Below are positions 1-64,000 of a DNA stretch of 64,000 nt, in pieces. This stretch comes from Sphingobacteriales bacterium (GTDB lineage Bacteria > Bacteroidota > Bacteroidia > UKL13-3): positions 34,436 through 98,435 of the forward strand of contig JAJTEN010000006.1 in NCBI GenBank assembly GCA_021298155.1, written 5' to 3'. A program made the position numbers and the translations under genes. The notes under the pieces are model-generated. The model made no database searches. It worked only from the letters and a program-made list of their open reading frames with translations, and was not told the origin of the DNA. Numbering within the stretch: the stretch's first letter is position 1; the number at the start of each line of letters is the position of its first letter.

Positions 1-773
1 TAAGTATATTTTGTTGCCTTCGTATTCTGAAGCATTACCAAGCCATTCTTATCGTCTTTATTGGTTAAAGCAAACGCATCTTCATTGGCTTGATCAAACA
101 ATTGCTTTTTAGCTTTAATATAAGCATCAAAAGTATGGTGGTAATCTAAGTGATCATGTGTAATATTAGTAAAGCCGAATCCGGCAAAATGGAGTCCAGA
201 AATTCTGTGCTGATGAATGGCATGTGAGCTCGCTTCCATAAAGCAATAACTGCAACCTCTATCAACCATTAAACGCAGTAAAGCATTTAATGTAATAACA
301 TCTGGCGTAGTATGTGTAGCTGGAATGACTTCCTCATTAATTTGATTTTGAACGGTAGAAAGTAAACCAACATTGTGATTAAATAATCTAAAGAGATTGA
401 ATAATAAAGTAGCTACTGTTGTTTTACCATTTGTACCCGTTACAGCAACCAATTTCAATTCTTTACTCGGATAATTATAAAATTTAGCTGCAACTTCAGC
501 CATAAAGATAGAAACATTAGCTACTTGAATAAAACAAACAGCATCTGTTACATTCATTGGCAACTCTTCACAAACAATAGCCAAACAACCCGATGAAATA
601 ACCTGCGGAATAAAAGAATGGCCATCTACTTGTGTACCTTTTATTGCAAAGAATAAAGTTTCCGAATTTGCTTTACGTGAATCGAATGTCAACTGCGAAA
701 TCTTTTGAGAAACATTTCCCAAAATTTGCTTAGCTGCTAAACCATGAATAATATGTTGTAAATCTTGTTGCAT
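1..773 (-). CDS. murE: UDP-N-acetylmuramoyl-tripeptide synthetase MurE, N-terminal part (truncated by window edge)
   Basis: Minus-strand reading from ATG at 773 gives MQQDLQHIIHGLAAKQILGNVSQKISQLTFDSRKA...LVAVTGTNGKTT (Mur ligase P-loop). Start overlaps the stop of the upstream PBP gene. Absent from the supplied ORF track because it is truncated. Confidence 0.9.
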   Translation of the reverse strand, partial: MQQDLQHIIHGLAAKQILGNVSQKISQLTFDSRKANSETLFFAIKGTQVDGHSFIPQVISSGCLAIVCEELPMNVTDAVCFIQVANVSIFMAEVAAKFYNYPSKELKLVAVTGTNGKTTVATLLFNLFRLFNHNVGLLSTVQNQINEEVIPATHTTPDVITLNALLRLMVDRGCSYCFMEASSHAIHQHRISGLHFAGFGFTNITHDHLDYHHTFDAYIKAKKQLFDQANEDAFALTNKDDKNGLVMLQNTKATKYT

Positions 774-2917
774 TATCCTAAGTTCAATTGAATAAGTTGT
801 TTTTTTGAAAGTTTAGTTCCTGGTGAAACAGATTGTGTTCTTACCTTTCCAAAACCTTTTATTTCTACCTTCAAACCATTTTTCTCTAATAAATACATTG
901 CATCTCTTAAGCCCATTCCGCGTAAATCTGGCATATAGGAATCTTTCAACAATTGAGGCTGCATGGCAACAGAATTGTCTTGAGCAAATCCATTTACCCA
1001 TTCTGTTTGATCTTGATGTATAGAATCGTTGTGATAGTGAGACGAAAGTTTTATGCGATCCAATACCAGTTTTACATCGTTTTTTTCAGCCAGACTTATA
1101 TAGGGTAGGTCTTTACTAAATGTTTTATGAGTAAACTTTAATTCTCTATGAAGATTAAGTGCACTTGCATATACCTTATCTGCAATCTCTTTAAAAACAG
1201 GTAAAGCTACTTTTGCTGCATAATAATTATCCTTTCTAGGCCGGCTAATTAAAATCATACAAGAGTATTTGGGATTTTCTGCCGGAAAATACCCACAGAA
1301 AGAAGCCCTATAGCTTTTTCCTCCACCTGCCAAATAACCACTTCCTCTATTTGCAATAACAGCCGTTCCCGTTTTACCGGCATAAGAATAAAAATTACTC
1401 TTTAATGAAGATGCGGTTCCATGCAGTACCACACCTTCCATCATTCCTTGTAATTGCTTGGCAACCTCAGGCGAACACACTGCAGCATTTAAAACAGTAT
1501 GTGGAAATTCTTGAATCACTTTACCATCTTGCTCAATACGTTTCACCAATAATGGCTTTACAAAAACGCCATTGTTAGCAATTGTATTAAACACAGTTAA
1601 CATTTGAAGTGGAGTAAGTTGTAACTCATAACCTATAGCCATATAAGGTAAACTGGTGCAACTCCAAGTTTTACTCTTCGGCCCTTTAACAACAGGACTC
1701 CCAACACCAGACAGTTGAAAATCGAGTTTTTCAGTTATTCCCAAAGCCTGGTAATGGGCATATAATTTTAATGGATTTTTGAGATAATATTTTTGCATTA
1801 ATTTAGCAAAAGCCACATTAGAAGAATGCTCAAAAGCCTCCTGAAGCGTCATTACTCCAGAACCCAAATGAGAGTCTTTCATGGTTAAATTGCAAAAACG
1901 AATCTGACCACCTTCTGTATCTACGCGATCTGTTGGCGACATATAAGCATCTTGTAGTAAGGCCATGGCAGAAACCAATTTAAAAGTAGAACCTGGCTCA
2001 ACACTCTCTCCTACCGCATAATTATAGGTTTCATGGTATTCGCCTTCTGATTTACGGGTTAAATTTGCAATCGCCTTTATTTCACCAGTTGCCACTTCCA
2101 TTAAAATAGCAGTGCCATAATCGGCATCGTTCTCTAATAAGTTCGTATGTAAGGCTTGTTCAGCTACATCCTGTAAATTGATATCAATTGTTGTAACAAT
2201 ATCTCTTCCCTGTTGGGCATCAATCATTAATTCATCGTCTATGGGAATATAGGTTCCACCTGCAATTCTTTGCATCACACGTTTACCACTTTTACCACTT
2301 AAATGTTTGTCAAAATAACCCTCCAAACCTACACGCACATTGCCTTCTTCTTGCTTAAAACCAATCGTTCTCTCGGCCAATAAACCAAATGGTTTTTCTC
2401 TACGCGTGCGCTCATTTACCATTAATCCACCCTTATATTTACCCTTATTAAAAAGTGGCAATTTTCGCATGGCTTGTAATTGATTATAGCTTATTTTTCT
2501 TTTGAATAAAAAGTATCGATTGCCCGCTTTTTTGGTTCGAACCAAAAGTTCTTTATAAAAACTTGCAGGTTTATCATTAAAGATAACAGATAGACCAAGT
2601 GCCAATGAATCTATTTTATTTAAAAACAATTCCTCATCAGTAAAAGCCGGCGATTGTGCATCTATACGTACATCATAAATAGGCATAGATGTAGCCAATA
2701 AATTTCCTTTACTGTCAAAAATATTCCCTCTAACAGCTTCAATTGCGAACACTCTTGTGCTTAAACTATCTGCTAAAGCACGCCATTTAGAACCTTCAAC
2801 AAATTGAATAGTAAAGAGCGAATACATCACAAATCCGGCAAATACAAGCATACCCGAAAACACCACGATGGTTCGGTATAAGATTGCTTTGCGTGTATTT
2901 GATTTGTTATTGCTCAT
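773..2917 (-). CDS. ftsI: Penicillin-binding protein (FtsI/SpoVD-like transpeptidase) with C-terminal PASTA domain
   Basis: 714 aa; SxxK motif in EPGSTFKL, KTGTA motif, C-terminal PASTA-like segment; dcw context. Confidence 0.9.
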   Translation of the reverse strand: MSNNKSNTRKAILYRTIVVFSGMLVFAGFVMYSLFTIQFVEGSKWRALADSLSTRVFAIEAVRGNIFDSKGNLLATSMPIYDVRIDAQSPAFTDEELFLNKIDSLALGLSVIFNDKPASFYKELLVRTKKAGNRYFLFKRKISYNQLQAMRKLPLFNKGKYKGGLMVNERTRREKPFGLLAERTIGFKQEEGNVRVGLEGYFDKHLSGKSGKRVMQRIAGGTYIPIDDELMIDAQQGRDIVTTIDINLQDVAEQALHTNLLENDADYGTAILMEVATGEIKAIANLTRKSEGEYHETYNYAVGESVEPGSTFKLVSAMALLQDAYMSPTDRVDTEGGQIRFCNLTMKDSHLGSGVMTLQEAFEHSSNVAFAKLMQKYYLKNPLKLYAHYQALGITEKLDFQLSGVGSPVVKGPKSKTWSCTSLPYMAIGYELQLTPLQMLTVFNTIANNGVFVKPLLVKRIEQDGKVIQEFPHTVLNAAVCSPEVAKQLQGMMEGVVLHGTASSLKSNFYSYAGKTGTAVIANRGSGYLAGGGKSYRASFCGYFPAENPKYSCMILISRPRKDNYYAAKVALPVFKEIADKVYASALNLHRELKFTHKTFSKDLPYISLAEKNDVKLVLDRIKLSSHYHNDSIHQDQTEWVNGFAQDNSVAMQPQLLKDSYMPDLRGMGLRDAMYLLEKNGLKVEIKGFGKVRTQSVSPGTKLSKKQLIQLNLG

Positions 2918-3293
2918 CTCGAAAGGTGATTTTACTTGGCGGTGTTTTTAATTCTTTTATTCCGTATGGACCTAATTTCTTAGCTACAGAAGATTGTTTA
3001 CTTTCTCCCATTAACTGACTCAATTCACTGATGTATTCGCTTCTCAAATCTTTTACTTCTTGTTGTAAGCGATCTGCCTCACGAATGATTTTTTCGCTTC
3101 TATGACTGTTATAAATAAATAATATCAATAACAGAAATAGGTAGGCCAAAAAGGGTAGCTGTCGCATCACTTGCTCTGGCTTAATCCTAAAGTCAAATTC
3201 AGATAAGCGCTTTACCGTATCGGTAAAATTCCGCGTGTCGGAATCAACCGATTTTTTTTCTAATGGCTCATCTTCTTTAATAATTCTGTTCAT
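2907..3293 (-). CDS. FtsL-like cell division protein
   Basis: 128 aa, single TM plus coiled coil, between rsmH and PBP in dcw order. Confidence 0.7.
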   Translation of the reverse strand: MNRIIKEDEPLEKKSVDSDTRNFTDTVKRLSEFDFRIKPEQVMRQLPFLAYLFLLLILFIYNSHRSEKIIREADRLQQEVKDLRSEYISELSQLMGESKQSSVAKKLGPYGIKELKTPPSKITFRDEQ

Positions 3294-3298
3294 GCTTT

Positions 3299-4222
3299 TT
3301 AGGGCTTTTCAGCAATTCTTAACTTAGCACTTCTTGCGCGTGGATTTTCTGCTAACTCAGCGTTAGTAGCTACAATTACTTTTCTATTTACAGCTTGTAA
3401 AGGCTTTTTAATATTTCCAAAAAAGTCTTTCTCAAGGGTTCCAGAAAACTGTCCACTTGCAATAAAATTTTTTACTAACCTATCTTCTAAAGAATGATAA
3501 CTCATTACCACGAGCCTGCCCTTTGGGGCTAAAATCTGAGGAACCTGCTGCAAAAAAGTCTTGAGCACTTCCATTTCACGATTAACGGCAATACGCAACG
3601 CCTGAAAAACTTGAGCAAAAAATTTATAATCACCCAACTTTGGCGTTTGCTTTTTAATGGCCTCTTTTAGTTGTCCAACTTTTTGAATAGGCTGACCCAT
3701 CCTGAAATGACAAATAGAGGCAGCTATACTGCGTGCATTTTGTAGTTCACCATATTGAAACAATAAATCTGAAATTTGAGCTTCTGTATAATTATTAACT
3801 ATATAAGCAGCACTTGGATTATTGATTCCATCATTCACTTGCATGCGCATATCCAAATCAGCCTCATCAAAGCGAAAGGAAAAACCGCGATCCGCTACAT
3901 CAAATTGATGTGAAGAAACGCCCAAATCGGCCAAAATACCATCAACAGGCAATAAGCCTTGATAATCTATATGATTACCTATGAACTCAAAATTTTGATC
4001 AATAAAAACCAAACGCTTATCGGCAGGTAAATTGGCTTTGGCATCTTCGTCTTGATCAAAGGCAATGAGTGTCCCTTTCGGACCAAGGGCATTTAATATC
4101 GCACGAGAATGCCCACCACCACCAAATGTTACATCAACATAGGTGCCGTTTGGCTTAATTTGCAGGGCATCTAGGCATTCTGTTAACATTACAGGAGCAT
4201 GATAATTACTTTCCATCTTCAT
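3299..4222 (-). CDS. rsmH: 16S rRNA (cytosine(1402)-N(4))-methyltransferase RsmH (MraW)
   Basis: YHAPVMLTECLDAL, DVTFGGGGHS, GVSSHQFD, SYHSLEDRLVKNF motifs. Confidence 0.95.
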   Translation of the reverse strand: MKMESNYHAPVMLTECLDALQIKPNGTYVDVTFGGGGHSRAILNALGPKGTLIAFDQDEDAKANLPADKRLVFIDQNFEFIGNHIDYQGLLPVDGILADLGVSSHQFDVADRGFSFRFDEADLDMRMQVNDGINNPSAAYIVNNYTEAQISDLLFQYGELQNARSIAASICHFRMGQPIQKVGQLKEAIKKQTPKLGDYKFFAQVFQALRIAVNREMEVLKTFLQQVPQILAPKGRLVVMSYHSLEDRLVKNFIASGQFSGTLEKDFFGNIKKPLQAVNRKVIVATNAELAENPRARSAKLRIAEKP

Positions 4223-4676
4223 CCTCCTTTTTACGCTTACTCATTACCTCTTCTGCTAAAGCGCTGAAATCCGAAGGCTCTTCTCCTAACATTTTATCGT
4301 ATTCTGCTTTATTCCAAATCTCCACCTTGTTACCGTAAGCCAACAATACAAGTTCACCTTTTAAATCAGCAAATTCTTGAAGTGGCTTAGGTATTAATAC
4401 ACGTGAAGCAGAATCCATCTCTAATTTGCTAGCGCCTCTCAAAAAATACCTCTTAAACGTGCGCTCTTTTTGAATATAATCACTCAGCTTATCTATTTCA
4501 GCGGCGATCAACTTCCATTCATTACTTGGATACAATACACAACACTTCTCGAAACCTCGGTTTATAAAAAACGAATCCTTGGCTGCCTCTGGCAACTGCT
4601 TTTTTAGTGCAGACGGGATCATTAACCTCCCTTTGGCATCCATTTTACATTCGTATTCTCCGTGAAGCTGCGTCAT
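4206..4676 (-). CDS. mraZ: Transcriptional regulator/division protein MraZ (start moved to MTQLHGEYECKMDAKGR)
   Basis: GEYECKMDAKGRLMIPSALK is the MraZ N-terminus; the ORF-track start at 4772 adds 32 residues atypical for the family. Confidence 0.9.
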   Translation of the reverse strand: MTQLHGEYECKMDAKGRLMIPSALKKQLPEAAKDSFFINRGFEKCCVLYPSNEWKLIAAEIDKLSDYIQKERTFKRYFLRGASKLEMDSASRVLIPKPLQEFADLKGELVLLAYGNKVEIWNKAEYDKMLGEEPSDFSALAEEVMSKRKKEDEDGK

Positions 4677-4987
4677 TGTAAGTGTTGAGCGATTACAGCG
4701 TAAAAGTAAGAACAATTTTCCACTTTTCACCACTTTTCCCCACTTTTGTGGAAAAGTTTGCGTTTTACACATTTTATCAAATTCATAAAAACCCTCTATT
4801 TACTTGGAGTTCAGATGTATTTTAAAAAAGAAATGCGACAAATAAAAAAATAGGGATGTGAAGAAGTTCCCTACCTAAAATTGCCCTAAACCAATTTCTT
4901 AACATGCTGATATTCATTAAAAGCATCATATGGAGTGGGGAAAAATGGGGGAACAATTCTGTAAAATTTTGGCTACTATTGATGGTC

Positions 4988-6946
4988 ATGAAAACAATAA
5001 AATCTAAAGAAATTATTGCCTATATTTTTGTACTAGCAATTGCTTTTATTCCTTTTTTTCAAATACAATCACTGGCTGACCCTAGCCTCCTAAGCAGACA
5101 GATTTATATTGGATTTTTATTGCTTTTAGGCTTAATACTATTTGGCAGGTATATAACACAATTTTCATTTAGCCTCCCAAAACCGTTGATATTTCTATGT
5201 CTAACCTGGCTATCTAGTGCAGTATTAGGCGTATTTTACGCCAATAACTTACCAGAACTTTGGTATACCAGTAGCAAAGTTGCTTTATATATTTCGGCTA
5301 TATGGCTACTTTATATAATCATACAAAGTGGCCAAATTACCATTAAACATCTATCTATAGGTATTGGCATAGCTGCCATGTCTGCATGCATATTATTGAT
5401 ACTAGAGATTATTGAGAAACAAGAAGCTGGCACTCGTTTATGGGAACAAAAAAACCTATACGCCATTCAATCTGTTTTTGGACACAAAAATCTATATGCC
5501 TCTTTTCAATTGCTTTGCCTGCCTTTTATCTTATATTTTTTTCAATCCAAACAGCTTATTATAAAATCACTAAGTATTGGTTTAATCATACTGCTATTAC
5601 TGTCTATCGCATTGATCCAAACCAAATCAGTTATCCTTGGATTAATTATGTCTGTTTTACTGATTATACCAATGGCTAGCACCTATTTATGGAAAGAGCA
5701 AAAAGGCAAATTTAAACTAGCCATGCTGGCTTATGTTATACTCCTTTTAACAGCTTGTTTACTTGTTTACCTGAAGCAAGAAAAATTTACCCTTTTACTA
5801 AACAACGATACCATTAAAGAACGTTAATTACTCTAGAAAAATACCCTTAACATGATACAAGCGTATTTTCCGTTTGGGGTAGGAGCAGGTAATTGGCAAA
5901 TTTATTTCCCCAAATACGGTTTACAATCGTTTATGCAAACCAATTATTTAGTTAGTGATGGATACACCACCTTTCAAAGGCCACATAGCGATTTTCTGTG
6001 GGTATTAAGCGAATTGGGAATACTTGGATTTGCTGCGTATGTTGGGCTATTTATGTATGTACTTAAAAGGGGAATTAAACAGCTTCAATACAAAACAATA
6101 GTTGAAGAAAAAGTATTCATTTTGGGCTTACTAATCACTCTAATTGCCTATGTTTTTGTGGCCATGGTAGATTTCCCTTTAGAAAGAAATGAACATCAAT
6201 TTATTTTAGCTATTTTGTTTTGTATTCTAATAGGTTCAGACCAACAAAAAAAAGACTCTGTTGGCAAGCCAAATTACCTAGTAGTAATTGTTTTACCCAT
6301 CCTAATTGCAAGCAGTTTAAGTTATGGCTTAGTTCGAATGAACCATGAAAAACACAGTAAAAAAATCATCGAAGCGCATGCGCTTGCCAATTGGAATAAG
6401 CTATTAAAGGAGGCCAGTAAAATCAACAAAAATGTCTACTCTATTGATAACTATTCAATTCCTATTGCTTGGTATCAAGGTTTAGCTCAATATGCATTGA
6501 ATAATCCAAGTCTTGCTAAACAATATTTTACAGAGGCCTATCATGTTAACCCATATCAAGTTCATGTATTAAACAATATGGCAGGCATGCAAGAACAAGA
6601 AGGAAATCATGATGCTGCAATCAAATTTTATGACGAATTACTGTCGATTTCGCCCACACAACCCGATGCCATTTTAAATAAAAGTGCGGTATTGTATAAT
6701 CAAAAAAAATACACCTCAGCCATGGATTGTTTATATGCATTTAAATTTGATGAGAGCAATACCCAATACATCCAATTTTTACAAGCTATTGGCTATGCCT
6801 ATTTAAAACAAGAGATTGAAAAAAATACAGCCTCCTCAAATCAAGCAGCGTTACAAAGCATTTCTGATCCAAAATTTGTAGTGTTTTATTTTACTTGGAA
6901 CCAAGCGCAAGGACACACATTTAACGAGTTAATATGGCCTCAATAA
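4988..6946 (+). pseudogene. O-antigen ligase (Wzy_C) family protein with C-terminal TPRs, interrupted by two in-frame stops
   Basis: ORFs 4904..5827 and 5852..6946 are in the same frame, separated only by TAA(5825-5827)-TTA-CTC-TAG(5834-5836). Joint reading ...NNDTIKER-*-L-L-*-KNTLNMIQAYFPFGVGAGNWQIYFPKYG matches the typical ligase segment. Confidence 0.75.
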
Positions 6947-7022
6947 GAAGCAAGCAGGCATTCTTAAAATACTTTTTTTACACAGGTTAAACCCTTACTT
7001 TTGTAAAGTAAAGCCTAAGCAC

Positions 7023-7949
7023 ATGAAAAGACATTCTTTAATCTTATTATTCTTTCTCGCTTGTAGTAACTTTTTACTAGCCCAAAACGGAATTGTAATC
7101 ACCCCAAACGTTGGCGAACCATCTAGTCAGCTAGCCGTTACCCTTACAGGTATAAACACCCAATTTAGCGTTGGAACATTTACCATGCAGTTTTTCAGAC
7201 AAGGTACAGGTACCAGCCAAATTGCTGCAAGCAATTTTCAAATTAAATCACCCAATACACTTGAAGCTTCTGTATTTATAAAAGGTTCTGCTACAATTGG
7301 CGCATATAGTTTTAAGCTCAACCATACAGTAACTGGCCAAAGCAATGGGTTAAATTCATTTTTTGTTGGAAACCCCGCAACCACCGAAAAAATTACAAGT
7401 ATAAGTCCAAATATTGGCAGCCTGAACCAAAACTTAACAGTAAGCATTAGCGGATCTAGAACCCGATTTACCCAAGGAAGTCAGAGCCTTGCCTTCTTCC
7501 AAAATGGGAGTCCCACCAGTGCAATCTCCATTAACGGAATACGCGTAGAAAATGATAGTTTAGTTAATGTAGACCTATTTATTCCGGCCAATACAAGCAG
7601 AGGATTCTACGACATTGCCATAGGTAATTTTTCAAGTTTCTTCTTTAAACCAGCAAGTTTCGAGGTAACTTGGGCATCAAGCATAAAAGAAGAAGAAGAA
7701 ACCTCAATAGAATCCATCGTTTACCCAAATCCAGCCAAAGAACTAATTCATATTCAAACCAAAGACGCCCTAATGGAGCAAGCTGAAGTTTTAGATATGC
7801 AAGGGCGATTGGTTCAAACAGAATTACCGGCGCAGCCAACAAAAAATATTGAGCTGCATATAGGTGAATTCCTCTTGCCTGACCAACAATTTATCTTAAA
7901 AATACATACAAACAAAGGGGTCATATTCAAACGAATTCTAGTGAATTAA
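7023..7949 (+). CDS. Secreted protein with T9SS type A sorting domain
   Basis: Signal peptide; C-terminal YPNPAKELIHIQ...VLDMQGRLVQ...GVIFKRILVN. Confidence 0.85.
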   Translation: MKRHSLILLFFLACSNFLLAQNGIVITPNVGEPSSQLAVTLTGINTQFSVGTFTMQFFRQGTGTSQIAASNFQIKSPNTLEASVFIKGSATIGAYSFKLNHTVTGQSNGLNSFFVGNPATTEKITSISPNIGSLNQNLTVSISGSRTRFTQGSQSLAFFQNGSPTSAISINGIRVENDSLVNVDLFIPANTSRGFYDIAIGNFSSFFFKPASFEVTWASSIKEEEETSIESIVYPNPAKELIHIQTKDALMEQAEVLDMQGRLVQTELPAQPTKNIELHIGEFLLPDQQFILKIHTNKGVIFKRILVN

Positions 7950-7991
7950 TCCACCCTATACGCAAACTAAATCGCTTTAGACACACTTACT

Positions 7992-8432
7992 TTGACAATC
8001 AAAGAAATCTTACCCATAGAATTTATAGAAATTGAAAAAGGCAATTTCCACTTATTTATTTATGCTAAAATTGGGCGCAAAAAAGCACGATTACTTGTAG
8101 ATACGGGGGCATCAAAAACAGCATTTGACCAAACACAAATCTTAAAATTTGTAGATGCTTCCACACTCAGTAAATACGAAATAAACGCGATTGGCTTAGG
8201 TTCAAGCCAGGTAGAAACGCAAATAAGTTACTTACCCTCTTTACGGTTAGGCGCAATAAAACTCACCCAACACGAAATTACTGTATTAGATTTAGGCCAT
8301 GTAAACCAAGCTTATAAAAGATTAGGCTTTCCTGAAATTGACGGTGTATTAGGAAGCGATTTATTACATCAATATCAGGCCATCATTAACTTTCCAAAAG
8401 CAAAAATGGAATTGAAATGTAACATTAAATAA
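7992..8432 (+). CDS. Retropepsin-like aspartic protease family protein
   Basis: LLVDTGASKTAFD active-site motif and GVLGSDLL; TTG start assumed. Confidence 0.8.
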   Translation: MTIKEILPIEFIEIEKGNFHLFIYAKIGRKKARLLVDTGASKTAFDQTQILKFVDASTLSKYEINAIGLGSSQVETQISYLPSLRLGAIKLTQHEITVLDLGHVNQAYKRLGFPEIDGVLGSDLLHQYQAIINFPKAKMELKCNIK

Positions 8433-8443
8433 GTACGATTCGC

Positions 8444-8977
8444 TTATTCTTTGGTCGATTCAATTTGCTCTAGAAATTCTTCTGCGCTTTTACCCAAATT
8501 TTCGATGGAAAGCTTGGCCTCTTCAGCCAATTCTCCTTTAGGATACTCTTTTAAAAATTTCTCATAATACAAACGCGCATTAGACAAATCATTGAGGTTA
8601 TTTTCATAAGTAAAAGCCAACAAAAAGGTTGCATCCTCTGCAAACTCATTTGCGGGATATTTAGTAATTAACTGCAATAATAATTCTACCGCTTCATTAG
8701 CTTGTTGCAGCACAATAGCACGTTGTGCCGCTTTAAATATAAAACCAGGGGTATGCTCATCGTCTGGATATGCCGTTGCAAAATCTGTGTAAGCAGTTTT
8801 GAGTTGTTGCATCAGCTCATTACTAAAAGCACTATCATTACTTTCCATTTGTTCAATGGTTTTTAATGATTTTTCTTTGGGCGACTGACAGGCAGCGAGG
8901 ATAAAAATACTGGCGCTGATAAGAAAGATGTTTTGAAAAGTTTTTGAAAGAGGCAACATAAAAAATAATTTTTCCAA
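8444..8977 (-). CDS. TPR-containing lipoprotein (BamD/YbgF-like)
   Basis: Lipobox LAAC; repeated YPxxEFAEDATF / YPKGELAEEAK TPR-like helices. Confidence 0.6.
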   Translation of the reverse strand: MEKLFFMLPLSKTFQNIFLISASIFILAACQSPKEKSLKTIEQMESNDSAFSNELMQQLKTAYTDFATAYPDDEHTPGFIFKAAQRAIVLQQANEAVELLLQLITKYPANEFAEDATFLLAFTYENNLNDLSNARLYYEKFLKEYPKGELAEEAKLSIENLGKSAEEFLEQIESTKE

Positions 8978-9017
8978 ATGTACAGGTATAAGTAAAATTC
9001 TACAAAATAATCTTGCA

Positions 9018-9380
9018 CTAATATTGGCCCGTCCGGAGCATAACCAAGGTACAAGCTTCTATGGCAACAATGCCATTTTTATTTAATGCCTCAAAGAACG
9101 CGCTGTTTTCTGTGCCTGGATTAAAAATAACACGTTTGGGCTTCAAATCAATCATTTTTTGCCAATAAACATCTTGGTTTCCACTACCCACATATAAGGT
9201 TACCGTATCAAAACTTTGGTCAATTGGCCAAATTGTTTCGATATGAACTGAACCAATTTTTCCAGCACGTAATCCAAATGGATAAACTTCATGACCATAA
9301 GCCACCAACATTTCGGTTGCCATATATGAATACCTATCTGGATTAGGAGATGCACCGATAATTAAGGTTTTTTTCATCAT
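9018..9380 (-). CDS. CoA-binding domain protein
   Basis: KTLIIGASPNPDRYSYMA Rossmann motif, VIFNPGTEN. Confidence 0.8.
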   Translation of the reverse strand: MMKKTLIIGASPNPDRYSYMATEMLVAYGHEVYPFGLRAGKIGSVHIETIWPIDQSFDTVTLYVGSGNQDVYWQKMIDLKPKRVIFNPGTENSAFFEALNKNGIVAIEACTLVMLRTGQY

Positions 9381-9460
9381 AATTACAACAAATTAAAGGG
9401 ATAAAAGCCAATAGAAAAGACTTTTTTATTCTTATTTTCGCACCCTATATTCGCAAGTAC

Positions 9461-11875
9461 ATGAAAATAAGTTATAATTGGCTACAAGATTTTATAGATA
9501 CCGCTGCTAGTCAGGAAGAAATTGCCCAACTACTCACCGGCTGCGGCTTAGAAGTGGAAGATATTACACCATTTCATTCAATTCCAGGTGGATTAACAGG
9601 GATTGTAATTGGTGAAGTTTTACGCGCAGAAAAACACCCCAACGCAGATAAATTAAGTATTTGCACGGTAGACATTGGTTCAGATATAAAGCAGATTGTA
9701 TGCGGTGCCCCCAATGTAGCTGCAAAACAAAAAGTTTTGGTTGCAACAGTTGGTACCACAGTACACCCCATCAAAGGCGAGCCATTTACCATAAATAAAG
9801 CAAAAATAAGAGGAGAAGTGAGTGAGGGAATGATTTGTGCAGAAGACGAATTGAGTTTAGGTAACAGCCACGAAGGCATTTTGGTATTACCAGATCACTA
9901 CGAAACGGGTAAACCAGCAAGTGCATATTTTGATGTGTATTCAGATTTTACATTAGAAATTGGACTCACTGCCAACCGAGGAGATGCCGCAAGTCATCTG
10001 GGAGTAGCAAGAGATTTATATGCATTGGGTATCAAAAAAAGGGCAAGAGTTATTCCTCAACTCACATTGGGTGAGTTAGAAAACCCTTATACCATTACAT
10101 TAGAAAAAGAAAGTGGATGCCTGCGTTACAGTGGAATTGAAATAAATAACATTACTGTTAAGCCATCGCCAAGTTGGCTACAAAATAGGTTGCGTAGCAT
10201 TGGCTTATCGCCAATTAACAACATTGTTGATGCCACCAACTATGTGATGCACAGCATAGGCCAACCATTGCATGCCTTTGATGCTTCAAAAATTGCTGCA
10301 CATCAAATTATTGTTAGAAAAGCCAAGGCAGGTGAAACCATGAAAACATTGGATGGCCAAGAAAGAATAATGAGTGGACAAGAATGTTTGATCTGTGATG
10401 CAGTAAAACCCTTAGCCTTAGCTGGTGTATTTGGCGGATTAAACGCTGGTATTCAAAATGACACAAAAAATATTTTTATTGAAAGTGCATACTTTGATGG
10501 GGCTGTAGTGCGTAAAAGTGCCAAAACACACGGTTTAAATACCGATGCCAGTTTTAGATACGAGCGCGGCACCGACCCTAACATTACCCTAGAGGCCCTG
10601 CATGAAGTAGCCCATTTAATTATAGAAATTGCAGGTGGAAATATCCCAAGTCAAATTGTTGATATCTATCCAACACCCATTTCAGATTCACGCATCATTT
10701 TTAATCCAAATAAATCTAACCAACTCATAGGAAAAGAGATTCCTTTAGCGAAACAAAAAGAAATATTAGCGCATCTACAAATTAGCATTCACGAAAAAAG
10801 CGAGTCGGAATGGGAACTAATGGTACCTCCATACCGTGTTGATGTGAGCAGGCCTATAGATGTTACTGAGGAAATTTTGCGCATTTACGGACTCAATAAT
10901 ATTGAGATGGGCAAAGAAGTAAAATCTGCCACAACCTTTAGCGATGCTACATTTGGACTAAATCTGAAAAATAAATTGGCTCAATTTTTAAGCAATCGAG
11001 GCTTCTTAGAAATGATGAGTAATTCTTTAGGTAGATCGGCGCAATACCCTCCAGAAAAACTGGAACATGCAGTAAGTTTGTTGAACCCACTTAGTCAGGA
11101 TTTGAACATGTTGCGCATAGACTTATTGCCAAACATGTTAGAAGCTATGCAATATAACAACAACAGAAAAAATAGCGATTTACGCTTTTTTGAGTTGGGA
11201 AATACCTATCATAAATTTGGCGAGGGCAATGAATTAAGCAATTACCATGAAAACAGCTACCTAGCCATTGGCTTATTGGGTAAAAAACAGCCAGAATCTT
11301 GGAATAATCCCAAAACAGAATTTGGTTATTTTAGCTTAAAAAATCTGTTACAAAATTTATTTGCCAAACTCGGAATAAATCAACTAACATACACCTTTGA
11401 AGCTGATGATCGATTTGAACATGCCACCCAATTAAAGTTTAAGAAAAAACAAATAGCTGTAATGGGTAAAGTTGAACCAAAACTTGCCGCACAGTTTGAT
11501 TTAAATACTGCAGTTTGGTACGCATGTATTGATATAAAAATGCTAACTGAATTGGCGGCAAATATTACATTTAGCCTCAAGCCTGTTTCGGTATTTCCAG
11601 CGGTTCGTAGAGACCTAGCCTTACTATTAGATCTTGAGGTGAGTTACCAGCAGTTAGAAAAAATTGCGATGCAAACAGCCCCTCAACTTATAAAAGACAT
11701 GGGAGTATTTGATGTGTATCAGGGAAACAAAATTGAGGCAGGCAAAAAATCATATGCACTCAATTTTATACTTCAAGATGAGCAGAAAACACTAACCGAT
11801 CAGGAAATTGAGAACGTAATGAAAAAGTTAATCCAGCATTTTGAAAAAGAAACTGGGGCTATTTTAAGAGGGTAA
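9461..11875 (+). CDS. pheT: Phenylalanine--tRNA ligase subunit beta
   Basis: 804 aa; MKISYNWLQDFID, tRNA-binding domain, B5 and FDX-ACB domains. Confidence 0.97.
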   Translation: MKISYNWLQDFIDTAASQEEIAQLLTGCGLEVEDITPFHSIPGGLTGIVIGEVLRAEKHPNADKLSICTVDIGSDIKQIVCGAPNVAAKQKVLVATVGTTVHPIKGEPFTINKAKIRGEVSEGMICAEDELSLGNSHEGILVLPDHYETGKPASAYFDVYSDFTLEIGLTANRGDAASHLGVARDLYALGIKKRARVIPQLTLGELENPYTITLEKESGCLRYSGIEINNITVKPSPSWLQNRLRSIGLSPINNIVDATNYVMHSIGQPLHAFDASKIAAHQIIVRKAKAGETMKTLDGQERIMSGQECLICDAVKPLALAGVFGGLNAGIQNDTKNIFIESAYFDGAVVRKSAKTHGLNTDASFRYERGTDPNITLEALHEVAHLIIEIAGGNIPSQIVDIYPTPISDSRIIFNPNKSNQLIGKEIPLAKQKEILAHLQISIHEKSESEWELMVPPYRVDVSRPIDVTEEILRIYGLNNIEMGKEVKSATTFSDATFGLNLKNKLAQFLSNRGFLEMMSNSLGRSAQYPPEKLEHAVSLLNPLSQDLNMLRIDLLPNMLEAMQYNNNRKNSDLRFFELGNTYHKFGEGNELSNYHENSYLAIGLLGKKQPESWNNPKTEFGYFSLKNLLQNLFAKLGINQLTYTFEADDRFEHATQLKFKKKQIAVMGKVEPKLAAQFDLNTAVWYACIDIKMLTELAANITFSLKPVSVFPAVRRDLALLLDLEVSYQQLEKIAMQTAPQLIKDMGVFDVYQGNKIEAGKKSYALNFILQDEQKTLTDQEIENVMKKLIQHFEKETGAILRG

Positions 11876-11877
11876 AG

Positions 11878-12180
11878 ATGCTGCTGCAAGAAAAAGTGAG
11901 TATAATAAAATTGAAGGTAAAGGCCTTGTTGAAGCAGCAGCAAAACCTTCAAAATGAACTATTATTGGTTCAAGCCGAGAATGAAAAACTAAAAAAATTA
12001 CTTGCAGACCAAACAAAAAGAATAGAAATATTAGAAGATAAGAATAAAATTAGTAAACTTGCTGATGGAATTCAACTAGGAAAACGAGATGTTACTGATT
12101 TAAAACTAGCGATTAATCAGTACATACGTGATATAGATGAATGCCTAAAGTTGTTAAACCATTACACTAACAACAAATGA
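11878..12180 (+). CDS. Small coiled-coil protein upstream of zapA
   Basis: 100 aa, Leu/Lys/Glu-rich coiled coil; tightly packed between pheT and zapA. Confidence 0.6.
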   Translation: MLLQEKVSIIKLKVKALLKQQQNLQNELLLVQAENEKLKKLLADQTKRIEILEDKNKISKLADGIQLGKRDVTDLKLAINQYIRDIDECLKLLNHYTNNK

Positions 12181-12464
12181 ACGAACTGTCTATTAATATC
12201 CACATAGCTGGCAGGGTATATCCGCTTAGTGCAAATGCAAGTGAAGAAATTCATGTGCGTGCGGCCGGCAAACTCATACAAGATAAATTGCAAGCCTACA
12301 GCGCGCAGTTTAACTTACGCGACCAGCAAGATGCATTAGCCATGTTTGCTTTGGAAATTGCAAATGAGAACATGGCGCTTAAAAGGCAAATCGAAACAAA
12401 TGTTGCTGAAACAGATGCAGCATTTGGGCAAATTGAAGATTTGCTTAAACACGTTCAATTGTAA
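12177..12464 (+). CDS. zapA: Cell division protein ZapA
   Basis: 95 aa; INIHIAGRVYPLSANASEEIHVRAAGKLIQDKL. Confidence 0.85.
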   Translation: MNELSINIHIAGRVYPLSANASEEIHVRAAGKLIQDKLQAYSAQFNLRDQQDALAMFALEIANENMALKRQIETNVAETDAAFGQIEDLLKHVQL

Positions 12465-12505
12465 GGTAATGCGTTTAACGTTAACCCAATAACCGTTAAA
12501 TCAAT

Positions 12506-14047
12506 ATGGAAATCTATTTAGTAATTATTATTGCAATGCTCGCAACTGGTGCGGGCGCAGCACTGATGTGGATGGTAAATAACAACCTATCTAAATCAAA
12601 AGCTGCTCAAATCATTAAAGAAGCAGAGGAAAAAGCTGAAGTTATCAAAAAAGACAAATTGTTGGAGGCAAAAGAAAAGTTCTTACAGTTAAAAACAGAA
12701 CATGAGAAAGAGGTAAACCAACGTAATGCACAGATTTTAAAAGAAGAAAATAAAATTAAGCAACAGGAGCAAAGCCTAAAATCGAAAATGGAAAACACCC
12801 AAAGAAAGGATTCCGAGCTCGATAGCTTAAAATTAACGCTTGAAAAACAAATGTCGGTTGTGGCGCAGAAAAAAGAGGAGGCAGAAAAAGCATTAAACAA
12901 CCAAGTAAAACAATTGGAGAAAATTGCCGGACTTACCGCTGAGGAGGCTAAAAAAGAATTGGTTAATGCCCTGCATGAGGAAGCAAGAACAGAAGCATTA
13001 TCTAAAATAAAAGACATCACAGATGAAGCTAAATTAACCGCAAGTAAGGAAGCTAAGAAAATTATTTTAAGCACCATTCAGCGCACAGCTGCTGAGCAGG
13101 CTATTGAAAATGCAGTGAGTGTTTTTACCATTGAAAGCGACGAATTAAAAGGTAGAATCATTGGTAGAGAAGGTAGAAACATTCGTGCCCTAGAAGCTGC
13201 AACAGGTGTTGAATTTATTGTAGATGATACGCCTGAAGCTATTATCCTATCTTGCTTCGACCCCATTCGAAGAGAGGTAGCTCGTTTAGCAATGCACAGA
13301 TTGGTTACAGATGGAAGAATACATCCTGCCCGTATTGAAGAAGTTGTTGCTAAAACCAAAAAGCAAATTGAGGAAGAAATTGTTGAAATTGGAGAACGCA
13401 CTTGTATTGACCTGCAAATTCATGGTTTACACCCCGAGTTGATCAGGATGGTGGGTAGAATGCGCTATAGAAGTTCTTATGGTCAGAACCTATTAATGCA
13501 CAGTAGAGAAGTAGCTAATTTGTGTGCTACCATGGCAGCCGAATTTGGCCTAAATGTAAAACTAGCTAAACGTGCCGGATTATTGCATGATATTGGTAAG
13601 GTTCCAGATGATGATGCCGAAACACCACACGCATTGTTGGGAATGAAATTGGCCGAGAAGTACAAAGAACATCCTGAAGTGGTAAATGCAATTGGTGCGC
13701 ACCACGATGAAATTGAAATGACATCTATGTTATCTCCAATTGTTCAGGCTTGTGATGCTATTAGTGGTTCAAGACCAGGTGCACGTAGAGAAGATACTGA
13801 AAACTACATGAAGCGCTTGAAAACACTAGAAAATATTGCATTAAGCTATAATGGTGTTGAAAAAGCATTTGCTATCCAAGCAGGTAGAGAATTACGTGTA
13901 ATGGTAGAAAGTGAAAAAGTGAGTGATGAACAAGCAGATATTATGAGTATTGATTTATCGCAACGTATACAGAAAGAAATGACTTATCCAGGTCAGATTA
14001 AAATTACGGTTATCAGAGAAAAACGTTCGGTTAACTTCGCAAAATAA
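12506..14047 (+). CDS. rny: Ribonuclease Y
   Basis: TM + coiled coil + KH ([15 protein letters not shown]) + HD (LLHDIGK) domains. Confidence 0.95.
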
Positions 14048-14075
14048 GAAGATAGTTCATAGATTTTATTCCAAT

Positions 14076-14112
14076 AAAAAAGCCTGCTCAATTCATTGAA
14101 GCAGGCTTTTTT
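14076..14112. terminator. Bidirectional Rho-independent terminator
   Basis: AAAAAAGCCTGCTCAATTCATTGAAGCAGGCTTTTTT between convergent rny and the 14111 gene. Confidence 0.85.
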
Positions 14113-15889
14113 ATTGCACCTTGCTGTAAAAATTAATGGAAGCGTTACTCAGTGTATCAGCCGCATGTTTACCCATAAAAAACACTTCAATCTGCGCCTC
14201 TGGAGCTGTTGGAATTTCGAGGAAATAGGATCCATTCTGCCATACCTCAAATTTATCCAAACTTGGATCAGCAAAATGGATAAGTGGAACATGGTAATCA
14301 TAATAATAGGCACTATCTTCTACAGATTTTAACTTAACATAAACCAACATGTTACTGGCTTCTCGCATATTAGAATGAAAGGTAATTCCTAGCAGCGAAA
14401 CCTCTGAAAAATTGGGAATTTCATGAGAAGAAATATGGCATACTGAATCTTGAAGACTAGTCAGATTAATTTCTTTACGCAATTTATAGGTATTGAAGTT
14501 ATAGGTTCGTTTCCACAAAATACCTTTGTACTTCCTTTCTGTTTTCCCAAACACCTTCCAATAAGCCATTTTATCCATGTCTATCCAATGTAATATGTAT
14601 TCTTTGTATTGATATGTTTGAACCAAATTTAAATACACACAAGCCATACCCAAAATAATGATACCTATACGCTGCCATTTTTTTGCTTGCTGCAACACTA
14701 TTGCAATAGGGATAAAAAACACAGGATAAAAATCTATGTAGGCCCTTAAACCATAACTGCATCCATAAAACCAACTCCACCAAGACGATAGTATAAAAGT
14801 GAGTAGTAAAAAGAACCCAAGCCAAGTATATAAAGTATAATATTGTTTTTGTTTGACCCAAAAAATCAAAGAGAAGAAAGCTATTAGTAAAACCGGCGTA
14901 TAAACAAACAAGCCCTTCTTGTATGAAAAAAGTATGTTAAAAAACTGAGGATTTAAAAAGTAAAAACCCTCTTCACTTTCATAAGTATTTAAAAACCATT
15001 GCTGGCACTGGATATACCAAACAAAAGAAAGAAAACACACAAACAAAGCTATAATCACAATCCCTTTTACAGCTAAAAACCATCTTTTAAAGAGATACAA
15101 AAATCCATCTTTCAAATTCTCAAAACCCCCAGAAATAAAAGGCAAGGCTGCCACTATAAGGATGTTAACAGGGCGTAAAAGTAGGATCAGACCAAAGAAA
15201 AAACTTGACCATAAAAAGGAGCTACTTTGCTGTTCCAAAAAGAATTTTCGTGCAAAAAACAAAAAAGCAGTAATAGCAAATAATGAATAGACATGACTAA
15301 AGCTAGCCTCTACATTCACATAATGTGTAAGGCTTGTGGCAAGCGCCAATAAAAGCTGAATAAACCCTATAATCCATGGTGATATCTGATATGTTCTTAG
15401 CAGCAGATAAGTAAAAACCAAACTTAGAAAAAGATAAAACAATGCCGCATAAAAAACACTATTTTGGTAGGGCAATTGATATCCCAATTTACCTGCTGTT
15501 GGCCCGGTTACGCAAAAATGGGCATAAAGAAAAAAAGGCAATTGAAGTACAGCCGTACCTGGCGCATATTTATTTACCCAATTCCCGTTTCCTGTTTCTA
15601 CATAAGCACCTTTTAGTTCCGAAACCCGCACATTCAGTTTACCACTTGAATCATGTATGCGATGTAAATCATGATAGATAAACGTAGCAGGCAAATAATC
15701 GTAATAGCCTATTCCATCTGCTTGTATGCGCAACGCTGTATTGCCAATATAATTGTTAATGCAAGCAATAAATAAAACCAATGTTAGGAGTGCTCCCCAA
15801 AAATAGTTGAGTTTAGCTAGCACATAAAACCTTGTATAAAACGACTTGAATGCCAATATAATTTTTCCTACTAATGTGCCTCTAACCAA
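14111..15889 (-). CDS. Multi-spanning membrane protein (glycosyltransferase 39/ArnT-like or unknown)
   Basis: 592 aa, many hydrophobic segments; no diagnostic motif certain. Confidence 0.5.
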   Translation of the reverse strand: MVRGTLVGKIILAFKSFYTRFYVLAKLNYFWGALLTLVLFIACINNYIGNTALRIQADGIGYYDYLPATFIYHDLHRIHDSSGKLNVRVSELKGAYVETGNGNWVNKYAPGTAVLQLPFFLYAHFCVTGPTAGKLGYQLPYQNSVFYAALFYLFLSLVFTYLLLRTYQISPWIIGFIQLLLALATSLTHYVNVEASFSHVYSLFAITAFLFFARKFFLEQQSSSFLWSSFFFGLILLLRPVNILIVAALPFISGGFENLKDGFLYLFKRWFLAVKGIVIIALFVCFLSFVWYIQCQQWFLNTYESEEGFYFLNPQFFNILFSYKKGLFVYTPVLLIAFFSLIFWVKQKQYYTLYTWLGFFLLLTFILSSWWSWFYGCSYGLRAYIDFYPVFFIPIAIVLQQAKKWQRIGIIILGMACVYLNLVQTYQYKEYILHWIDMDKMAYWKVFGKTERKYKGILWKRTYNFNTYKLRKEINLTSLQDSVCHISSHEIPNFSEVSLLGITFHSNMREASNMLVYVKLKSVEDSAYYYDYHVPLIHFADPSLDKFEVWQNGSYFLEIPTAPEAQIEVFFMGKHAADTLSNASINFYSKVQ

Positions 15890-18714
15890 TTATTACCAGT
15901 TCCAACTTCAGCCACAACAGGTGTTAACAACTCCATAGCCGTTTCCATGTTATACAACACTAATTTTTTAAGCGATTCTAGCTCATCTTTATGCGCATCA
16001 AAAACCAATTCATCATGCACCTGCAAAATCATTTTAGAATGCACTATTCCGTTGGCAGGATCTTTAAGCGCCTTGTGAATCTTTATCATGGCCAACTTAA
16101 TCATATCGGCAGCACTTCCTTGAATGGGCGCATTGATTGCGTTACGTTCGGCAAAACCGCGAACGGTAAAATTGCCCGAATTAATATCACGTAAATACCT
16201 TCTTCTACCCAATAAAGTTTCTACATAACCATGTTCTTTAGCAAAATGAATAGTAGAATCCATATAGGTTTTAATACCGGGGTAGGCTTTAAAATAATCT
16301 TCAATAATTTGAGCAGCTTCTTTTCTACCTATGCCCAAATTCTGACTTAAACCAAAAGCCGATTGACCATAAATAATTCCAAAATTAACTGCCTTAGCAC
16401 GCCTTCTTTCATCGGGCGTTACTTCCTCAATAGACTTACCAAAAACCTTTGCAGCTGTTGCCTGATGAATATCTTGCTTATTTTTAAATGCTTCTATCAT
16501 GGCTTCTTCTTTGGCAACAGAAGCAATGATCCGTAATTCTATTTGAGAATAATCTGCACTTAACAATACATAATTTTCGTTGCGCGGTATAAACGCTTTA
16601 CGTACTTCTTTTCCTTTATCCGTTTTAATAGGAATATTCTGCAAATTGGGATTGGTAGAACTTAATCTGCCTGTTGCTGCAACCGCTTGGTTAAATGAAG
16701 TATGTACCCTACCCGTTTGTTTATTTATCATGGTTGGCAAAGCATCTACATAGGTAGATTTTAACTTTTGAAATTGCCTAACCAACATAATCTTTTGTAC
16801 AATTTCATGCTCAGATAATCCTTGTAACACATCTTCCCCAGTTTGATATTGCCCAGTCTTTGTTTTTTTAGCTTTGGGATCTAATTTCAAATGATCAAAC
16901 AATACCTCTCCCAATTGTTTTGGAGAAGAGATGTTAAAAGTTATACCCGCCAAAGAAACAATATCTTTTTCTAGCTGAACCAACTCAATTTCTAATTCTT
17001 TAGCGTAATCGTTTAAGAAAGTCTCGTTTACTTTTATACCCGCAATTTCCATATCACTGAGCACATCAATTAAAGGAACCTCTATATCAAAGAATAATTT
17101 TTCGGCCGCGCGTTCTTTCAGTTCGGGAGCCAATTTCTCTTTTAACTGTAAGGTAATATCGGCGTCTTCTGCTGCATATTCCTTAATCTTCTCAATAGAA
17201 ACATCCCGCATACTTAGCTGGTTCTTTCCCTTTTTCCCAATTAACTCTTCAATGCTTACCGGCTCATAATTAAGATAAATACCACTTAAATAATCCATTC
17301 CGTGGCGCAAATCTGGCTCTATTAGGTAATGGGCCAACATGGTATCAAAAATGGGTCCACTCAGGCTAAACCCATATCGCTTCAAGATATTTAAATCATA
17401 CTTAACATTCTGACCAATCTTAGTAATTTTTTCACTGCTAAAAATAGGTTCAAATCGTTTTAAAATAGCTTTTGATTCATCAAAATTGTTTGGAAATGCA
17501 ATATAATAAGCATGGTGCTTTTTATAGGCAAAAGATAAACCAACAATTTCGGCCTCAGTACTTTCTAGCTGTGAAGTTTCGGTATCAAAACACAGCTCTG
17601 TTTGTTGCAATAATACATCCAAAGCAGCCTGTATTTCTGCATCAGTTTGCAGCCATTCATATTGGTGTTCAGTTGTACTAATCGTATTTTTGGGTGCAGC
17701 CAACGCCTCAGATTCGGTTTCTTCAATGGTGGATGTTGCTGCACTAGGCTTTGGTGTTTGAGCACCTTGATTAAACAAATCAAAGGTGCCTGATGCCTGT
17801 TGAGGCTGCATAGCAGGCGCTAAATCAGCAGCATTCGTTTGATCAGGAAATAGTCTTTTGAGCAAGGTTTTAAATTCGAGCTCGGCAAATAGTTTTTCTG
17901 TTGCTTCTTTGTTTGGTGGATCTAAACGCAAATCATGCTCATCAAATGTGATAGGCACTTGTATGTCTATTGTAGCCAACCTTTTCGATAAAAACGCCTG
18001 TTCTTTATTGTTTTCTACATTCTCTTTTTGTTTTCCCTTAAGCTCATGGGTATGTTCATACAAACCTTCCATACTGCCATATTTCTGAACCAACAATTTG
18101 GCCGTTTTTTCCCCAACACCTGGCACTCCAGGAATATTATCTACTGCATCACCCCATAATCCAAGTATGTCTATCACTTGCTTTACATCACTAATTTCCC
18201 ACTTTTTTAAGACCTCCGGCACACCTAAAATCTCAATATCATTACCCATTCTAGCAGGTTTATAAATATAAATTTGATCCTCTACCAGCTGGGCAAAATC
18301 TTTATCGGGCGTCATCATATAAACGGTAAAACCCTCTTGCTTGGCTTTTTTTGCAAGTGTGCCAATAATATCATCTGCTTCATAACCGGGCATAATAAGC
18401 AAAGGAATCCTGAGGGCCTTGGTAACTTCAAATATAAAGGGTAGCGCACTCGAAATGCCTTCTGGCATTTCTTCCCTATGGGCTTTATATGCTTCAAATT
18501 CTATGTGACGAGCTGTTGGTTCAGGCGTATCAAATGATACGCCTATATGAGTAGGCTTCTCTCTCTTGAGTAAATCTAATAAAGTAGTAACATATCCAAA
18601 AATGGCCGAAGTATTAAATCCGTAACTGGTCACGCGGGGGTTCTGACTAAAAGCAAAGTAGGCTCTATAAACTAGGGCCATGCCATCTAATAAAAACAAT
18701 TTCTTTTCTTGCAT
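15871..18714 (-). CDS. polA: DNA polymerase I (start moved to MQEKKLFLLDGMALVYRAYFAF)
   Basis: 5'-3' exo, 3'-5' exo (CFDTETSQ) and Pol A motifs (SADYSQIELRI, RRRAKAVNFGIIYG, QVHDELVFD). Confidence 0.97.
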   Translation of the reverse strand: MQEKKLFLLDGMALVYRAYFAFSQNPRVTSYGFNTSAIFGYVTTLLDLLKREKPTHIGVSFDTPEPTARHIEFEAYKAHREEMPEGISSALPFIFEVTKALRIPLLIMPGYEADDIIGTLAKKAKQEGFTVYMMTPDKDFAQLVEDQIYIYKPARMGNDIEILGVPEVLKKWEISDVKQVIDILGLWGDAVDNIPGVPGVGEKTAKLLVQKYGSMEGLYEHTHELKGKQKENVENNKEQAFLSKRLATIDIQVPITFDEHDLRLDPPNKEATEKLFAELEFKTLLKRLFPDQTNAADLAPAMQPQQASGTFDLFNQGAQTPKPSAATSTIEETESEALAAPKNTISTTEHQYEWLQTDAEIQAALDVLLQQTELCFDTETSQLESTEAEIVGLSFAYKKHHAYYIAFPNNFDESKAILKRFEPIFSSEKITKIGQNVKYDLNILKRYGFSLSGPIFDTMLAHYLIEPDLRHGMDYLSGIYLNYEPVSIEELIGKKGKNQLSMRDVSIEKIKEYAAEDADITLQLKEKLAPELKERAAEKLFFDIEVPLIDVLSDMEIAGIKVNETFLNDYAKELEIELVQLEKDIVSLAGITFNISSPKQLGEVLFDHLKLDPKAKKTKTGQYQTGEDVLQGLSEHEIVQKIMLVRQFQKLKSTYVDALPTMINKQTGRVHTSFNQAVAATGRLSSTNPNLQNIPIKTDKGKEVRKAFIPRNENYVLLSADYSQIELRIIASVAKEEAMIEAFKNKQDIHQATAAKVFGKSIEEVTPDERRRAKAVNFGIIYGQSAFGLSQNLGIGRKEAAQIIEDYFKAYPGIKTYMDSTIHFAKEHGYVETLLGRRRYLRDINSGNFTVRGFAERNAINAPIQGSAADMIKLAMIKIHKALKDPANGIVHSKMILQVHDELVFDAHKDELESLKKLVLYNMETAMELLTPVVAEVGTGNNWLEAH

Positions 18715-18824
18715 GGGTGCAATATAAAGAATGTTACAGGAATAGTTTTTGATGTTGGGCCTACTCACTTTTATTTATCCATTTTTTTTATATTTTCGAT
18801 TAAAATAAGAACAAGCCAACACAA

Positions 18825-19481
18825 ATGAATTACGACAACAAACCTACAGGTTATTATAAAGCCTACAGAAAGGAGATGTTAGATTTTTTACCTGCAAATG
18901 CGAAAACTGTGCTAGATATTGGCTGCGGAAACGGCGCATTATCTGCTGTATTAAAGGAAAAATATACTATTGAAACATGGGGTATAGAATTAATGGAATC
19001 TGAAGCAGAGCAGGCAAAAGAAATTATGCATAAAGTATATGTTGGCGCTTGTGAAAATTTAATTCCACAGCTGCCAGATGCCTATTTTGATGCCATATAC
19101 TTAAATGATGTTTTAGAACACCTAAGTAATCCAAATGAGGTATTAAAAATGCTGAAACCAAAACTTAAGGAGACTGGCGTAATCATTAGCTCCATACCCA
19201 ATATCCGCTACCACAAAGCAATTATTGAAATTATTTTTAAAAAGGATTTTAAATACAGCGAATCAGGAATTTTAGATTTTACCCACTTACGTTTTTTTAC
19301 GTCAAAGAGTATTCAAAGAATGTATACCGAATTAGGCTTTGAAATTATTAGTCACAAAGGCATTAATAAATCTAAATCTATAAAACCCTATCTATATAAC
19401 CTTCCAATGTTGTTTACAGCCATGGATATTTTTTATCCGCAATTTGCAACGGTTAGCAAACCTAAAAAACAGGTTTTATAG
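18825..19481 (+). CDS. SAM-dependent class I methyltransferase
   Basis: VLDIGCGNGALS, YLNDVLEHLSNP, HLRFFTSKSI. Confidence 0.85.
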   Translation: MNYDNKPTGYYKAYRKEMLDFLPANAKTVLDIGCGNGALSAVLKEKYTIETWGIELMESEAEQAKEIMHKVYVGACENLIPQLPDAYFDAIYLNDVLEHLSNPNEVLKMLKPKLKETGVIISSIPNIRYHKAIIEIIFKKDFKYSESGILDFTHLRFFTSKSIQRMYTELGFEIISHKGINKSKSIKPYLYNLPMLFTAMDIFYPQFATVSKPKKQVL

Positions 19482-19490
19482 GTTTGCTAA
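19454..19490 (+). terminator. Hairpin straddling the methyltransferase stop codon
   Basis: TTAGCAAACCTAAAA...TTTTATAGGTTTGCTAA inverted repeat over TAG at 19479-19481. Confidence 0.5.
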
Positions 19491-19505
19491 AAATGCGCAC
19501 ATCAT

Positions 19506-20318
19506 TTATGGAAGCTTAAACAATACCGGTAAAAACATACGAATAGGCACCTTTCTACCATTTTGTTCAGCAGGCATCCAAGTTGGCATTTCCCTCACCA
19601 CGCGAAGGGCTTCATCATCACAACCAAATCCAATTCCTTTTTCAACCTGACTCATCTCTACTTGCCCATCAGGCATAATAACAAAAGAGATAAGCACCCT
19701 TCCAGCTATGTTATTTTCAATAGCCTGTCGTGGATATTGTAAGTTACGCGAAATATATTCATACATAGCAGATTGTCCACCCGGAAATTCAGGCATTCGC
19801 TCGGCAGTAAACTCAATAATAGTATTACCGCCTTGCGCAGACTCGCCAGCCTTTAGTCCGATTCCAGTTCCACCCATGCCTCCCATTCCAATTTCACCTA
19901 AATTTGGCTGTATCAAACCACTCGATGATCCAGAAACAATAGGGCGCATCTCAATGGGATCAGGTATTTTTGGCTTCTTTATTTCAGGCTTTACTTGCTT
20001 ATCTACAACCACTTCAAACCCTGCCAATGGATTCTCTAGAATAAAGGCAAACCCACCACTCACCTCAACGATATCTTTTATTTTCTCACGAATTTTAGTA
20101 TCGTATACAAGTTCTTTAGCCACAAATGGCGATGGCTTAAATAGGTTGTATATAATCATTGAAGCGAGCACGAATAAAAGCGGAGCGATGGTTAAAAACA
20201 TACTTTTATTTAAATGCTCTGGATACATTTTGCGTATTACGTAGGCTCCATACGCTTTGTTGCGGTGCTCAAAAACAACTTCATCTAAGTTGTTATTTGA
20301 AAAGTTCAAGAGTTTCAT
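19506..20318 (-). CDS. TonB-family energy transducer
   Basis: N-terminal TM, proline/lysine region, C-terminal RQAIENNIAGRVLISFVIMPDGQV TonB C-domain. Confidence 0.85.
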   Translation of the reverse strand: MKLLNFSNNNLDEVVFEHRNKAYGAYVIRKMYPEHLNKSMFLTIAPLLFVLASMIIYNLFKPSPFVAKELVYDTKIREKIKDIVEVSGGFAFILENPLAGFEVVVDKQVKPEIKKPKIPDPIEMRPIVSGSSSGLIQPNLGEIGMGGMGGTGIGLKAGESAQGGNTIIEFTAERMPEFPGGQSAMYEYISRNLQYPRQAIENNIAGRVLISFVIMPDGQVEMSQVEKGIGFGCDDEALRVVREMPTWMPAEQNGRKVPIRMFLPVLFKLP

Positions 20319-20420
20319 AAAGTTTTGTGTTTATACCTATAAAACAGCAAAACAATAGCTCAAGTTGCGTACCCTTTTTTTGATGACAGAATTATGACTG
20401 AAATAATTGCTGACTGAAAA

Positions 20421-20447
20421 CAAAAAAGGGGCTTCGCCCCTTTTTTG
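20421..20447 (-). terminator. Rho-independent terminator downstream of the HiPIP gene
   Basis: CAAAAAAGGGGCTTCGCCCCTTTTTTG. Confidence 0.85.
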
Positions 20448-20491
20448 TAAATGATTACTATTTTTAATTTTCTAGCCGATAGAAGATAGGC

Positions 20492-20869
20492 TTACGCATC
20501 TTTCTTGAACCAAGATTTGCAGTACCCTTCTGGTACAATTGGCCCCTTAAATAACTGACAACCGTTGCAACCATTTGGCTGTGTACCTACTTGCATGAAA
20601 CGACAATTTGTACAATTTTTATCTGCTTCAGTTGAGGCATTTACATAGCCAACAGATTCTCTTTGCTTGCGCTCTGCCTCACTTAATCCACTTAAATCAG
20701 TACAATCTGCTGTAGCAGCAGGGGCCGTTTCTGTAGGAACCGCTGCAGGTGTTTCTGCAGGTGCAGTAGTTGTTTCTGTTTTAGGTGCATCTCCACCACA
20801 AGCAGCTACTAGGATACTTGTAGACGCAGCACCCAAGGCCATCGATTTTAAAAAGTTTTTTCTATTCAT
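20492..20869 (-). CDS. High-potential iron-sulfur protein (HiPIP) family lipoprotein
   Basis: TAT/lipoprotein-like leader MNRKNFLKSMALGAAS..VAACGG; four Cys in NCTNCRFMQ...NGCNGCQLF...EGYCKSW. Confidence 0.8.
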   Translation of the reverse strand: MNRKNFLKSMALGAASTSILVAACGGDAPKTETTTAPAETPAAVPTETAPAATADCTDLSGLSEAERKQRESVGYVNASTEADKNCTNCRFMQVGTQPNGCNGCQLFKGPIVPEGYCKSWFKKDA

Positions 20870-20992
20870 GGTATGTATTTGATTAATTAATGGAACGAAT
20901 TTAGATAGTCAAACCCCAAATCACAGCGCTTGTTTTCAAATCCTATCAATTTAGATTTAAACTAAATTAAATTCGTCATTATTCTACCCAAA

Positions 20993-21319
20993 CTACAAAA
21001 CCTTACTCAGGTAAAAACCCACTCCAATAAGCAATGCTAGCCATACTAGATTTATAAATGCGCGCACAAGCATACTTATATATGCCAGCACCGCCACAGC
21101 CAAAAAGATAATACCTATGCTTAATAACTGACTCTCATAATTGGCCAAATAGGTAATATCGTTTACTTGGGTATGCTCCATTACTGATTTACCAAAAGGA
21201 TAACTGGGTTGCTTATGTAAAAATTTTATCGAGGCATATTCGTAAAAGGCACGGCCACTAATAATGGGCGCCGCAATCATCAATAGTAAACCAATTGCTT
21301 TTTTTAGTATCGTCTTCAT
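20993..21319 (-). CDS. Small membrane protein, unknown function
   Basis: 108 aa, three hydrophobic segments. Confidence 0.5.
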   Translation of the reverse strand: MKTILKKAIGLLLMIAAPIISGRAFYEYASIKFLHKQPSYPFGKSVMEHTQVNDITYLANYESQLLSIGIIFLAVAVLAYISMLVRAFINLVWLALLIGVGFYLSKVL

Positions 21320-21336
21320 GGATTCAATCTAAGCAA

Positions 21337-23025
21337 TTAATTTAATGCTTCCTCAACTATGGCTAAAATCCTATCTGCTTCTTGGTGATTTTTGGCTACT
21401 AACTCTTTTGCATTCTGAATAATCTCTTGCGCAAATGCCTGATCTTTTAATCCTTTGGCATTAATCATCACATTAAAATAGGCACCACGCACAGCAGTTT
21501 TAACACACAATACACCCACTCCCGCATCTGTAATAGAATTTTGATTTCCCTTTTCTACCATTAAGCCCAACATCTCTAGTGATTCATAGGCAGTTTGCAT
21601 CACCGAAAAGGGTACTTCACAGGCATATTTGGTAGCATTTTCAATGGCTTCGGTTCGAGCCGACTTTTCTTCTGCGGTATTTTTTGGCAATGAAAAGGCT
21701 TCCATTATTTTATTAAATGCAGCGGTATCTTCATCTACAGCTGCCAATAATCTATCTTTAATTACTTGACCTTTCACCGCCCATTCACTAAAAAATGCGT
21801 ATTGATCTTCCCAACCCCTTTTACCGGCACTTAAATTGGCAACCATGGTTCCCAAAGCAACACCCAAACTACCCACATAAGCACTAATGGAACCTCCACC
21901 TGGAGCCGGACTCTCACTGGCTGTTTCATTGGCAAATGCCACTAGGTTCATGCCAATTAATTTAGCCTTTGATGCCTGGCTTAATTTATACTCAATAATC
22001 TTTTGCTGAGGATCAAATGGGGTAAGTTCATTTAATCCCAATGATTTGATGGCAATGTCTATTAACTCAGCCTCACTTACTCCCAAAGAACGCTTTTGTT
22101 TTTGCAAAAAATACCTGCCTGCTTCTAACATAGCCTCTAATGGAATTAAACCAACCAACTCTGAACCCGTTACACGCAAGCCTCTGCTCTCGGCACTTTT
22201 GCAAACCTCATCAAATGCCTTGTGCACCGATGTGATTTTGTAGTTAGTAAGGTTCATACTTATTTGTGCAATACCATACTCTTCAATATACCAACCAATC
22301 GCTTTACAAGCTTTTAAAGTACCTGGTATACGCACATCATTTCCATCAGCATCTTTTACTACCTTACCAGTAACTGGGTGACCATCACGCTTAACCCTAC
22401 CAGCCTCACGCACATCAAAGGCCACAGAATTAGCTAATCGAACCGATTTAGTGTTCAAATTAATATTATACGCTATTAAAAAATCGCGCGCACCTATAAC
22501 AGTAGCTCCGGCGCGCTCATTCATAACAGCTGGACCAAAATCGGGCTTCCACTCGGGTAGTTTAATCTTATCAAAAAAGCCCTCATACTCTCCACCGCGG
22601 ATTACAGATAAATTGTTTCGCTCTTTGTTGGGCTGTGCATACTCATATAAATAAACCGGTATTTGTGTGTCTGAGCCAACCCTTTTCGCTAACTTTACCG
22701 CATACGCAGCGGTCTCTTCCATGCTAATACCACTAACGGGTATAAGTGGACAAACATCGGTAGCTCCCATGCGCGGATGCTCACCCTTGTGCTTGCGCAT
22801 ATCTATAAGCTCTGAAGCCTTTTTTATGGCCAAAAAAGCAGCTTCAATCACTGCCTCAGGTTCGCCCACAAATGTTACCACCGTTCTATTTGTAGCTTTA
22901 CCAGGGTCTACATCTAACAACATTACCCCTTCTACTCGCTCTATTACATCTGTAATTTGCTTAATAATTTGCAAATCGTTCCCCTCACTAAAATTAGGAA
23001 CACATTCTATTAATTGTTTGGCCAT
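21337..23025 (-). CDS. ftcD: Bifunctional glutamate formimidoyltransferase / formimidoyltetrahydrofolate cyclodeaminase
   Basis: VPNFSEGNDLQIIKQI; HPRMGATDVCPLIPV; C-terminal APGGGSISAYVGSLGVALG. Confidence 0.92.
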   Translation of the reverse strand: MAKQLIECVPNFSEGNDLQIIKQITDVIERVEGVMLLDVDPGKATNRTVVTFVGEPEAVIEAAFLAIKKASELIDMRKHKGEHPRMGATDVCPLIPVSGISMEETAAYAVKLAKRVGSDTQIPVYLYEYAQPNKERNNLSVIRGGEYEGFFDKIKLPEWKPDFGPAVMNERAGATVIGARDFLIAYNINLNTKSVRLANSVAFDVREAGRVKRDGHPVTGKVVKDADGNDVRIPGTLKACKAIGWYIEEYGIAQISMNLTNYKITSVHKAFDEVCKSAESRGLRVTGSELVGLIPLEAMLEAGRYFLQKQKRSLGVSEAELIDIAIKSLGLNELTPFDPQQKIIEYKLSQASKAKLIGMNLVAFANETASESPAPGGGSISAYVGSLGVALGTMVANLSAGKRGWEDQYAFFSEWAVKGQVIKDRLLAAVDEDTAAFNKIMEAFSLPKNTAEEKSARTEAIENATKYACEVPFSVMQTAYESLEMLGLMVEKGNQNSITDAGVGVLCVKTAVRGAYFNVMINAKGLKDQAFAQEIIQNAKELVAKNHQEADRILAIVEEALN

Positions 23026-23305
23026 TTTATTGCTATTTATAGTGCAAATAAAGTGAATTTTAACTATTCAAACTTGACTAAAAATTTATGGCTCTAGTCA
23101 AAAAACAAAACCTTGTGTTTTAAAGCTATTTCAATTATTTTGGCTGAACCGAAAACTAGCTCGGTTCATACTCAAATAAATTCAATAATCATACTCCATT
23201 CACATGAAAAAATTACAATTCACAAGCATTCACGTACTAGTGACCAAAGGAGTTAATTGCAATAAAAAGCTTTAATAACCAGCAACCCAGAGTGAAATAC
23301 AGCAC

Positions 23306-24409
23306 ATGAGAAGAAGAATCAGACTTAATGAAATTGGCGTTTTAATGATTATTGCCTGCACCATGCTCACATCCTGTCAAATAGGACGTTTTATATTTTA
23401 TAACTTTGCCGACATAAATGACTATAAAAAATTTCAGTCGAGATCCCTAACAGCCAACCCATCACCCTATTATTTTCAAACAACTGATTTAGGTAAATTT
23501 CCAAAACAAATTAACGATACCCCATTCGACAAATACCTTGAAGATAACCAAACAGTGGCTTTCTTAATCATTAAAAATGACACAATACAGTATGAAAAAT
23601 ATTTCAAGGGATATGAAAAAGAGCGTATTGTTCCTTCTTTTTCAATGGCAAAATCTGTAACATCCATTTTAATAGGTTGCGCCATTGATGAGGGTTTAAT
23701 AAAGTCTGTAGACGAACCAATCACCAATTACATCCCTGAATTATTAAAAAATGGTTTTGAAAAAGTAACCATTAAGCACCTTCTGCAAATGACATCTGGC
23801 ATTAAGTTTAATGAAAGTTATGTAAATCCATTTGGTGATGCTGCGTCATTTTATTACGGATTTAATCTTAGAAAAAGCATTTCAAAAATGACCTTAAAAA
23901 CAGAACCCGGAAAACAATTTGAATATGTGAGTGGGAACACGCAATTACTGGGCTTGGTGTTAGAGCGTTCATTAGAGTCAAAGACTATTACAACTTATTT
24001 GCAAGAGAAAATATGGACACCGCTTGGAATGGAAAATAATGCATCTTGGAGTATCGACAGGAAAAAAAATGGATTAGAAAAAACATTTTGTTGTTTGAAC
24101 GCAATAGCCAGAGATTTTGCCAAGATAGGGCGACTGTATAAAGCGAAGGGCAACTGGAATGGAAAACAAATTGTTTCACAAAAGTGGGTTGAAGAATCTA
24201 CGAAACTCGACACATCTGAGGGAAGTGCAGATTTTTACCAATATCAATGGTGGCTACCAACACCAAATGAAGACTTTATGGCGGAAGGCATTTTGGGTCA
24301 ATTTGTTTATGTACATCCCTCAAAAGATTTAATTATTGTGAGGCTGGGAAAGAATGAAGGAAGAGCCGACTGGTGGACAATTTTTACTTCATTAGCAAAA
24401 GCATATTAA
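23306..24409 (+). CDS. Serine hydrolase, beta-lactamase class C fold
   Basis: PSFSMAKSVTSILIG (SxxK), YVSGNTQLLG (YxN-like), lipoprotein signal LTSC. Confidence 0.85.
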   Translation: MRRRIRLNEIGVLMIIACTMLTSCQIGRFIFYNFADINDYKKFQSRSLTANPSPYYFQTTDLGKFPKQINDTPFDKYLEDNQTVAFLIIKNDTIQYEKYFKGYEKERIVPSFSMAKSVTSILIGCAIDEGLIKSVDEPITNYIPELLKNGFEKVTIKHLLQMTSGIKFNESYVNPFGDAASFYYGFNLRKSISKMTLKTEPGKQFEYVSGNTQLLGLVLERSLESKTITTYLQEKIWTPLGMENNASWSIDRKKNGLEKTFCCLNAIARDFAKIGRLYKAKGNWNGKQIVSQKWVEESTKLDTSEGSADFYQYQWWLPTPNEDFMAEGILGQFVYVHPSKDLIIVRLGKNEGRADWWTIFTSLAKAY

Positions 24410-24424
24410 ATGAATAAGCAAGCC

Positions 24425-24961
24425 ATGAGCAAAACAATTCTATACATCGCAACTTCACTTGATAATAAGATTGCGCGAAAAGACGGCAGTTTAGATTGGT
24501 TACATGCTATACCAAATCCGAATCAAATTGACCATGGGTATAATCAATTTTTAAGCAGCATTGGAACCTGCATTATGGGCAAGAATACCTACCAAGAAAT
24601 ACTTGGATTTGGTGTAGATTGGCCTTATTTAGCTATTAACTCCTACGTTGTAACAACAGATAAAGACTTTAAATCGAGCACACCAAACACTTTTATTGTT
24701 TCTAATAACTTAACCCAATTGATAAGCGATTTAAAGCAAAAAAAGGAAAAGGATATTTGGCTCATTGGAGGGGGTAAACTCATTGCCGCATTTATGGAGC
24801 GCAATCTGCTAGATAGAATGATTTTAACGCTCATTCCCACTATAATTGGAGAAGGTATCTCATTGTTTCCTGAAATTGCCAAAGAATCAAAATGGACTTT
24901 AACAAACGTAGAAAGATTTGAAACTGGACTTGTAAATTTAACCTACGATATACAACAATAA
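24425..24961 (+). CDS. Dihydrofolate reductase / RibD C-terminal-like family protein
   Basis: ILYIATSLDNKIARKDGSLDWL; IMGKNTYQEIL; IWLIGGGKLIAAFM. Confidence 0.85.
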   Translation: MSKTILYIATSLDNKIARKDGSLDWLHAIPNPNQIDHGYNQFLSSIGTCIMGKNTYQEILGFGVDWPYLAINSYVVTTDKDFKSSTPNTFIVSNNLTQLISDLKQKKEKDIWLIGGGKLIAAFMERNLLDRMILTLIPTIIGEGISLFPEIAKESKWTLTNVERFETGLVNLTYDIQQ

Positions 24962-24972
24962 ACAGACAGCAT

Positions 24973-25548
24973 ATGAGCGAATCCTATAGAGAAGACGAAA
25001 CTTTTAATAGAAACGATTTTACCCAAACCCCGTTACCCAAGGCAGAATACGAAAACTGCATTTTTAACCATTGCAATTTTGCCGAAACGGACCTATCGGA
25101 ATCGAAATTCATAGACTGTGCGTTTATAGGTTGTAATGTAAGTCTAGCAAAAATAAATAATACTATATTTCGGGATGTAAAATTTAAAGACTGCAAAATG
25201 TTAGGACTTCGGTTCGATACGTGTAATGCGTTTGGGCTCTCCTTTACATTTGATAATTGCCAATTGAACCATACCTCATTTTACAATACCAAAATTAAAA
25301 AAACAATTTTTAAAAATTCTCAATTACAAGAAACAGATTTTGTAAACTGTGACTTAAATAGTTCCATTTTTGAAAATTGCGATTTGGGCAGAGCCACATT
25401 TGAAAATACTAATATTGAAAAAGCAGATTTTAGAACAGCTTACAATTATTCAATTGACCCAGAAATAAACCAAATTAAAAGAGCAAAATTTTCTGTTTTG
25501 AGCGTTTCAGGACTTTTAAACAAATATGACATTGAAATTGAACACTAG
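24973..25548 (+). CDS. Pentapeptide repeat protein
   Basis: Repeated FxxCxF/L pentapeptides across ~150 aa. Confidence 0.85.
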   Translation: MSESYREDETFNRNDFTQTPLPKAEYENCIFNHCNFAETDLSESKFIDCAFIGCNVSLAKINNTIFRDVKFKDCKMLGLRFDTCNAFGLSFTFDNCQLNHTSFYNTKIKKTIFKNSQLQETDFVNCDLNSSIFENCDLGRATFENTNIEKADFRTAYNYSIDPEINQIKRAKFSVLSVSGLLNKYDIEIEH

Positions 25549-25628
25549 TATTACACCATTTATTTCAAGGTAACAAGGGGAAACAGAGCAACGTTAAGTG
25601 GTAATTAATAAAATAAAGAGAACAAGCG

Positions 25629-25919
25629 CTACCTAATTACCACATCTTCTATAAAATCACAATTAAGTTCTTTGTTAATTAGTTCTGCCAAAGCTTTTCG
25701 TTGGAAGGCTAATTCATTTCTGAGGGCAGGAGAACTAATGGTAAGTGTTAACTTACCCTTATAAATCTGAATTTTTTCAGTATACTTTGCAATGGGCTCG
25801 CCAATAATCTTGGGCCACTCGGCTATAAGCTTTGCTTCTAAAAGTTTGGGCTTCAGCTTATTTTGATCTACTAATTGACTAATCAGATCCTTTATACTTT
25901 GTTCATCCTGAAATCTCAC
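25629..25919 (-). CDS. DUF721 (DciA-like) protein
   Basis: 96 aa; WPKIIGEPIAKYTEKIQIYKGKLTLTISSPALRNELAFQR. Confidence 0.8.
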   Translation of the reverse strand: MRFQDEQSIKDLISQLVDQNKLKPKLLEAKLIAEWPKIIGEPIAKYTEKIQIYKGKLTLTISSPALRNELAFQRKALAELINKELNCDFIEDVVIR

Positions 25920-26049
25920 CTTGCATAATATTTGACTTCGAAGATGCAGAAAATTAGGATATATTTGTAAACTTTTTACTTGGTGTCAATAAATCAGATT
26001 AATATTTTTAATAATTAAATATATTGCACACCAGTATTTTAAAATTACC

Positions 26050-27126
26050 ATGGCAAAAATAAAATTCAATAACAGCAACGCCTTATTTTTTAACACCCTA
26101 CGAAACCGTGTAGATGCCTATTTTCAAGAAAAGAAAATAGCCTATACCGGTAATTTTCAATTGTATTTAAAAACAGGTATTCTACTTAGTATATTATTTA
26201 TTTGCTATACCATTTTAGTGTTTTTTACACCAGAATCGGCATGGTTAAGCCTAGGTATTTGTGCCATCATGGGTTTAGATATGGCTGCTATTGGCTTCAA
26301 TATCATGCACGATGGTGCACATGGCAGCTATAGTAGCAAAAAGTGGGTAAATGACATGATGAGCTACTCATTGAATATGCTAGGAGGATCTAGCTTTATG
26401 TGGAAGTTAAAGCACAATATTAATCACCATTCATACACCAATATTGAAGGCATGGATGATGACATAGATATTAAACCATTTATTCGTGTTCACAGAGACC
26501 AAAAAGGGTATTGGTTCAACCGCTTTCAACATATTTATGGGTTATTATTATATGGTATGACCTATTTATTTTGGATTTTCTTGAACGATTTTAAAAAGTA
26601 CTTTTCAAGAAAAATATCAGATTTCACGCCCATTCGTAAAATGAAAAGTTCTGAGCACATTGCTTTCTGGCTTACCAAAATTGGCTATATCGGTTTATTC
26701 TTAGTATTACCTTTCTATAATGTAGGTGTAATAAATACCTTAATTGGTTATGCAATGGTGGTGTTTGTAACGGGTATTGTGATTGCCATAGTATTCCAAT
26801 TGGCACATGTTGTAGAAGATGCTCCGTTTATAGATACACATGGAGAAGATGCAAAAATAGAGACAGAATGGGCCATTCATCAATTAAATACCACCTTTAA
26901 CTTTGCAACCAAAAACAAAACAATCAGCTGGTTTTTGGGCGGTTTAAATTTTCAGGTTGAACATCATTTATTTCCAAAAATTAGTCATGTTCACTACCCA
27001 GAACTCAACAAAATTTTGATACACACTTGTAAAGAATTTAATATCAATTACAATGAATTCCCAAGTGTTCTAAGTGCGCTTAGATCTCATTTATTGCACC
27101 TTAAGCACATCGGTTCAGCCGCGTAA
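26050..27126 (+). CDS. Membrane fatty acid desaturase (acyl-CoA desaturase type)
   Basis: HDGAHGS, HNINHHSYTN, QVEHHLFP histidine boxes. Confidence 0.93.
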   Translation: MAKIKFNNSNALFFNTLRNRVDAYFQEKKIAYTGNFQLYLKTGILLSILFICYTILVFFTPESAWLSLGICAIMGLDMAAIGFNIMHDGAHGSYSSKKWVNDMMSYSLNMLGGSSFMWKLKHNINHHSYTNIEGMDDDIDIKPFIRVHRDQKGYWFNRFQHIYGLLLYGMTYLFWIFLNDFKKYFSRKISDFTPIRKMKSSEHIAFWLTKIGYIGLFLVLPFYNVGVINTLIGYAMVVFVTGIVIAIVFQLAHVVEDAPFIDTHGEDAKIETEWAIHQLNTTFNFATKNKTISWFLGGLNFQVEHHLFPKISHVHYPELNKILIHTCKEFNINYNEFPSVLSALRSHLLHLKHIGSAA

Positions 27127-27135
27127 GAAGTGAAA

Positions 27136-27165
27136 AGTCGATAGACCATAGTCCATAGACCATAG
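27136..27165 (-). repeat. Heptad array, CTATGGA family, left arm
   Basis: Minus strand CTATGGT|CTATGGA|CTATGGT|CTATCGA|CT; inverted relative to 27208..27231. Confidence 0.9.
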
Positions 27166-27207
27166 CAAAACATTTTTAGTAAAATAAATTTCACTATTAA
27201 ACTAAAA

Positions 27208-27231
27208 ACTATGGTCCATGGACTATTGACT
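27208..27231 (+). repeat. Heptad array, CTATGGA family, right arm
   Basis: A|CTATGGT|CCATGGA|CTATTGA|CT overlapping the gpmI-frame stop at 27230-27232. Confidence 0.85.
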
Positions 27232-28772
27232 AAAACACTAGTGACTCGCCAGTCATTTCTGGAGGCACCGGTATACCCATTAAAGTAAGAGCCGTAGGAG
27301 CCAAATCTGCTAATTTCCCCTTATTAATTTGATGCCTTATGTTTGGTTCAATCAGTATTAATGGTACAAGATTGGAATGGTACAAGATTGGTGGTGTGTG
27401 CCGTATTTGGAGAGCCATCTTCCTCATTTATCATATACTCCCCATTGCCATGATCTGCTGTAACCAATAAAGTATAGTTATTTTTTAGGGCGGCCTCAAC
27501 AATTCTTCCCAAGCAATCATCTACCTTTTCGATGGCCCTTATCTCTGCTTCAACAACCCCTGTATGTCCAACCATGTCTGGATTAGCAAAATTAACACAC
27601 ATAAAATCTGCCTCATTTTTCGCAATTTCTTGCAAGGTAAATTCACAAACCTGTTCGGCGCTCATTTCAGGTTGTAAATCATAGGTAGCCACTTTAGGCG
27701 AAGGTGCCATATGACGGGTTTCTCCTTCAAAAGGCGCTTCTTGTCCACCACTAAAAAAGAAAGTCACATGCGGATACTTCTCTGTTTCTGCAATGCGTAC
27801 CTGTTTTTTATGATTAGCTGCCAACACCTCACCTATGGTATTATTTAATTCAATATCAGGAAAAACTACCGATACATTTTTAAACGTTTTATCATAATCT
27901 GTAAGTGTTACATAATGCAGCGGCAATGCCTTCATATTGTGCTCAGGAAAATCTTGTTGCGTGAGCGCCATTGTAATTTCCCTTCCCCTATCTGTTCTAA
28001 AATTAAAGTTAATAACCACATCCCCATCGGCAATTACAGCCAAAGGTTTTTGGTTCGAACCAACACAAATAATTGGCCTTAAAAACTCATCTGTTTCACC
28101 AGCCAGATAGCGCGCTTGAATGCTTGCCAAAACATCCTCTGAAAATTCGCCCGAGGCGTTTACCATGGCATCATAAGCTAATTTTACACGCTCCCATCGC
28201 TTATCTCTATCCATGGCAAAATAACGGCCTGTTACGCTTGCCAATTTACCATGGGTTTGATCCAAATGAGCCAACAAATCTTTAATATATTGATATCCCC
28301 CTTTTGGATCGGTATCCCTGCCATCTGTAAAAGCATGAAGATAAAAATTTTCAAATGCCTGTTGGTGTAAATAACTACATAAACCCATTACATGATCTAA
28401 ACTACTGTGTACCCCCCCATCGCTCACCAAACCAATTAAATGTATTTTCTTGTTATTTTCTTTGGCATAGGTGAGCGCATTCTGCAGCGCAATATTGGTC
28501 TGAACCAAACCCTTTTCGAACGCTTTATTGATAAGCACCAATTGTTGGTAAACCACTCTCCCGGCACCAATATTCATGTGTCCAACTTCCGAATTCCCCA
28601 TTTGTCCATCGGGTAATCCCACCCACTCACCAGAAGTATACAACTCACTATTGGGATAGTTGGCAATTAGTGAATCAAAATTTGGTTTATTCGCTAAGCT
28701 GATAGCATTTCCTGCATAGGGTTTTCCATTTCCCCAACCATCTAAAATGAGCAATATTACGCGGTTATTCAT
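27230..28772 (-). pseudogene. gpmI: 2,3-bisphosphoglycerate-independent phosphoglycerate mutase, frameshifted near the C-terminus
   Basis: ORF 27348..28802 (start MNNRVILLILDGWG at 28772) reads through SPNTAHTTNLVP then shifts; the remaining C-terminus LILIEPNIRHQINKGKLADLAPTALTLMGIPVPPEMTGESL is in ORF 27230..27427. Confidence 0.85.
27360..27391. repeat. 16-bp perfect tandem duplication in gpmI
   Basis: AATGGTACAAGATTGG|AATGGTACAAGATTGG; removing one copy restores the GpmI frame. Confidence 0.95.
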
Positions 28773-28887
28773 GTATGCGAAAATATTCCTTTTAAATAAC
28801 AAAAATTGTGATTTATATTAGTAGGGTTAAAAAATAATCCTGATTGGCATTGTTTTTGGGTTAACCCAAGTAAATCTTAAAAAACGC

Positions 28888-29271
28888 ATGAAAAAAATCC
28901 TATATGTATTTATTAGCTTACAGATAATAGTCTTCGCAGCTAAAGCAGATTCATTTGACGATATTATGGTGGCCATGAAAAATGCCCAAACTCCGGGAGT
29001 TATTAAATTTTTTAGCAATAATGTGGAGCTAACTTTATTAGAAAACGAAGGCATTTACAGTAAACAACAGAGCGAGCAAATGTTAAAGAATTTCTTTGCA
29101 CAACATCCGCCAAAAAATGTAAACATACAACATAAGGGAAGTTCTGCCCAAGGAGCCAAGTATGCTATAATTACCTATGAGGCAAGCAATGGTAAATTTA
29201 GAACCTATATTTTTATGAAAGACAATGGGCACGGACTCCAAGTAAATGAATTTCGTATAGAACGGGAGTAG
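28888..29271 (+). CDS. DUF4783-like secreted protein
   Basis: 127 aa with signal peptide; overall length and motifs resemble small secreted Bacteroidota proteins; family call tentative. Confidence 0.5.
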   Translation: MKKILYVFISLQIIVFAAKADSFDDIMVAMKNAQTPGVIKFFSNNVELTLLENEGIYSKQQSEQMLKNFFAQHPPKNVNIQHKGSSAQGAKYAIITYEASNGKFRTYIFMKDNGHGLQVNEFRIERE

Positions 29272-29275
29272 AATT

Positions 29276-29306
29276 GGGACCATAGTCTAGGGACGATAGA
29301 CCATAG
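29276..29306 (-). repeat. Heptad array, CTATGGA family
   Basis: Minus strand CTATGGT|CTATCGT|CCCTAGA|CTATGGT|CCC. Confidence 0.85.
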
Positions 29307-29322
29307 TTTTTGATTCTTCTTC

Positions 29323-29354
29323 ATTCGAAATACAACGTGCGATATTCGAGATTT
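29323..29354 (+). repeat. Degenerate heptad array, ATTCGAA family
   Basis: ATTCGAA|ATACAAC|GTGCGAT|ATTCGAG|ATTT. Confidence 0.55.
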
Positions 29355-29368
29355 CCAAACTTTAGATT

Positions 29369-30163
29369 TTACACTGCCACTGGCGCTTTGATAGCTGGAT
29401 GCGGATTATAGTTTTGTATGGTGAAATCTTCGTAAGTAAAATCGAAGATAGATTGAACAGCAGGGTTTAATTGGAGGCTTGGGTAAGGTTTTGGTTCGCG
29501 ACTTAATTGTAACTCTACTTGTTCGAAATGATTGCTGTAAATGTGGGCATCACCAAAAGTATGAATAAAATCACCAACCTCTAAGTTACAAACCTGTGCA
29601 ATCATATGCGTTAAAAAGGCATAGCTAGCTATATTAAAAGGTACGCCTAAAAACATATCGGCGCTGCGCTGGTACAATTGGCAACTTAATTTGCCATTGG
29701 CTACATAGAATTGAAAAAAGGCATGACAGGGCATTAGCGCCATTTTATTTAAATCTGATACATTCCAGGCACTAACAATCATGCGCCTACTATCTGGGTT
29801 TTTCTTAATAGTATCAATCACCTCTGAAAGCTGGTCAATATAGGTACCATTGGCAGCAGGCCAAGAGCGCCATTGGTAGCCATAAACCGGACCCAAATCT
29901 CCGTTTTCATTGGCCCATTCATCCCATATGGATACGCCATTATCTTTCAAATATTTGGTATTGGTTTCTCCTTTTATAAACCAAAGCAATTCGTGAATGA
30001 TAGACTTTAAATGAACCTTTTTGGTGGTAATAAGCGGAAAACCTTCCTGCAAATTAAACCGCAATTGTGCACCAAAAATGCTACGCGTACCCGTACCCGT
30101 TCTATCTGATTTAAAAGTACCCGTTTCATAAATATGCTTTAACAGCTGCTCGTATTGGTTCAT
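29369..30163 (-). CDS. thyA: Thymidylate synthase
   Basis: 264 aa; [43 protein letters not shown]. Confidence 0.97.
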
Positions 30164-30249
30164 TTTATAAAAATTTGTACTTGCAATAATAAGGTGTTTT
30201 TTGAAAACTTATTTGTATTTTCCACCCAAAAATAAGTCCAGCTTTTACT

Positions 30250-31020
30250 ATGAAAAAATTACTACTATTATCGCTTAGCCTGATTGTTTTGAACCCAATT
30301 TTTGCGCAAAAGAAAAAAGATAAAAAAAATCCTTGGCTCAGCACCGCTCCTGCAACCGCAGTGAAAGATTGGGATGGTGCATACTTGGGCGTTGTTCCAT
30401 GTCCGAATTGCGAAGGCATTCAAACCATGATTAAATTAAACAAAGACAATACCTATACCATCCAAACCAAATACCTGGGAAAAGGAACAGATATTCTGGA
30501 AGATAAAGGTAAAATATATTGGAATAGCGACGGATTTAATTTGCTTTTACTAAATGGCAGTGACTCTTCATTTATTAAACTTTCGCTAAACCAAATTACC
30601 CTGCTTGATGCAGAAGGAAAAGTAGTAAGCGGAGAATATGCTAGTTTTTACAACCTGAAAAAAGATAAACTTGTTATCACAGAAAAATATTGGAAATTGA
30701 TTGAACTAAATGGAAAACCATTGCCAAATGTTTCGAGAGAAAAAGAACCATTTATCGTTTTAAAAGACAAGGGCAAAAATTTTGGTGGAAATGCCGGGTG
30801 CAATACCCTAATTGGAAAATATGAATTGGCAGATCGCAATAAAATTAGTTTTAGCGACCTTGTTACAACCATGATGGCCTGCCCCGATCCTGATACAGAG
30901 CTTGCCATTAGAGATGCGTTAGAAAGCACAGATCATTATGTGATAGATGGTGATTTTCTTCGCTTAGAAGATGCTAGAAACAGAGTAAATGCTAAATTTC
31001 TGCGTATTTATTTAAAATAA
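30250..31020 (+). CDS. NlpE-like plus META (HslJ-like) domain protein
   Basis: GAYLGVVPCPNCEGIQTMIKLNKDNTY (NlpE) and FGGNAGCNTLIGKYEL...TMMACPD (META). Confidence 0.8.
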   Translation: MKKLLLLSLSLIVLNPIFAQKKKDKKNPWLSTAPATAVKDWDGAYLGVVPCPNCEGIQTMIKLNKDNTYTIQTKYLGKGTDILEDKGKIYWNSDGFNLLLLNGSDSSFIKLSLNQITLLDAEGKVVSGEYASFYNLKKDKLVITEKYWKLIELNGKPLPNVSREKEPFIVLKDKGKNFGGNAGCNTLIGKYELADRNKISFSDLVTTMMACPDPDTELAIRDALESTDHYVIDGDFLRLEDARNRVNAKFLRIYLK

Positions 31021-31066
31021 TTTACACAAAATCGTCCTTTAAATTGATTTTTTTATACCTAATCCA

Positions 31067-31097
31067 TTTGCAAAGCAGATAGGAATAAATACTTTTG
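31067..31097 (+). promoter_or_regulatory. Bacteroidota-type sigma promoter for the E2 gene
   Basis: TTTG (31067-31070), 19-nt spacer, TACTTTTG (31090-31097) matches TAnnTTTG. Confidence 0.7.
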
Positions 31098-31122
31098 CAA
31101 AGCAAAAAAATGAAATAACAAG

Positions 31123-32361
31123 ATGGCTGAAGTAATTAATATGCCCAAAATGAGCGATACAATGACCGAGGGTGTAATCGTATCATGGTTAAAAAATGTG
31201 GGTGATGATATAAAACCTGGTGATATATTAGCTGAAGTAGAAACAGATAAAGCTACCATGGAATTGGAGAACTTTGTAAAAGGTACGCTTTTGCATATTG
31301 GTATTCCTGCTGGCGGTTCAGTTCCAGTTGATGCACTCATTGCTATTGTTGGCCAGAAAGGCGAAGATATTAGTGCTTTATTGCAAGCATCACCAAAAAC
31401 CGCATCGGCTGAACCAAAAAATGAAGTTGCAGAAACAACCAAGAATGCGCATGAAACACCTGCAACTGTGCAAGTAGAAAATGTGCAACATGGATCAGAC
31501 AGCAGAGTGAAGGCTTCTCCATTGGCAAAATCTTTAGCCAAAGAAAAAGGTATCGACTTAGCCGCCATTGCTGGCAGTGGCGATAATGGACGCATTGTTA
31601 AAAAAGACATTGAAAACTATAACCCAAGCACCAAAACCAGTCAAACAGTTACAATTAATTTGCCGCAAATTGTTGCCCAAGAGAGTTATACCGAAGTTGC
31701 AGTTAGCCAAATGCGCAAGGCTATTGCACGCAGATTGAGTGAAAGTAAACACACGGCACCACATTTTTATTTAACCATGTCTATTAACATGGATAAAGCC
31801 ATTGCCGCACGCAAACAAATGAACGAATACAGTGAGGCTAAAATATCTGTAAACGATATTATTATAAAAGCAGTAGCCCTTGCCTTGCGCAAAAACCCAA
31901 ATGCCAATTCATCTTGGCTTGGCGATAAAATTAGGTATAACAACCACATTAATATTGGTGTAGCAGTTGCCATTGAAGATGGGCTAATTGTGCCAGTTGT
32001 GAAGTTTGCAGACAATAAAAGCTTGTCACATATCAGCACAGAGGTGAAGCAATTGGCAGAAAAAGCAAAAAACAAAAAATTACAGCCTAATGAGTTTGAG
32101 GGTAATACGTTCACCATTTCAAATTTAGGCATGTTTGGAATCGACGAATTTACAGCTATCATTAATCCACCTGATGCGTGTATTCTAGCTGTTGGTGCTG
32201 CCAAAGAAACCGTGGTAGCAGAAAACGGACAAATGAAAATAAGCCAGATAATGAAAGTAACACTCAGTTGCGATCATAGAGTGGTTGATGGCGCCGTAGG
32301 ATCTGCATTCTTAGCTACCTTAAAAGATTTACTTGAAAACCCGGTAAAAATGTTGGTTTAG
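31123..32361 (+). CDS. Dihydrolipoamide acetyltransferase, pyruvate dehydrogenase E2
   Basis: Lipoyl domain EVETDKATMELE, E3-binding region, catalytic CDHRVVDGAVG. Confidence 0.92.
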   Translation: MAEVINMPKMSDTMTEGVIVSWLKNVGDDIKPGDILAEVETDKATMELENFVKGTLLHIGIPAGGSVPVDALIAIVGQKGEDISALLQASPKTASAEPKNEVAETTKNAHETPATVQVENVQHGSDSRVKASPLAKSLAKEKGIDLAAIAGSGDNGRIVKKDIENYNPSTKTSQTVTINLPQIVAQESYTEVAVSQMRKAIARRLSESKHTAPHFYLTMSINMDKAIAARKQMNEYSEAKISVNDIIIKAVALALRKNPNANSSWLGDKIRYNNHINIGVAVAIEDGLIVPVVKFADNKSLSHISTEVKQLAEKAKNKKLQPNEFEGNTFTISNLGMFGIDEFTAIINPPDACILAVGAAKETVVAENGQMKISQIMKVTLSCDHRVVDGAVGSAFLATLKDLLENPVKMLV

Positions 32362-32393
32362 GCTCAGCTTATTTATTTAAAATGAGTATGTAA

Positions 32394-33320
32394 ATGAGGG
32401 CTATAATTGACTTAGGTACCAATACCTTTCATTTACTAATTGCTGAAATTAACAAGGGAGAAATCATTGAATTTTTCCAAAAACAAATTCCAGTTAAAAT
32501 TGGACTGGGAGGTATAAACGAAGGAAAAATTACGGAAGAGGCTTATCTCAGGGGAATAAATGCCCTAGCTGAATTTTATTCCATTATACAATCATATGCC
32601 ATTTCAAATGTATTGGCAACTGGAACATCCGCCATTCGAAACGCAAAAAATGGCGAACAATTTTTGGCTGAAGTTAAATCGCGCTTTGGCTTCGAGGTAC
32701 AACAAATTTCTGGCAACCGTGAGGCAGAACTGATCTATGTAGGTGTGAAAAAATCATTCCAATTCCCCAAAGAACCATTAGTGGTAATGGATATTGGTGG
32801 TGGTAGTGTGGAGCTTATTATTGGAATACAAGATACCATTCTTTGGAAACAAAGTTTTGAAGTAGGTGCTGCCAGATTGCTTGATATTTTTAGGCCAAAT
32901 GACCCCATCACACCTGCACAAATTAATGCTATTGAAGAATATCTATTAAAAACATTTAAACCATTTTCAGATGCCTTAATAGAAACACGTATTAAGTATG
33001 GAAAATGCAACACCTTAGTTGGGTCTGCGGGCAGTTTTGAAACCTTATTGGATGTGCTTCAAGTTGACTTAAAATACAAACATGAAGCTGTTAGTAAATT
33101 TGCAAAAGCAGTAAAAATGAGCGATGCAAGTGTTTTTTATGCTTTTATTTTAACAAGTACCCGAGAGGAAAGAGAAAAAATGCAAGGTTTACTTCCATTT
33201 AGGATAGGTATGATTGTTGTAGCCACATTATTAATGCGTCACATATCAAATAATTATGGCTTTTCAGAAATAATTGTAAGCCATTATGCCTTAAAAGAAG
33301 GCTTATTACTAGGCAGCTAA
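32394..33320 (+). CDS. Ppx/GppA family phosphatase
   Basis: IDLGTNTFHLLIAE; VVMDIGGGSVELI. Confidence 0.92.
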   Translation: MRAIIDLGTNTFHLLIAEINKGEIIEFFQKQIPVKIGLGGINEGKITEEAYLRGINALAEFYSIIQSYAISNVLATGTSAIRNAKNGEQFLAEVKSRFGFEVQQISGNREAELIYVGVKKSFQFPKEPLVVMDIGGGSVELIIGIQDTILWKQSFEVGAARLLDIFRPNDPITPAQINAIEEYLLKTFKPFSDALIETRIKYGKCNTLVGSAGSFETLLDVLQVDLKYKHEAVSKFAKAVKMSDASVFYAFILTSTREEREKMQGLLPFRIGMIVVATLLMRHISNNYGFSEIIVSHYALKEGLLLGS

Positions 33321-33443
33321 TTGTTAAAATTGGAAAGCCATAAGCCAATGGAACAAATTGCGGATTAAATGTTTACATTTTTCTTTCGCAGAATAATTTG
33401 CTGTATTATCTTCGCCCAAAATTCACAAATCAATTAAAGCGCC

Positions 33444-35627
33444 ATGCTAAGTTCACGCTCAAAAGCCCTCGAAACAGTTCAAAGTAGGAAAACAGTATCT
33501 GTTACACCGCCATCCATTCGTGTGTCTGAATACTTTAACAGCAATGTTTTTACAGACTCATCTATGATGGAATTTCTATCAAAAGAAGCGTATAAAGCTG
33601 TTTCTGCTGCCATTAAAAATGGAGACAGAATAGATCGATCAATGGCAGATCAAGTGGCAGCTGGGATGAAGAATTGGGCGATTTCTAAAGGAGTTAGTCA
33701 CTACACCCATTGGTTTCAACCTTTAACCGGTGCAACTGCAGAAAAGCATGATTCATTTTTTGAGCCAACGGAAGATGGCAGAGCCATTGAAAAATTTGCA
33801 GGCGGCGCTTTGGTTCAGCAAGAACCCGATGCCTCTAGTTTTCCGAATGGCGGCATTCGAAATACTTTTGAAGCAAGAGGTTATACGGCTTGGGACCCAT
33901 CATCACCAGCTTTTATCATGGAGGGCTCAAATGGAAAAACATTATGTATTCCCACCATTTTTGTTTCATACACTGGTGAGGCACTAGATTATAAGGCACC
34001 TTTATTGAAGGCATTACATGCAGTAGAAAAATCAGTTGTAAGTGTGGTAAATGCTTATTTTGATAAAAATGTAACCAAAGCATGGGCATCATTGGGAATT
34101 GAACAAGAATATTTCTTGATTGATGAGGCAATGTATGTGGCTCGACCAGATTTAATGTTAACAGGTAGAACTTTAATTGGATTATCTCCTGAGAAAGGTC
34201 AGCAATTAGAAGATCATTATTTTGGCTCTATCCCTCCACGTGTGTACGACTTTATGATAGATTTTGAGACAGAATGCTACAAACTAGGAATTCCACTTAA
34301 AACACGTCATAATGAAGTTGCGCCCTCACAATATGAATGTGCGCCTAATTTTGAAGAAGTAAATTTAGCCATAGATCACAACCAATTGCTTATGGATGTT
34401 ATGGAGAAAGTGGCTATTCGTCATAAGTTTAAAGTGCTATTGCATGAAAAACCATTTGCCGGTATTAACGGCAGTGGAAAGCATAATAATTGGAGTTTGA
34501 TAACCAATAATGGAACTAATTTATTGGCACCCACTCAAAATCCACAAGAAAACTTACAGTTTTTGAGCTTTTTTGTAAATGTTATAAAAGCCGTGCACGA
34601 TCATGCAGACTTAATGCGTGCCTCTATTGCATCTGCTGGAAATGAACACCGCTTGGGGGCTAATGAAGCTCCGCCAGCGATTATGAGTATTTTTATTGGT
34701 AGCCAAATGACCGAAGTGTTAGAAAGTTTATTAAACAATAAATCTACCAAAAATACAAGCAAAGCCGCGTCTATTAATGTGAAGAAAATTCCTGAAATTT
34801 TACTCGACAATACAGATAGAAACAGAACCTCTCCATTTGCTTTTACTGGAAATAAATTTGAGTTTAGGGCGGTTGGATCAAGCGCAAACAGCGCTAATGC
34901 TATGATTGTTATGAATACGATTATGGCAAACCAACTTAATCAGTTTAAAATTGATACAGATGCCTTGATTAAAAAAGGTAAAAAGAAAGAGGATGCCATT
35001 TTAGAAGTGCTAAAAACGTATTACAAAGCCAGCAAAAGAATATTGTTTGAAGGAAATGGCTATGGCGATGAATGGGTAAAAGAGGCTGCTAAACGTGGAC
35101 TAAACAACATTAAAAGTACACCAGAAGCACTAAATGCATATATTAGTAAAGAAAGTAAAGATCTCTTTGTAAAGAATGAAATTTTTAACGAAGTTGAACT
35201 CAATGCCCGTTATGAAATCATGCAAGAATTATATGTTAAAAAAATTGACATAGAAGCAAAGCTCATAGCCCAATTAGCAACAAGTCACGTTATCCCAGCA
35301 GGAATTGCCTATCAGCGTAACCTAGCCGAAAATGTTAAGGCCATGAAAGACGCTGGGTTAAATAAATCTGACACAGAAGTTCAAGTAAATTTAATTAAAG
35401 AACTGGGTAGTCACATTAAGCAAATTAGCCAAAACGTAAATAAGTTATTGCTTGAATTAGAAAAAGCGCATCACCTCGGTAGCACCTACAAAACTGCCTC
35501 AGCCTTCTCAAATAAAATTAAACCTTTGTTTGAACCAATTAGAGAGAGCAGCGACGCCCTAGAGTTTTTAGTTGACGACGAATTGTGGAAGTTACCTAAA
35601 TATAGAGAAATGTTATTTGTTAAATAA
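33444..35627 (+). CDS. glnA: Glutamine synthetase type III
   Basis: 727 aa; KHDSFFEP, GIEQEYFLID, GSGKHNNWS, GNEHRLGANEAPPAI. Confidence 0.95.
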   Translation: MLSSRSKALETVQSRKTVSVTPPSIRVSEYFNSNVFTDSSMMEFLSKEAYKAVSAAIKNGDRIDRSMADQVAAGMKNWAISKGVSHYTHWFQPLTGATAEKHDSFFEPTEDGRAIEKFAGGALVQQEPDASSFPNGGIRNTFEARGYTAWDPSSPAFIMEGSNGKTLCIPTIFVSYTGEALDYKAPLLKALHAVEKSVVSVVNAYFDKNVTKAWASLGIEQEYFLIDEAMYVARPDLMLTGRTLIGLSPEKGQQLEDHYFGSIPPRVYDFMIDFETECYKLGIPLKTRHNEVAPSQYECAPNFEEVNLAIDHNQLLMDVMEKVAIRHKFKVLLHEKPFAGINGSGKHNNWSLITNNGTNLLAPTQNPQENLQFLSFFVNVIKAVHDHADLMRASIASAGNEHRLGANEAPPAIMSIFIGSQMTEVLESLLNNKSTKNTSKAASINVKKIPEILLDNTDRNRTSPFAFTGNKFEFRAVGSSANSANAMIVMNTIMANQLNQFKIDTDALIKKGKKKEDAILEVLKTYYKASKRILFEGNGYGDEWVKEAAKRGLNNIKSTPEALNAYISKESKDLFVKNEIFNEVELNARYEIMQELYVKKIDIEAKLIAQLATSHVIPAGIAYQRNLAENVKAMKDAGLNKSDTEVQVNLIKELGSHIKQISQNVNKLLLELEKAHHLGSTYKTASAFSNKIKPLFEPIRESSDALEFLVDDELWKLPKYREMLFVK

Positions 35628-35692
35628 GGAATTTTTTCTTAGTTGGCAATCTAAGTATAGCTACTAAACGATTGATTGATAGCTGTATTTTT

Positions 35693-35733
35693 AAAAAAAA
35701 TCAAAAATTTTTATTAAATTTTTGATTTTTTTT
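35693..35733 (+). terminator. Perfect 18-bp A/T stem-loop after glnA
   Basis: AAAAAAAATCAAAAATTT-TTATT-AAATTTTTGATTTTTTTT. Confidence 0.7.
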
Positions 35734-35807
35734 ATTTTAAGTGTCGGTTAAATTAGATTTTTTAATAAACTTGCATTAATTACGTTTAACTAGAAAACCC
35801 AATTTTC

Positions 35808-37877
35808 ATGAAGAATAAATACTTTCTAATTCCATTGGTTGTAAGTTTTGCCTTGCTCACGCTCATCAGTTCATGTGGACCCGGAAAAGGTTCTATCAGT
35901 GCTGCAAGAGAAGCGTTTGTAAAAAAAGAATACTTTGTTTCAGGCACAAATTACCGTAAAGTTTATTCTAGCACTAAAAACAAACAAGAACGCATCGAAT
36001 CGGCTAATAAAGCTGCAGAATGTTATTGGTTAATGAATGACATGAAAAATGCAGAAAGCTGGTATCGTAAGGCCATTAAAGTTGACCCTAGTAATACTGA
36101 AAACCAACTCAGATTAGCCAAAACACTCAAAAACAACCAAAAATTTGAGGAAGCCATTGTTGAATTTAAAAACTATCAAAAATTAACCCAAGAAAATGCC
36201 CAAGCCGTTGAAAGACAAATTAAAGGTTGTGAAAATGCATTGAAATGGAAAAATGATAAAACCAGGTACAATGTTGAAAATGTAAAAGGCTTGAACACGC
36301 GTTGGCAAGATTTTGCGCCACAATGGTTTAAAAAGGATCAATTATACTTTACCTCAGATAGAGAAAAAGGCGTTAGTGGCAGTTCTGTATATGGTTGGAC
36401 GGGCAATGGGTACACCGATTTATATACCTCAACATACAAAGTAGACAAAAAAAATCCAAACAATATTACCTATCAAATGCCAGTTTTGGTTGATAAAGAT
36501 AAACTAAATGGCAAATTAAATGATGGCTCAATTGCCTTCGATTCTAGGTTTAGCACAGCATATGTAACCCGTTGTAATTACGACAATGGTGGAAAAGGAA
36601 AAAGCTGCCGTATTTATGAATCTACTCTAACAGGTAGCGAATGGTCTGCCCCAGAACCTGTTTCTTTTAGTTCAGATTCATTTAATTGTGGTCACCCATC
36701 TTTAACCAAAGATAATCAGTTCATGTATTTTAGCTCAGACATGCCTGGCGGATTTGGAGGAAAAGATATTTATGTAGTTAGTTATAGCAAACGATCTAAA
36801 ACTTGGGGAGACCCAGTAAATCTTGGCCCAGTTGTAAATACAGAAGACGACGAAATGTACCCAACCATCCATGAAGATGGAACCCTTTACTTTGCTTCTA
36901 ACGGACATGTTGGATTGGGTGGAACAGATATTTTCATGACCAAAGGTAGTGGCTCAGATTGGGGCGAACCCATTAATATGAAGTCGCCCATAAATTCTCA
37001 TGGAGATGACTTTGCCATTATTTTCGGTAAAGATAAAGAAAGTGGTTTTTTTAGCTCAAACCGCGACGGTGGCAAAGGACAAGATGATATTTATCGTTTT
37101 AGCATGAACCCATTGGTGTTTACCCTAAGTGGAGTGGTTAGAAATGCAAAAACAAAAGCAGTAATGCCAAATGCATCAATTACCATTACTTCGAGCAGCG
37201 ATACAGGAAAAATCGTTTTAAAAACTGATCAATTGGGATCCTATAAAATTGTTTTGAAGCAAAAAACAGACTACGAATTATTTGCTTCTAGAAGTATGTT
37301 TTACGACAGTAAATTAGAAGAACAAACTACAAAAGGAAGAGAACAGTCGGCCGATTTGGTTCAAGATTTTGAATTAAACTCATTGGGCTTAGAAACTTTT
37401 ACCTTACGTGGTATATTATATGATTTAAACCGTGCTGAAATTCGCGCTGATGCAGCCTTAATCCTTGACTCACTTGTTTTGGTGTTAAATAAATATCCTA
37501 GTTTAAAAATAGAATTAGGATCACACACAGACTGTAGAGCTGATTCAATTTATAACATTGAGTTATCGCAAAGACGTGCCGATTCGGCTGTGGCCTATTT
37601 GGTGAGCAGAGGTATTGATTCACTTAGGTTAGAGTCGAAAGGTTATGGCGAAAACGACCTAGAAGTAAAAGAATGTGCCTGTGAGGGACCGAATGAAAGA
37701 ATAGAAGGATTGAAATGTACCGAGGCACAGCATCAATTAAACAGAAGAACAACAGTTAAGGTATTGGATATATACTGGGAAAAACCAAAACCAGTTGTTG
37801 TTGAACCACCAAAAACAGCTCCTAAACCTGGCACAAGGCCAGGTCCAAATAGAGCCGTTCCAGCACCAAGAAGGTAG
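35808..37877 (+). CDS. OmpA family lipoprotein with TPR and PD40 repeats (PorE-like)
   Basis: Lipobox LISSC; TPR; repeated YFSSDMPGGFGGKDIY; OmpA C-domain RGILYDLNRAEIR...LGSHTDCRAD. Confidence 0.88.
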   Translation: MKNKYFLIPLVVSFALLTLISSCGPGKGSISAAREAFVKKEYFVSGTNYRKVYSSTKNKQERIESANKAAECYWLMNDMKNAESWYRKAIKVDPSNTENQLRLAKTLKNNQKFEEAIVEFKNYQKLTQENAQAVERQIKGCENALKWKNDKTRYNVENVKGLNTRWQDFAPQWFKKDQLYFTSDREKGVSGSSVYGWTGNGYTDLYTSTYKVDKKNPNNITYQMPVLVDKDKLNGKLNDGSIAFDSRFSTAYVTRCNYDNGGKGKSCRIYESTLTGSEWSAPEPVSFSSDSFNCGHPSLTKDNQFMYFSSDMPGGFGGKDIYVVSYSKRSKTWGDPVNLGPVVNTEDDEMYPTIHEDGTLYFASNGHVGLGGTDIFMTKGSGSDWGEPINMKSPINSHGDDFAIIFGKDKESGFFSSNRDGGKGQDDIYRFSMNPLVFTLSGVVRNAKTKAVMPNASITITSSSDTGKIVLKTDQLGSYKIVLKQKTDYELFASRSMFYDSKLEEQTTKGREQSADLVQDFELNSLGLETFTLRGILYDLNRAEIRADAALILDSLVLVLNKYPSLKIELGSHTDCRADSIYNIELSQRRADSAVAYLVSRGIDSLRLESKGYGENDLEVKECACEGPNERIEGLKCTEAQHQLNRRTTVKVLDIYWEKPKPVVVEPPKTAPKPGTRPGPNRAVPAPRR

Positions 37878-37900
37878 GAAAATAAAAATAAATACAGCCG

Positions 37901-37947
37901 CAAAGGCACAAAGTAGCGAAATACATTCGTTAAACTTTGTGCCTTTG
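37901..37947. repeat. Inverted heptad-like repeat, CAAAGGC/ACAAAG family, 14-bp perfect stem
   Basis: CAAAGGCACAAAGT (37901-37914) / ACTTTGTGCCTTTG (37934-37947), 19-nt loop. Confidence 0.85.
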
Positions 37948-38002
37948 TTGTTTTTAGAAAACCCAAGGCAGCCTTAATTTGTCTTAACTTAGATTTACTT
38001 TT

Positions 38003-39958
38003 ATGAAAAACATTGTATACATAAGTATTTGGATCCTACTATTGGGCTTTACCTTTCAACTCCAAGCCCAAGAGAAACAAATTAAACCCTATCAAATTGA
38101 TTTAGATAAGGCTGATAATGCTTTTAAAGCAAAGAAATACAATACAGCAGCCCAATTGTATCAAAAAGTATATCCAAAAATTAAAGAAGAAGAATTAAAA
38201 CAACAAGTTTTATTTAGCATAGCCGAGAGCTATAGAAATAGCAATAATTTTAAAAAGGCCCTGCAATGGTTTGAAGAACTAGTAAATAGCAAATATCCAG
38301 ATCCGGCCATATTATTTAGTTACGGACAATTACTCAAAAACTTTGAACGGTATGATGAAGCCAATAAAGCCTTTTACGACTATTCTTTTGAAGTACCAGA
38401 TGATAAACGAGGTAAAATAGCCCAGCAATCCTGCCAATTTGCTTCAAATGCTAAAACAAATCCACGTAAATTAACCATTGAAAACCTGAGCAACCTAAAC
38501 ACAGACCAAAGCGATTATGCGCCATTTTATGTGCAAGGTAAATTAATTTTTGCATCCACTAGAAAAGAGGCGCAAGGCAGTGAAACTTTTGAGTGGACTG
38601 GACAAAAGTATTCAGATTTCTTCGTAAGTAAAATAAGCAATAAAACAATAGAAAAGCCTCAAGCCCTTAAAGCACTCAATTCAAATTATAACGAAGGAGT
38701 GGCTTGGTTCGACCCAAATTATTCGACCACCTATTTTACACAATGCAATGGAGTGGATGGTGCCGGTGTTAACTGCAAAATTTATGTGAGTTATTTTCAA
38801 AATGGAACCTGGATAGCCCCAAAGCCATTGCCATTCAATAGTGATAGCTTTAGTACCGGACATCCAGCCATGTCTGCAGATGGCAAACGCTTATACTTTA
38901 GCAGCGATATGCCCGGTTCAATTGGCGGAAAAGATATTTGGTATGTTTCATATGATGCTTTAAAAGACCGCTGGGGCACGCCTCAAAATTGCGGTGAGAA
39001 CGTAAATAGTTCGGAAGACGATATGTTCCCATTTATAGGAGAAGAAGGCACCTTGTATTTTGCCAGCAAAGGCAGATTAGGGATGGGCGGTTTTGATCTT
39101 TTTGCAAGCAGAGACACCTTAAACACATTCGGCCAAGCAGAAAATATGGGTTCACCCATTAATTCTGGAGGCGATGATTTTGGAATTAGTTTTATTCCTA
39201 AGTCAGAAAAACAAAACGATGCACCCTTTGCGTATTTTAGCTCTAACAGAATGGGTGGAATGGGTGATGACGATATTTATTCTATTGCAGACAAACCAAT
39301 TATTGTGCTCGTAAAAGCAACTGTATTTGATAGGGAAACAAACAAAGCAATTGCTGGAGCCAATCTTAAATTAAAGAATAAGGTAGCTAAAATTATAGCC
39401 GAACCAAATACCAACGACAAAGGATTAGCTGTTCTAGAAATACCCTTGAACGACCTAATAAACCTGTCTGCTAATAAAGAAAAATACCTAAGCAGCGCAA
39501 CAATTGAAATAGATACTAGAAACATAAAACAAGATACAAGCATAGAACTCAGAATTCCTTTAGATCTTGTGCCTTCTGAAGACATCGAATTAACGATGCA
39601 AGGGATATACTATGATTTAGACAAATGGGATGTGAGACCGGATGCCCGAGTAATTTTAGATTCTTTAGCAGCCATTTTAAACAATAATACCAATTTAGTG
39701 ATTGAGCTAGCATCGCATACAGACAGCAGAGCGCCTGCAGCGTACAACCTTGACCTTTCTAAGAAAAGAGCGCAAAGCTGTGTCAATTACCTTTTACAGA
39801 AAGGCATCCAAAAAGAACGATTAGTGGCAGTTGGGTATGGAGAAACTAAATTGGTTAATGATTGCAGCGATGAGGTAGACTGCACAGAAGAAGAACACCA
39901 ACAAAATAGGCGTACCACGGTTCGTATTATTCGTACCGATTTTAAACCAAAACGTTAA
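38003..39958 (+). CDS. OmpA family protein with TPR and PD40 repeats, paralogue of the upstream gene
   Basis: Same domain order; MQGIYYDLDKWDVRPDARVILDSLA...LASHTDSRAP. Confidence 0.88.
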   Translation: MKNIVYISIWILLLGFTFQLQAQEKQIKPYQIDLDKADNAFKAKKYNTAAQLYQKVYPKIKEEELKQQVLFSIAESYRNSNNFKKALQWFEELVNSKYPDPAILFSYGQLLKNFERYDEANKAFYDYSFEVPDDKRGKIAQQSCQFASNAKTNPRKLTIENLSNLNTDQSDYAPFYVQGKLIFASTRKEAQGSETFEWTGQKYSDFFVSKISNKTIEKPQALKALNSNYNEGVAWFDPNYSTTYFTQCNGVDGAGVNCKIYVSYFQNGTWIAPKPLPFNSDSFSTGHPAMSADGKRLYFSSDMPGSIGGKDIWYVSYDALKDRWGTPQNCGENVNSSEDDMFPFIGEEGTLYFASKGRLGMGGFDLFASRDTLNTFGQAENMGSPINSGGDDFGISFIPKSEKQNDAPFAYFSSNRMGGMGDDDIYSIADKPIIVLVKATVFDRETNKAIAGANLKLKNKVAKIIAEPNTNDKGLAVLEIPLNDLINLSANKEKYLSSATIEIDTRNIKQDTSIELRIPLDLVPSEDIELTMQGIYYDLDKWDVRPDARVILDSLAAILNNNTNLVIELASHTDSRAPAAYNLDLSKKRAQSCVNYLLQKGIQKERLVAVGYGETKLVNDCSDEVDCTEEEHQQNRRTTVRIIRTDFKPKR

Positions 39959-40020
39959 AAATACCTGTATGAATTACCAAGTGTGTTGCAAATACTGCTG
40001 GCGCTTAACGAGTAAATTCT

Positions 40021-40028
40021 TACTTTTG
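40021..40028 (+). promoter_or_regulatory. TACTTTTG -7 element 8 nt before the purM-like ATG
   Basis: TAnnTTTG match; implies a very short leader. Confidence 0.4.
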
Positions 40029-40036
40029 TATCAAAT

Positions 40037-41203
40037 ATGAGTTCAGATAAATATATGAAACGTGGCGTATCTTCTCAAAAAGAGGATGTACATGCTGCCA
40101 TTAAAAACATAGACAAAGGATTATTTCCACAGGCTTTTTGCAAAATTGTTCCCGATTTCCTCGGCGGAGATGCAGATTATTGCAATCTTATGCACGCAGA
40201 TGGCGCAGGCACAAAATCATCTTTAGCCTATTTATATTGGAAAGAAACTGGGGATTTGAGCGTTTGGAAAGGCATAGCACAAGATGCCATTGTAATGAAC
40301 TTAAATGATTTATTGTGTACTGGCGTATACCAGCATATTACCCTATCTTCTACCATTGGCAGAAATAAAAATCTAATTCCTGGAGAAATCATTTCTACCA
40401 TTATTGAGGGAACTGAAGAATTTATTGAGATGCTAAATCAAAATGGCATCAAAGTTCACTCTACTGGTGGTGAAACAGCAGATGTTGGAGACTTAGTAAG
40501 AACTATTATTGTAGATTCTACAGTTACGGCTAGAGCCAAAAAAAGTGAAATTATTTCAAATCATCGCATCAAACCTGGAGATGTAATTGTTGGTTTTGCC
40601 TCATACGGCAAAGCAAGTTATGAAACACAATACAATGGCGGTATGGGAAGCAACGGACTAACCATGGCTCGCCACGATGTATTGAGCAGCTATTATAAAC
40701 ACATTACAGAAAGTTTCGATCCAATGGTGCCAGATGAGCTCGTATATACGGGTGGATTAAAATTAACAGACCAATTACCAAATCACCCATTAAATGTGGG
40801 AAAAATGATCCTTTCGCCAACCCGCACATTTAGTCCGATTATTAAGCCTATTTTAGACGAATATTTTGATAAAATTCACGGGATGGTGCATTGCACAGGT
40901 GGTGGTCAAACAAAAATTTTGCACTTTATAAACGAACACCGTATTGTGAAAGACAATTTATTTGAAACACCCCCACTCTTTTCAATGATTCAATCGCAAT
41001 CGAATACAGATTGGCAAGAAATGTATAAGGTGTTTAATATGGGTAGTTTGTTAGAGTTTTACACCGACGAAAAAACTGCAGCATCTCTCATTTCCTTGGC
41101 AAATTCTTTTCAAATTGAAGCCCAAATTATAGGCAGAGTTGAATCCAATGCAAAAAAAGAAGTAATTCTGAAACATGATCAACAAAACTTTAAATATTCC
41201 TAA
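40037..41203 (+). CDS. purM: AIR synthase-related protein / phosphoribosylformylglycinamidine cyclo-ligase
   Basis: YMKRGVSSQKEDVHAAIKNIDKG; MHADGAGTKSSLAYLYW; GGETADVGD. Confidence 0.8.
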   Translation: MSSDKYMKRGVSSQKEDVHAAIKNIDKGLFPQAFCKIVPDFLGGDADYCNLMHADGAGTKSSLAYLYWKETGDLSVWKGIAQDAIVMNLNDLLCTGVYQHITLSSTIGRNKNLIPGEIISTIIEGTEEFIEMLNQNGIKVHSTGGETADVGDLVRTIIVDSTVTARAKKSEIISNHRIKPGDVIVGFASYGKASYETQYNGGMGSNGLTMARHDVLSSYYKHITESFDPMVPDELVYTGGLKLTDQLPNHPLNVGKMILSPTRTFSPIIKPILDEYFDKIHGMVHCTGGGQTKILHFINEHRIVKDNLFETPPLFSMIQSQSNTDWQEMYKVFNMGSLLEFYTDEKTAASLISLANSFQIEAQIIGRVESNAKKEVILKHDQQNFKYS

Positions 41204-41337
41204 ATGGAAATTTGGTTTGATTTTTTAGGCTGGGAAGAAGGCGAAAATTTTTGCAGAAATTTCCGTACTTTGCGAAAGAAACAACAGATTCTTACCCTAT
41301 TGAATAGGTTTTAGGAAACTACCTCAAATTTTAGAAT

Positions 41338-42360
41338 ATGAAAATACTTGTTACAGGTGGTGCCGGATACATTGGATCTCATACCATTGTTGAATTAATT
41401 AAAGCTGGCTATGATGTGCTAGCTATAGATAACTTCGACAATTCTTTCCCAAGTGTACTAGAAAATTTAGCAAAAATTACTGGTAAGAATATAGATTTTG
41501 AAGCGGTTGATATACGTGATAAAGCGGCATTAAAAAAATACATAAACGCTCAGAATGGCATTGATGCAGTAATCCATTTTGCCGCCAATAAAGCGGTAGG
41601 CGAAAGCGTTTCTCTGCCACTTAAGTATTACGAAAATAATGTTGGCGGTACAGTAAATTTGTTAGAGGCAATGCAAGAAGCCAATATCAACCAAATTGTA
41701 TTTTCATCATCTTGCACAGTATATGGTGAGGCCACACCCCCAGTAAACGAAAATGCGCCAATTCCAGTAGCACAGTCACCCTACGGAAATACCAAGCAAA
41801 TTTGCGAAGAAATCCTAAACGACCAGAGTAAGGCAACCGATTTAAAAGTAGTAGCCCTGCGCTATTTTAATCCGGTTGGAGCCCATGAAAGCGCACTCAT
41901 TGGAGAATTACCTATAGGTGTACCCAATAATTTAGTTCCTTTCATTACCCAAACAGCAATAGGTAAAAGAGAAGTATTAACGGTTTTTGGAAACGATTAC
42001 CCTACACCAGATGGAACCTGTATTAGAGATTATATCCATGTAGTAGATTTAGCTTTAGCCCACGTTGCTGCCATCAATTTTTTAGCATTAAAGAAATACA
42101 AGGAATCCTTCTCTGTTTTTAACTTAGGTACAGGAAGAGGCAATTCTGTGTTAGAGGTGATTCAAACTTTTGAAAAAGTAAGTGGTGTAAAACTAAATTA
42201 TACAATTGGGCAACGCAGAGCTGGAGACGTTGTTCAGGTATATGCTGCCTGCGATAAAGCAGCCAATGAGTTGGGATGGAGAACCCAAAAATCTTTAGAG
42301 GAATGTATGTTAAGTGCCTGGCAGTGGGAAAAGGCAATTGCCAATAGTTCATTAAATTAA
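41338..42360 (+). CDS. galE: UDP-glucose 4-epimerase
   Basis: LVTGGAGYIGSHT; SSSCTVYGE; PYGNTKQICEEIL. Confidence 0.95.
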   Translation: MKILVTGGAGYIGSHTIVELIKAGYDVLAIDNFDNSFPSVLENLAKITGKNIDFEAVDIRDKAALKKYINAQNGIDAVIHFAANKAVGESVSLPLKYYENNVGGTVNLLEAMQEANINQIVFSSSCTVYGEATPPVNENAPIPVAQSPYGNTKQICEEILNDQSKATDLKVVALRYFNPVGAHESALIGELPIGVPNNLVPFITQTAIGKREVLTVFGNDYPTPDGTCIRDYIHVVDLALAHVAAINFLALKKYKESFSVFNLGTGRGNSVLEVIQTFEKVSGVKLNYTIGQRRAGDVVQVYAACDKAANELGWRTQKSLEECMLSAWQWEKAIANSSLN

Positions 42361-42372
42361 TTGAAAATTAGC

Positions 42373-43428
42373 ATGAATAGAAAAATATTAATAAGCGGAG
42401 GAGCTGGATTTATTGGATCGCATGTAGTGCGATTATTTGTGAATAAATACCCAAATTACCAGATTCATAACCTAGATAAATTAACCTATGCAGGTAATTT
42501 AAAAAACATAACCGACATTGAAAAAGCACCGAATTACCATTTTCACAAAATAGATTTAGTTGATGCTGCAGCTGTTAATCAATTATTTACTGCCCATCAA
42601 TTTGATGCTGTAATACATTTAGCTGCCGAAAGTCACGTAGACAGAAGTATCAGCAACCCTCTAGAGTTTGTGATGACCAATGTAGTTGGAACAGTAAATC
42701 TATTAAACGCTGCTAAAGATTGCTGGAAAGGAAATATGGAAGGAAAACGTTTTTACCATGTTTCTACAGATGAAGTGTATGGCAGTTTGCACGATGGTGG
42801 ATTCTTTTATGAAGACACCCCATACGATCCGCAATCACCTTATTCTGCTAGCAAAGCTAGTTCCGACCACTTTGTTAGGGCCTATCATAATACGTATAAA
42901 ATTCCGGTTGTAATAAGCAATTGTTCAAACAATTATGGTCCGAACCAATTTCCAGAAAAATTAATTCCATTGTTCATAAACAATATCAGAAATAACAAGC
43001 CACTGCCTGTTTATGGCAAAGGTGAAAACGTAAGAGACTGGTTATACGTTGTAGATCATGCCCGCGCTATTGATGATGTTTTTCATAAAGGGAAAAACGG
43101 TGAAACATACAATATTGGTGGGTTCAACGAGTGGACTAATATTGACTTGATTAAAGTTATTTGCAAAACTGCAGATAGACTATTAGGCAGAGCAGAAGGC
43201 GAATCAGAGAAATTGATTACTTATGTTACAGATAGGGCTGGACACGATTTGCGTTACGCAATTGATGCCAACAAAATAATGAAAGAATTAGGTTGGGAGC
43301 CAAGCTTACAATTTGAAGAAGGGATAGAAAAAACAATAAATTGGTACATAGAAAATCAGCTTTGGATGGATGAGGTAACGAGCGGAGACTATGCCAAATA
43401 TTACGATACGATGTATGCAGAAAGGTAG
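42373..43428 (+). CDS. rfbB: dTDP-glucose 4,6-dehydratase
   Basis: ILISGGAGFIGSHVVRLFV; HLAAESHVDRS; VSTDEVYGSL; PYSASKASSDHFVRAYHNTY. Confidence 0.95.
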   Translation: MNRKILISGGAGFIGSHVVRLFVNKYPNYQIHNLDKLTYAGNLKNITDIEKAPNYHFHKIDLVDAAAVNQLFTAHQFDAVIHLAAESHVDRSISNPLEFVMTNVVGTVNLLNAAKDCWKGNMEGKRFYHVSTDEVYGSLHDGGFFYEDTPYDPQSPYSASKASSDHFVRAYHNTYKIPVVISNCSNNYGPNQFPEKLIPLFINNIRNNKPLPVYGKGENVRDWLYVVDHARAIDDVFHKGKNGETYNIGGFNEWTNIDLIKVICKTADRLLGRAEGESEKLITYVTDRAGHDLRYAIDANKIMKELGWEPSLQFEEGIEKTINWYIENQLWMDEVTSGDYAKYYDTMYAER

Positions 43429-43458
43429 TTTTAAGTGTTAAGTTTTAAGTGTTAAGTG
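43428..43458 (-). repeat. Heptad array, TTAACAC family, left arm
   Basis: GTTTTAA|GTGTTAA|GTTTTAA|GTGTTAA|GTG beginning on the last base of the rfbB TAG. Confidence 0.9.
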
Positions 43459-43490
43459 ATTTTTAGCTAAATCTATTACATTGCAAATTG

Positions 43491-43514
43491 AAAAACTTAA
43501 CAACTAAAACAGTG
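43491..43514 (+). repeat. Heptad array, TTAACAC family, right arm
   Basis: AAAAACTTAACAACTAAAACAGTG, inverted complement of the left arm. Confidence 0.65.
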
Positions 43515-43545
43515 TAATAATCAAATATAAAAATTAGGACTCAAA

Positions 43546-43601
43546 CCATGGACTATCGTCTATGGACTATGGACCAAAGACTAACGACCAAATACCAAAA
43601 A
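43546..43601 (+). repeat. Heptad array, CTATGGA family, exactly eight units ending at the rfbA start codon
   Basis: CCATGGA|CTATCGT|CTATGGA|CTATGGA|CCAAAGA|CTAACGA|CCAAATA|CCAAAAA|ATG. Confidence 0.9.
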
Positions 43602-44462
43602 ATGAAAGGAATAATTCTAGCTGGGGGAAGCGGTACAAGACTGCATCCATTAACAATAGCTGTAAGCAAGCAATTAATGCCAGTTTACGACAAACCCATG
43701 ATTTATTATCCGCTTAGCACCTTGATGCTAGCTGGTATAAGAGAAATCTTAATTATTTCTACACCCCATGATTTACCCGGATTTAAAAAATTATTGGGAG
43801 ATGGTTCTCAGATAGGCTGCAGATTTGAATATGCTGAACAACCTTCACCTGATGGCTTAGCCCAAGCTTTTATTATTGGTGCTGATTTTATTGGTAAAGA
43901 TAAAGTTGCCCTAGTATTAGGCGATAATATTTTTTACGCAGCAGGCTTGAGTCAGCTATTACAAAGCAACAATGATCCAGAAGGCGGCGTTGTGTTTGCC
44001 TATCACGTGAATGATCCAGAACGGTATGGTGTAGTTGAATTTGATAAAGATATGAAGGCTTTAAGTATTGAAGAAAAACCACTGCAGCCAAAATCTAATT
44101 ATGCAGTACCCGGATTATATTTTTATGATAATTCAATAGTTGAGATTGCTGCAAACATTAAACCATCTCCTAGAGGAGAATTAGAAATAACAGATGTAAA
44201 TAAAGTATACCTGGAAGCAGGAAAATTAAAAGTTGGCGTTTTGCAAAGAGGAACTGCTTGGTTAGATACAGGTACATTTGAATCTTTAATGCAAGCCGGA
44301 CAATTTGTACAAGTAATAGAAGACAGACAAGGCTGGAAAATTGGCTGTATAGAAGAAGTTGCTTACCGCATGGGTTGGCTAGATAAAGCCGGACTTGAAA
44401 GAGAAGCCAAAAAATACCTAAAAAGTGGCTATGGCGTCTATCTCATGAATCTTTTGAAGTAA
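43602..44462 (+). CDS. rfbA: Glucose-1-phosphate thymidylyltransferase (start moved to [17 protein letters not shown])
   Basis: [16 protein letters not shown]; the 18 aa upstream in the ORF track are translated repeat. Confidence 0.95.
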
Positions 44463-44538
44463 TTACGAATTATTCTTAACACTTAAAACTTAACACTTTA
44501 AACTTAAAACTTAACACTTTAAACTTAACACTCTAAAC
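44462..44538 (+). repeat. Heptad array, 11 uninterrupted units filling the rfbA/44540 intergenic gap
   Basis: ATTACGA|ATTATTC|TTAACAC|TTAAAAC|TTAACAC|TTTAAAC|TTAAAAC|TTAACAC|TTTAAAC|TTAACAC|TCTAAAC then C-ATG. Confidence 0.95.
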
Positions 44539-44539
44539 C

Positions 44540-45517
44540 ATGAACATACAACACGAAGCATTAAAACAATTTAACTATCAAATAAACTTTGCCATTAATA
44601 ACTATTCCAATCACGGATTGAGTTGTTCTCAGTTCAACAATGTGCTAATTGGCGGATTGGGAGGTAGCGGTATAGGTGGCAGATTGGTAAAAAATGTTTT
44701 CGCCAATGTGTTCCCATTACCTGTTGAAGTAGTTGCAGATTATACCTTACCTGCTTATGTTAATGAAAAAACATTGGTTATTCTGGGCTCATATAGCGGC
44801 AACACAGAAGAAACACTTACCATGTTTGAAGAAGTACAAAAACGAGGTAGCCATATTATTATTCTAACAAGTGGCGGTAAATTAGGTGAACTTGCCAAAG
44901 AAAATGATTTAAAAACCTATTTCATTGAACCAGGATTTCAACCTAGAATGGCATTAGGTTTTTCGCTCACATACCTCATTCAAATCTTTGGGGATTTGGT
45001 AGGAAGTTCAAAAAGTGATGAGCTTAAAACAGTAGCCAATTTATTTGAAGATTGCAGCGAATATCAGAAAGATGCAGAAGAAGTTTTTAACGCTATTCAA
45101 TCGAGATCAAAATCAAAATTTGTGGTACTCAGTGATGGTCCATTTGAGAGTGTTGCTACACGTTTTGCCCAACAGATTCAAGAGAATGCTAAACACGAAT
45201 GTTTTACGCATGTTGTTCCAGAACATAACCACAATGTGATAGAAAGTTATTACGGTACATTAGATACTGTTTTTTTCTTTTTAGATTCTAATGCAAATAG
45301 CAGAGTAAGTGCAAGATTCGATTTCTTAGTTGGTTTATTAGAAGTAGAGAACCACAAAATTATTGAAATGGGCGTTGAACAATTTACCATTGCCAGCGTT
45401 TACCAAACCATTCACAGATTAGATTGGATAAGCTTATTGGTTGCAGATGCAAAGAAGGTAGACTCCTTAAATGTTCCAAACATTGCCTCTTTGAAATCAT
45501 ATTTAGAGAACGCATAA
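44540..45517 (+). CDS. Bifunctional phosphoglucose/phosphomannose isomerase
   Basis: GLGGSGIGGRLVKNV; LGSYSGNTEETL; C-terminal PGI/PMI region. Confidence 0.88.
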   Translation: MNIQHEALKQFNYQINFAINNYSNHGLSCSQFNNVLIGGLGGSGIGGRLVKNVFANVFPLPVEVVADYTLPAYVNEKTLVILGSYSGNTEETLTMFEEVQKRGSHIIILTSGGKLGELAKENDLKTYFIEPGFQPRMALGFSLTYLIQIFGDLVGSSKSDELKTVANLFEDCSEYQKDAEEVFNAIQSRSKSKFVVLSDGPFESVATRFAQQIQENAKHECFTHVVPEHNHNVIESYYGTLDTVFFFLDSNANSRVSARFDFLVGLLEVENHKIIEMGVEQFTIASVYQTIHRLDWISLLVADAKKVDSLNVPNIASLKSYLENA

Positions 45518-45518
45518 A

Positions 45519-46277
45519 TTGTCTATATTTAATAAAATATTTGGCACCAAGGGAATACCCAACAATAAGGGTATTCCTTTTACTAATCCCATCCAAGTTG
45601 AATTTCATTCTCATCTTATTTTTGGGGTAGATGATGGCTGTGAAACCATAGATCAAAGCATAGAATTACTTAGAAATTTTGAACAGCTAGGCATGCGGAA
45701 AGTTATTACAACTCCACATGTAATGAGTGATTTTTACAAAAACAGCAAAGAAAACATATTCCCACTCAGAGACCAGATAAGAGAGCGCTTGGTTCAAGAA
45801 AACATTCAAATAGAATTTGATGCAGCTGCAGAATACATGATAGATGATGGATTTGAAAAAAAAATCGCAGCTGGCAATCTTCTTACTTTTGGAAAAGACA
45901 ACAAACACATCTTGTTTGAATTGCCTTTTATGACAGAACCACCCAATTTAAGCACCTGTATTTTTGAACTACAAATTGCAGGTTACATTCCCGTTTTGGC
46001 CCATCCAGAAAGGTATTTATACTATGCCAATAACAAAGAAAAATACCATGAATTGAAAGAACGTGGTGTACTTATGCAATTAAATATGTTGAGTGTATTG
46101 GGTTACTATTCAAAGCCTGTAGCAGAGGCAGCAGAATATTTAGCAATCAATAACTTAATAGATTTAGTTGGTTCAGACACGCATCACATGCGGCATATGC
46201 AAATTTTACCAGAAGCTATCCAGCACAAAATTTACCGAAAAGTGTGCGAATCAGATTTATTAAATAATTATTTATAA
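45519..46277 (+). CDS. CpsB/CapC-family tyrosine-protein phosphatase
   Basis: VEFHSHLIFGVDDGCETIDQSIELL; HPERY; GSDTHHM (PHP-type). Confidence 0.88.
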   Translation: MSIFNKIFGTKGIPNNKGIPFTNPIQVEFHSHLIFGVDDGCETIDQSIELLRNFEQLGMRKVITTPHVMSDFYKNSKENIFPLRDQIRERLVQENIQIEFDAAAEYMIDDGFEKKIAAGNLLTFGKDNKHILFELPFMTEPPNLSTCIFELQIAGYIPVLAHPERYLYYANNKEKYHELKERGVLMQLNMLSVLGYYSKPVAEAAEYLAINNLIDLVGSDTHHMRHMQILPEAIQHKIYRKVCESDLLNNYL

Positions 46278-46286
46278 TTGATAGGC

Positions 46287-46294
46287 TACATTTG
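46287..46294 (+). promoter_or_regulatory. TACATTTG -7 element 7 nt before ATG 46302
   Basis: TAnnTTTG match. Confidence 0.4.
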
Positions 46295-46301
46295 CCTTAT
46301 C

Positions 46302-47624
46302 ATGAAAAAATTAACTATTTCACTTTTTTGTCTTTTCATTTTTGGGTTGAACCAAGCTACCGCATTTAGCTATGCAGAAACTGAAGCTAAAGGTTTTGAA
46401 ATAGTGAAAATGCTTTCCACAAAGCAATTTGAAGCCATAAGCAAACAAGTAGATTCTGCTTACCAAAGCAGCTACCCCGCCTATGTTTTGGAAAAAGATT
46501 GGGCAGAACTTACAGGAACTTATGGCCAATATAAAAGTGCAAAGCCGGTAAATTATGAGGTGAGTCCGTATTACCATTTCATTGCCTTTAAAATTCAATT
46601 TGAATACTTACCCTATATTTTCAATATCAGCTTTAATAGCGCAGGAAAGATTATTTACATCTCATTTATGGAGGCGCACAAAATTTATGTTGCACCAGAT
46701 TATTGTGAGGTAAGTAAATTCTTGGAAAGAAAAATTACGGTGGTAAATGGCATGTATGAACTGCCAGGCATTTTATCTGCACCTGCTGCGCCAGGCAAAA
46801 AACCGCTCGTAATTATTTTGCCAGAAGCCGGACCAACTGATAAGGATGGTTCCTATGAAGAAAACAAGCCATACAAAGACTTGGCTTGGGGATTAGCGAG
46901 TAAAGGCTTTGCCGTTTTTAGGTACGAGAAACGATCAAATAATTATGGCATTTTTCTACTGAAAGACAAAGCCGCTTATGAAAAATTTACTCCAAGAGAA
47001 GACTTATTAGATGATTTATATAAAATTATAGATTCACTCAAAACCATGGATGATATTAACCCAGAAAAAATCTTCATTTTGGGTCACGGACAAGGCGGCA
47101 TGTTAGCGCCACTTATAGCTAAAGAACGCAAAGAAGTTGCAGGTGTAATTATGATGGGTGCCAATGCAAAGCGCACCCAAGAGATGATGATAGATCAGTA
47201 TAAATATTTGAGCAAAGTAACACCAGAAAAAAAAGCCGAATACGAAGCGCAAACAAGGAATGCGATCAGAAGCATGAATAAAAAACTAAATCCGCTCACA
47301 GAACATCACCTAATGCCTTATGATGTGCAGGCTACTTATTGGATTTGGCTGAACCAATACCCTCACTTAGATATTTCGAAGAGATTAAATAAACCGCAAT
47401 TTGTAATGCATGGCGAAAGAGATTACCAAGCGAATATGGAGAATTACGAATTATGGAAAAAAACCCTAGAAAAAAATAAAAAAGCTACCATAAAATTGTA
47501 CCCCAGACTCAACCATTTGTTTTATGCAGGCGATACCCAATCTACGTATAGCGAATATTATTTGAAAAGTAATATCCCAGAAAATGTTATTATAGATATT
47601 AGCAACTGGTTATCAAACCAATAA
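46302..47624 (+). CDS. Alpha/beta hydrolase with N-terminal DUF3887-like domain
   Basis: Signal peptide MKKLTISLFCLFIFG; ILGHGQGGMLAPLIA nucleophile elbow. Confidence 0.8.
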   Translation: MKKLTISLFCLFIFGLNQATAFSYAETEAKGFEIVKMLSTKQFEAISKQVDSAYQSSYPAYVLEKDWAELTGTYGQYKSAKPVNYEVSPYYHFIAFKIQFEYLPYIFNISFNSAGKIIYISFMEAHKIYVAPDYCEVSKFLERKITVVNGMYELPGILSAPAAPGKKPLVIILPEAGPTDKDGSYEENKPYKDLAWGLASKGFAVFRYEKRSNNYGIFLLKDKAAYEKFTPREDLLDDLYKIIDSLKTMDDINPEKIFILGHGQGGMLAPLIAKERKEVAGVIMMGANAKRTQEMMIDQYKYLSKVTPEKKAEYEAQTRNAIRSMNKKLNPLTEHHLMPYDVQATYWIWLNQYPHLDISKRLNKPQFVMHGERDYQANMENYELWKKTLEKNKKATIKLYPRLNHLFYAGDTQSTYSEYYLKSNIPENVIIDISNWLSNQ

Positions 47625-47703
47625 AAAGGCTCATTTTTCCTAATTTTTACCATTTTTACGAGCTAGTTTATATTATATTCGTGGCAAATTTTAGTGCCAC
47701 CGT

Positions 47704-50430
47704 ATGGATACATTTTCTTATGTTTCAAATGCCGATGTATCGGCAATAGACAACCTACATCAACAATACCTGCAAAATCCAGAATCTGTTGATTATGGTT
47801 GGCAGAAATTCTTTGAAGGTTTCGACTTTGGATATAACCAGCAATTTGTTAAAGGAAAAAACAATGCTATTTCTGAGGATGCACTCAAAGAAATAAATGT
47901 ACTTAACTTAATACAAGGTTACCGCACCCGTGGGCATTTATTCACCAAAACCAATCCTGTTAGAAACCGCAGACAGTATGCACCTACTTTAGCCATAGAA
48001 AATTTTGGCTTACAAGCTGCCGATTTAGAAAAGTCATTTACAGCGGGTGCAGAATTAGGATTAGGATCAGCCAAATTAAAAGATATTATTCACCACCTCG
48101 AACAAACCTATTGCCAAAGTATTGGGGCAGAATTTATGTTTGTTCGTGAACCTCAGAAATTAGCTTGGCTCAAAAAGAAAATGGAGGGCACTAAAAATAC
48201 GCCACAATTAAGTATCGATGAAAAGCGCCATATACTGAGTAAGTTGAACCAAGCTACGGTATTTGAAAACTTTTTACATACTAAATTTGTCGGACAAAAA
48301 CGTTTTAGTTTAGAAGGATTAGAAACCTTAATTCCTGCCCTTGAATTTGTGATTCAATATGGTGCAGATTTAGGCGTTGAAGAATTTATTTTAGGCATGG
48401 CTCATCGTGGCCGTTTAAACGTATTAGCCAATATTCTAAATAAAACCTACGACGAAATTTTCAAAGAATTTGAGGGTAAATCTGCTGAAGACGAAGGTAT
48501 TTTTGAAGGTGATGTAAAATACCACATGGGCTATTCAAGTGAGATAAGTACCAACAATGGCAAAAAAGTACGGTTGAGTTTGAGTCCGAACCCCTCACAT
48601 CTAGAAACGGTAAACCCTGTAGTAAAAGGTATTACACGTGCCAAAATGGAGTATGCACACCAACATGATATTGATAAAGTTGCACCTATTTTAATTCATG
48701 GTGATGCCTCGGTAGCGGGACAAGGAATTGTATATGAAGTATTACAAATGGCCGGACTACCTGCCTATTCTGTAGGTGGATGTATCCATATTGTAGCCAA
48801 CAATCAAATTGGTTTTACTACCAATTATACAGATGCAAGAACCTCAACCTATTGTACGGATGTAGCAAAAACTACATTGAGTCCGGTTTTTCACGTAAAC
48901 GCAGATGATGTTGAGGCCGTTGTGTATACCATTAAGCTAGCTATGGAGTATCGTCAAGAATTCAATAGTGATGTTTTTATAGACTTGTTAGGTTACAGAA
49001 AATATGGCCACAATGAAGGAGATGAGCCACGTTTTACACAACCAGTTTTATACAAAGCCATTGCCTCACATCAAAATCCAAGAGAAATATACAACCAAAA
49101 ACTTTTGGCTACAGGCAGTGTAGAAGCTGAATTAGCAAAGGAGATGGAAAAAGGTTTTAGAAGTTTATTGCAAGAAAAACTCGAAAAATCTAAAACAGCC
49201 AAGCCAACAAAAGTTAAGAACTTTTTAAAAGAAATTTGGGAAGGGTTTAGACCAGCCACTGAAGCTGATTTTGTAAAATCTCCAGAAACTGCAGTTAGCA
49301 AAGAATTACTAATTACCTTAGCAGAACAAATCACCTCATTGCCTGCGGACTTTAAAGCGTTTAGCAAAATAACCAAACTCATGAACGACCGCAAAGCCAT
49401 GATTGCCAATAACAATTTTGATTGGGCTATGGGCGAATTATTGGCTTATGCAAGTTTAAGTAATGAGGGCCACAATGTTCGCATGACAGGCCAAGATTGC
49501 GAGCGCGGAACATTTAGTCACCGACATGCCATTATTAGAGAAGAAGATTCTGATAAAGCCTATAATACGTTTGATAGTTTAGGTTCAAACAAAAAAGCAA
49601 ATGTTAATTTTCATAATTCTTTGCTTAGTGAATATGCCGTACTTGGTTTTGAATACGGATTTAGTATGGTAAGGCCAAACGACCTAACTATTTGGGAGGC
49701 TCAGTTTGGCGATTTTGCGAATGGAGCACAAATAGTAATAGACCAATATATTGCCAGTGCGGCAACTAAATGGAAAACATTTAGCGGACTAACCCTTTTG
49801 TTACCTCATGGTTATGAAGGACAAGGTCCGGAGCATTCTTCTGCCAGGTTAGAAAGATTTTTACAATTATGTGCTAACTGGAATATGCAAGTGTGCAATA
49901 TTACCACGCCAGCCAATTATTTTCATGCTTTGCGTCGCCAATTAAAGCGAACAGACCATAGATTGCCATTGGTGGTAATGACCCCAAAAAGTTTATTAAG
50001 ACATCCGGCATGTGTGAGTAAAATAGAAGATTTTACCCAACATAAATTCCAAGAATTAATTGATGACCACAGCGTAGATGCTAAAAAGGTTAAACGCGTA
50101 TTAGTATGCAGTGGTAAAATTTATTATGAATTATTGGAGCGCCAATTGGCAGAAAAACGAAAAGATATTGCCATTGTGCGTTTAGAGCAATTGTATCCAA
50201 TGCCTACTGAACAGTTAGATGCAATATATCAAAAATATGCTGGTGCAGAGTTTTGCTGGGTTCAAGAAGAACCTAAAAACATGGGTGCATGGATGCACTT
50301 ATTGCGTTGGGATAATAACTTAACATTAAAGCGTATTTCAAGAGAATCTAGTGCGTCACCAGCTACGGGTTATAGCAAAGTACATGCGATAGAACAATTG
50401 GCTATTATAGATAAAGCCTTTGCTTTATAG
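47704..50430 (+). CDS. sucA: 2-oxoglutarate dehydrogenase E1 component
   Basis: 908 aa; VDYGWQKFFEGF; MAHRGRLNVLANIL; DGQDCERGTFSHRH-like region. Confidence 0.95.
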   Translation: MDTFSYVSNADVSAIDNLHQQYLQNPESVDYGWQKFFEGFDFGYNQQFVKGKNNAISEDALKEINVLNLIQGYRTRGHLFTKTNPVRNRRQYAPTLAIENFGLQAADLEKSFTAGAELGLGSAKLKDIIHHLEQTYCQSIGAEFMFVREPQKLAWLKKKMEGTKNTPQLSIDEKRHILSKLNQATVFENFLHTKFVGQKRFSLEGLETLIPALEFVIQYGADLGVEEFILGMAHRGRLNVLANILNKTYDEIFKEFEGKSAEDEGIFEGDVKYHMGYSSEISTNNGKKVRLSLSPNPSHLETVNPVVKGITRAKMEYAHQHDIDKVAPILIHGDASVAGQGIVYEVLQMAGLPAYSVGGCIHIVANNQIGFTTNYTDARTSTYCTDVAKTTLSPVFHVNADDVEAVVYTIKLAMEYRQEFNSDVFIDLLGYRKYGHNEGDEPRFTQPVLYKAIASHQNPREIYNQKLLATGSVEAELAKEMEKGFRSLLQEKLEKSKTAKPTKVKNFLKEIWEGFRPATEADFVKSPETAVSKELLITLAEQITSLPADFKAFSKITKLMNDRKAMIANNNFDWAMGELLAYASLSNEGHNVRMTGQDCERGTFSHRHAIIREEDSDKAYNTFDSLGSNKKANVNFHNSLLSEYAVLGFEYGFSMVRPNDLTIWEAQFGDFANGAQIVIDQYIASAATKWKTFSGLTLLLPHGYEGQGPEHSSARLERFLQLCANWNMQVCNITTPANYFHALRRQLKRTDHRLPLVVMTPKSLLRHPACVSKIEDFTQHKFQELIDDHSVDAKKVKRVLVCSGKIYYELLERQLAEKRKDIAIVRLEQLYPMPTEQLDAIYQKYAGAEFCWVQEEPKNMGAWMHLLRWDNNLTLKRISRESSASPATGYSKVHAIEQLAIIDKAFAL

Positions 50431-50453
50431 GCTGAACCTAATCGAATGAAACC

Positions 50454-51002
50454 ATGAAATTATTTAAAGTATTTGCAGGAATTATGGGCTTTTTTGCCCT
50501 TGTTTTCCTGGTGTCTTTGTTTTTCCCGAGACAGTATAAAATTGAACGATCAATTGCAATAAACTTGCCTGTTCAGGAGACTTTTGCTTACCTGAATGAA
50601 GTAGAAAATTGGCAAGATTGGAGTCCGTGGAACCAAAATTTAGACAGCACCATGCGCTTTTTTTATTCGCAAAATAAATCAGGAATTGGCGCTGCGCAAT
50701 ACTTTAGAGGGAATTTAATTGGAATAGGAAGATTTAGAATTATTGAATCTTTACCCAATGAAAAGATTCAATTTAATCTATCCTTGGATCATGGATTTAT
50801 GAATATCAATCAAACCTTCTTATTTTCCTCAGTTGATGGGAAAACGCAACTCACTTGGTTAGACGAAGGCGATGTTGGATTCAATCCAATTTTTAGATTT
50901 ATGTTACCTACACGCATTCAAAATTCTGAGATAGCTTTTGAAGAAGGCCTAGTAACCATTAAGCGCGCTGCAGAAAAAAAATCGCTTTTGCGTATCCCTT
51001 AA
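50454..51002 (+). CDS. SRPBCC family (polyketide cyclase-like) protein
   Basis: TM then IERSIAINLPVQETFAYLNEVENWQDWSPWNQN. Confidence 0.85.
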   Translation: MKLFKVFAGIMGFFALVFLVSLFFPRQYKIERSIAINLPVQETFAYLNEVENWQDWSPWNQNLDSTMRFFYSQNKSGIGAAQYFRGNLIGIGRFRIIESLPNEKIQFNLSLDHGFMNINQTFLFSSVDGKTQLTWLDEGDVGFNPIFRFMLPTRIQNSEIAFEEGLVTIKRAAEKKSLLRIP

Positions 51003-51166
51003 ATTTTATTGCTTTTTTTCAACCAAATAAAGAAAAACAGCACAGATAAAATAAAAAACATGTATGCTTTTCCGGCAATAAATTCATCTATTATGGCCAC
51101 CACAAAGCCAATTAAAAATGAGCTAATGGCCAGTATCAGCCAGTTTCTAACTATCCATTTATCCAT
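50999..51166 (-). CDS. Small membrane protein, 55 aa, not in ORF track
   Basis: MDKWIVRNWLILAISSFLIGFVVAIIDEFIAGKAYMFFILSVLFFFIWLKKSNKI*; ATG overlaps the lptC stop (TAATG) and the stop overlaps the convergent SRPBCC stop. Confidence 0.75.
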   Translation of the reverse strand: MDKWIVRNWLILAISSFLIGFVVAIIDEFIAGKAYMFFILSVLFFFIWLKKSNKI

Positions 51167-51711
51167 TATTGGTTCAAGCTTATTATACCACTAATATTTA
51201 GCACCTTAAATTGAGTGAAAGCAGCATTAGAGACCATACCAGTACCAATAATTATTTTATCTGGCGTGGTAATTCTAACAGGTTTATCTGAATAAATTTT
51301 ATCTGTTTTTTCATCCCAAATCAATTCCTCTGTGCGCAAGGTATCGCCCTTATTATTTACCACTTGAACCTCTTTGCGCGCGGTAATAGTTCTCTCGCGT
51401 TCATTTCTAATGGCGTATTTACTTTTTATATAACTGTTTACCTTACCCTCCCTATTGTAAAAATAAGCAGTAATGCCTTTGCGCATCTCTGTTTCTGAGC
51501 GGTTTTCTGTAGCATATCTCTCTAATAATGGGGCAAATAATTTAGCCTTTTGAAATCCACTATCAGTATAGCTAATGCTTACATTATTTCCTATTTCTAC
51601 GGGTAAATCTGACTGTTGAGTAATAACTTTTATCTTTTCCATATCTTTATTACCACAAGCAAAAAAGAAGCACGAAAAGAGCATACATGAAATAAAAACA
51701 GATTTAATCAT
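51166..51711 (-). CDS. lptC: LPS export ABC transporter periplasmic protein LptC
   Basis: Lipoprotein signal CFFFACGNKD; YTDSGFQKAKLFAP, FYNREGKVNSYIKSKYA, LWDEKTDKIYSDKPVRI-like pattern. Confidence 0.8.
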   Translation of the reverse strand: MIKSVFISCMLFSCFFFACGNKDMEKIKVITQQSDLPVEIGNNVSISYTDSGFQKAKLFAPLLERYATENRSETEMRKGITAYFYNREGKVNSYIKSKYAIRNERERTITARKEVQVVNNKGDTLRTEELIWDEKTDKIYSDKPVRITTPDKIIIGTGMVSNAAFTQFKVLNISGIISLNQ

Positions 51712-53011
51712 AGCGATACCTATAAAACCATTTATCGGCAAAACTTACGCCAATATAAAACCTCAAATAGTTTTCTTGAACCAATCCATTTTCTGTGGTA
51801 CCACGTTGTTGCCATTCTGCACCAATGTTTACCTTAGATCTACTTTTAGACATAGGTAATCCCATTCCAAAATTAAGTGAAACAACATCTACACCCGTTC
51901 CACGAACAGATAAGTTACTTTGTTCGTATCTAATACCTGCTCTATATTCTATGCGTGAAAAGAAATTTTTACCTTTATGATTTGGGATATAGCTACCACC
52001 CACACTCGCGCCTAAACTATTGCGCAAAGAATCGGTACTCCCAAAACTTCTGTATTCAGACCATTGCGTACCTCTCACATCAGCGGCTAATAACCAAACA
52101 TCCTTACGTGCAAAGCTAAGGCCAGCTTTCCAAGAAAGTGGCATAATTACAGTACCCAAAACACCAGATTCAGAGAAAATCGTATCTTTTGAACCACCAG
52201 TGCTTCCAATAGGTAGGCTGCGCAGCAAATAGCTCTGCTCAGCATTTAACTGAGATATTGGCGTAAATGTTCCACCAATCGTCCATTCATATTCGCGTAT
52301 TTCATTTTTTACCACACGCGTAAATGTATCGTGCAATTGTATCGCCAAATCATAAACCCAACCACCCATGTATGTTCGTTTGTCTTCATTGGTATTAAAC
52401 ATCCTATAACCAGGCGGGATTAACAATTGCGTAGTATTGGTATTTTCTCCAAACAAATAATTTGCGTTTATACCCACACTAGCTATTCTGTGCAAACGCA
52501 TACCATAACCCAAATAAAACCTACTTAAACCTCCCCTTCCCACAAAATTGTATAAAACTGGAATGGCTGCTGAGTCACCCGGAATGGTTGTTTCTGATTG
52601 AATATTATAACCCAAACCAGAAAAGGGAGTTAATCCAAAAGAGAGGCCAATACCCCTTTTTACCGAAATAGGCAGTGCAAAATTAAGGTAAGCTATCCAG
52701 GCATTATTTACATCTGCAATACTGTTGGTAGACTTAAGAGCTCCTAGGCTGTAGGTAGCACCTGCCTCAATATTGGTAGTTTTGGTGGAAGAATAAGAAG
52801 CCGGATTAAATATATTAATGGCATACGGATTGCGAATTGCCTGATTGGTTTGGCCCATAGAATAGGTGCTAGCATTGCCCGAATAAATAACATCGCCAAT
52901 ACCAACAATAGAATAAGGAGATTTGGTAATATTTTGCGCAATTACCAGAGAGGAACAAGCCCAAATACCAGAAATAATACTAAAAACAAGCCTTTGGGCA
53001 CTATTTTGCAT
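51704..53011 (-). CDS. Outer-membrane beta-barrel protein
   Basis: SPYSIVGIGDVIYSGNASTYSMGQTNQAIRNPYAINIFNPASYSS; C-terminal FYIGVSFADKWFYRYRYD. Confidence 0.7.
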   Translation of the reverse strand: MQNSAQRLVFSIISGIWACSSLVIAQNITKSPYSIVGIGDVIYSGNASTYSMGQTNQAIRNPYAINIFNPASYSSTKTTNIEAGATYSLGALKSTNSIADVNNAWIAYLNFALPISVKRGIGLSFGLTPFSGLGYNIQSETTIPGDSAAIPVLYNFVGRGGLSRFYLGYGMRLHRIASVGINANYLFGENTNTTQLLIPPGYRMFNTNEDKRTYMGGWVYDLAIQLHDTFTRVVKNEIREYEWTIGGTFTPISQLNAEQSYLLRSLPIGSTGGSKDTIFSESGVLGTVIMPLSWKAGLSFARKDVWLLAADVRGTQWSEYRSFGSTDSLRNSLGASVGGSYIPNHKGKNFFSRIEYRAGIRYEQSNLSVRGTGVDVVSLNFGMGLPMSKSRSKVNIGAEWQQRGTTENGLVQENYLRFYIGVSFADKWFYRYRYD

Positions 53012-53735
53012 GGTGTGATAAAATTTTATAAAGTCCGAATAACAATAAATGTTCGTGTACAAATATGCTAGTTTTTATGCGCTTTGCCAACACCTGTGCA
53101 TCTCCTCCAGTAAGTAAAACATGCAAACCCGAAAATTGCTGCTGGTATTGGTTCGACAAATAGTCTATTTCAGCAATTATTCCATAATACGCGCCGCTAA
53201 GCAAGCATGCGTTTGTGCTTTGGCCAATAAGATTTGGAATTTCACTAAAAGTTGGCAAAGGTAATTTACCGGTATTCATATGCATCGCTTGTAACCTCAT
53301 GTGTAAACCCGGACTAATGCTGCCGCCCAAGTATTCCTCAGACGCATTGAGCAGGTCGAAAGTTACACAAGTACCCGCATCAATAATTAAGCAGGGTTTT
53401 TTAGGATAAAAATGCATGGCTGCAGCTACCAAAGCTTTTCTATCTGCGCCCAATGTTTCTTTTGTTTGATATAAATTTTTAAACGGCAATGGCATCTCTG
53501 CATCAAGCCAATGTATAGGATAAGAAAAAGATGGAGGCATTTGCTGCATAAGTTTTCCACTTACATCGCTAATAAGAACTTGGTTAATTTGGCTTGAACC
53601 GATCCAATTGGCAAGGGCCTCCCAAAAATTTTCATGTTGAAGCAATTGTTGATGCAATAGCGCATCATGATCGAACAGCGCCATTTTAACTCGGGTATTG
53701 CCCGCATCTACCACGATTGACTTTTTATTGCTCAT
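53001..53735 (-). CDS. coaX: Type III pantothenate kinase
   Basis: VVDAGNTRVKMALFD; LGADRKALVAAA; IDAGTCVTFDLL. Confidence 0.93.
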   Translation of the reverse strand: MSNKKSIVVDAGNTRVKMALFDHDALLHQQLLQHENFWEALANWIGSSQINQVLISDVSGKLMQQMPPSFSYPIHWLDAEMPLPFKNLYQTKETLGADRKALVAAAMHFYPKKPCLIIDAGTCVTFDLLNASEEYLGGSISPGLHMRLQAMHMNTGKLPLPTFSEIPNLIGQSTNACLLSGAYYGIIAEIDYLSNQYQQQFSGLHVLLTGGDAQVLAKRIKTSIFVHEHLLLFGLYKILSHHAK

Positions 53736-53836
53736 GTATTTTGCTTGCTTCGATTGTTTTTACAATATTACACTTTCTATGTATTTCTTATACCTTAAAA
53801 ACAGGCCACACAGAAAACTAAGCTTAGCTCAGGTTT

Positions 53837-54622
53837 CTAAGGTAGTAATTTAACGAAAGCAATTTCCTTGTTGGCATAACTCTTTATTTCATCATTGGCA
53901 TGCAGAATATGCAACTTACCCTTCTTATCTATCCCTATTATTTCCCCTTCCATAATTTGTCCGTCTTTTTCGAATAAAGCTGGCAAACCTTTGGCAAATA
54001 AATGGCTATGGTACAAATCCCAGAGTAGTTCACGTTTATTACCCATAAGCAAGGCATAATAGTGTGTAAGCTTTTCGCATAACAGCGCGCGTGCTAGGTT
54101 TGGGTCGACCCATTTCTGTGTAAAATTATACACGGAGGCAGCATTGGAAACATGAAAAGATGCCTGATTTAAGTTTAGCCCAATACCCACAATAGCCATG
54201 CGCATGCGCTTTCCTTGAAGCACACTTTCTATCAGTATCCCTGCTAATTTCTGATTTTGGATCAAAATATCATTTGGCCACTTAATAGAAACCTTTTCAT
54301 TGCTTAGCGCTTCAACGGTTTCTCTCAATGCCAAACTACAAATTAAATTTAGCCAAATCTGCTCATCAACCAACAAAAATTGTGGCTTTAGATATACACT
54401 CATTAGCAAATTTGAACCGAACTCCGACTCCCAAATATTTTGCATTTGTCCGCGACCCTTGCTTTGAAAATGGGTATACACTACTGCACCCTCTGGTACA
54501 TTGCTATTATTAACCAGCAACTTAAGCTCATCATTGCTTGAAGTAGTTTGCTCTACATACACAGAATAAGAGCCAATATTTAAAGGTTGTTGTGCCAAAG
54601 AAAAATGCTTATTTTGCGTCAA
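53837..54622 (-). CDS. birA: Biotin--[acetyl-CoA-carboxylase] ligase
   Basis: TTSSNDELK, QSKGRGQMQNIWESEFGSNLLMS, IKWPNDILI, KLAGILIES. Confidence 0.92.
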   Translation of the reverse strand: MTQNKHFSLAQQPLNIGSYSVYVEQTTSSNDELKLLVNNSNVPEGAVVYTHFQSKGRGQMQNIWESEFGSNLLMSVYLKPQFLLVDEQIWLNLICSLALRETVEALSNEKVSIKWPNDILIQNQKLAGILIESVLQGKRMRMAIVGIGLNLNQASFHVSNAASVYNFTQKWVDPNLARALLCEKLTHYYALLMGNKRELLWDLYHSHLFAKGLPALFEKDGQIMEGEIIGIDKKGKLHILHANDEIKSYANKEIAFVKLLP

Positions 54623-54641
54623 ATTTACAGGTAGAATTTAG

Positions 54642-55199
54642 ATGGCAATAACACCAGCGAAAAAAATCGCAAAAAAAACAGCAGCAAAGAAAGTAGCTGC
54701 TCCCAAAAAAACAGCGGCTAAGAAAGTTAGCACAGCAAAAAAAGAAGTAGCAGCTAAAAAAGAGACGACACCCAAAAAGGTGGTAGTTAAAAAAGCGGCC
54801 ATAAAAAAAGTAAGCAGTAAAAATGCCGCAGCCATACAAACTATGGAGCCGGGACTATTATTGGCTTTAACGGTTGCACAGGGCATGTATGAGAAAAAGG
54901 CAGAGAATATTCGCATATTAGACATGCGTAAGATTCAAAGTGCCTCATCAGATTATTTTGTGATAAGCAGTGCCGATAACGATAAAAAGGTTGAGGCCAT
55001 AGCCAAGAGCGCTGAAGAGGAAGTAAAAAAACGCTTGAATGAAAATCCATTGCACCGCGAAGGCTTTGAGAATTTAGAATGGGTATTGCTCGATTTTTTC
55101 AATGTGGTTGCCCATGTGTTTCAGGATGAAAAAAGAGATTTTTATGGCATCGAACAATTGTGGGGCGATGCAGAAGAAATTGTATTTAAAGGAAAATAA
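54642..55199 (+). CDS. rsfS: Ribosome silencing factor RsfS with Lys/Ala-rich N-terminal tail
   Basis: RsfS core IRILDMRKIQSASSDYFVISSADNDKKVEAIA...DFFNVVAHVFQDEKRDFYGIEQLWGDA; preceded by ~65 aa AKKTAAKK-type tail. Confidence 0.9.
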   Translation: MAITPAKKIAKKTAAKKVAAPKKTAAKKVSTAKKEVAAKKETTPKKVVVKKAAIKKVSSKNAAAIQTMEPGLLLALTVAQGMYEKKAENIRILDMRKIQSASSDYFVISSADNDKKVEAIAKSAEEEVKKRLNENPLHREGFENLEWVLLDFFNVVAHVFQDEKRDFYGIEQLWGDAEEIVFKGK

Positions 55200-55217
55200 A
55201 TTTAAATCCGATAGTTT

Positions 55218-56903
55218 ATGTTTAAAAGACTCACACTCGTAACTTTAATGCTTTTATTGATTGGGAGCGTATCACATGCGCAAGAGGGCGAAAAGAAGAT
55301 AGACAAGGGAGAATTTTCCGGAAATTTTCAAACCACCAATCAGTTCTATGTAAGAGATTCTGCCATTGGTGCAACCACTACGCAATATCAAAAAGAGTTA
55401 TCATCTGCAGATGCTTGGCTTTTGCTCAACTATAAGATCAATGGATATACCTTTACTGCCCGTTTCGATTTATTTAATAACTCGCCCTTGCTTAATCCAC
55501 AAGAAGCTTATACACGAAGTGGTTTAGGAATTTACAGTGTAAAAAAAGACATTGATAAATTAAGTATAACTGCTGGTTATTTTTATGATCAGTTTGCCAG
55601 TGGGATGGTGTTTAGGGCATTTGAAGATAGAAATTTGGGACTCGATTTTGCCGTTCAAGGCGTGCATGTAAAGTATACTCCTACCGAAAATACCACCATT
55701 AAAGCTTTTACGGGCTTGCAAAAGTTTAGGTTCGATTTACGTCCTGTAGTTTTAAAAGGAGCCAATGCAGAGCATCATTTTAACATCACAGACAATTTTA
55801 GTTTGGAGCCAGGTGTAAGCATTGTAAATAGAACCATAGATCAAACCACCATGAATGTAATGGCGGCAACAATCAATAATTACAATTTGGAGCAACGCTT
55901 TTACCCAACTTACAACGTTTTTGTTTACAATGTATACAATACATTGCGCTATAAAAACTTATCGTGGTACCTAGAGTTAGCCGAAAAAACTCCAGAAGCT
56001 ATCATAAACCCAAACAACGACAGAATGGAATTGCATAAAGGTAAGGCTTATTTAACCTCACTTAGTTATTCACAGAAGGGCTTTGGTGTAAATGCCCAAT
56101 ATAGATACATTGATAGATTTTCATTTAGGAGTTCACCCTTAGAGAATCAGAATTTAGGGATGATTGCTTATTTGCCTTCAGTAACCCGACAAAATGTTTA
56201 TCGTTTATTGGCGCGTTATAATGCCTTCACCCAAGAATGGGGCGAAAATGGATTTCAATTAGACCTTACCTACAAACCAAAAGCGCTAAAGAAATATCAA
56301 ACACAACTCAATTTTAATACGGCCATTACCACACCTCTTGGAAGTTTTAAAGGCAATACGGTGAATCCAGTAAACTTTGAGGCCGATTCAAACAGGTTTT
56401 TTAGAGAGTACTATGTAGAGGTTCAACATAAGTTTACCAAGAAATTTAAAATGTTATTGGGTTACCAAATAATTAATTATAACCAAAGATTATTTGAAGC
56501 CAAACCAGGGGTTCCATATGTTGTTGCCAATACTATTTTTGGGGAGGCTACTTACAAATTAAGTAACAATAAATCTATTCGTATAGAAACCCAATATTTA
56601 GAAACCAAACAAGATTTAGGAAGCTTTGTAAATGGATCTGTAGAGTTTAACATTGCGCCACATTATTCATTTAGTTTTGGAGATATGGTAAATGTGAAGC
56701 CTGGAGCAAGAAATAAACCAAGTGGTGAAAATACATTTGAATTGGTTCATTACTGGAACGTATTTGGCGCCTGTACTTTTAAAAGTACCCGATTTACAGG
56801 AGGCTATATAAAACAAGTTGAAGGTGTAAATTGTACAGGTGGTGTGTGTAGGGTTGAACCGGCTTTTAGCGGTGTTAGATTAACATTAATGACAAATTTT
56901 TAA
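55218..56903 (+). CDS. DUF6029-like outer membrane protein
   Basis: Signal peptide; beta-barrel-like pattern; SGNFQTTNQFYVRD...AYTRSGLGIYS. Confidence 0.7.
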   Translation: MFKRLTLVTLMLLLIGSVSHAQEGEKKIDKGEFSGNFQTTNQFYVRDSAIGATTTQYQKELSSADAWLLLNYKINGYTFTARFDLFNNSPLLNPQEAYTRSGLGIYSVKKDIDKLSITAGYFYDQFASGMVFRAFEDRNLGLDFAVQGVHVKYTPTENTTIKAFTGLQKFRFDLRPVVLKGANAEHHFNITDNFSLEPGVSIVNRTIDQTTMNVMAATINNYNLEQRFYPTYNVFVYNVYNTLRYKNLSWYLELAEKTPEAIINPNNDRMELHKGKAYLTSLSYSQKGFGVNAQYRYIDRFSFRSSPLENQNLGMIAYLPSVTRQNVYRLLARYNAFTQEWGENGFQLDLTYKPKALKKYQTQLNFNTAITTPLGSFKGNTVNPVNFEADSNRFFREYYVEVQHKFTKKFKMLLGYQIINYNQRLFEAKPGVPYVVANTIFGEATYKLSNNKSIRIETQYLETKQDLGSFVNGSVEFNIAPHYSFSFGDMVNVKPGARNKPSGENTFELVHYWNVFGACTFKSTRFTGGYIKQVEGVNCTGGVCRVEPAFSGVRLTLMTNF

Positions 56904-56907
56904 GGAT

Positions 56908-57810
56908 ATGAAACATACGATTTATTTTATTTTTATTAGTTTGATTCTCACCTTTTCTTCGTGTAAAGAAGAGCCACCATATATTAATTTCACGCCAGAT
57001 AGAACCGTTGGCGATACCAGCTACATTAAACTACCAGCGCCAAGTGCGCAAGCAAGAGCTATATATATTGAGGAGTTTACTGGTGTGCAATGCCCAAATT
57101 GTCCGAAAGCACAAGCAGAAGCAAAATTAATTTCAGAAAATAATCCAAATCGGGTATTCATACTAACAATGCATCCTCTGGGTATTATGACTCCATTAAC
57201 ACGCCCATTTGACGCAGCAAAAGGAGATAAAAAAACCAGTAAATACGATTTTAGAACTGAGCCAGGTGCTAGAATTTTTGAAATGGTAGGTTTTGGTCAA
57301 ACTGGCTCATTGCCTATTGGCAATATAAATAGAAAATTATTTGGATCAGAAGTTCACCGCAATATTGATTACCAAAAATGGGCGGCATATGCTACTCAAG
57401 ATTTGGCTGAACCAACTCCTGTTAACATCGATTTAAAAGCAAAGAACACCGGCGATTCTGTGGAAGTAGAAATTACGCTTACATATACCAGTGCAGTGAG
57501 CGATTCACAATATGTAAGTATTGCCCTAGCAGAAAATGGTATTATAGATGTTCAAGAAAGTAAAGACGATCAGGGTGCCAGTATATATGAAGACAACTAT
57601 GTACATAATCATGTATTACGTACCATGCTTACCAGCTATTTTGGCGATTTTTTAAATGCGCGCTACGAACCGGGCAGGGTGTTTTACAAAAAATACCGCA
57701 TCCTTCGCAACAAGGCTTGGAACTCGGCTAATTTAGAAGTAGTGGCGTTTGTACATTTAAATACAACCAAGAAAAATGTGTTGCATGCAAAAGGCGCTAA
57801 GGTACAATAG
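56908..57810 (+). CDS. Omp28-related lipoprotein (thioredoxin-like)
   Basis: YIEEFTGVQCPNCPKAQAEAKLI; NYVHNHVLRTMLTS. Confidence 0.85.
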   Translation: MKHTIYFIFISLILTFSSCKEEPPYINFTPDRTVGDTSYIKLPAPSAQARAIYIEEFTGVQCPNCPKAQAEAKLISENNPNRVFILTMHPLGIMTPLTRPFDAAKGDKKTSKYDFRTEPGARIFEMVGFGQTGSLPIGNINRKLFGSEVHRNIDYQKWAAYATQDLAEPTPVNIDLKAKNTGDSVEVEITLTYTSAVSDSQYVSIALAENGIIDVQESKDDQGASIYEDNYVHNHVLRTMLTSYFGDFLNARYEPGRVFYKKYRILRNKAWNSANLEVVAFVHLNTTKKNVLHAKGAKVQ

Positions 57811-58408
57811 GAAACTGTTGGCTGTTAGCTTTTGGCTATTGGCTTTTGGTGCTTGTATTGAGAACACAGAAGACCCTGCCTATAGACAAGAATTAGCCAG
57901 TGAAAGAATGGCTATTAATGAACAGTTTTTTAACCCCAAAGAATCGCCTTTGGATAGCTTATTATTCTATACATTTAAAGGAGTAAAATTCTTTCCTATT
58001 CAAGAACAATATCGTGTGAAGGCAAAGCTTAGCATACTTAAAACCGATAGTGTGTTTGAGCTTCCTCACTCTCACAATGCCACCAAACCATACAAACAAT
58101 ATGCAGTGGCTAGCTTTGAATTACTAGGTAAAAATTATGAACTATTCGTATTAGAGCAAGTTGTAAAAAAACCTGGGGCCGAAAATTATTTATTATTGCC
58201 TTTTACAGACGCCACAAGTGGTTCAGAAACATACGGCGGTGGGCGATATATAGATTTAGATAAATCAGCAGGTACAGAAGTAACTATTGATTTTAACAAA
58301 GCATACAATCCTTACTGTTTATATAACAGTAAATATACTTGTCCTATTCCGCCCAAAGAAAACAGATTGCCAATACGCGTTGAAGCCGGCATGAAAGCAG
58401 AACTATAG
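57785..58408 (+). CDS. DUF1684-like lipoprotein
   Basis: MQKALRYNRKLLAVSFWLLAFGAC lipoprotein signal; ENYLLLPFTDATSGSETYGGGRYIDL; AYNPYCLYN. Confidence 0.8.
   Translation: MQKALRYNRKLLAVSFWLLAFGACIENTEDPAYRQELASERMAINEQFFNPKESPLDSLLFYTFKGVKFFPIQEQYRVKAKLSILKTDSVFELPHSHNATKPYKQYAVASFELLGKNYELFVLEQVVKKPGAENYLLLPFTDATSGSETYGGGRYIDLDKSAGTEVTIDFNKAYNPYCLYNSKYTCPIPPKENRLPIRVEAGMKAEL
57813..57854 (+). repeat. Heptad array, GGCTTTT family, inside the lipoprotein signal-peptide coding region
   Basis: AACTGTT|GGCTGTT|AGCTTTT|GGCTATT|GGCTTTT|GGTGCTT, starting 2 nt after the previous gene's TAG. Confidence 0.85.
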
Positions 58409-58463
58409 GTCGATAGTCCATGGTCTATAGTTTATGGTACAATGTTAATAGTTGATAGTTTTT
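58408..58463 (-). repeat. Heptad array, CTATGGA family, left arm, eight units
   Basis: GGTCGAT|AGTCCAT|GGTCTAT|AGTTTAT|GGTACAA|TGTTAAT|AGTTGAT|AGTTTTT starting on the last base of the TAG. Confidence 0.9.
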
Positions 58464-58560
58464 TGCAAGTTTAAAATAAAGAAATTGGTGTTCCTCTGGT
58501 AAAATAACCGCTTCAAATTACTGAATTTCTTAAATAAAAATAATTGGAACCATGGTTAAA

Positions 58561-58609
58561 ATGAACTATCAACTATGGTCTATGGACTATGGTCTATGGA
58601 CTATCGACT
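58561..58609 (+). repeat. Heptad array, CTATGGA family, right arm, seven units
   Basis: ATGAACT|ATCAACT|ATGGTCT|ATGGACT|ATGGTCT|ATGGACT|ATCGACT then CTA (stop of the minus gene). Confidence 0.95.
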
Positions 58610-59737
58610 CTACCTATACAAACTAAACAACATACGGGCATCGAAAATATAAGCTTTTTGCAGGTTTGAGTTTAGGTTCAGGCCAAACATTAAGTGTTTA
58701 TTTAGTTTGTAATTAATACCAAAACGGTGGTAAAATCTGCCCACAAACTCTTTGGGAATTTCATTGTGTAAATAATATCCCAATTGCTGCGAAAATATCA
58801 TACGGTTAAACAAAAATTCGTGCCCCGCTAAAAGACCAAGGAGTCTCACGTCAAAAGTATTGGCATAATAAATATTGTGACGCTTTAAGGCAAAATCCAT
58901 ACTCTCATCTTTAAAAGCCTCCACACCCAATGTCCATGCATGCAAATTGCTGGTTCTATAGGATGCATTGAGCATTAATCCATATGTCCAAAACCGCAGG
59001 TGTTTATAATCAGACAATGATTTATTAGAAATGGATACACCCATATCAACACGCCACTTTTGGGGGTAAGTTAACACCTTGCCAAAAGCCCTTTTTTGCT
59101 GAACCAATTGCCGCTCATATCCGATCCCTATATATGGGTAATTTAATCCGAAATTGGGGTTACGCGTATTTCCATTAGAAAAATGTCCGTAAGAAACACT
59201 AGCCAACACGGCTTGTTTGGCATTGATAGCCACATGCGCATGCAAACCCAAACCCAAATAACCATTAAACAACCAGCTATACGTATAATTAATGGGATTG
59301 CTCACAGCATTCCAAGGCTTACTTCCATAATTTAAGCCACCGGCAGCCCTTAGGCGCAAAGAAAACTTTGGCTTATCTATTAAAAATGGTTCTATAAAAT
59401 AACTTAGGTTTAAAACCTGACCCAAATCTGAATGAGAAAATTTTACATACTGCAAACTATATCCAGAATTATATTTAATACCGGCCCACTCAAGCGCTTT
59501 CTTATCTGTTCTGTACCTATTTAAATCTATTTGAAAACCAAATCCAGTAACACCTTTATAATGTTTTATTGCTTTATCATGTGCAAAAACAGAGGCATAA
59601 ATAGGCATACCAGATAAGGCGTAAGTAATCTCTTTTGTTTGCTTGGGTTCAGACAAATTTTTATTCAATTCTTGGGCAAGCAATAACCCAGGAAATAGTA
59701 TAATTACAATACAGAAAATAACTGTTTTAATTGGCAT
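58610..59737 (-). CDS. Acyloxyacyl hydrolase / PagL-like outer membrane protein
   Basis: GVTGFGFQIDLN...SYGHFSNGNTRNPNFGLNYPYIGIGYER resembles the PagL HxSN...N region. Confidence 0.75.
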   Translation of the reverse strand: MPIKTVIFCIVIILFPGLLLAQELNKNLSEPKQTKEITYALSGMPIYASVFAHDKAIKHYKGVTGFGFQIDLNRYRTDKKALEWAGIKYNSGYSLQYVKFSHSDLGQVLNLSYFIEPFLIDKPKFSLRLRAAGGLNYGSKPWNAVSNPINYTYSWLFNGYLGLGLHAHVAINAKQAVLASVSYGHFSNGNTRNPNFGLNYPYIGIGYERQLVQQKRAFGKVLTYPQKWRVDMGVSISNKSLSDYKHLRFWTYGLMLNASYRTSNLHAWTLGVEAFKDESMDFALKRHNIYYANTFDVRLLGLLAGHEFLFNRMIFSQQLGYYLHNEIPKEFVGRFYHRFGINYKLNKHLMFGLNLNSNLQKAYIFDARMLFSLYR

Positions 59738-61086
59738 TACTGCGCTTTATTCTTCATGTAAAAATAAACTGGCACACCCAACAAAACAATACCCAAGCCA
59801 CCAAAACTAAACTGCGGTTTATAATATAATAAGCTTATGCAAATAACTAGGGCAATTATAATATATAAAGCGGGCACAATTGGATAAGCAAAAACCTTGT
59901 AAGGCCTCATTAAATTTGGCATTTTGGAACGCAATACAAATACTCCAGCTACCGTTAAAATATAAAAAATAAGCACTGCAAACACCACATAATCTAACAA
60001 ATCCCCATATGAACCACTAAGGGTAAGCAGGCTTGTCCACACAGCCTGCATAATCAGTGCTTTTTGTGGTGCTTGCTGTTTGTTTAGGGTAGCAGCAGAT
60101 TTTATAAAATATCCATCCTTGGCCATGGCATAAAACACACGTGCACCACTTAAAGCTAATCCGTTTATGCAGCCAAAAGTAGAAATCATTATTACAATGG
60201 CCATCACAATGGCGCCTAATTCACCAAAAACAGTATTCATTAAAACTGTACCAACCCTATCAAATTCGGCGCCTTCAATTTGTGCACTACTCAGTGCTTT
60301 CACATAAACTAAATTACAAAGAATATATAAAACGGTAACGCCACCTGTACCTAAAACTAAGGCACGTGGTAAATTTTTCTCGGGCTTTTCAATTTCACTG
60401 GCAGTAAAGGTGATGTTGTTCCAGGCATCGCTAGAAAAAATTGAGCCCACCAAAGCAGCGGCAAACAATCCTATCCCTAAGCCCTCTAAGGATAGATTAT
60501 TCCAATCCCATTGCCAATTTACAGTAGGATTTTTAAAAGCAAAATACACCCCAGCAATAATTACAAAAATGAGTGCAACAATTTTACTAATCGTAAATAC
60601 GTTCTGAACCAAAGCTCCCGATTTAACCGATCTAAAATTACTCAAGGTAAGTATCCAAATAACGGCAATACCCAATAATTGAACCGTACTCATTGAAAAA
60701 TCACCTAGGCTTAGCAATACATTTTTCTCTGAAATGACCGGAAATAACACACCGGTAAACTTAGCAAAAGCAACGGCTACAGCCGCAATAGTGCCCGTTT
60801 GAATAACTGTAAAGAGTGTCCAACCATATAAAAAACCATACATTTTACCATAGGCTTCTTTTAAATAAACATATTGTCCGCCCGCCTTTGGCATAGCAGC
60901 GCCGAGCTCTGCATAACTTAAAGCACCCAGTAAGGTAAGTAAGCCTGTTATAACCCATGCCAAAAGCAAATTTTCTATGCTACCTAAGTCGCGCAGCATG
61001 GCGGCAGAAACAATAAAAATTCCCGAACCAATCATGCTACCCATAACAATCATGGTGCTATCTAATACATTTAATTTTTTGCTCAT
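59737..61086 (-). CDS. APC family amino acid permease
   Basis: MGSMIGSGIFIVSAAMLRDLG; GGQYVYLKEAYGKM; ~12 TM pattern. Confidence 0.92.
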   Translation of the reverse strand: MSKKLNVLDSTMIVMGSMIGSGIFIVSAAMLRDLGSIENLLLAWVITGLLTLLGALSYAELGAAMPKAGGQYVYLKEAYGKMYGFLYGWTLFTVIQTGTIAAVAVAFAKFTGVLFPVISEKNVLLSLGDFSMSTVQLLGIAVIWILTLSNFRSVKSGALVQNVFTISKIVALIFVIIAGVYFAFKNPTVNWQWDWNNLSLEGLGIGLFAAALVGSIFSSDAWNNITFTASEIEKPEKNLPRALVLGTGGVTVLYILCNLVYVKALSSAQIEGAEFDRVGTVLMNTVFGELGAIVMAIVIMISTFGCINGLALSGARVFYAMAKDGYFIKSAATLNKQQAPQKALIMQAVWTSLLTLSGSYGDLLDYVVFAVLIFYILTVAGVFVLRSKMPNLMRPYKVFAYPIVPALYIIIALVICISLLYYKPQFSFGGLGIVLLGVPVYFYMKNKAQ

Positions 61087-61091
61087 ATCAA

Positions 61092-61583
61092 TTATACGTA
61101 TGCTTGCACTTTAGGAATCCAATTTTCATTGGGTTCAATCAAAATACCCTTTACACCAACTGCTTCGCCGCAAGCAATATCGCGTGGTTTATCACCTATA
61201 AAAATAGAATTTTCCGGACTAATTCCATGTTTACTCAGGGCCTTTTCTACCAAGAGAGAAGCTGGTTTTCGGCATAAACAGTGGCCAAATTCTGGGTGGT
61301 GTGGACAATAATACACGTCATGAAATTGAATGCCGTGTTTTTGCAATTCAAATTGCATAAAATTATGCATTTTAGTTAATTCGGCTTCATCATACAAACC
61401 CTTGGCAATACCCCCTTGGTTGGTGATTACAATAAAAATAAACCCGGCATCTCTTAAAAGCTGTAAACCCGCTGCCACGTGAGGCAAAATTTCAAAATCC
61501 TCCAAACGAGAAATATAATCGCCACGCTCTACGTTTATTACGCCATCTCTGTCTAAAAATACGGCTTTTTTTTCTGTATTCAT
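61092..61583 (-). CDS. gmhB: D,D-heptose 1,7-bisphosphate 7-phosphatase (HAD family)
   Basis: AVFLDRDGVIN; VITNQGGIAKGLYDEAEL; YYCPHHPEFGHCLCRKP. Confidence 0.88.
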   Translation of the reverse strand: MNTEKKAVFLDRDGVINVERGDYISRLEDFEILPHVAAGLQLLRDAGFIFIVITNQGGIAKGLYDEAELTKMHNFMQFELQKHGIQFHDVYYCPHHPEFGHCLCRKPASLLVEKALSKHGISPENSIFIGDKPRDIACGEAVGVKGILIEPNENWIPKVQAYV

Positions 61584-61642
61584 ACGCGCTAAGTACGTAA
61601 ATATTCGTTAAATATTGAATATTTGCAGCGAAAAACTTAAGT

Positions 61643-62386
61643 TTGAAAACCTTGTCGAAAAAGATTGTCATCATACCCACCTACAACGAACGCGAAAATA
61701 TTGAGGAAATCATTCGTGCCGTTTTCGCTTTGCAACAGTCTTTCGATGTTCTCATTGTAGATGATAATTCACCTGATGGCACAGCAAGTATTGTAAAAAA
61801 CCTGCAAGCAAATGAGTTTAAACTCAATCTCCATATTTTAGAACGCCAAGTAAAAAACGGATTAGGTACAGCTTACATTGAAGGATTTAAGTGGTGTTTA
61901 AAAAACGACTACGAATTTATCTTTGAAATGGACGCAGATTTTTCACACAATCCAAACGATTTACCCAAATTATATGAAGCTTTGTGTAATGGCGCAGATG
62001 TATCTATTGGTTCGCGCTACAAAACAGGCGTAAACGTGGTAAATTGGCCAATGAGTAGGGTTATGTTAAGTTATTTTGCAAGCGCCTATGTTCGGTTTAT
62101 AACAGGCTTAGAAATTCGCGATACCACAGCTGGATTTGTAGGATATAGAAGTAGGGTGCTTAGCACCATTGCCCTAGATGAAATAAAGTTTAGGGGCTAT
62201 GCCTTTCAAATAGAAATGAAATACACAGCCCATAAACATGGTTTTACAATAGAAGAAGTTCCCATCATTTTTACCGACCGCACCAAAGGTGAATCCAAAA
62301 TAAGTAATGGCATTATCCAAGAAGCTATTATTGGTGTGGTAAGTATGAAGCTAAAATCTTTTTTTAAGAAGTATGAGAAATTATGA
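61643..62386 (+). CDS. Polyprenol/dolichyl-phosphate mannose synthase-like glycosyltransferase
   Basis: VIIPTYNERENIEEII; DDNSPDGTASIVK; FEMDADFSHNP; TTG start assumed. Confidence 0.9.
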   Translation: MKTLSKKIVIIPTYNERENIEEIIRAVFALQQSFDVLIVDDNSPDGTASIVKNLQANEFKLNLHILERQVKNGLGTAYIEGFKWCLKNDYEFIFEMDADFSHNPNDLPKLYEALCNGADVSIGSRYKTGVNVVNWPMSRVMLSYFASAYVRFITGLEIRDTTAGFVGYRSRVLSTIALDEIKFRGYAFQIEMKYTAHKHGFTIEEVPIIFTDRTKGESKISNGIIQEAIIGVVSMKLKSFFKKYEKL

Positions 62387-62400
62387 AGTATGAAGTAAAA
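62381..62400 (-). repeat. Short heptad array, (T/G)TATGAA family, overlapping the glycosyltransferase stop codon
   Basis: TTATGAA|GTATGAA|GTAAAA with TGA at 62384-62386. Confidence 0.55.
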
Positions 62401-62421
62401 CAAATTCTGCTTTCATGGAGG

Positions 62422-62444
62422 TTTCTCGCTGCGCTCGAAATGAC
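62422..62444. repeat. GC-richer motif TTTCTCGCTGCGCTCGAAATGAC in a convergent intergenic region
   Basis: Partly self-complementary TTTC..GAAA flanks; single copy here. Confidence 0.4.
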
Positions 62445-62477
62445 TATCGTTTCTTTATAAACAGGCAAAGCAAAATA

Positions 62478-62534
62478 ATTACGAATGAAAGGCAAATTCT
62501 ACCTTCCATTCGTAATCCGTAATTCGTAATTAAT
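62478..62534 (+). repeat. Heptad array, AATTCGT family, with 15-bp stem hairpin (62478-62492 / 62502-62516)
   Basis: ATTACGAATGAAAGG-caaattcta-CCTTCCATTCGTAAT; CATTCGT|AATCCGT|AATTCGT|AATTAAT over the stop at 62530-62532. Confidence 0.85.
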
Positions 62535-63120
62535 TAACAATTAAAGGAAACTGCACTTCAATATCAGAGCTTCCGGCATTAATACCATTGGTTTTTGGGT
62601 CTGAATTGGTATAGTGTTTTAACACACATTTTAAATTGCCCGCACCCATCACATCTGGTGTAGTAATTGTTAAACGTAGCCCTAATTCCATAGCTGGCGT
62701 TTGTGTATCAAAATCTAAAACCTGCAGCAATACACTTGGAATAGTACTGGTATAAATAAACCTATGTACATGACATGCAGTTCTAATAGATTCTGTTAAA
62801 TTTTTTGCGGGTGTAGCACTTTCATCCAATACTTCCGTAAAAACGTTGTATACCTTACCCTGCTTTAATAGAATAGAATCCACTGCAATCGCCGATCCTG
62901 GTCCACCCACCTGCTTCCAAACATACCTTACGGTATCTAAAGAGCCCTGCTCAATCATATTCAATCTAACAGTTGTAATTAATTCATTCTCGTGATCGTG
63001 GTTGTGATCATCATGGTCATGGTCATCGTGCTTAGAACAAGCCGTTGTGCCTAACATAAAAATACCTGCTAATAGCAATGTAAAGAAACTTAATGTGTTG
63101 TTTTTAATACTGTTTTTCAT
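62530..63120 (-). CDS. His/Asp-rich lipoprotein associated with a TonB receptor (putative metal-binding)
   Basis: Lipobox GTTACSKHDDHDHDDHNHDHENELITTVRLNM. Confidence 0.7.
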   Translation of the reverse strand: MKNSIKNNTLSFFTLLLAGIFMLGTTACSKHDDHDHDDHNHDHENELITTVRLNMIEQGSLDTVRYVWKQVGGPGSAIAVDSILLKQGKVYNVFTEVLDESATPAKNLTESIRTACHVHRFIYTSTIPSVLLQVLDFDTQTPAMELGLRLTITTPDVMGAGNLKCVLKHYTNSDPKTNGINAGSSDIEVQFPLIVN

Positions 63121-63126
63121 AAAAAT

Positions 63127-64000
63127 TTAAATTGGAATGTGTAATCGTAAAATAAAATTAACACCGGGTTCATCTGTAAAATACCTAAACCTGCTTAGAT
63201 AATCCCGGTAATGTGTGTTTAGCAGGTTGTTAATAGTCACATGTAAATTCCAGGCTTTCCATTTTGGATGAACCAAATACGAAAAACCCAAATTCAGTTG
63301 AAATAAGGCATAGGCTTCAGGGGGTTCTTTAAAATCTAATTGCGCTTCAAATCTGTGTTGCCTAGCCACCCATAAGCTACGCAACTCTACATAGGGTTGA
63401 GCCATTTTTTTATAGCCTTTAAAAGCATAAGCCAAGCTATGTTCCATACTATTGGCTGGCATTAAAAATAAGGCTTCTTGCAAACGCAAATCTTGTCCGT
63501 AAATCTGGCTGAACCTACTCTCCCATTGCCACCCTTGCTCAGGCTTATATGTTAATGCAGCATCAACACCCGCAATAAGCGCTCTTGTTTGGGTAAACAT
63601 AAAGGCGGGAAAAGCGCCACGAATGGTTAAAATTGGATCAGCCAAGGGTCTTTTATAGATATAGTTTTCAAACAACTGCGCGTACATACTGCCTTCTACT
63701 TGCCAGTTTTTATAACTCTTTTTCACATCCCACTCCAGCATCCAGGCGCGTTCTGGCGCCAAATTGCTATCACCAATTTCAAAACTAGCCAATCCATAAT
63801 GCAGGCCATAACTATACAATTCATTCAATGCTGGTGGTCGCCAGGCACTTTGCACACTTAATGTATGTTGCCAGTTTTTTGGACCCGTATAAACATAAGT
63901 TATCCCTGCATTTAGTCCCCCAAAGTCTTTGGCATACGCATAGGTTTGTCCAAACCTCCTAAAAGTAGGCACATCTAATTTTCTATAATCGTACCGTAAT
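63127..64000 (-). CDS. TonB-dependent receptor, C-terminal part (continues beyond window)
   Basis: NAGITYVYTGPKNWQHTLSVQSAWRPPALNELYSYGLHYGLASFEIGD; LNLGFSYLVHPKWKAWNLHVTINNLLNTHYRDYLSRFRYFTDEPGVNF; frame stays open to base 64000. Confidence 0.88.
   Translation of the reverse strand, partial: LRYDYRKLDVPTFRRFGQTYAYAKDFGGLNAGITYVYTGPKNWQHTLSVQSAWRPPALNELYSYGLHYGLASFEIGDSNLAPERAWMLEWDVKKSYKNWQVEGSMYAQLFENYIYKRPLADPILTIRGAFPAFMFTQTRALIAGVDAALTYKPEQGWQWESRFSQIYGQDLRLQEALFLMPANSMEHSLAYAFKGYKKMAQPYVELRSLWVARQHRFEAQLDFKEPPEAYALFQLNLGFSYLVHPKWKAWNLHVTINNLLNTHYRDYLSRFRYFTDEPGVNFILRLHIPI

Follow-up and report, generated by a model that had tools for sequence, protein, structure and literature searches.

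A dispersed heptad repeat read as the hydrophobic core of a predicted lipoprotein signal peptide

Results

A heptad array at the omp28/DUF1684 junction

In the 64,000-nt stretch of Sphingobacteriales DNA analysed here (the window), an array of seven-nucleotide units begins two nucleotides past the stop codon of an omp28-family gene and forms the hydrophobic region (h-region) of the DUF1684 lipoprotein encoded by the next, overlapping gene. We consider it probable that a dispersed repeat of consensus RGCYNTT arose or inserted after the omp28 stop and is translated there as this h-region. The omp28-family lipoprotein gene (ORF at 56908..57810, + strand; PF11551, 1.8e-25) ends with TAG at 57808-57810, followed by GA and then by the array (57813..57854, + strand), which we read as AACTGTT, GGCTGTT, AGCTTTT, GGCTATT, GGCTTTT and GGTGCTT. 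Units 2-5 match RGCYNTT exactly, where at least three adjacent exact units are called for; the sixth is degenerate, a poor match to the consensus, and is more readily understood as the Gly-Ala of the lipobox. The DUF1684 lipoprotein gene (ORF at 57776..58408, + strand) overlaps the end of omp28 by 35 nt, and its product belongs to PF07920 (3.9e-44), scoring 150.8 bits against a gathering cut-off of 25.

In the DUF1684 frame the array translates as KLLAVSFWLLAFGAC, and the h-region with the end of the lipobox reads KLLAVSFWLLAFGA directly before C, the lipobox Cys (F-G-A-C; codon TGT at 57854..57856, + strand). The N-terminus has the form of a signal peptide, with a basic n-region, a hydrophobic h-region and a lipobox ending in Cys, and MCCMQKALRYNRK-LLAVSFWLLAFGA-C matches the lipoprotein pattern; mean hydropathy of the 14 residues preceding the Cys is 1.74. 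From this form and the conserved lipobox we infer that it acts as a predicted SPase II-type signal. An earlier note, made from the letters alone, had described the array at this place, its 21-bp unit with a seven-residue period (LLAVSFW / LLAFGAC), and its role as hydrophobic core of a DUF1684-like lipoprotein. The first two points agree with our reading of the sequence, and the third is supported by the ORF, Pfam and the lipoprotein pattern. The start that it gave, 57785, is indeed an in-frame ATG but the second of two; ATG 57776 is likelier to be the start, because more distant orthologues keep the first ATG and lack the second.

Periodicity beyond that of the peptide

Tandem Repeats Finder (TRF) reports an array of period 7/14 at 57818-57849. 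Over the 45-nt segment 57812-57856, 26 of 38 positions match at lag 7, while at the other lags between 2 and 21 there are at most 14 matches, the harmonic at 14 excepted. Such a pattern could also result from convergence at the protein level, in which selection for an h-region rich in Leu, Ala, Phe and Trp, together with the T-rich codons of an AT-rich genome, mimics heptads. The peptide alone does explain part of the periodicity: with the peptide fixed and synonymous codons chosen at random, the mean is 16.5 lag-7 matches and 26 is reached with P = 0.0025, which taken alone is only moderately significant. Shuffling of codons or of the peptide never reached 26 matches (100,000 trials each). 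The array is not due to chance, and the genome-wide family and the orthologues are stronger evidence of this than codon statistics.

The array belongs to a dispersed family with a preferred location

Triples of the GGCTNTT type, allowing up to two mismatches, gave 22 overlapping matches in the 2.5-Mb genome that carries the array, compared with none for the reversed pattern, and this genome holds about ten RGCYNTT arrays. Of the 19 genomes of the genus, 17 contain exact RGCYNTT triples, as do 26 of the 66 genomes of the family, where the reversed control gave six matches in total; a pattern search at the level of the order added no genomes beyond the family. At the DUF1684 locus itself, exact arrays are also present in G009, G012, G005 and G013, and a degenerate one in G017. 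The forty family genomes without any exact triple must also encode many signal peptides, so hydrophobic coding alone is insufficient to produce the pattern, which speaks against convergence. A related unit, GGCTTCT or GGCTGCT, forms long arrays in three genomes (G011, G015 and G004; L217, L218, L219 and L220) that read LLASGFW or LLAAGxW, and the heptad family is therefore wider than RGCYNTT.

Apart from the DUF1684 locus, we surveyed the location of 105 arrays from twelve genus genomes by placing them against simple ORF calls made on the stretches around the listed arrays. Of these, 90 fall between genes. The closest gene boundary is a 3' end for 53 of the 90, at a median of 10 nt (27 lie within 10 nt), and 44 of the 53 have RGCYNTT on that gene's coding strand. 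Taking all 90 together, 70 have the RGCYNTT strand directed away from the closest gene (binomial P about 1e-7, bearing in mind that arrays common to related genomes are not independent and that ORFs were called crudely). The array in the signal peptide, 2 nt past the omp28 stop and on the same strand, follows the habit of the family, and the sole difference is that the next gene has already begun.

These data bear on a second alternative, that the array grew by replication slippage inside the signal peptide, unconnected to the dispersed family. Bacterial heptamers in general have been suggested to arise by polymerase slippage (discussed in PMC4679880 and PMC4692102), and the locus shows no clear insertion length, as such growth would have it. 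However, the array shares its degenerate consensus with those at some ten further sites of the genome and sits at the family's usual position and orientation, which purely local growth would not predict; we regard this alternative as improbable. The spread of the dispersed family is, we infer, how the array originated. As to the event itself, insertion and local slippage are both compatible with the data; no empty site was found in a close relative.

Arrays in opposite orientation are paired within 220 bp in ten cases (L142, L144, L150, L170, L207 and L216), like the paired arms of a hairpin or small mobile element. These inverted pairs, found at several sites, and the strong bias of the family towards 3' gene ends and one orientation would suit an array kept chiefly for a role in DNA or RNA at the 3' end of omp28 (as a terminator, binding site or mRNA stabiliser), its translation being only tolerated. 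Against this, 11 of 17 genus orthologues manage without an array at the DUF1684 locus and the RGCYNTT family has no known function. We think such a primary role unlikely, though less so than purely local growth, and it is compatible with a dispersed repeat translated as an h-region, the two not being mutually exclusive.

Orthologues carry marks of both the repeat and the reading frame

The DUF1684 gene is present in 17 of the 19 genus genomes, and six of these orthologues have arrays at the same spot (our genome, G017, G009, G012, G005 and G013). The four close array-bearing orthologues are at 81-86%, and that of G013 at 67%. The other 11 have different h-regions and no array: lag-7 matches number 23-28 in the six array-bearing orthologues vs 7-14 in the five array-less ones measured, and inspection by eye reveals none in the other six. 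The comparison proposed in the earlier note thus came out in its favour, in that a similar signal peptide goes with 7-bp periodicity and different signal sequences with its absence; the case named there as contrary, a conserved signal peptide lacking periodicity in the DNA, did not occur among the orthologues compared.

Among the five close species protein length is identical, and amino acid differences are found at 9 of the 15 array positions and at 39 of 183 in the mature part. At the DNA level, variable sites fall on 10 of 15 R, Y or N heptad positions vs 4 of 20 fixed ones (Fisher P = 0.013, from small numbers in related species). At R, units 1, 2, 3 and 5 carry A or G and unit 4 only G; in unit 4 this position lies in the TGG (Trp) codon at 57832..57834 (+ strand), the sole place at which an A would create an in-frame TAG. 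Position-wise variation and the invariant G of unit 4 therefore indicate that the sequence bears marks of the repeat consensus as well as of the reading frame. Trp is found in the h-region of 6/6 array-bearing orthologues vs 1/24 others, and array-less orthologues attain similar hydropathy without a heptad pattern. That variation tracks heptad positions, that Trp is otherwise rare in these h-regions and that comparable hydropathy arises without the pattern all argue against convergence, which, with the forty triple-free genomes, we consider the least likely of the explanations, and very improbable.

In a tree of the mature domain the five close species with arrays form one group (100/99). Depending on the place of G013, this tree and one with Omp28 added are both compatible with either one or two gains of the array. 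In our reading, the register of the G013 array differs with respect to the stop as well as to the Cys, and the array encodes the same cyclic peptide.

The predicted signal is older than the array

Array-less genus orthologues (e.g. G010, G011, G004 and G001) also start within omp28 and carry an N-terminal hydrophobic stretch ending in Cys, and the lipoprotein pattern is matched by 27 of 30 orthologues. Because orthologues without the array have both features, the lipoprotein signal and the start overlap are ancestral and older than the array. The repeat filled or replaced an existing h-region and was not the origin of export. The distance from the omp28 stop to the Cys codon is 43 nt both in our genome and in array-less G010, with no difference of an insertion's length. 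The ancestral signal qualifies the proposal in the earlier note of an intergenic repeat co-opted as an export signal with its start codon inside the upstream gene. The dispersed, mostly intergenic family, the array's usual position and its translation as an h-region uphold the co-option, but array-less orthologues already have a signal; the start is indeed inside omp28, but that overlap, which array-less orthologues share, is not part of the repeat event.

We postulate that an RGCYNTT repeat arose or inserted past the omp28 stop, in the place typical of the family, the first nucleotides behind a stop codon, with the upstream gene's orientation. Since the DUF1684 lipoprotein gene starts within omp28, the same stretch is its h-region and the array is translated. 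As 7 and 3 have no common factor, three units make seven codons, and the three forward frames yield one cyclic hydrophobic peptide. A forward array can be tolerated in any register because an h-region requires hydrophobicity rather than a set sequence. Such tolerance is conditional: the unit in the TRG frame has to keep its G (Trp and not TAG), and the last unit has drifted into the lipobox.

Translated arrays elsewhere are antisense and hydrophilic

Fifteen of the 105 surveyed arrays lie inside ORFs, all of them antisense with a hydrophilic reading (KAKGQ/KANSQ), and several of the fifteen simply precede a likelier start codon. At five antisense loci the array is within or directly against a protein recognised by Pfam: valyl-tRNA synthetase (ValRS; L007, L154, L189 and L208, in four surveyed genomes), methionyl-tRNA synthetase (MetRS; L166, between the anticodon-binding and tRNA-binding domains), a DegT aminotransferase (L156 and L214, in two genomes), Ppx/GppA (L155 and L174, at the N-terminus, in two genomes) and an SBBP protein (L210). 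The ValRS loop is variable across the genus, with adjacent RGCYNTT units in 7 of 16 species compared. The forward reading of GGCTTTT is LLAFGFW, of mean hydropathy +1.96, and the reverse is KSQKPKA, at -2.26. Both strands of heptad arrays are about equally likely to contain stop codons, so stops cannot account for array orientation.

Sense translation of an array was confirmed only at the DUF1684 site. We searched six genomes with the forward peptide, taking stop-free open frames of at least 100 aa, and two sites had such frames, the DUF1684 locus and G000:C3:30922. The latter was rejected, as its array falls between two genes. Longer frames in G011, G015 and G004 were likewise discarded as coding sequence, since they look like non-coding repeat stretches. 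In this genus, heptad arrays might be a recurrent source of protein segments sorted by polarity, the forward strand supplying hydrophobic export segments and the reverse strand hydrophilic loops or linkers (ValRS, MetRS, DegT, Ppx/GppA and SBBP), independent of frame through the period of 7; we put this forward tentatively, as a generalization that may well not hold.

Discussion

Heptamer repeats, occasionally translated, are already known, and the array described here is a known kind of element in a new variant of use: the open-licence literature searched contained no description of a repeat-encoded signal peptide and no report combining DUF1684 with a lipoprotein. TAACTGA direct repeats are found in Beggiatoaceae, Cyanobacteria and some Bacteroidetes (MacGregor 2015, PMC4679880). 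Like RGCYNTT they are dispersed 7-nt tandem repeats and mostly intergenic; they sometimes overlap upstream stop codons, and a minority is translated in the stop-free orientation. They differ in unit, in lying mostly just before start codons, in having two to six exact copies, and in that their forward orientation, unlike that of RGCYNTT, has stops in all frames. Our array does not belong to them, its unit being neither TAACTGA nor the complement. The translated cases concern mostly short or hypothetical proteins, and the available text of that paper describes none as a signal-peptide core (PMC4679880).

In Xanthomonas and Nostoc, the heptameric repeats with units GGGAATC and GGGGA(C/T)T (Rehm 2015, PMC4692102) are likewise mostly intergenic heptads and nearer the upstream gene, at an average of 28 nt vs 160 nt to the downstream gene; their unit differs in being G-rich and quadruplex-forming, and the accessible part of the report mentions no signal peptide case (PMC4692102). 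Rickettsia palindromic elements are also dispersed repeats translated in frame in unrelated genes, but they are palindromic, about 150 bp long and have their own conserved peptide (reviewed in PMC10969869), whereas RGCYNTT arrays are short tandem heptads whose peptide is frame-independent. A scan of 57700-58700, around the omp28/DUF1684 junction, revealed no inverted partner for the 42-nt array, which sets it apart from the Rickettsia type.

The DUF1684 locus offers a multi-species case in which a dispersed non-coding DNA repeat forms part of a conserved protein, at a place where hydrophobicity mainly matters. It suggests a simple rule for other repeat-rich genomes: when the period of a repeat is not divisible by 3, each strand encodes a single cyclic peptide whatever the frame, and repeat orientation therefore decides which proteins can absorb the repeat. 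Simple repeats can thus become working protein parts, and this may help explain the fast turnover of signal peptides between close relatives.

The window also holds other heptad arrays. Directly after the DUF1684 stop begins a 48-nt inverted repeat of a second heptad family (TATGGWC type; 58409-58608), whose arms are 75% complementary and separated by 104 nt. Further 7-bp arrays are present at 27128-27165, 43423-43592, 44468-44545 and 62508-62545, with units TATGGWC, AGTGTTA/TTAACAC and ATTCGTA; most are at or within a few nucleotides of a stop codon, and that at 44468-44545 occupies the whole space up to the next ATG.
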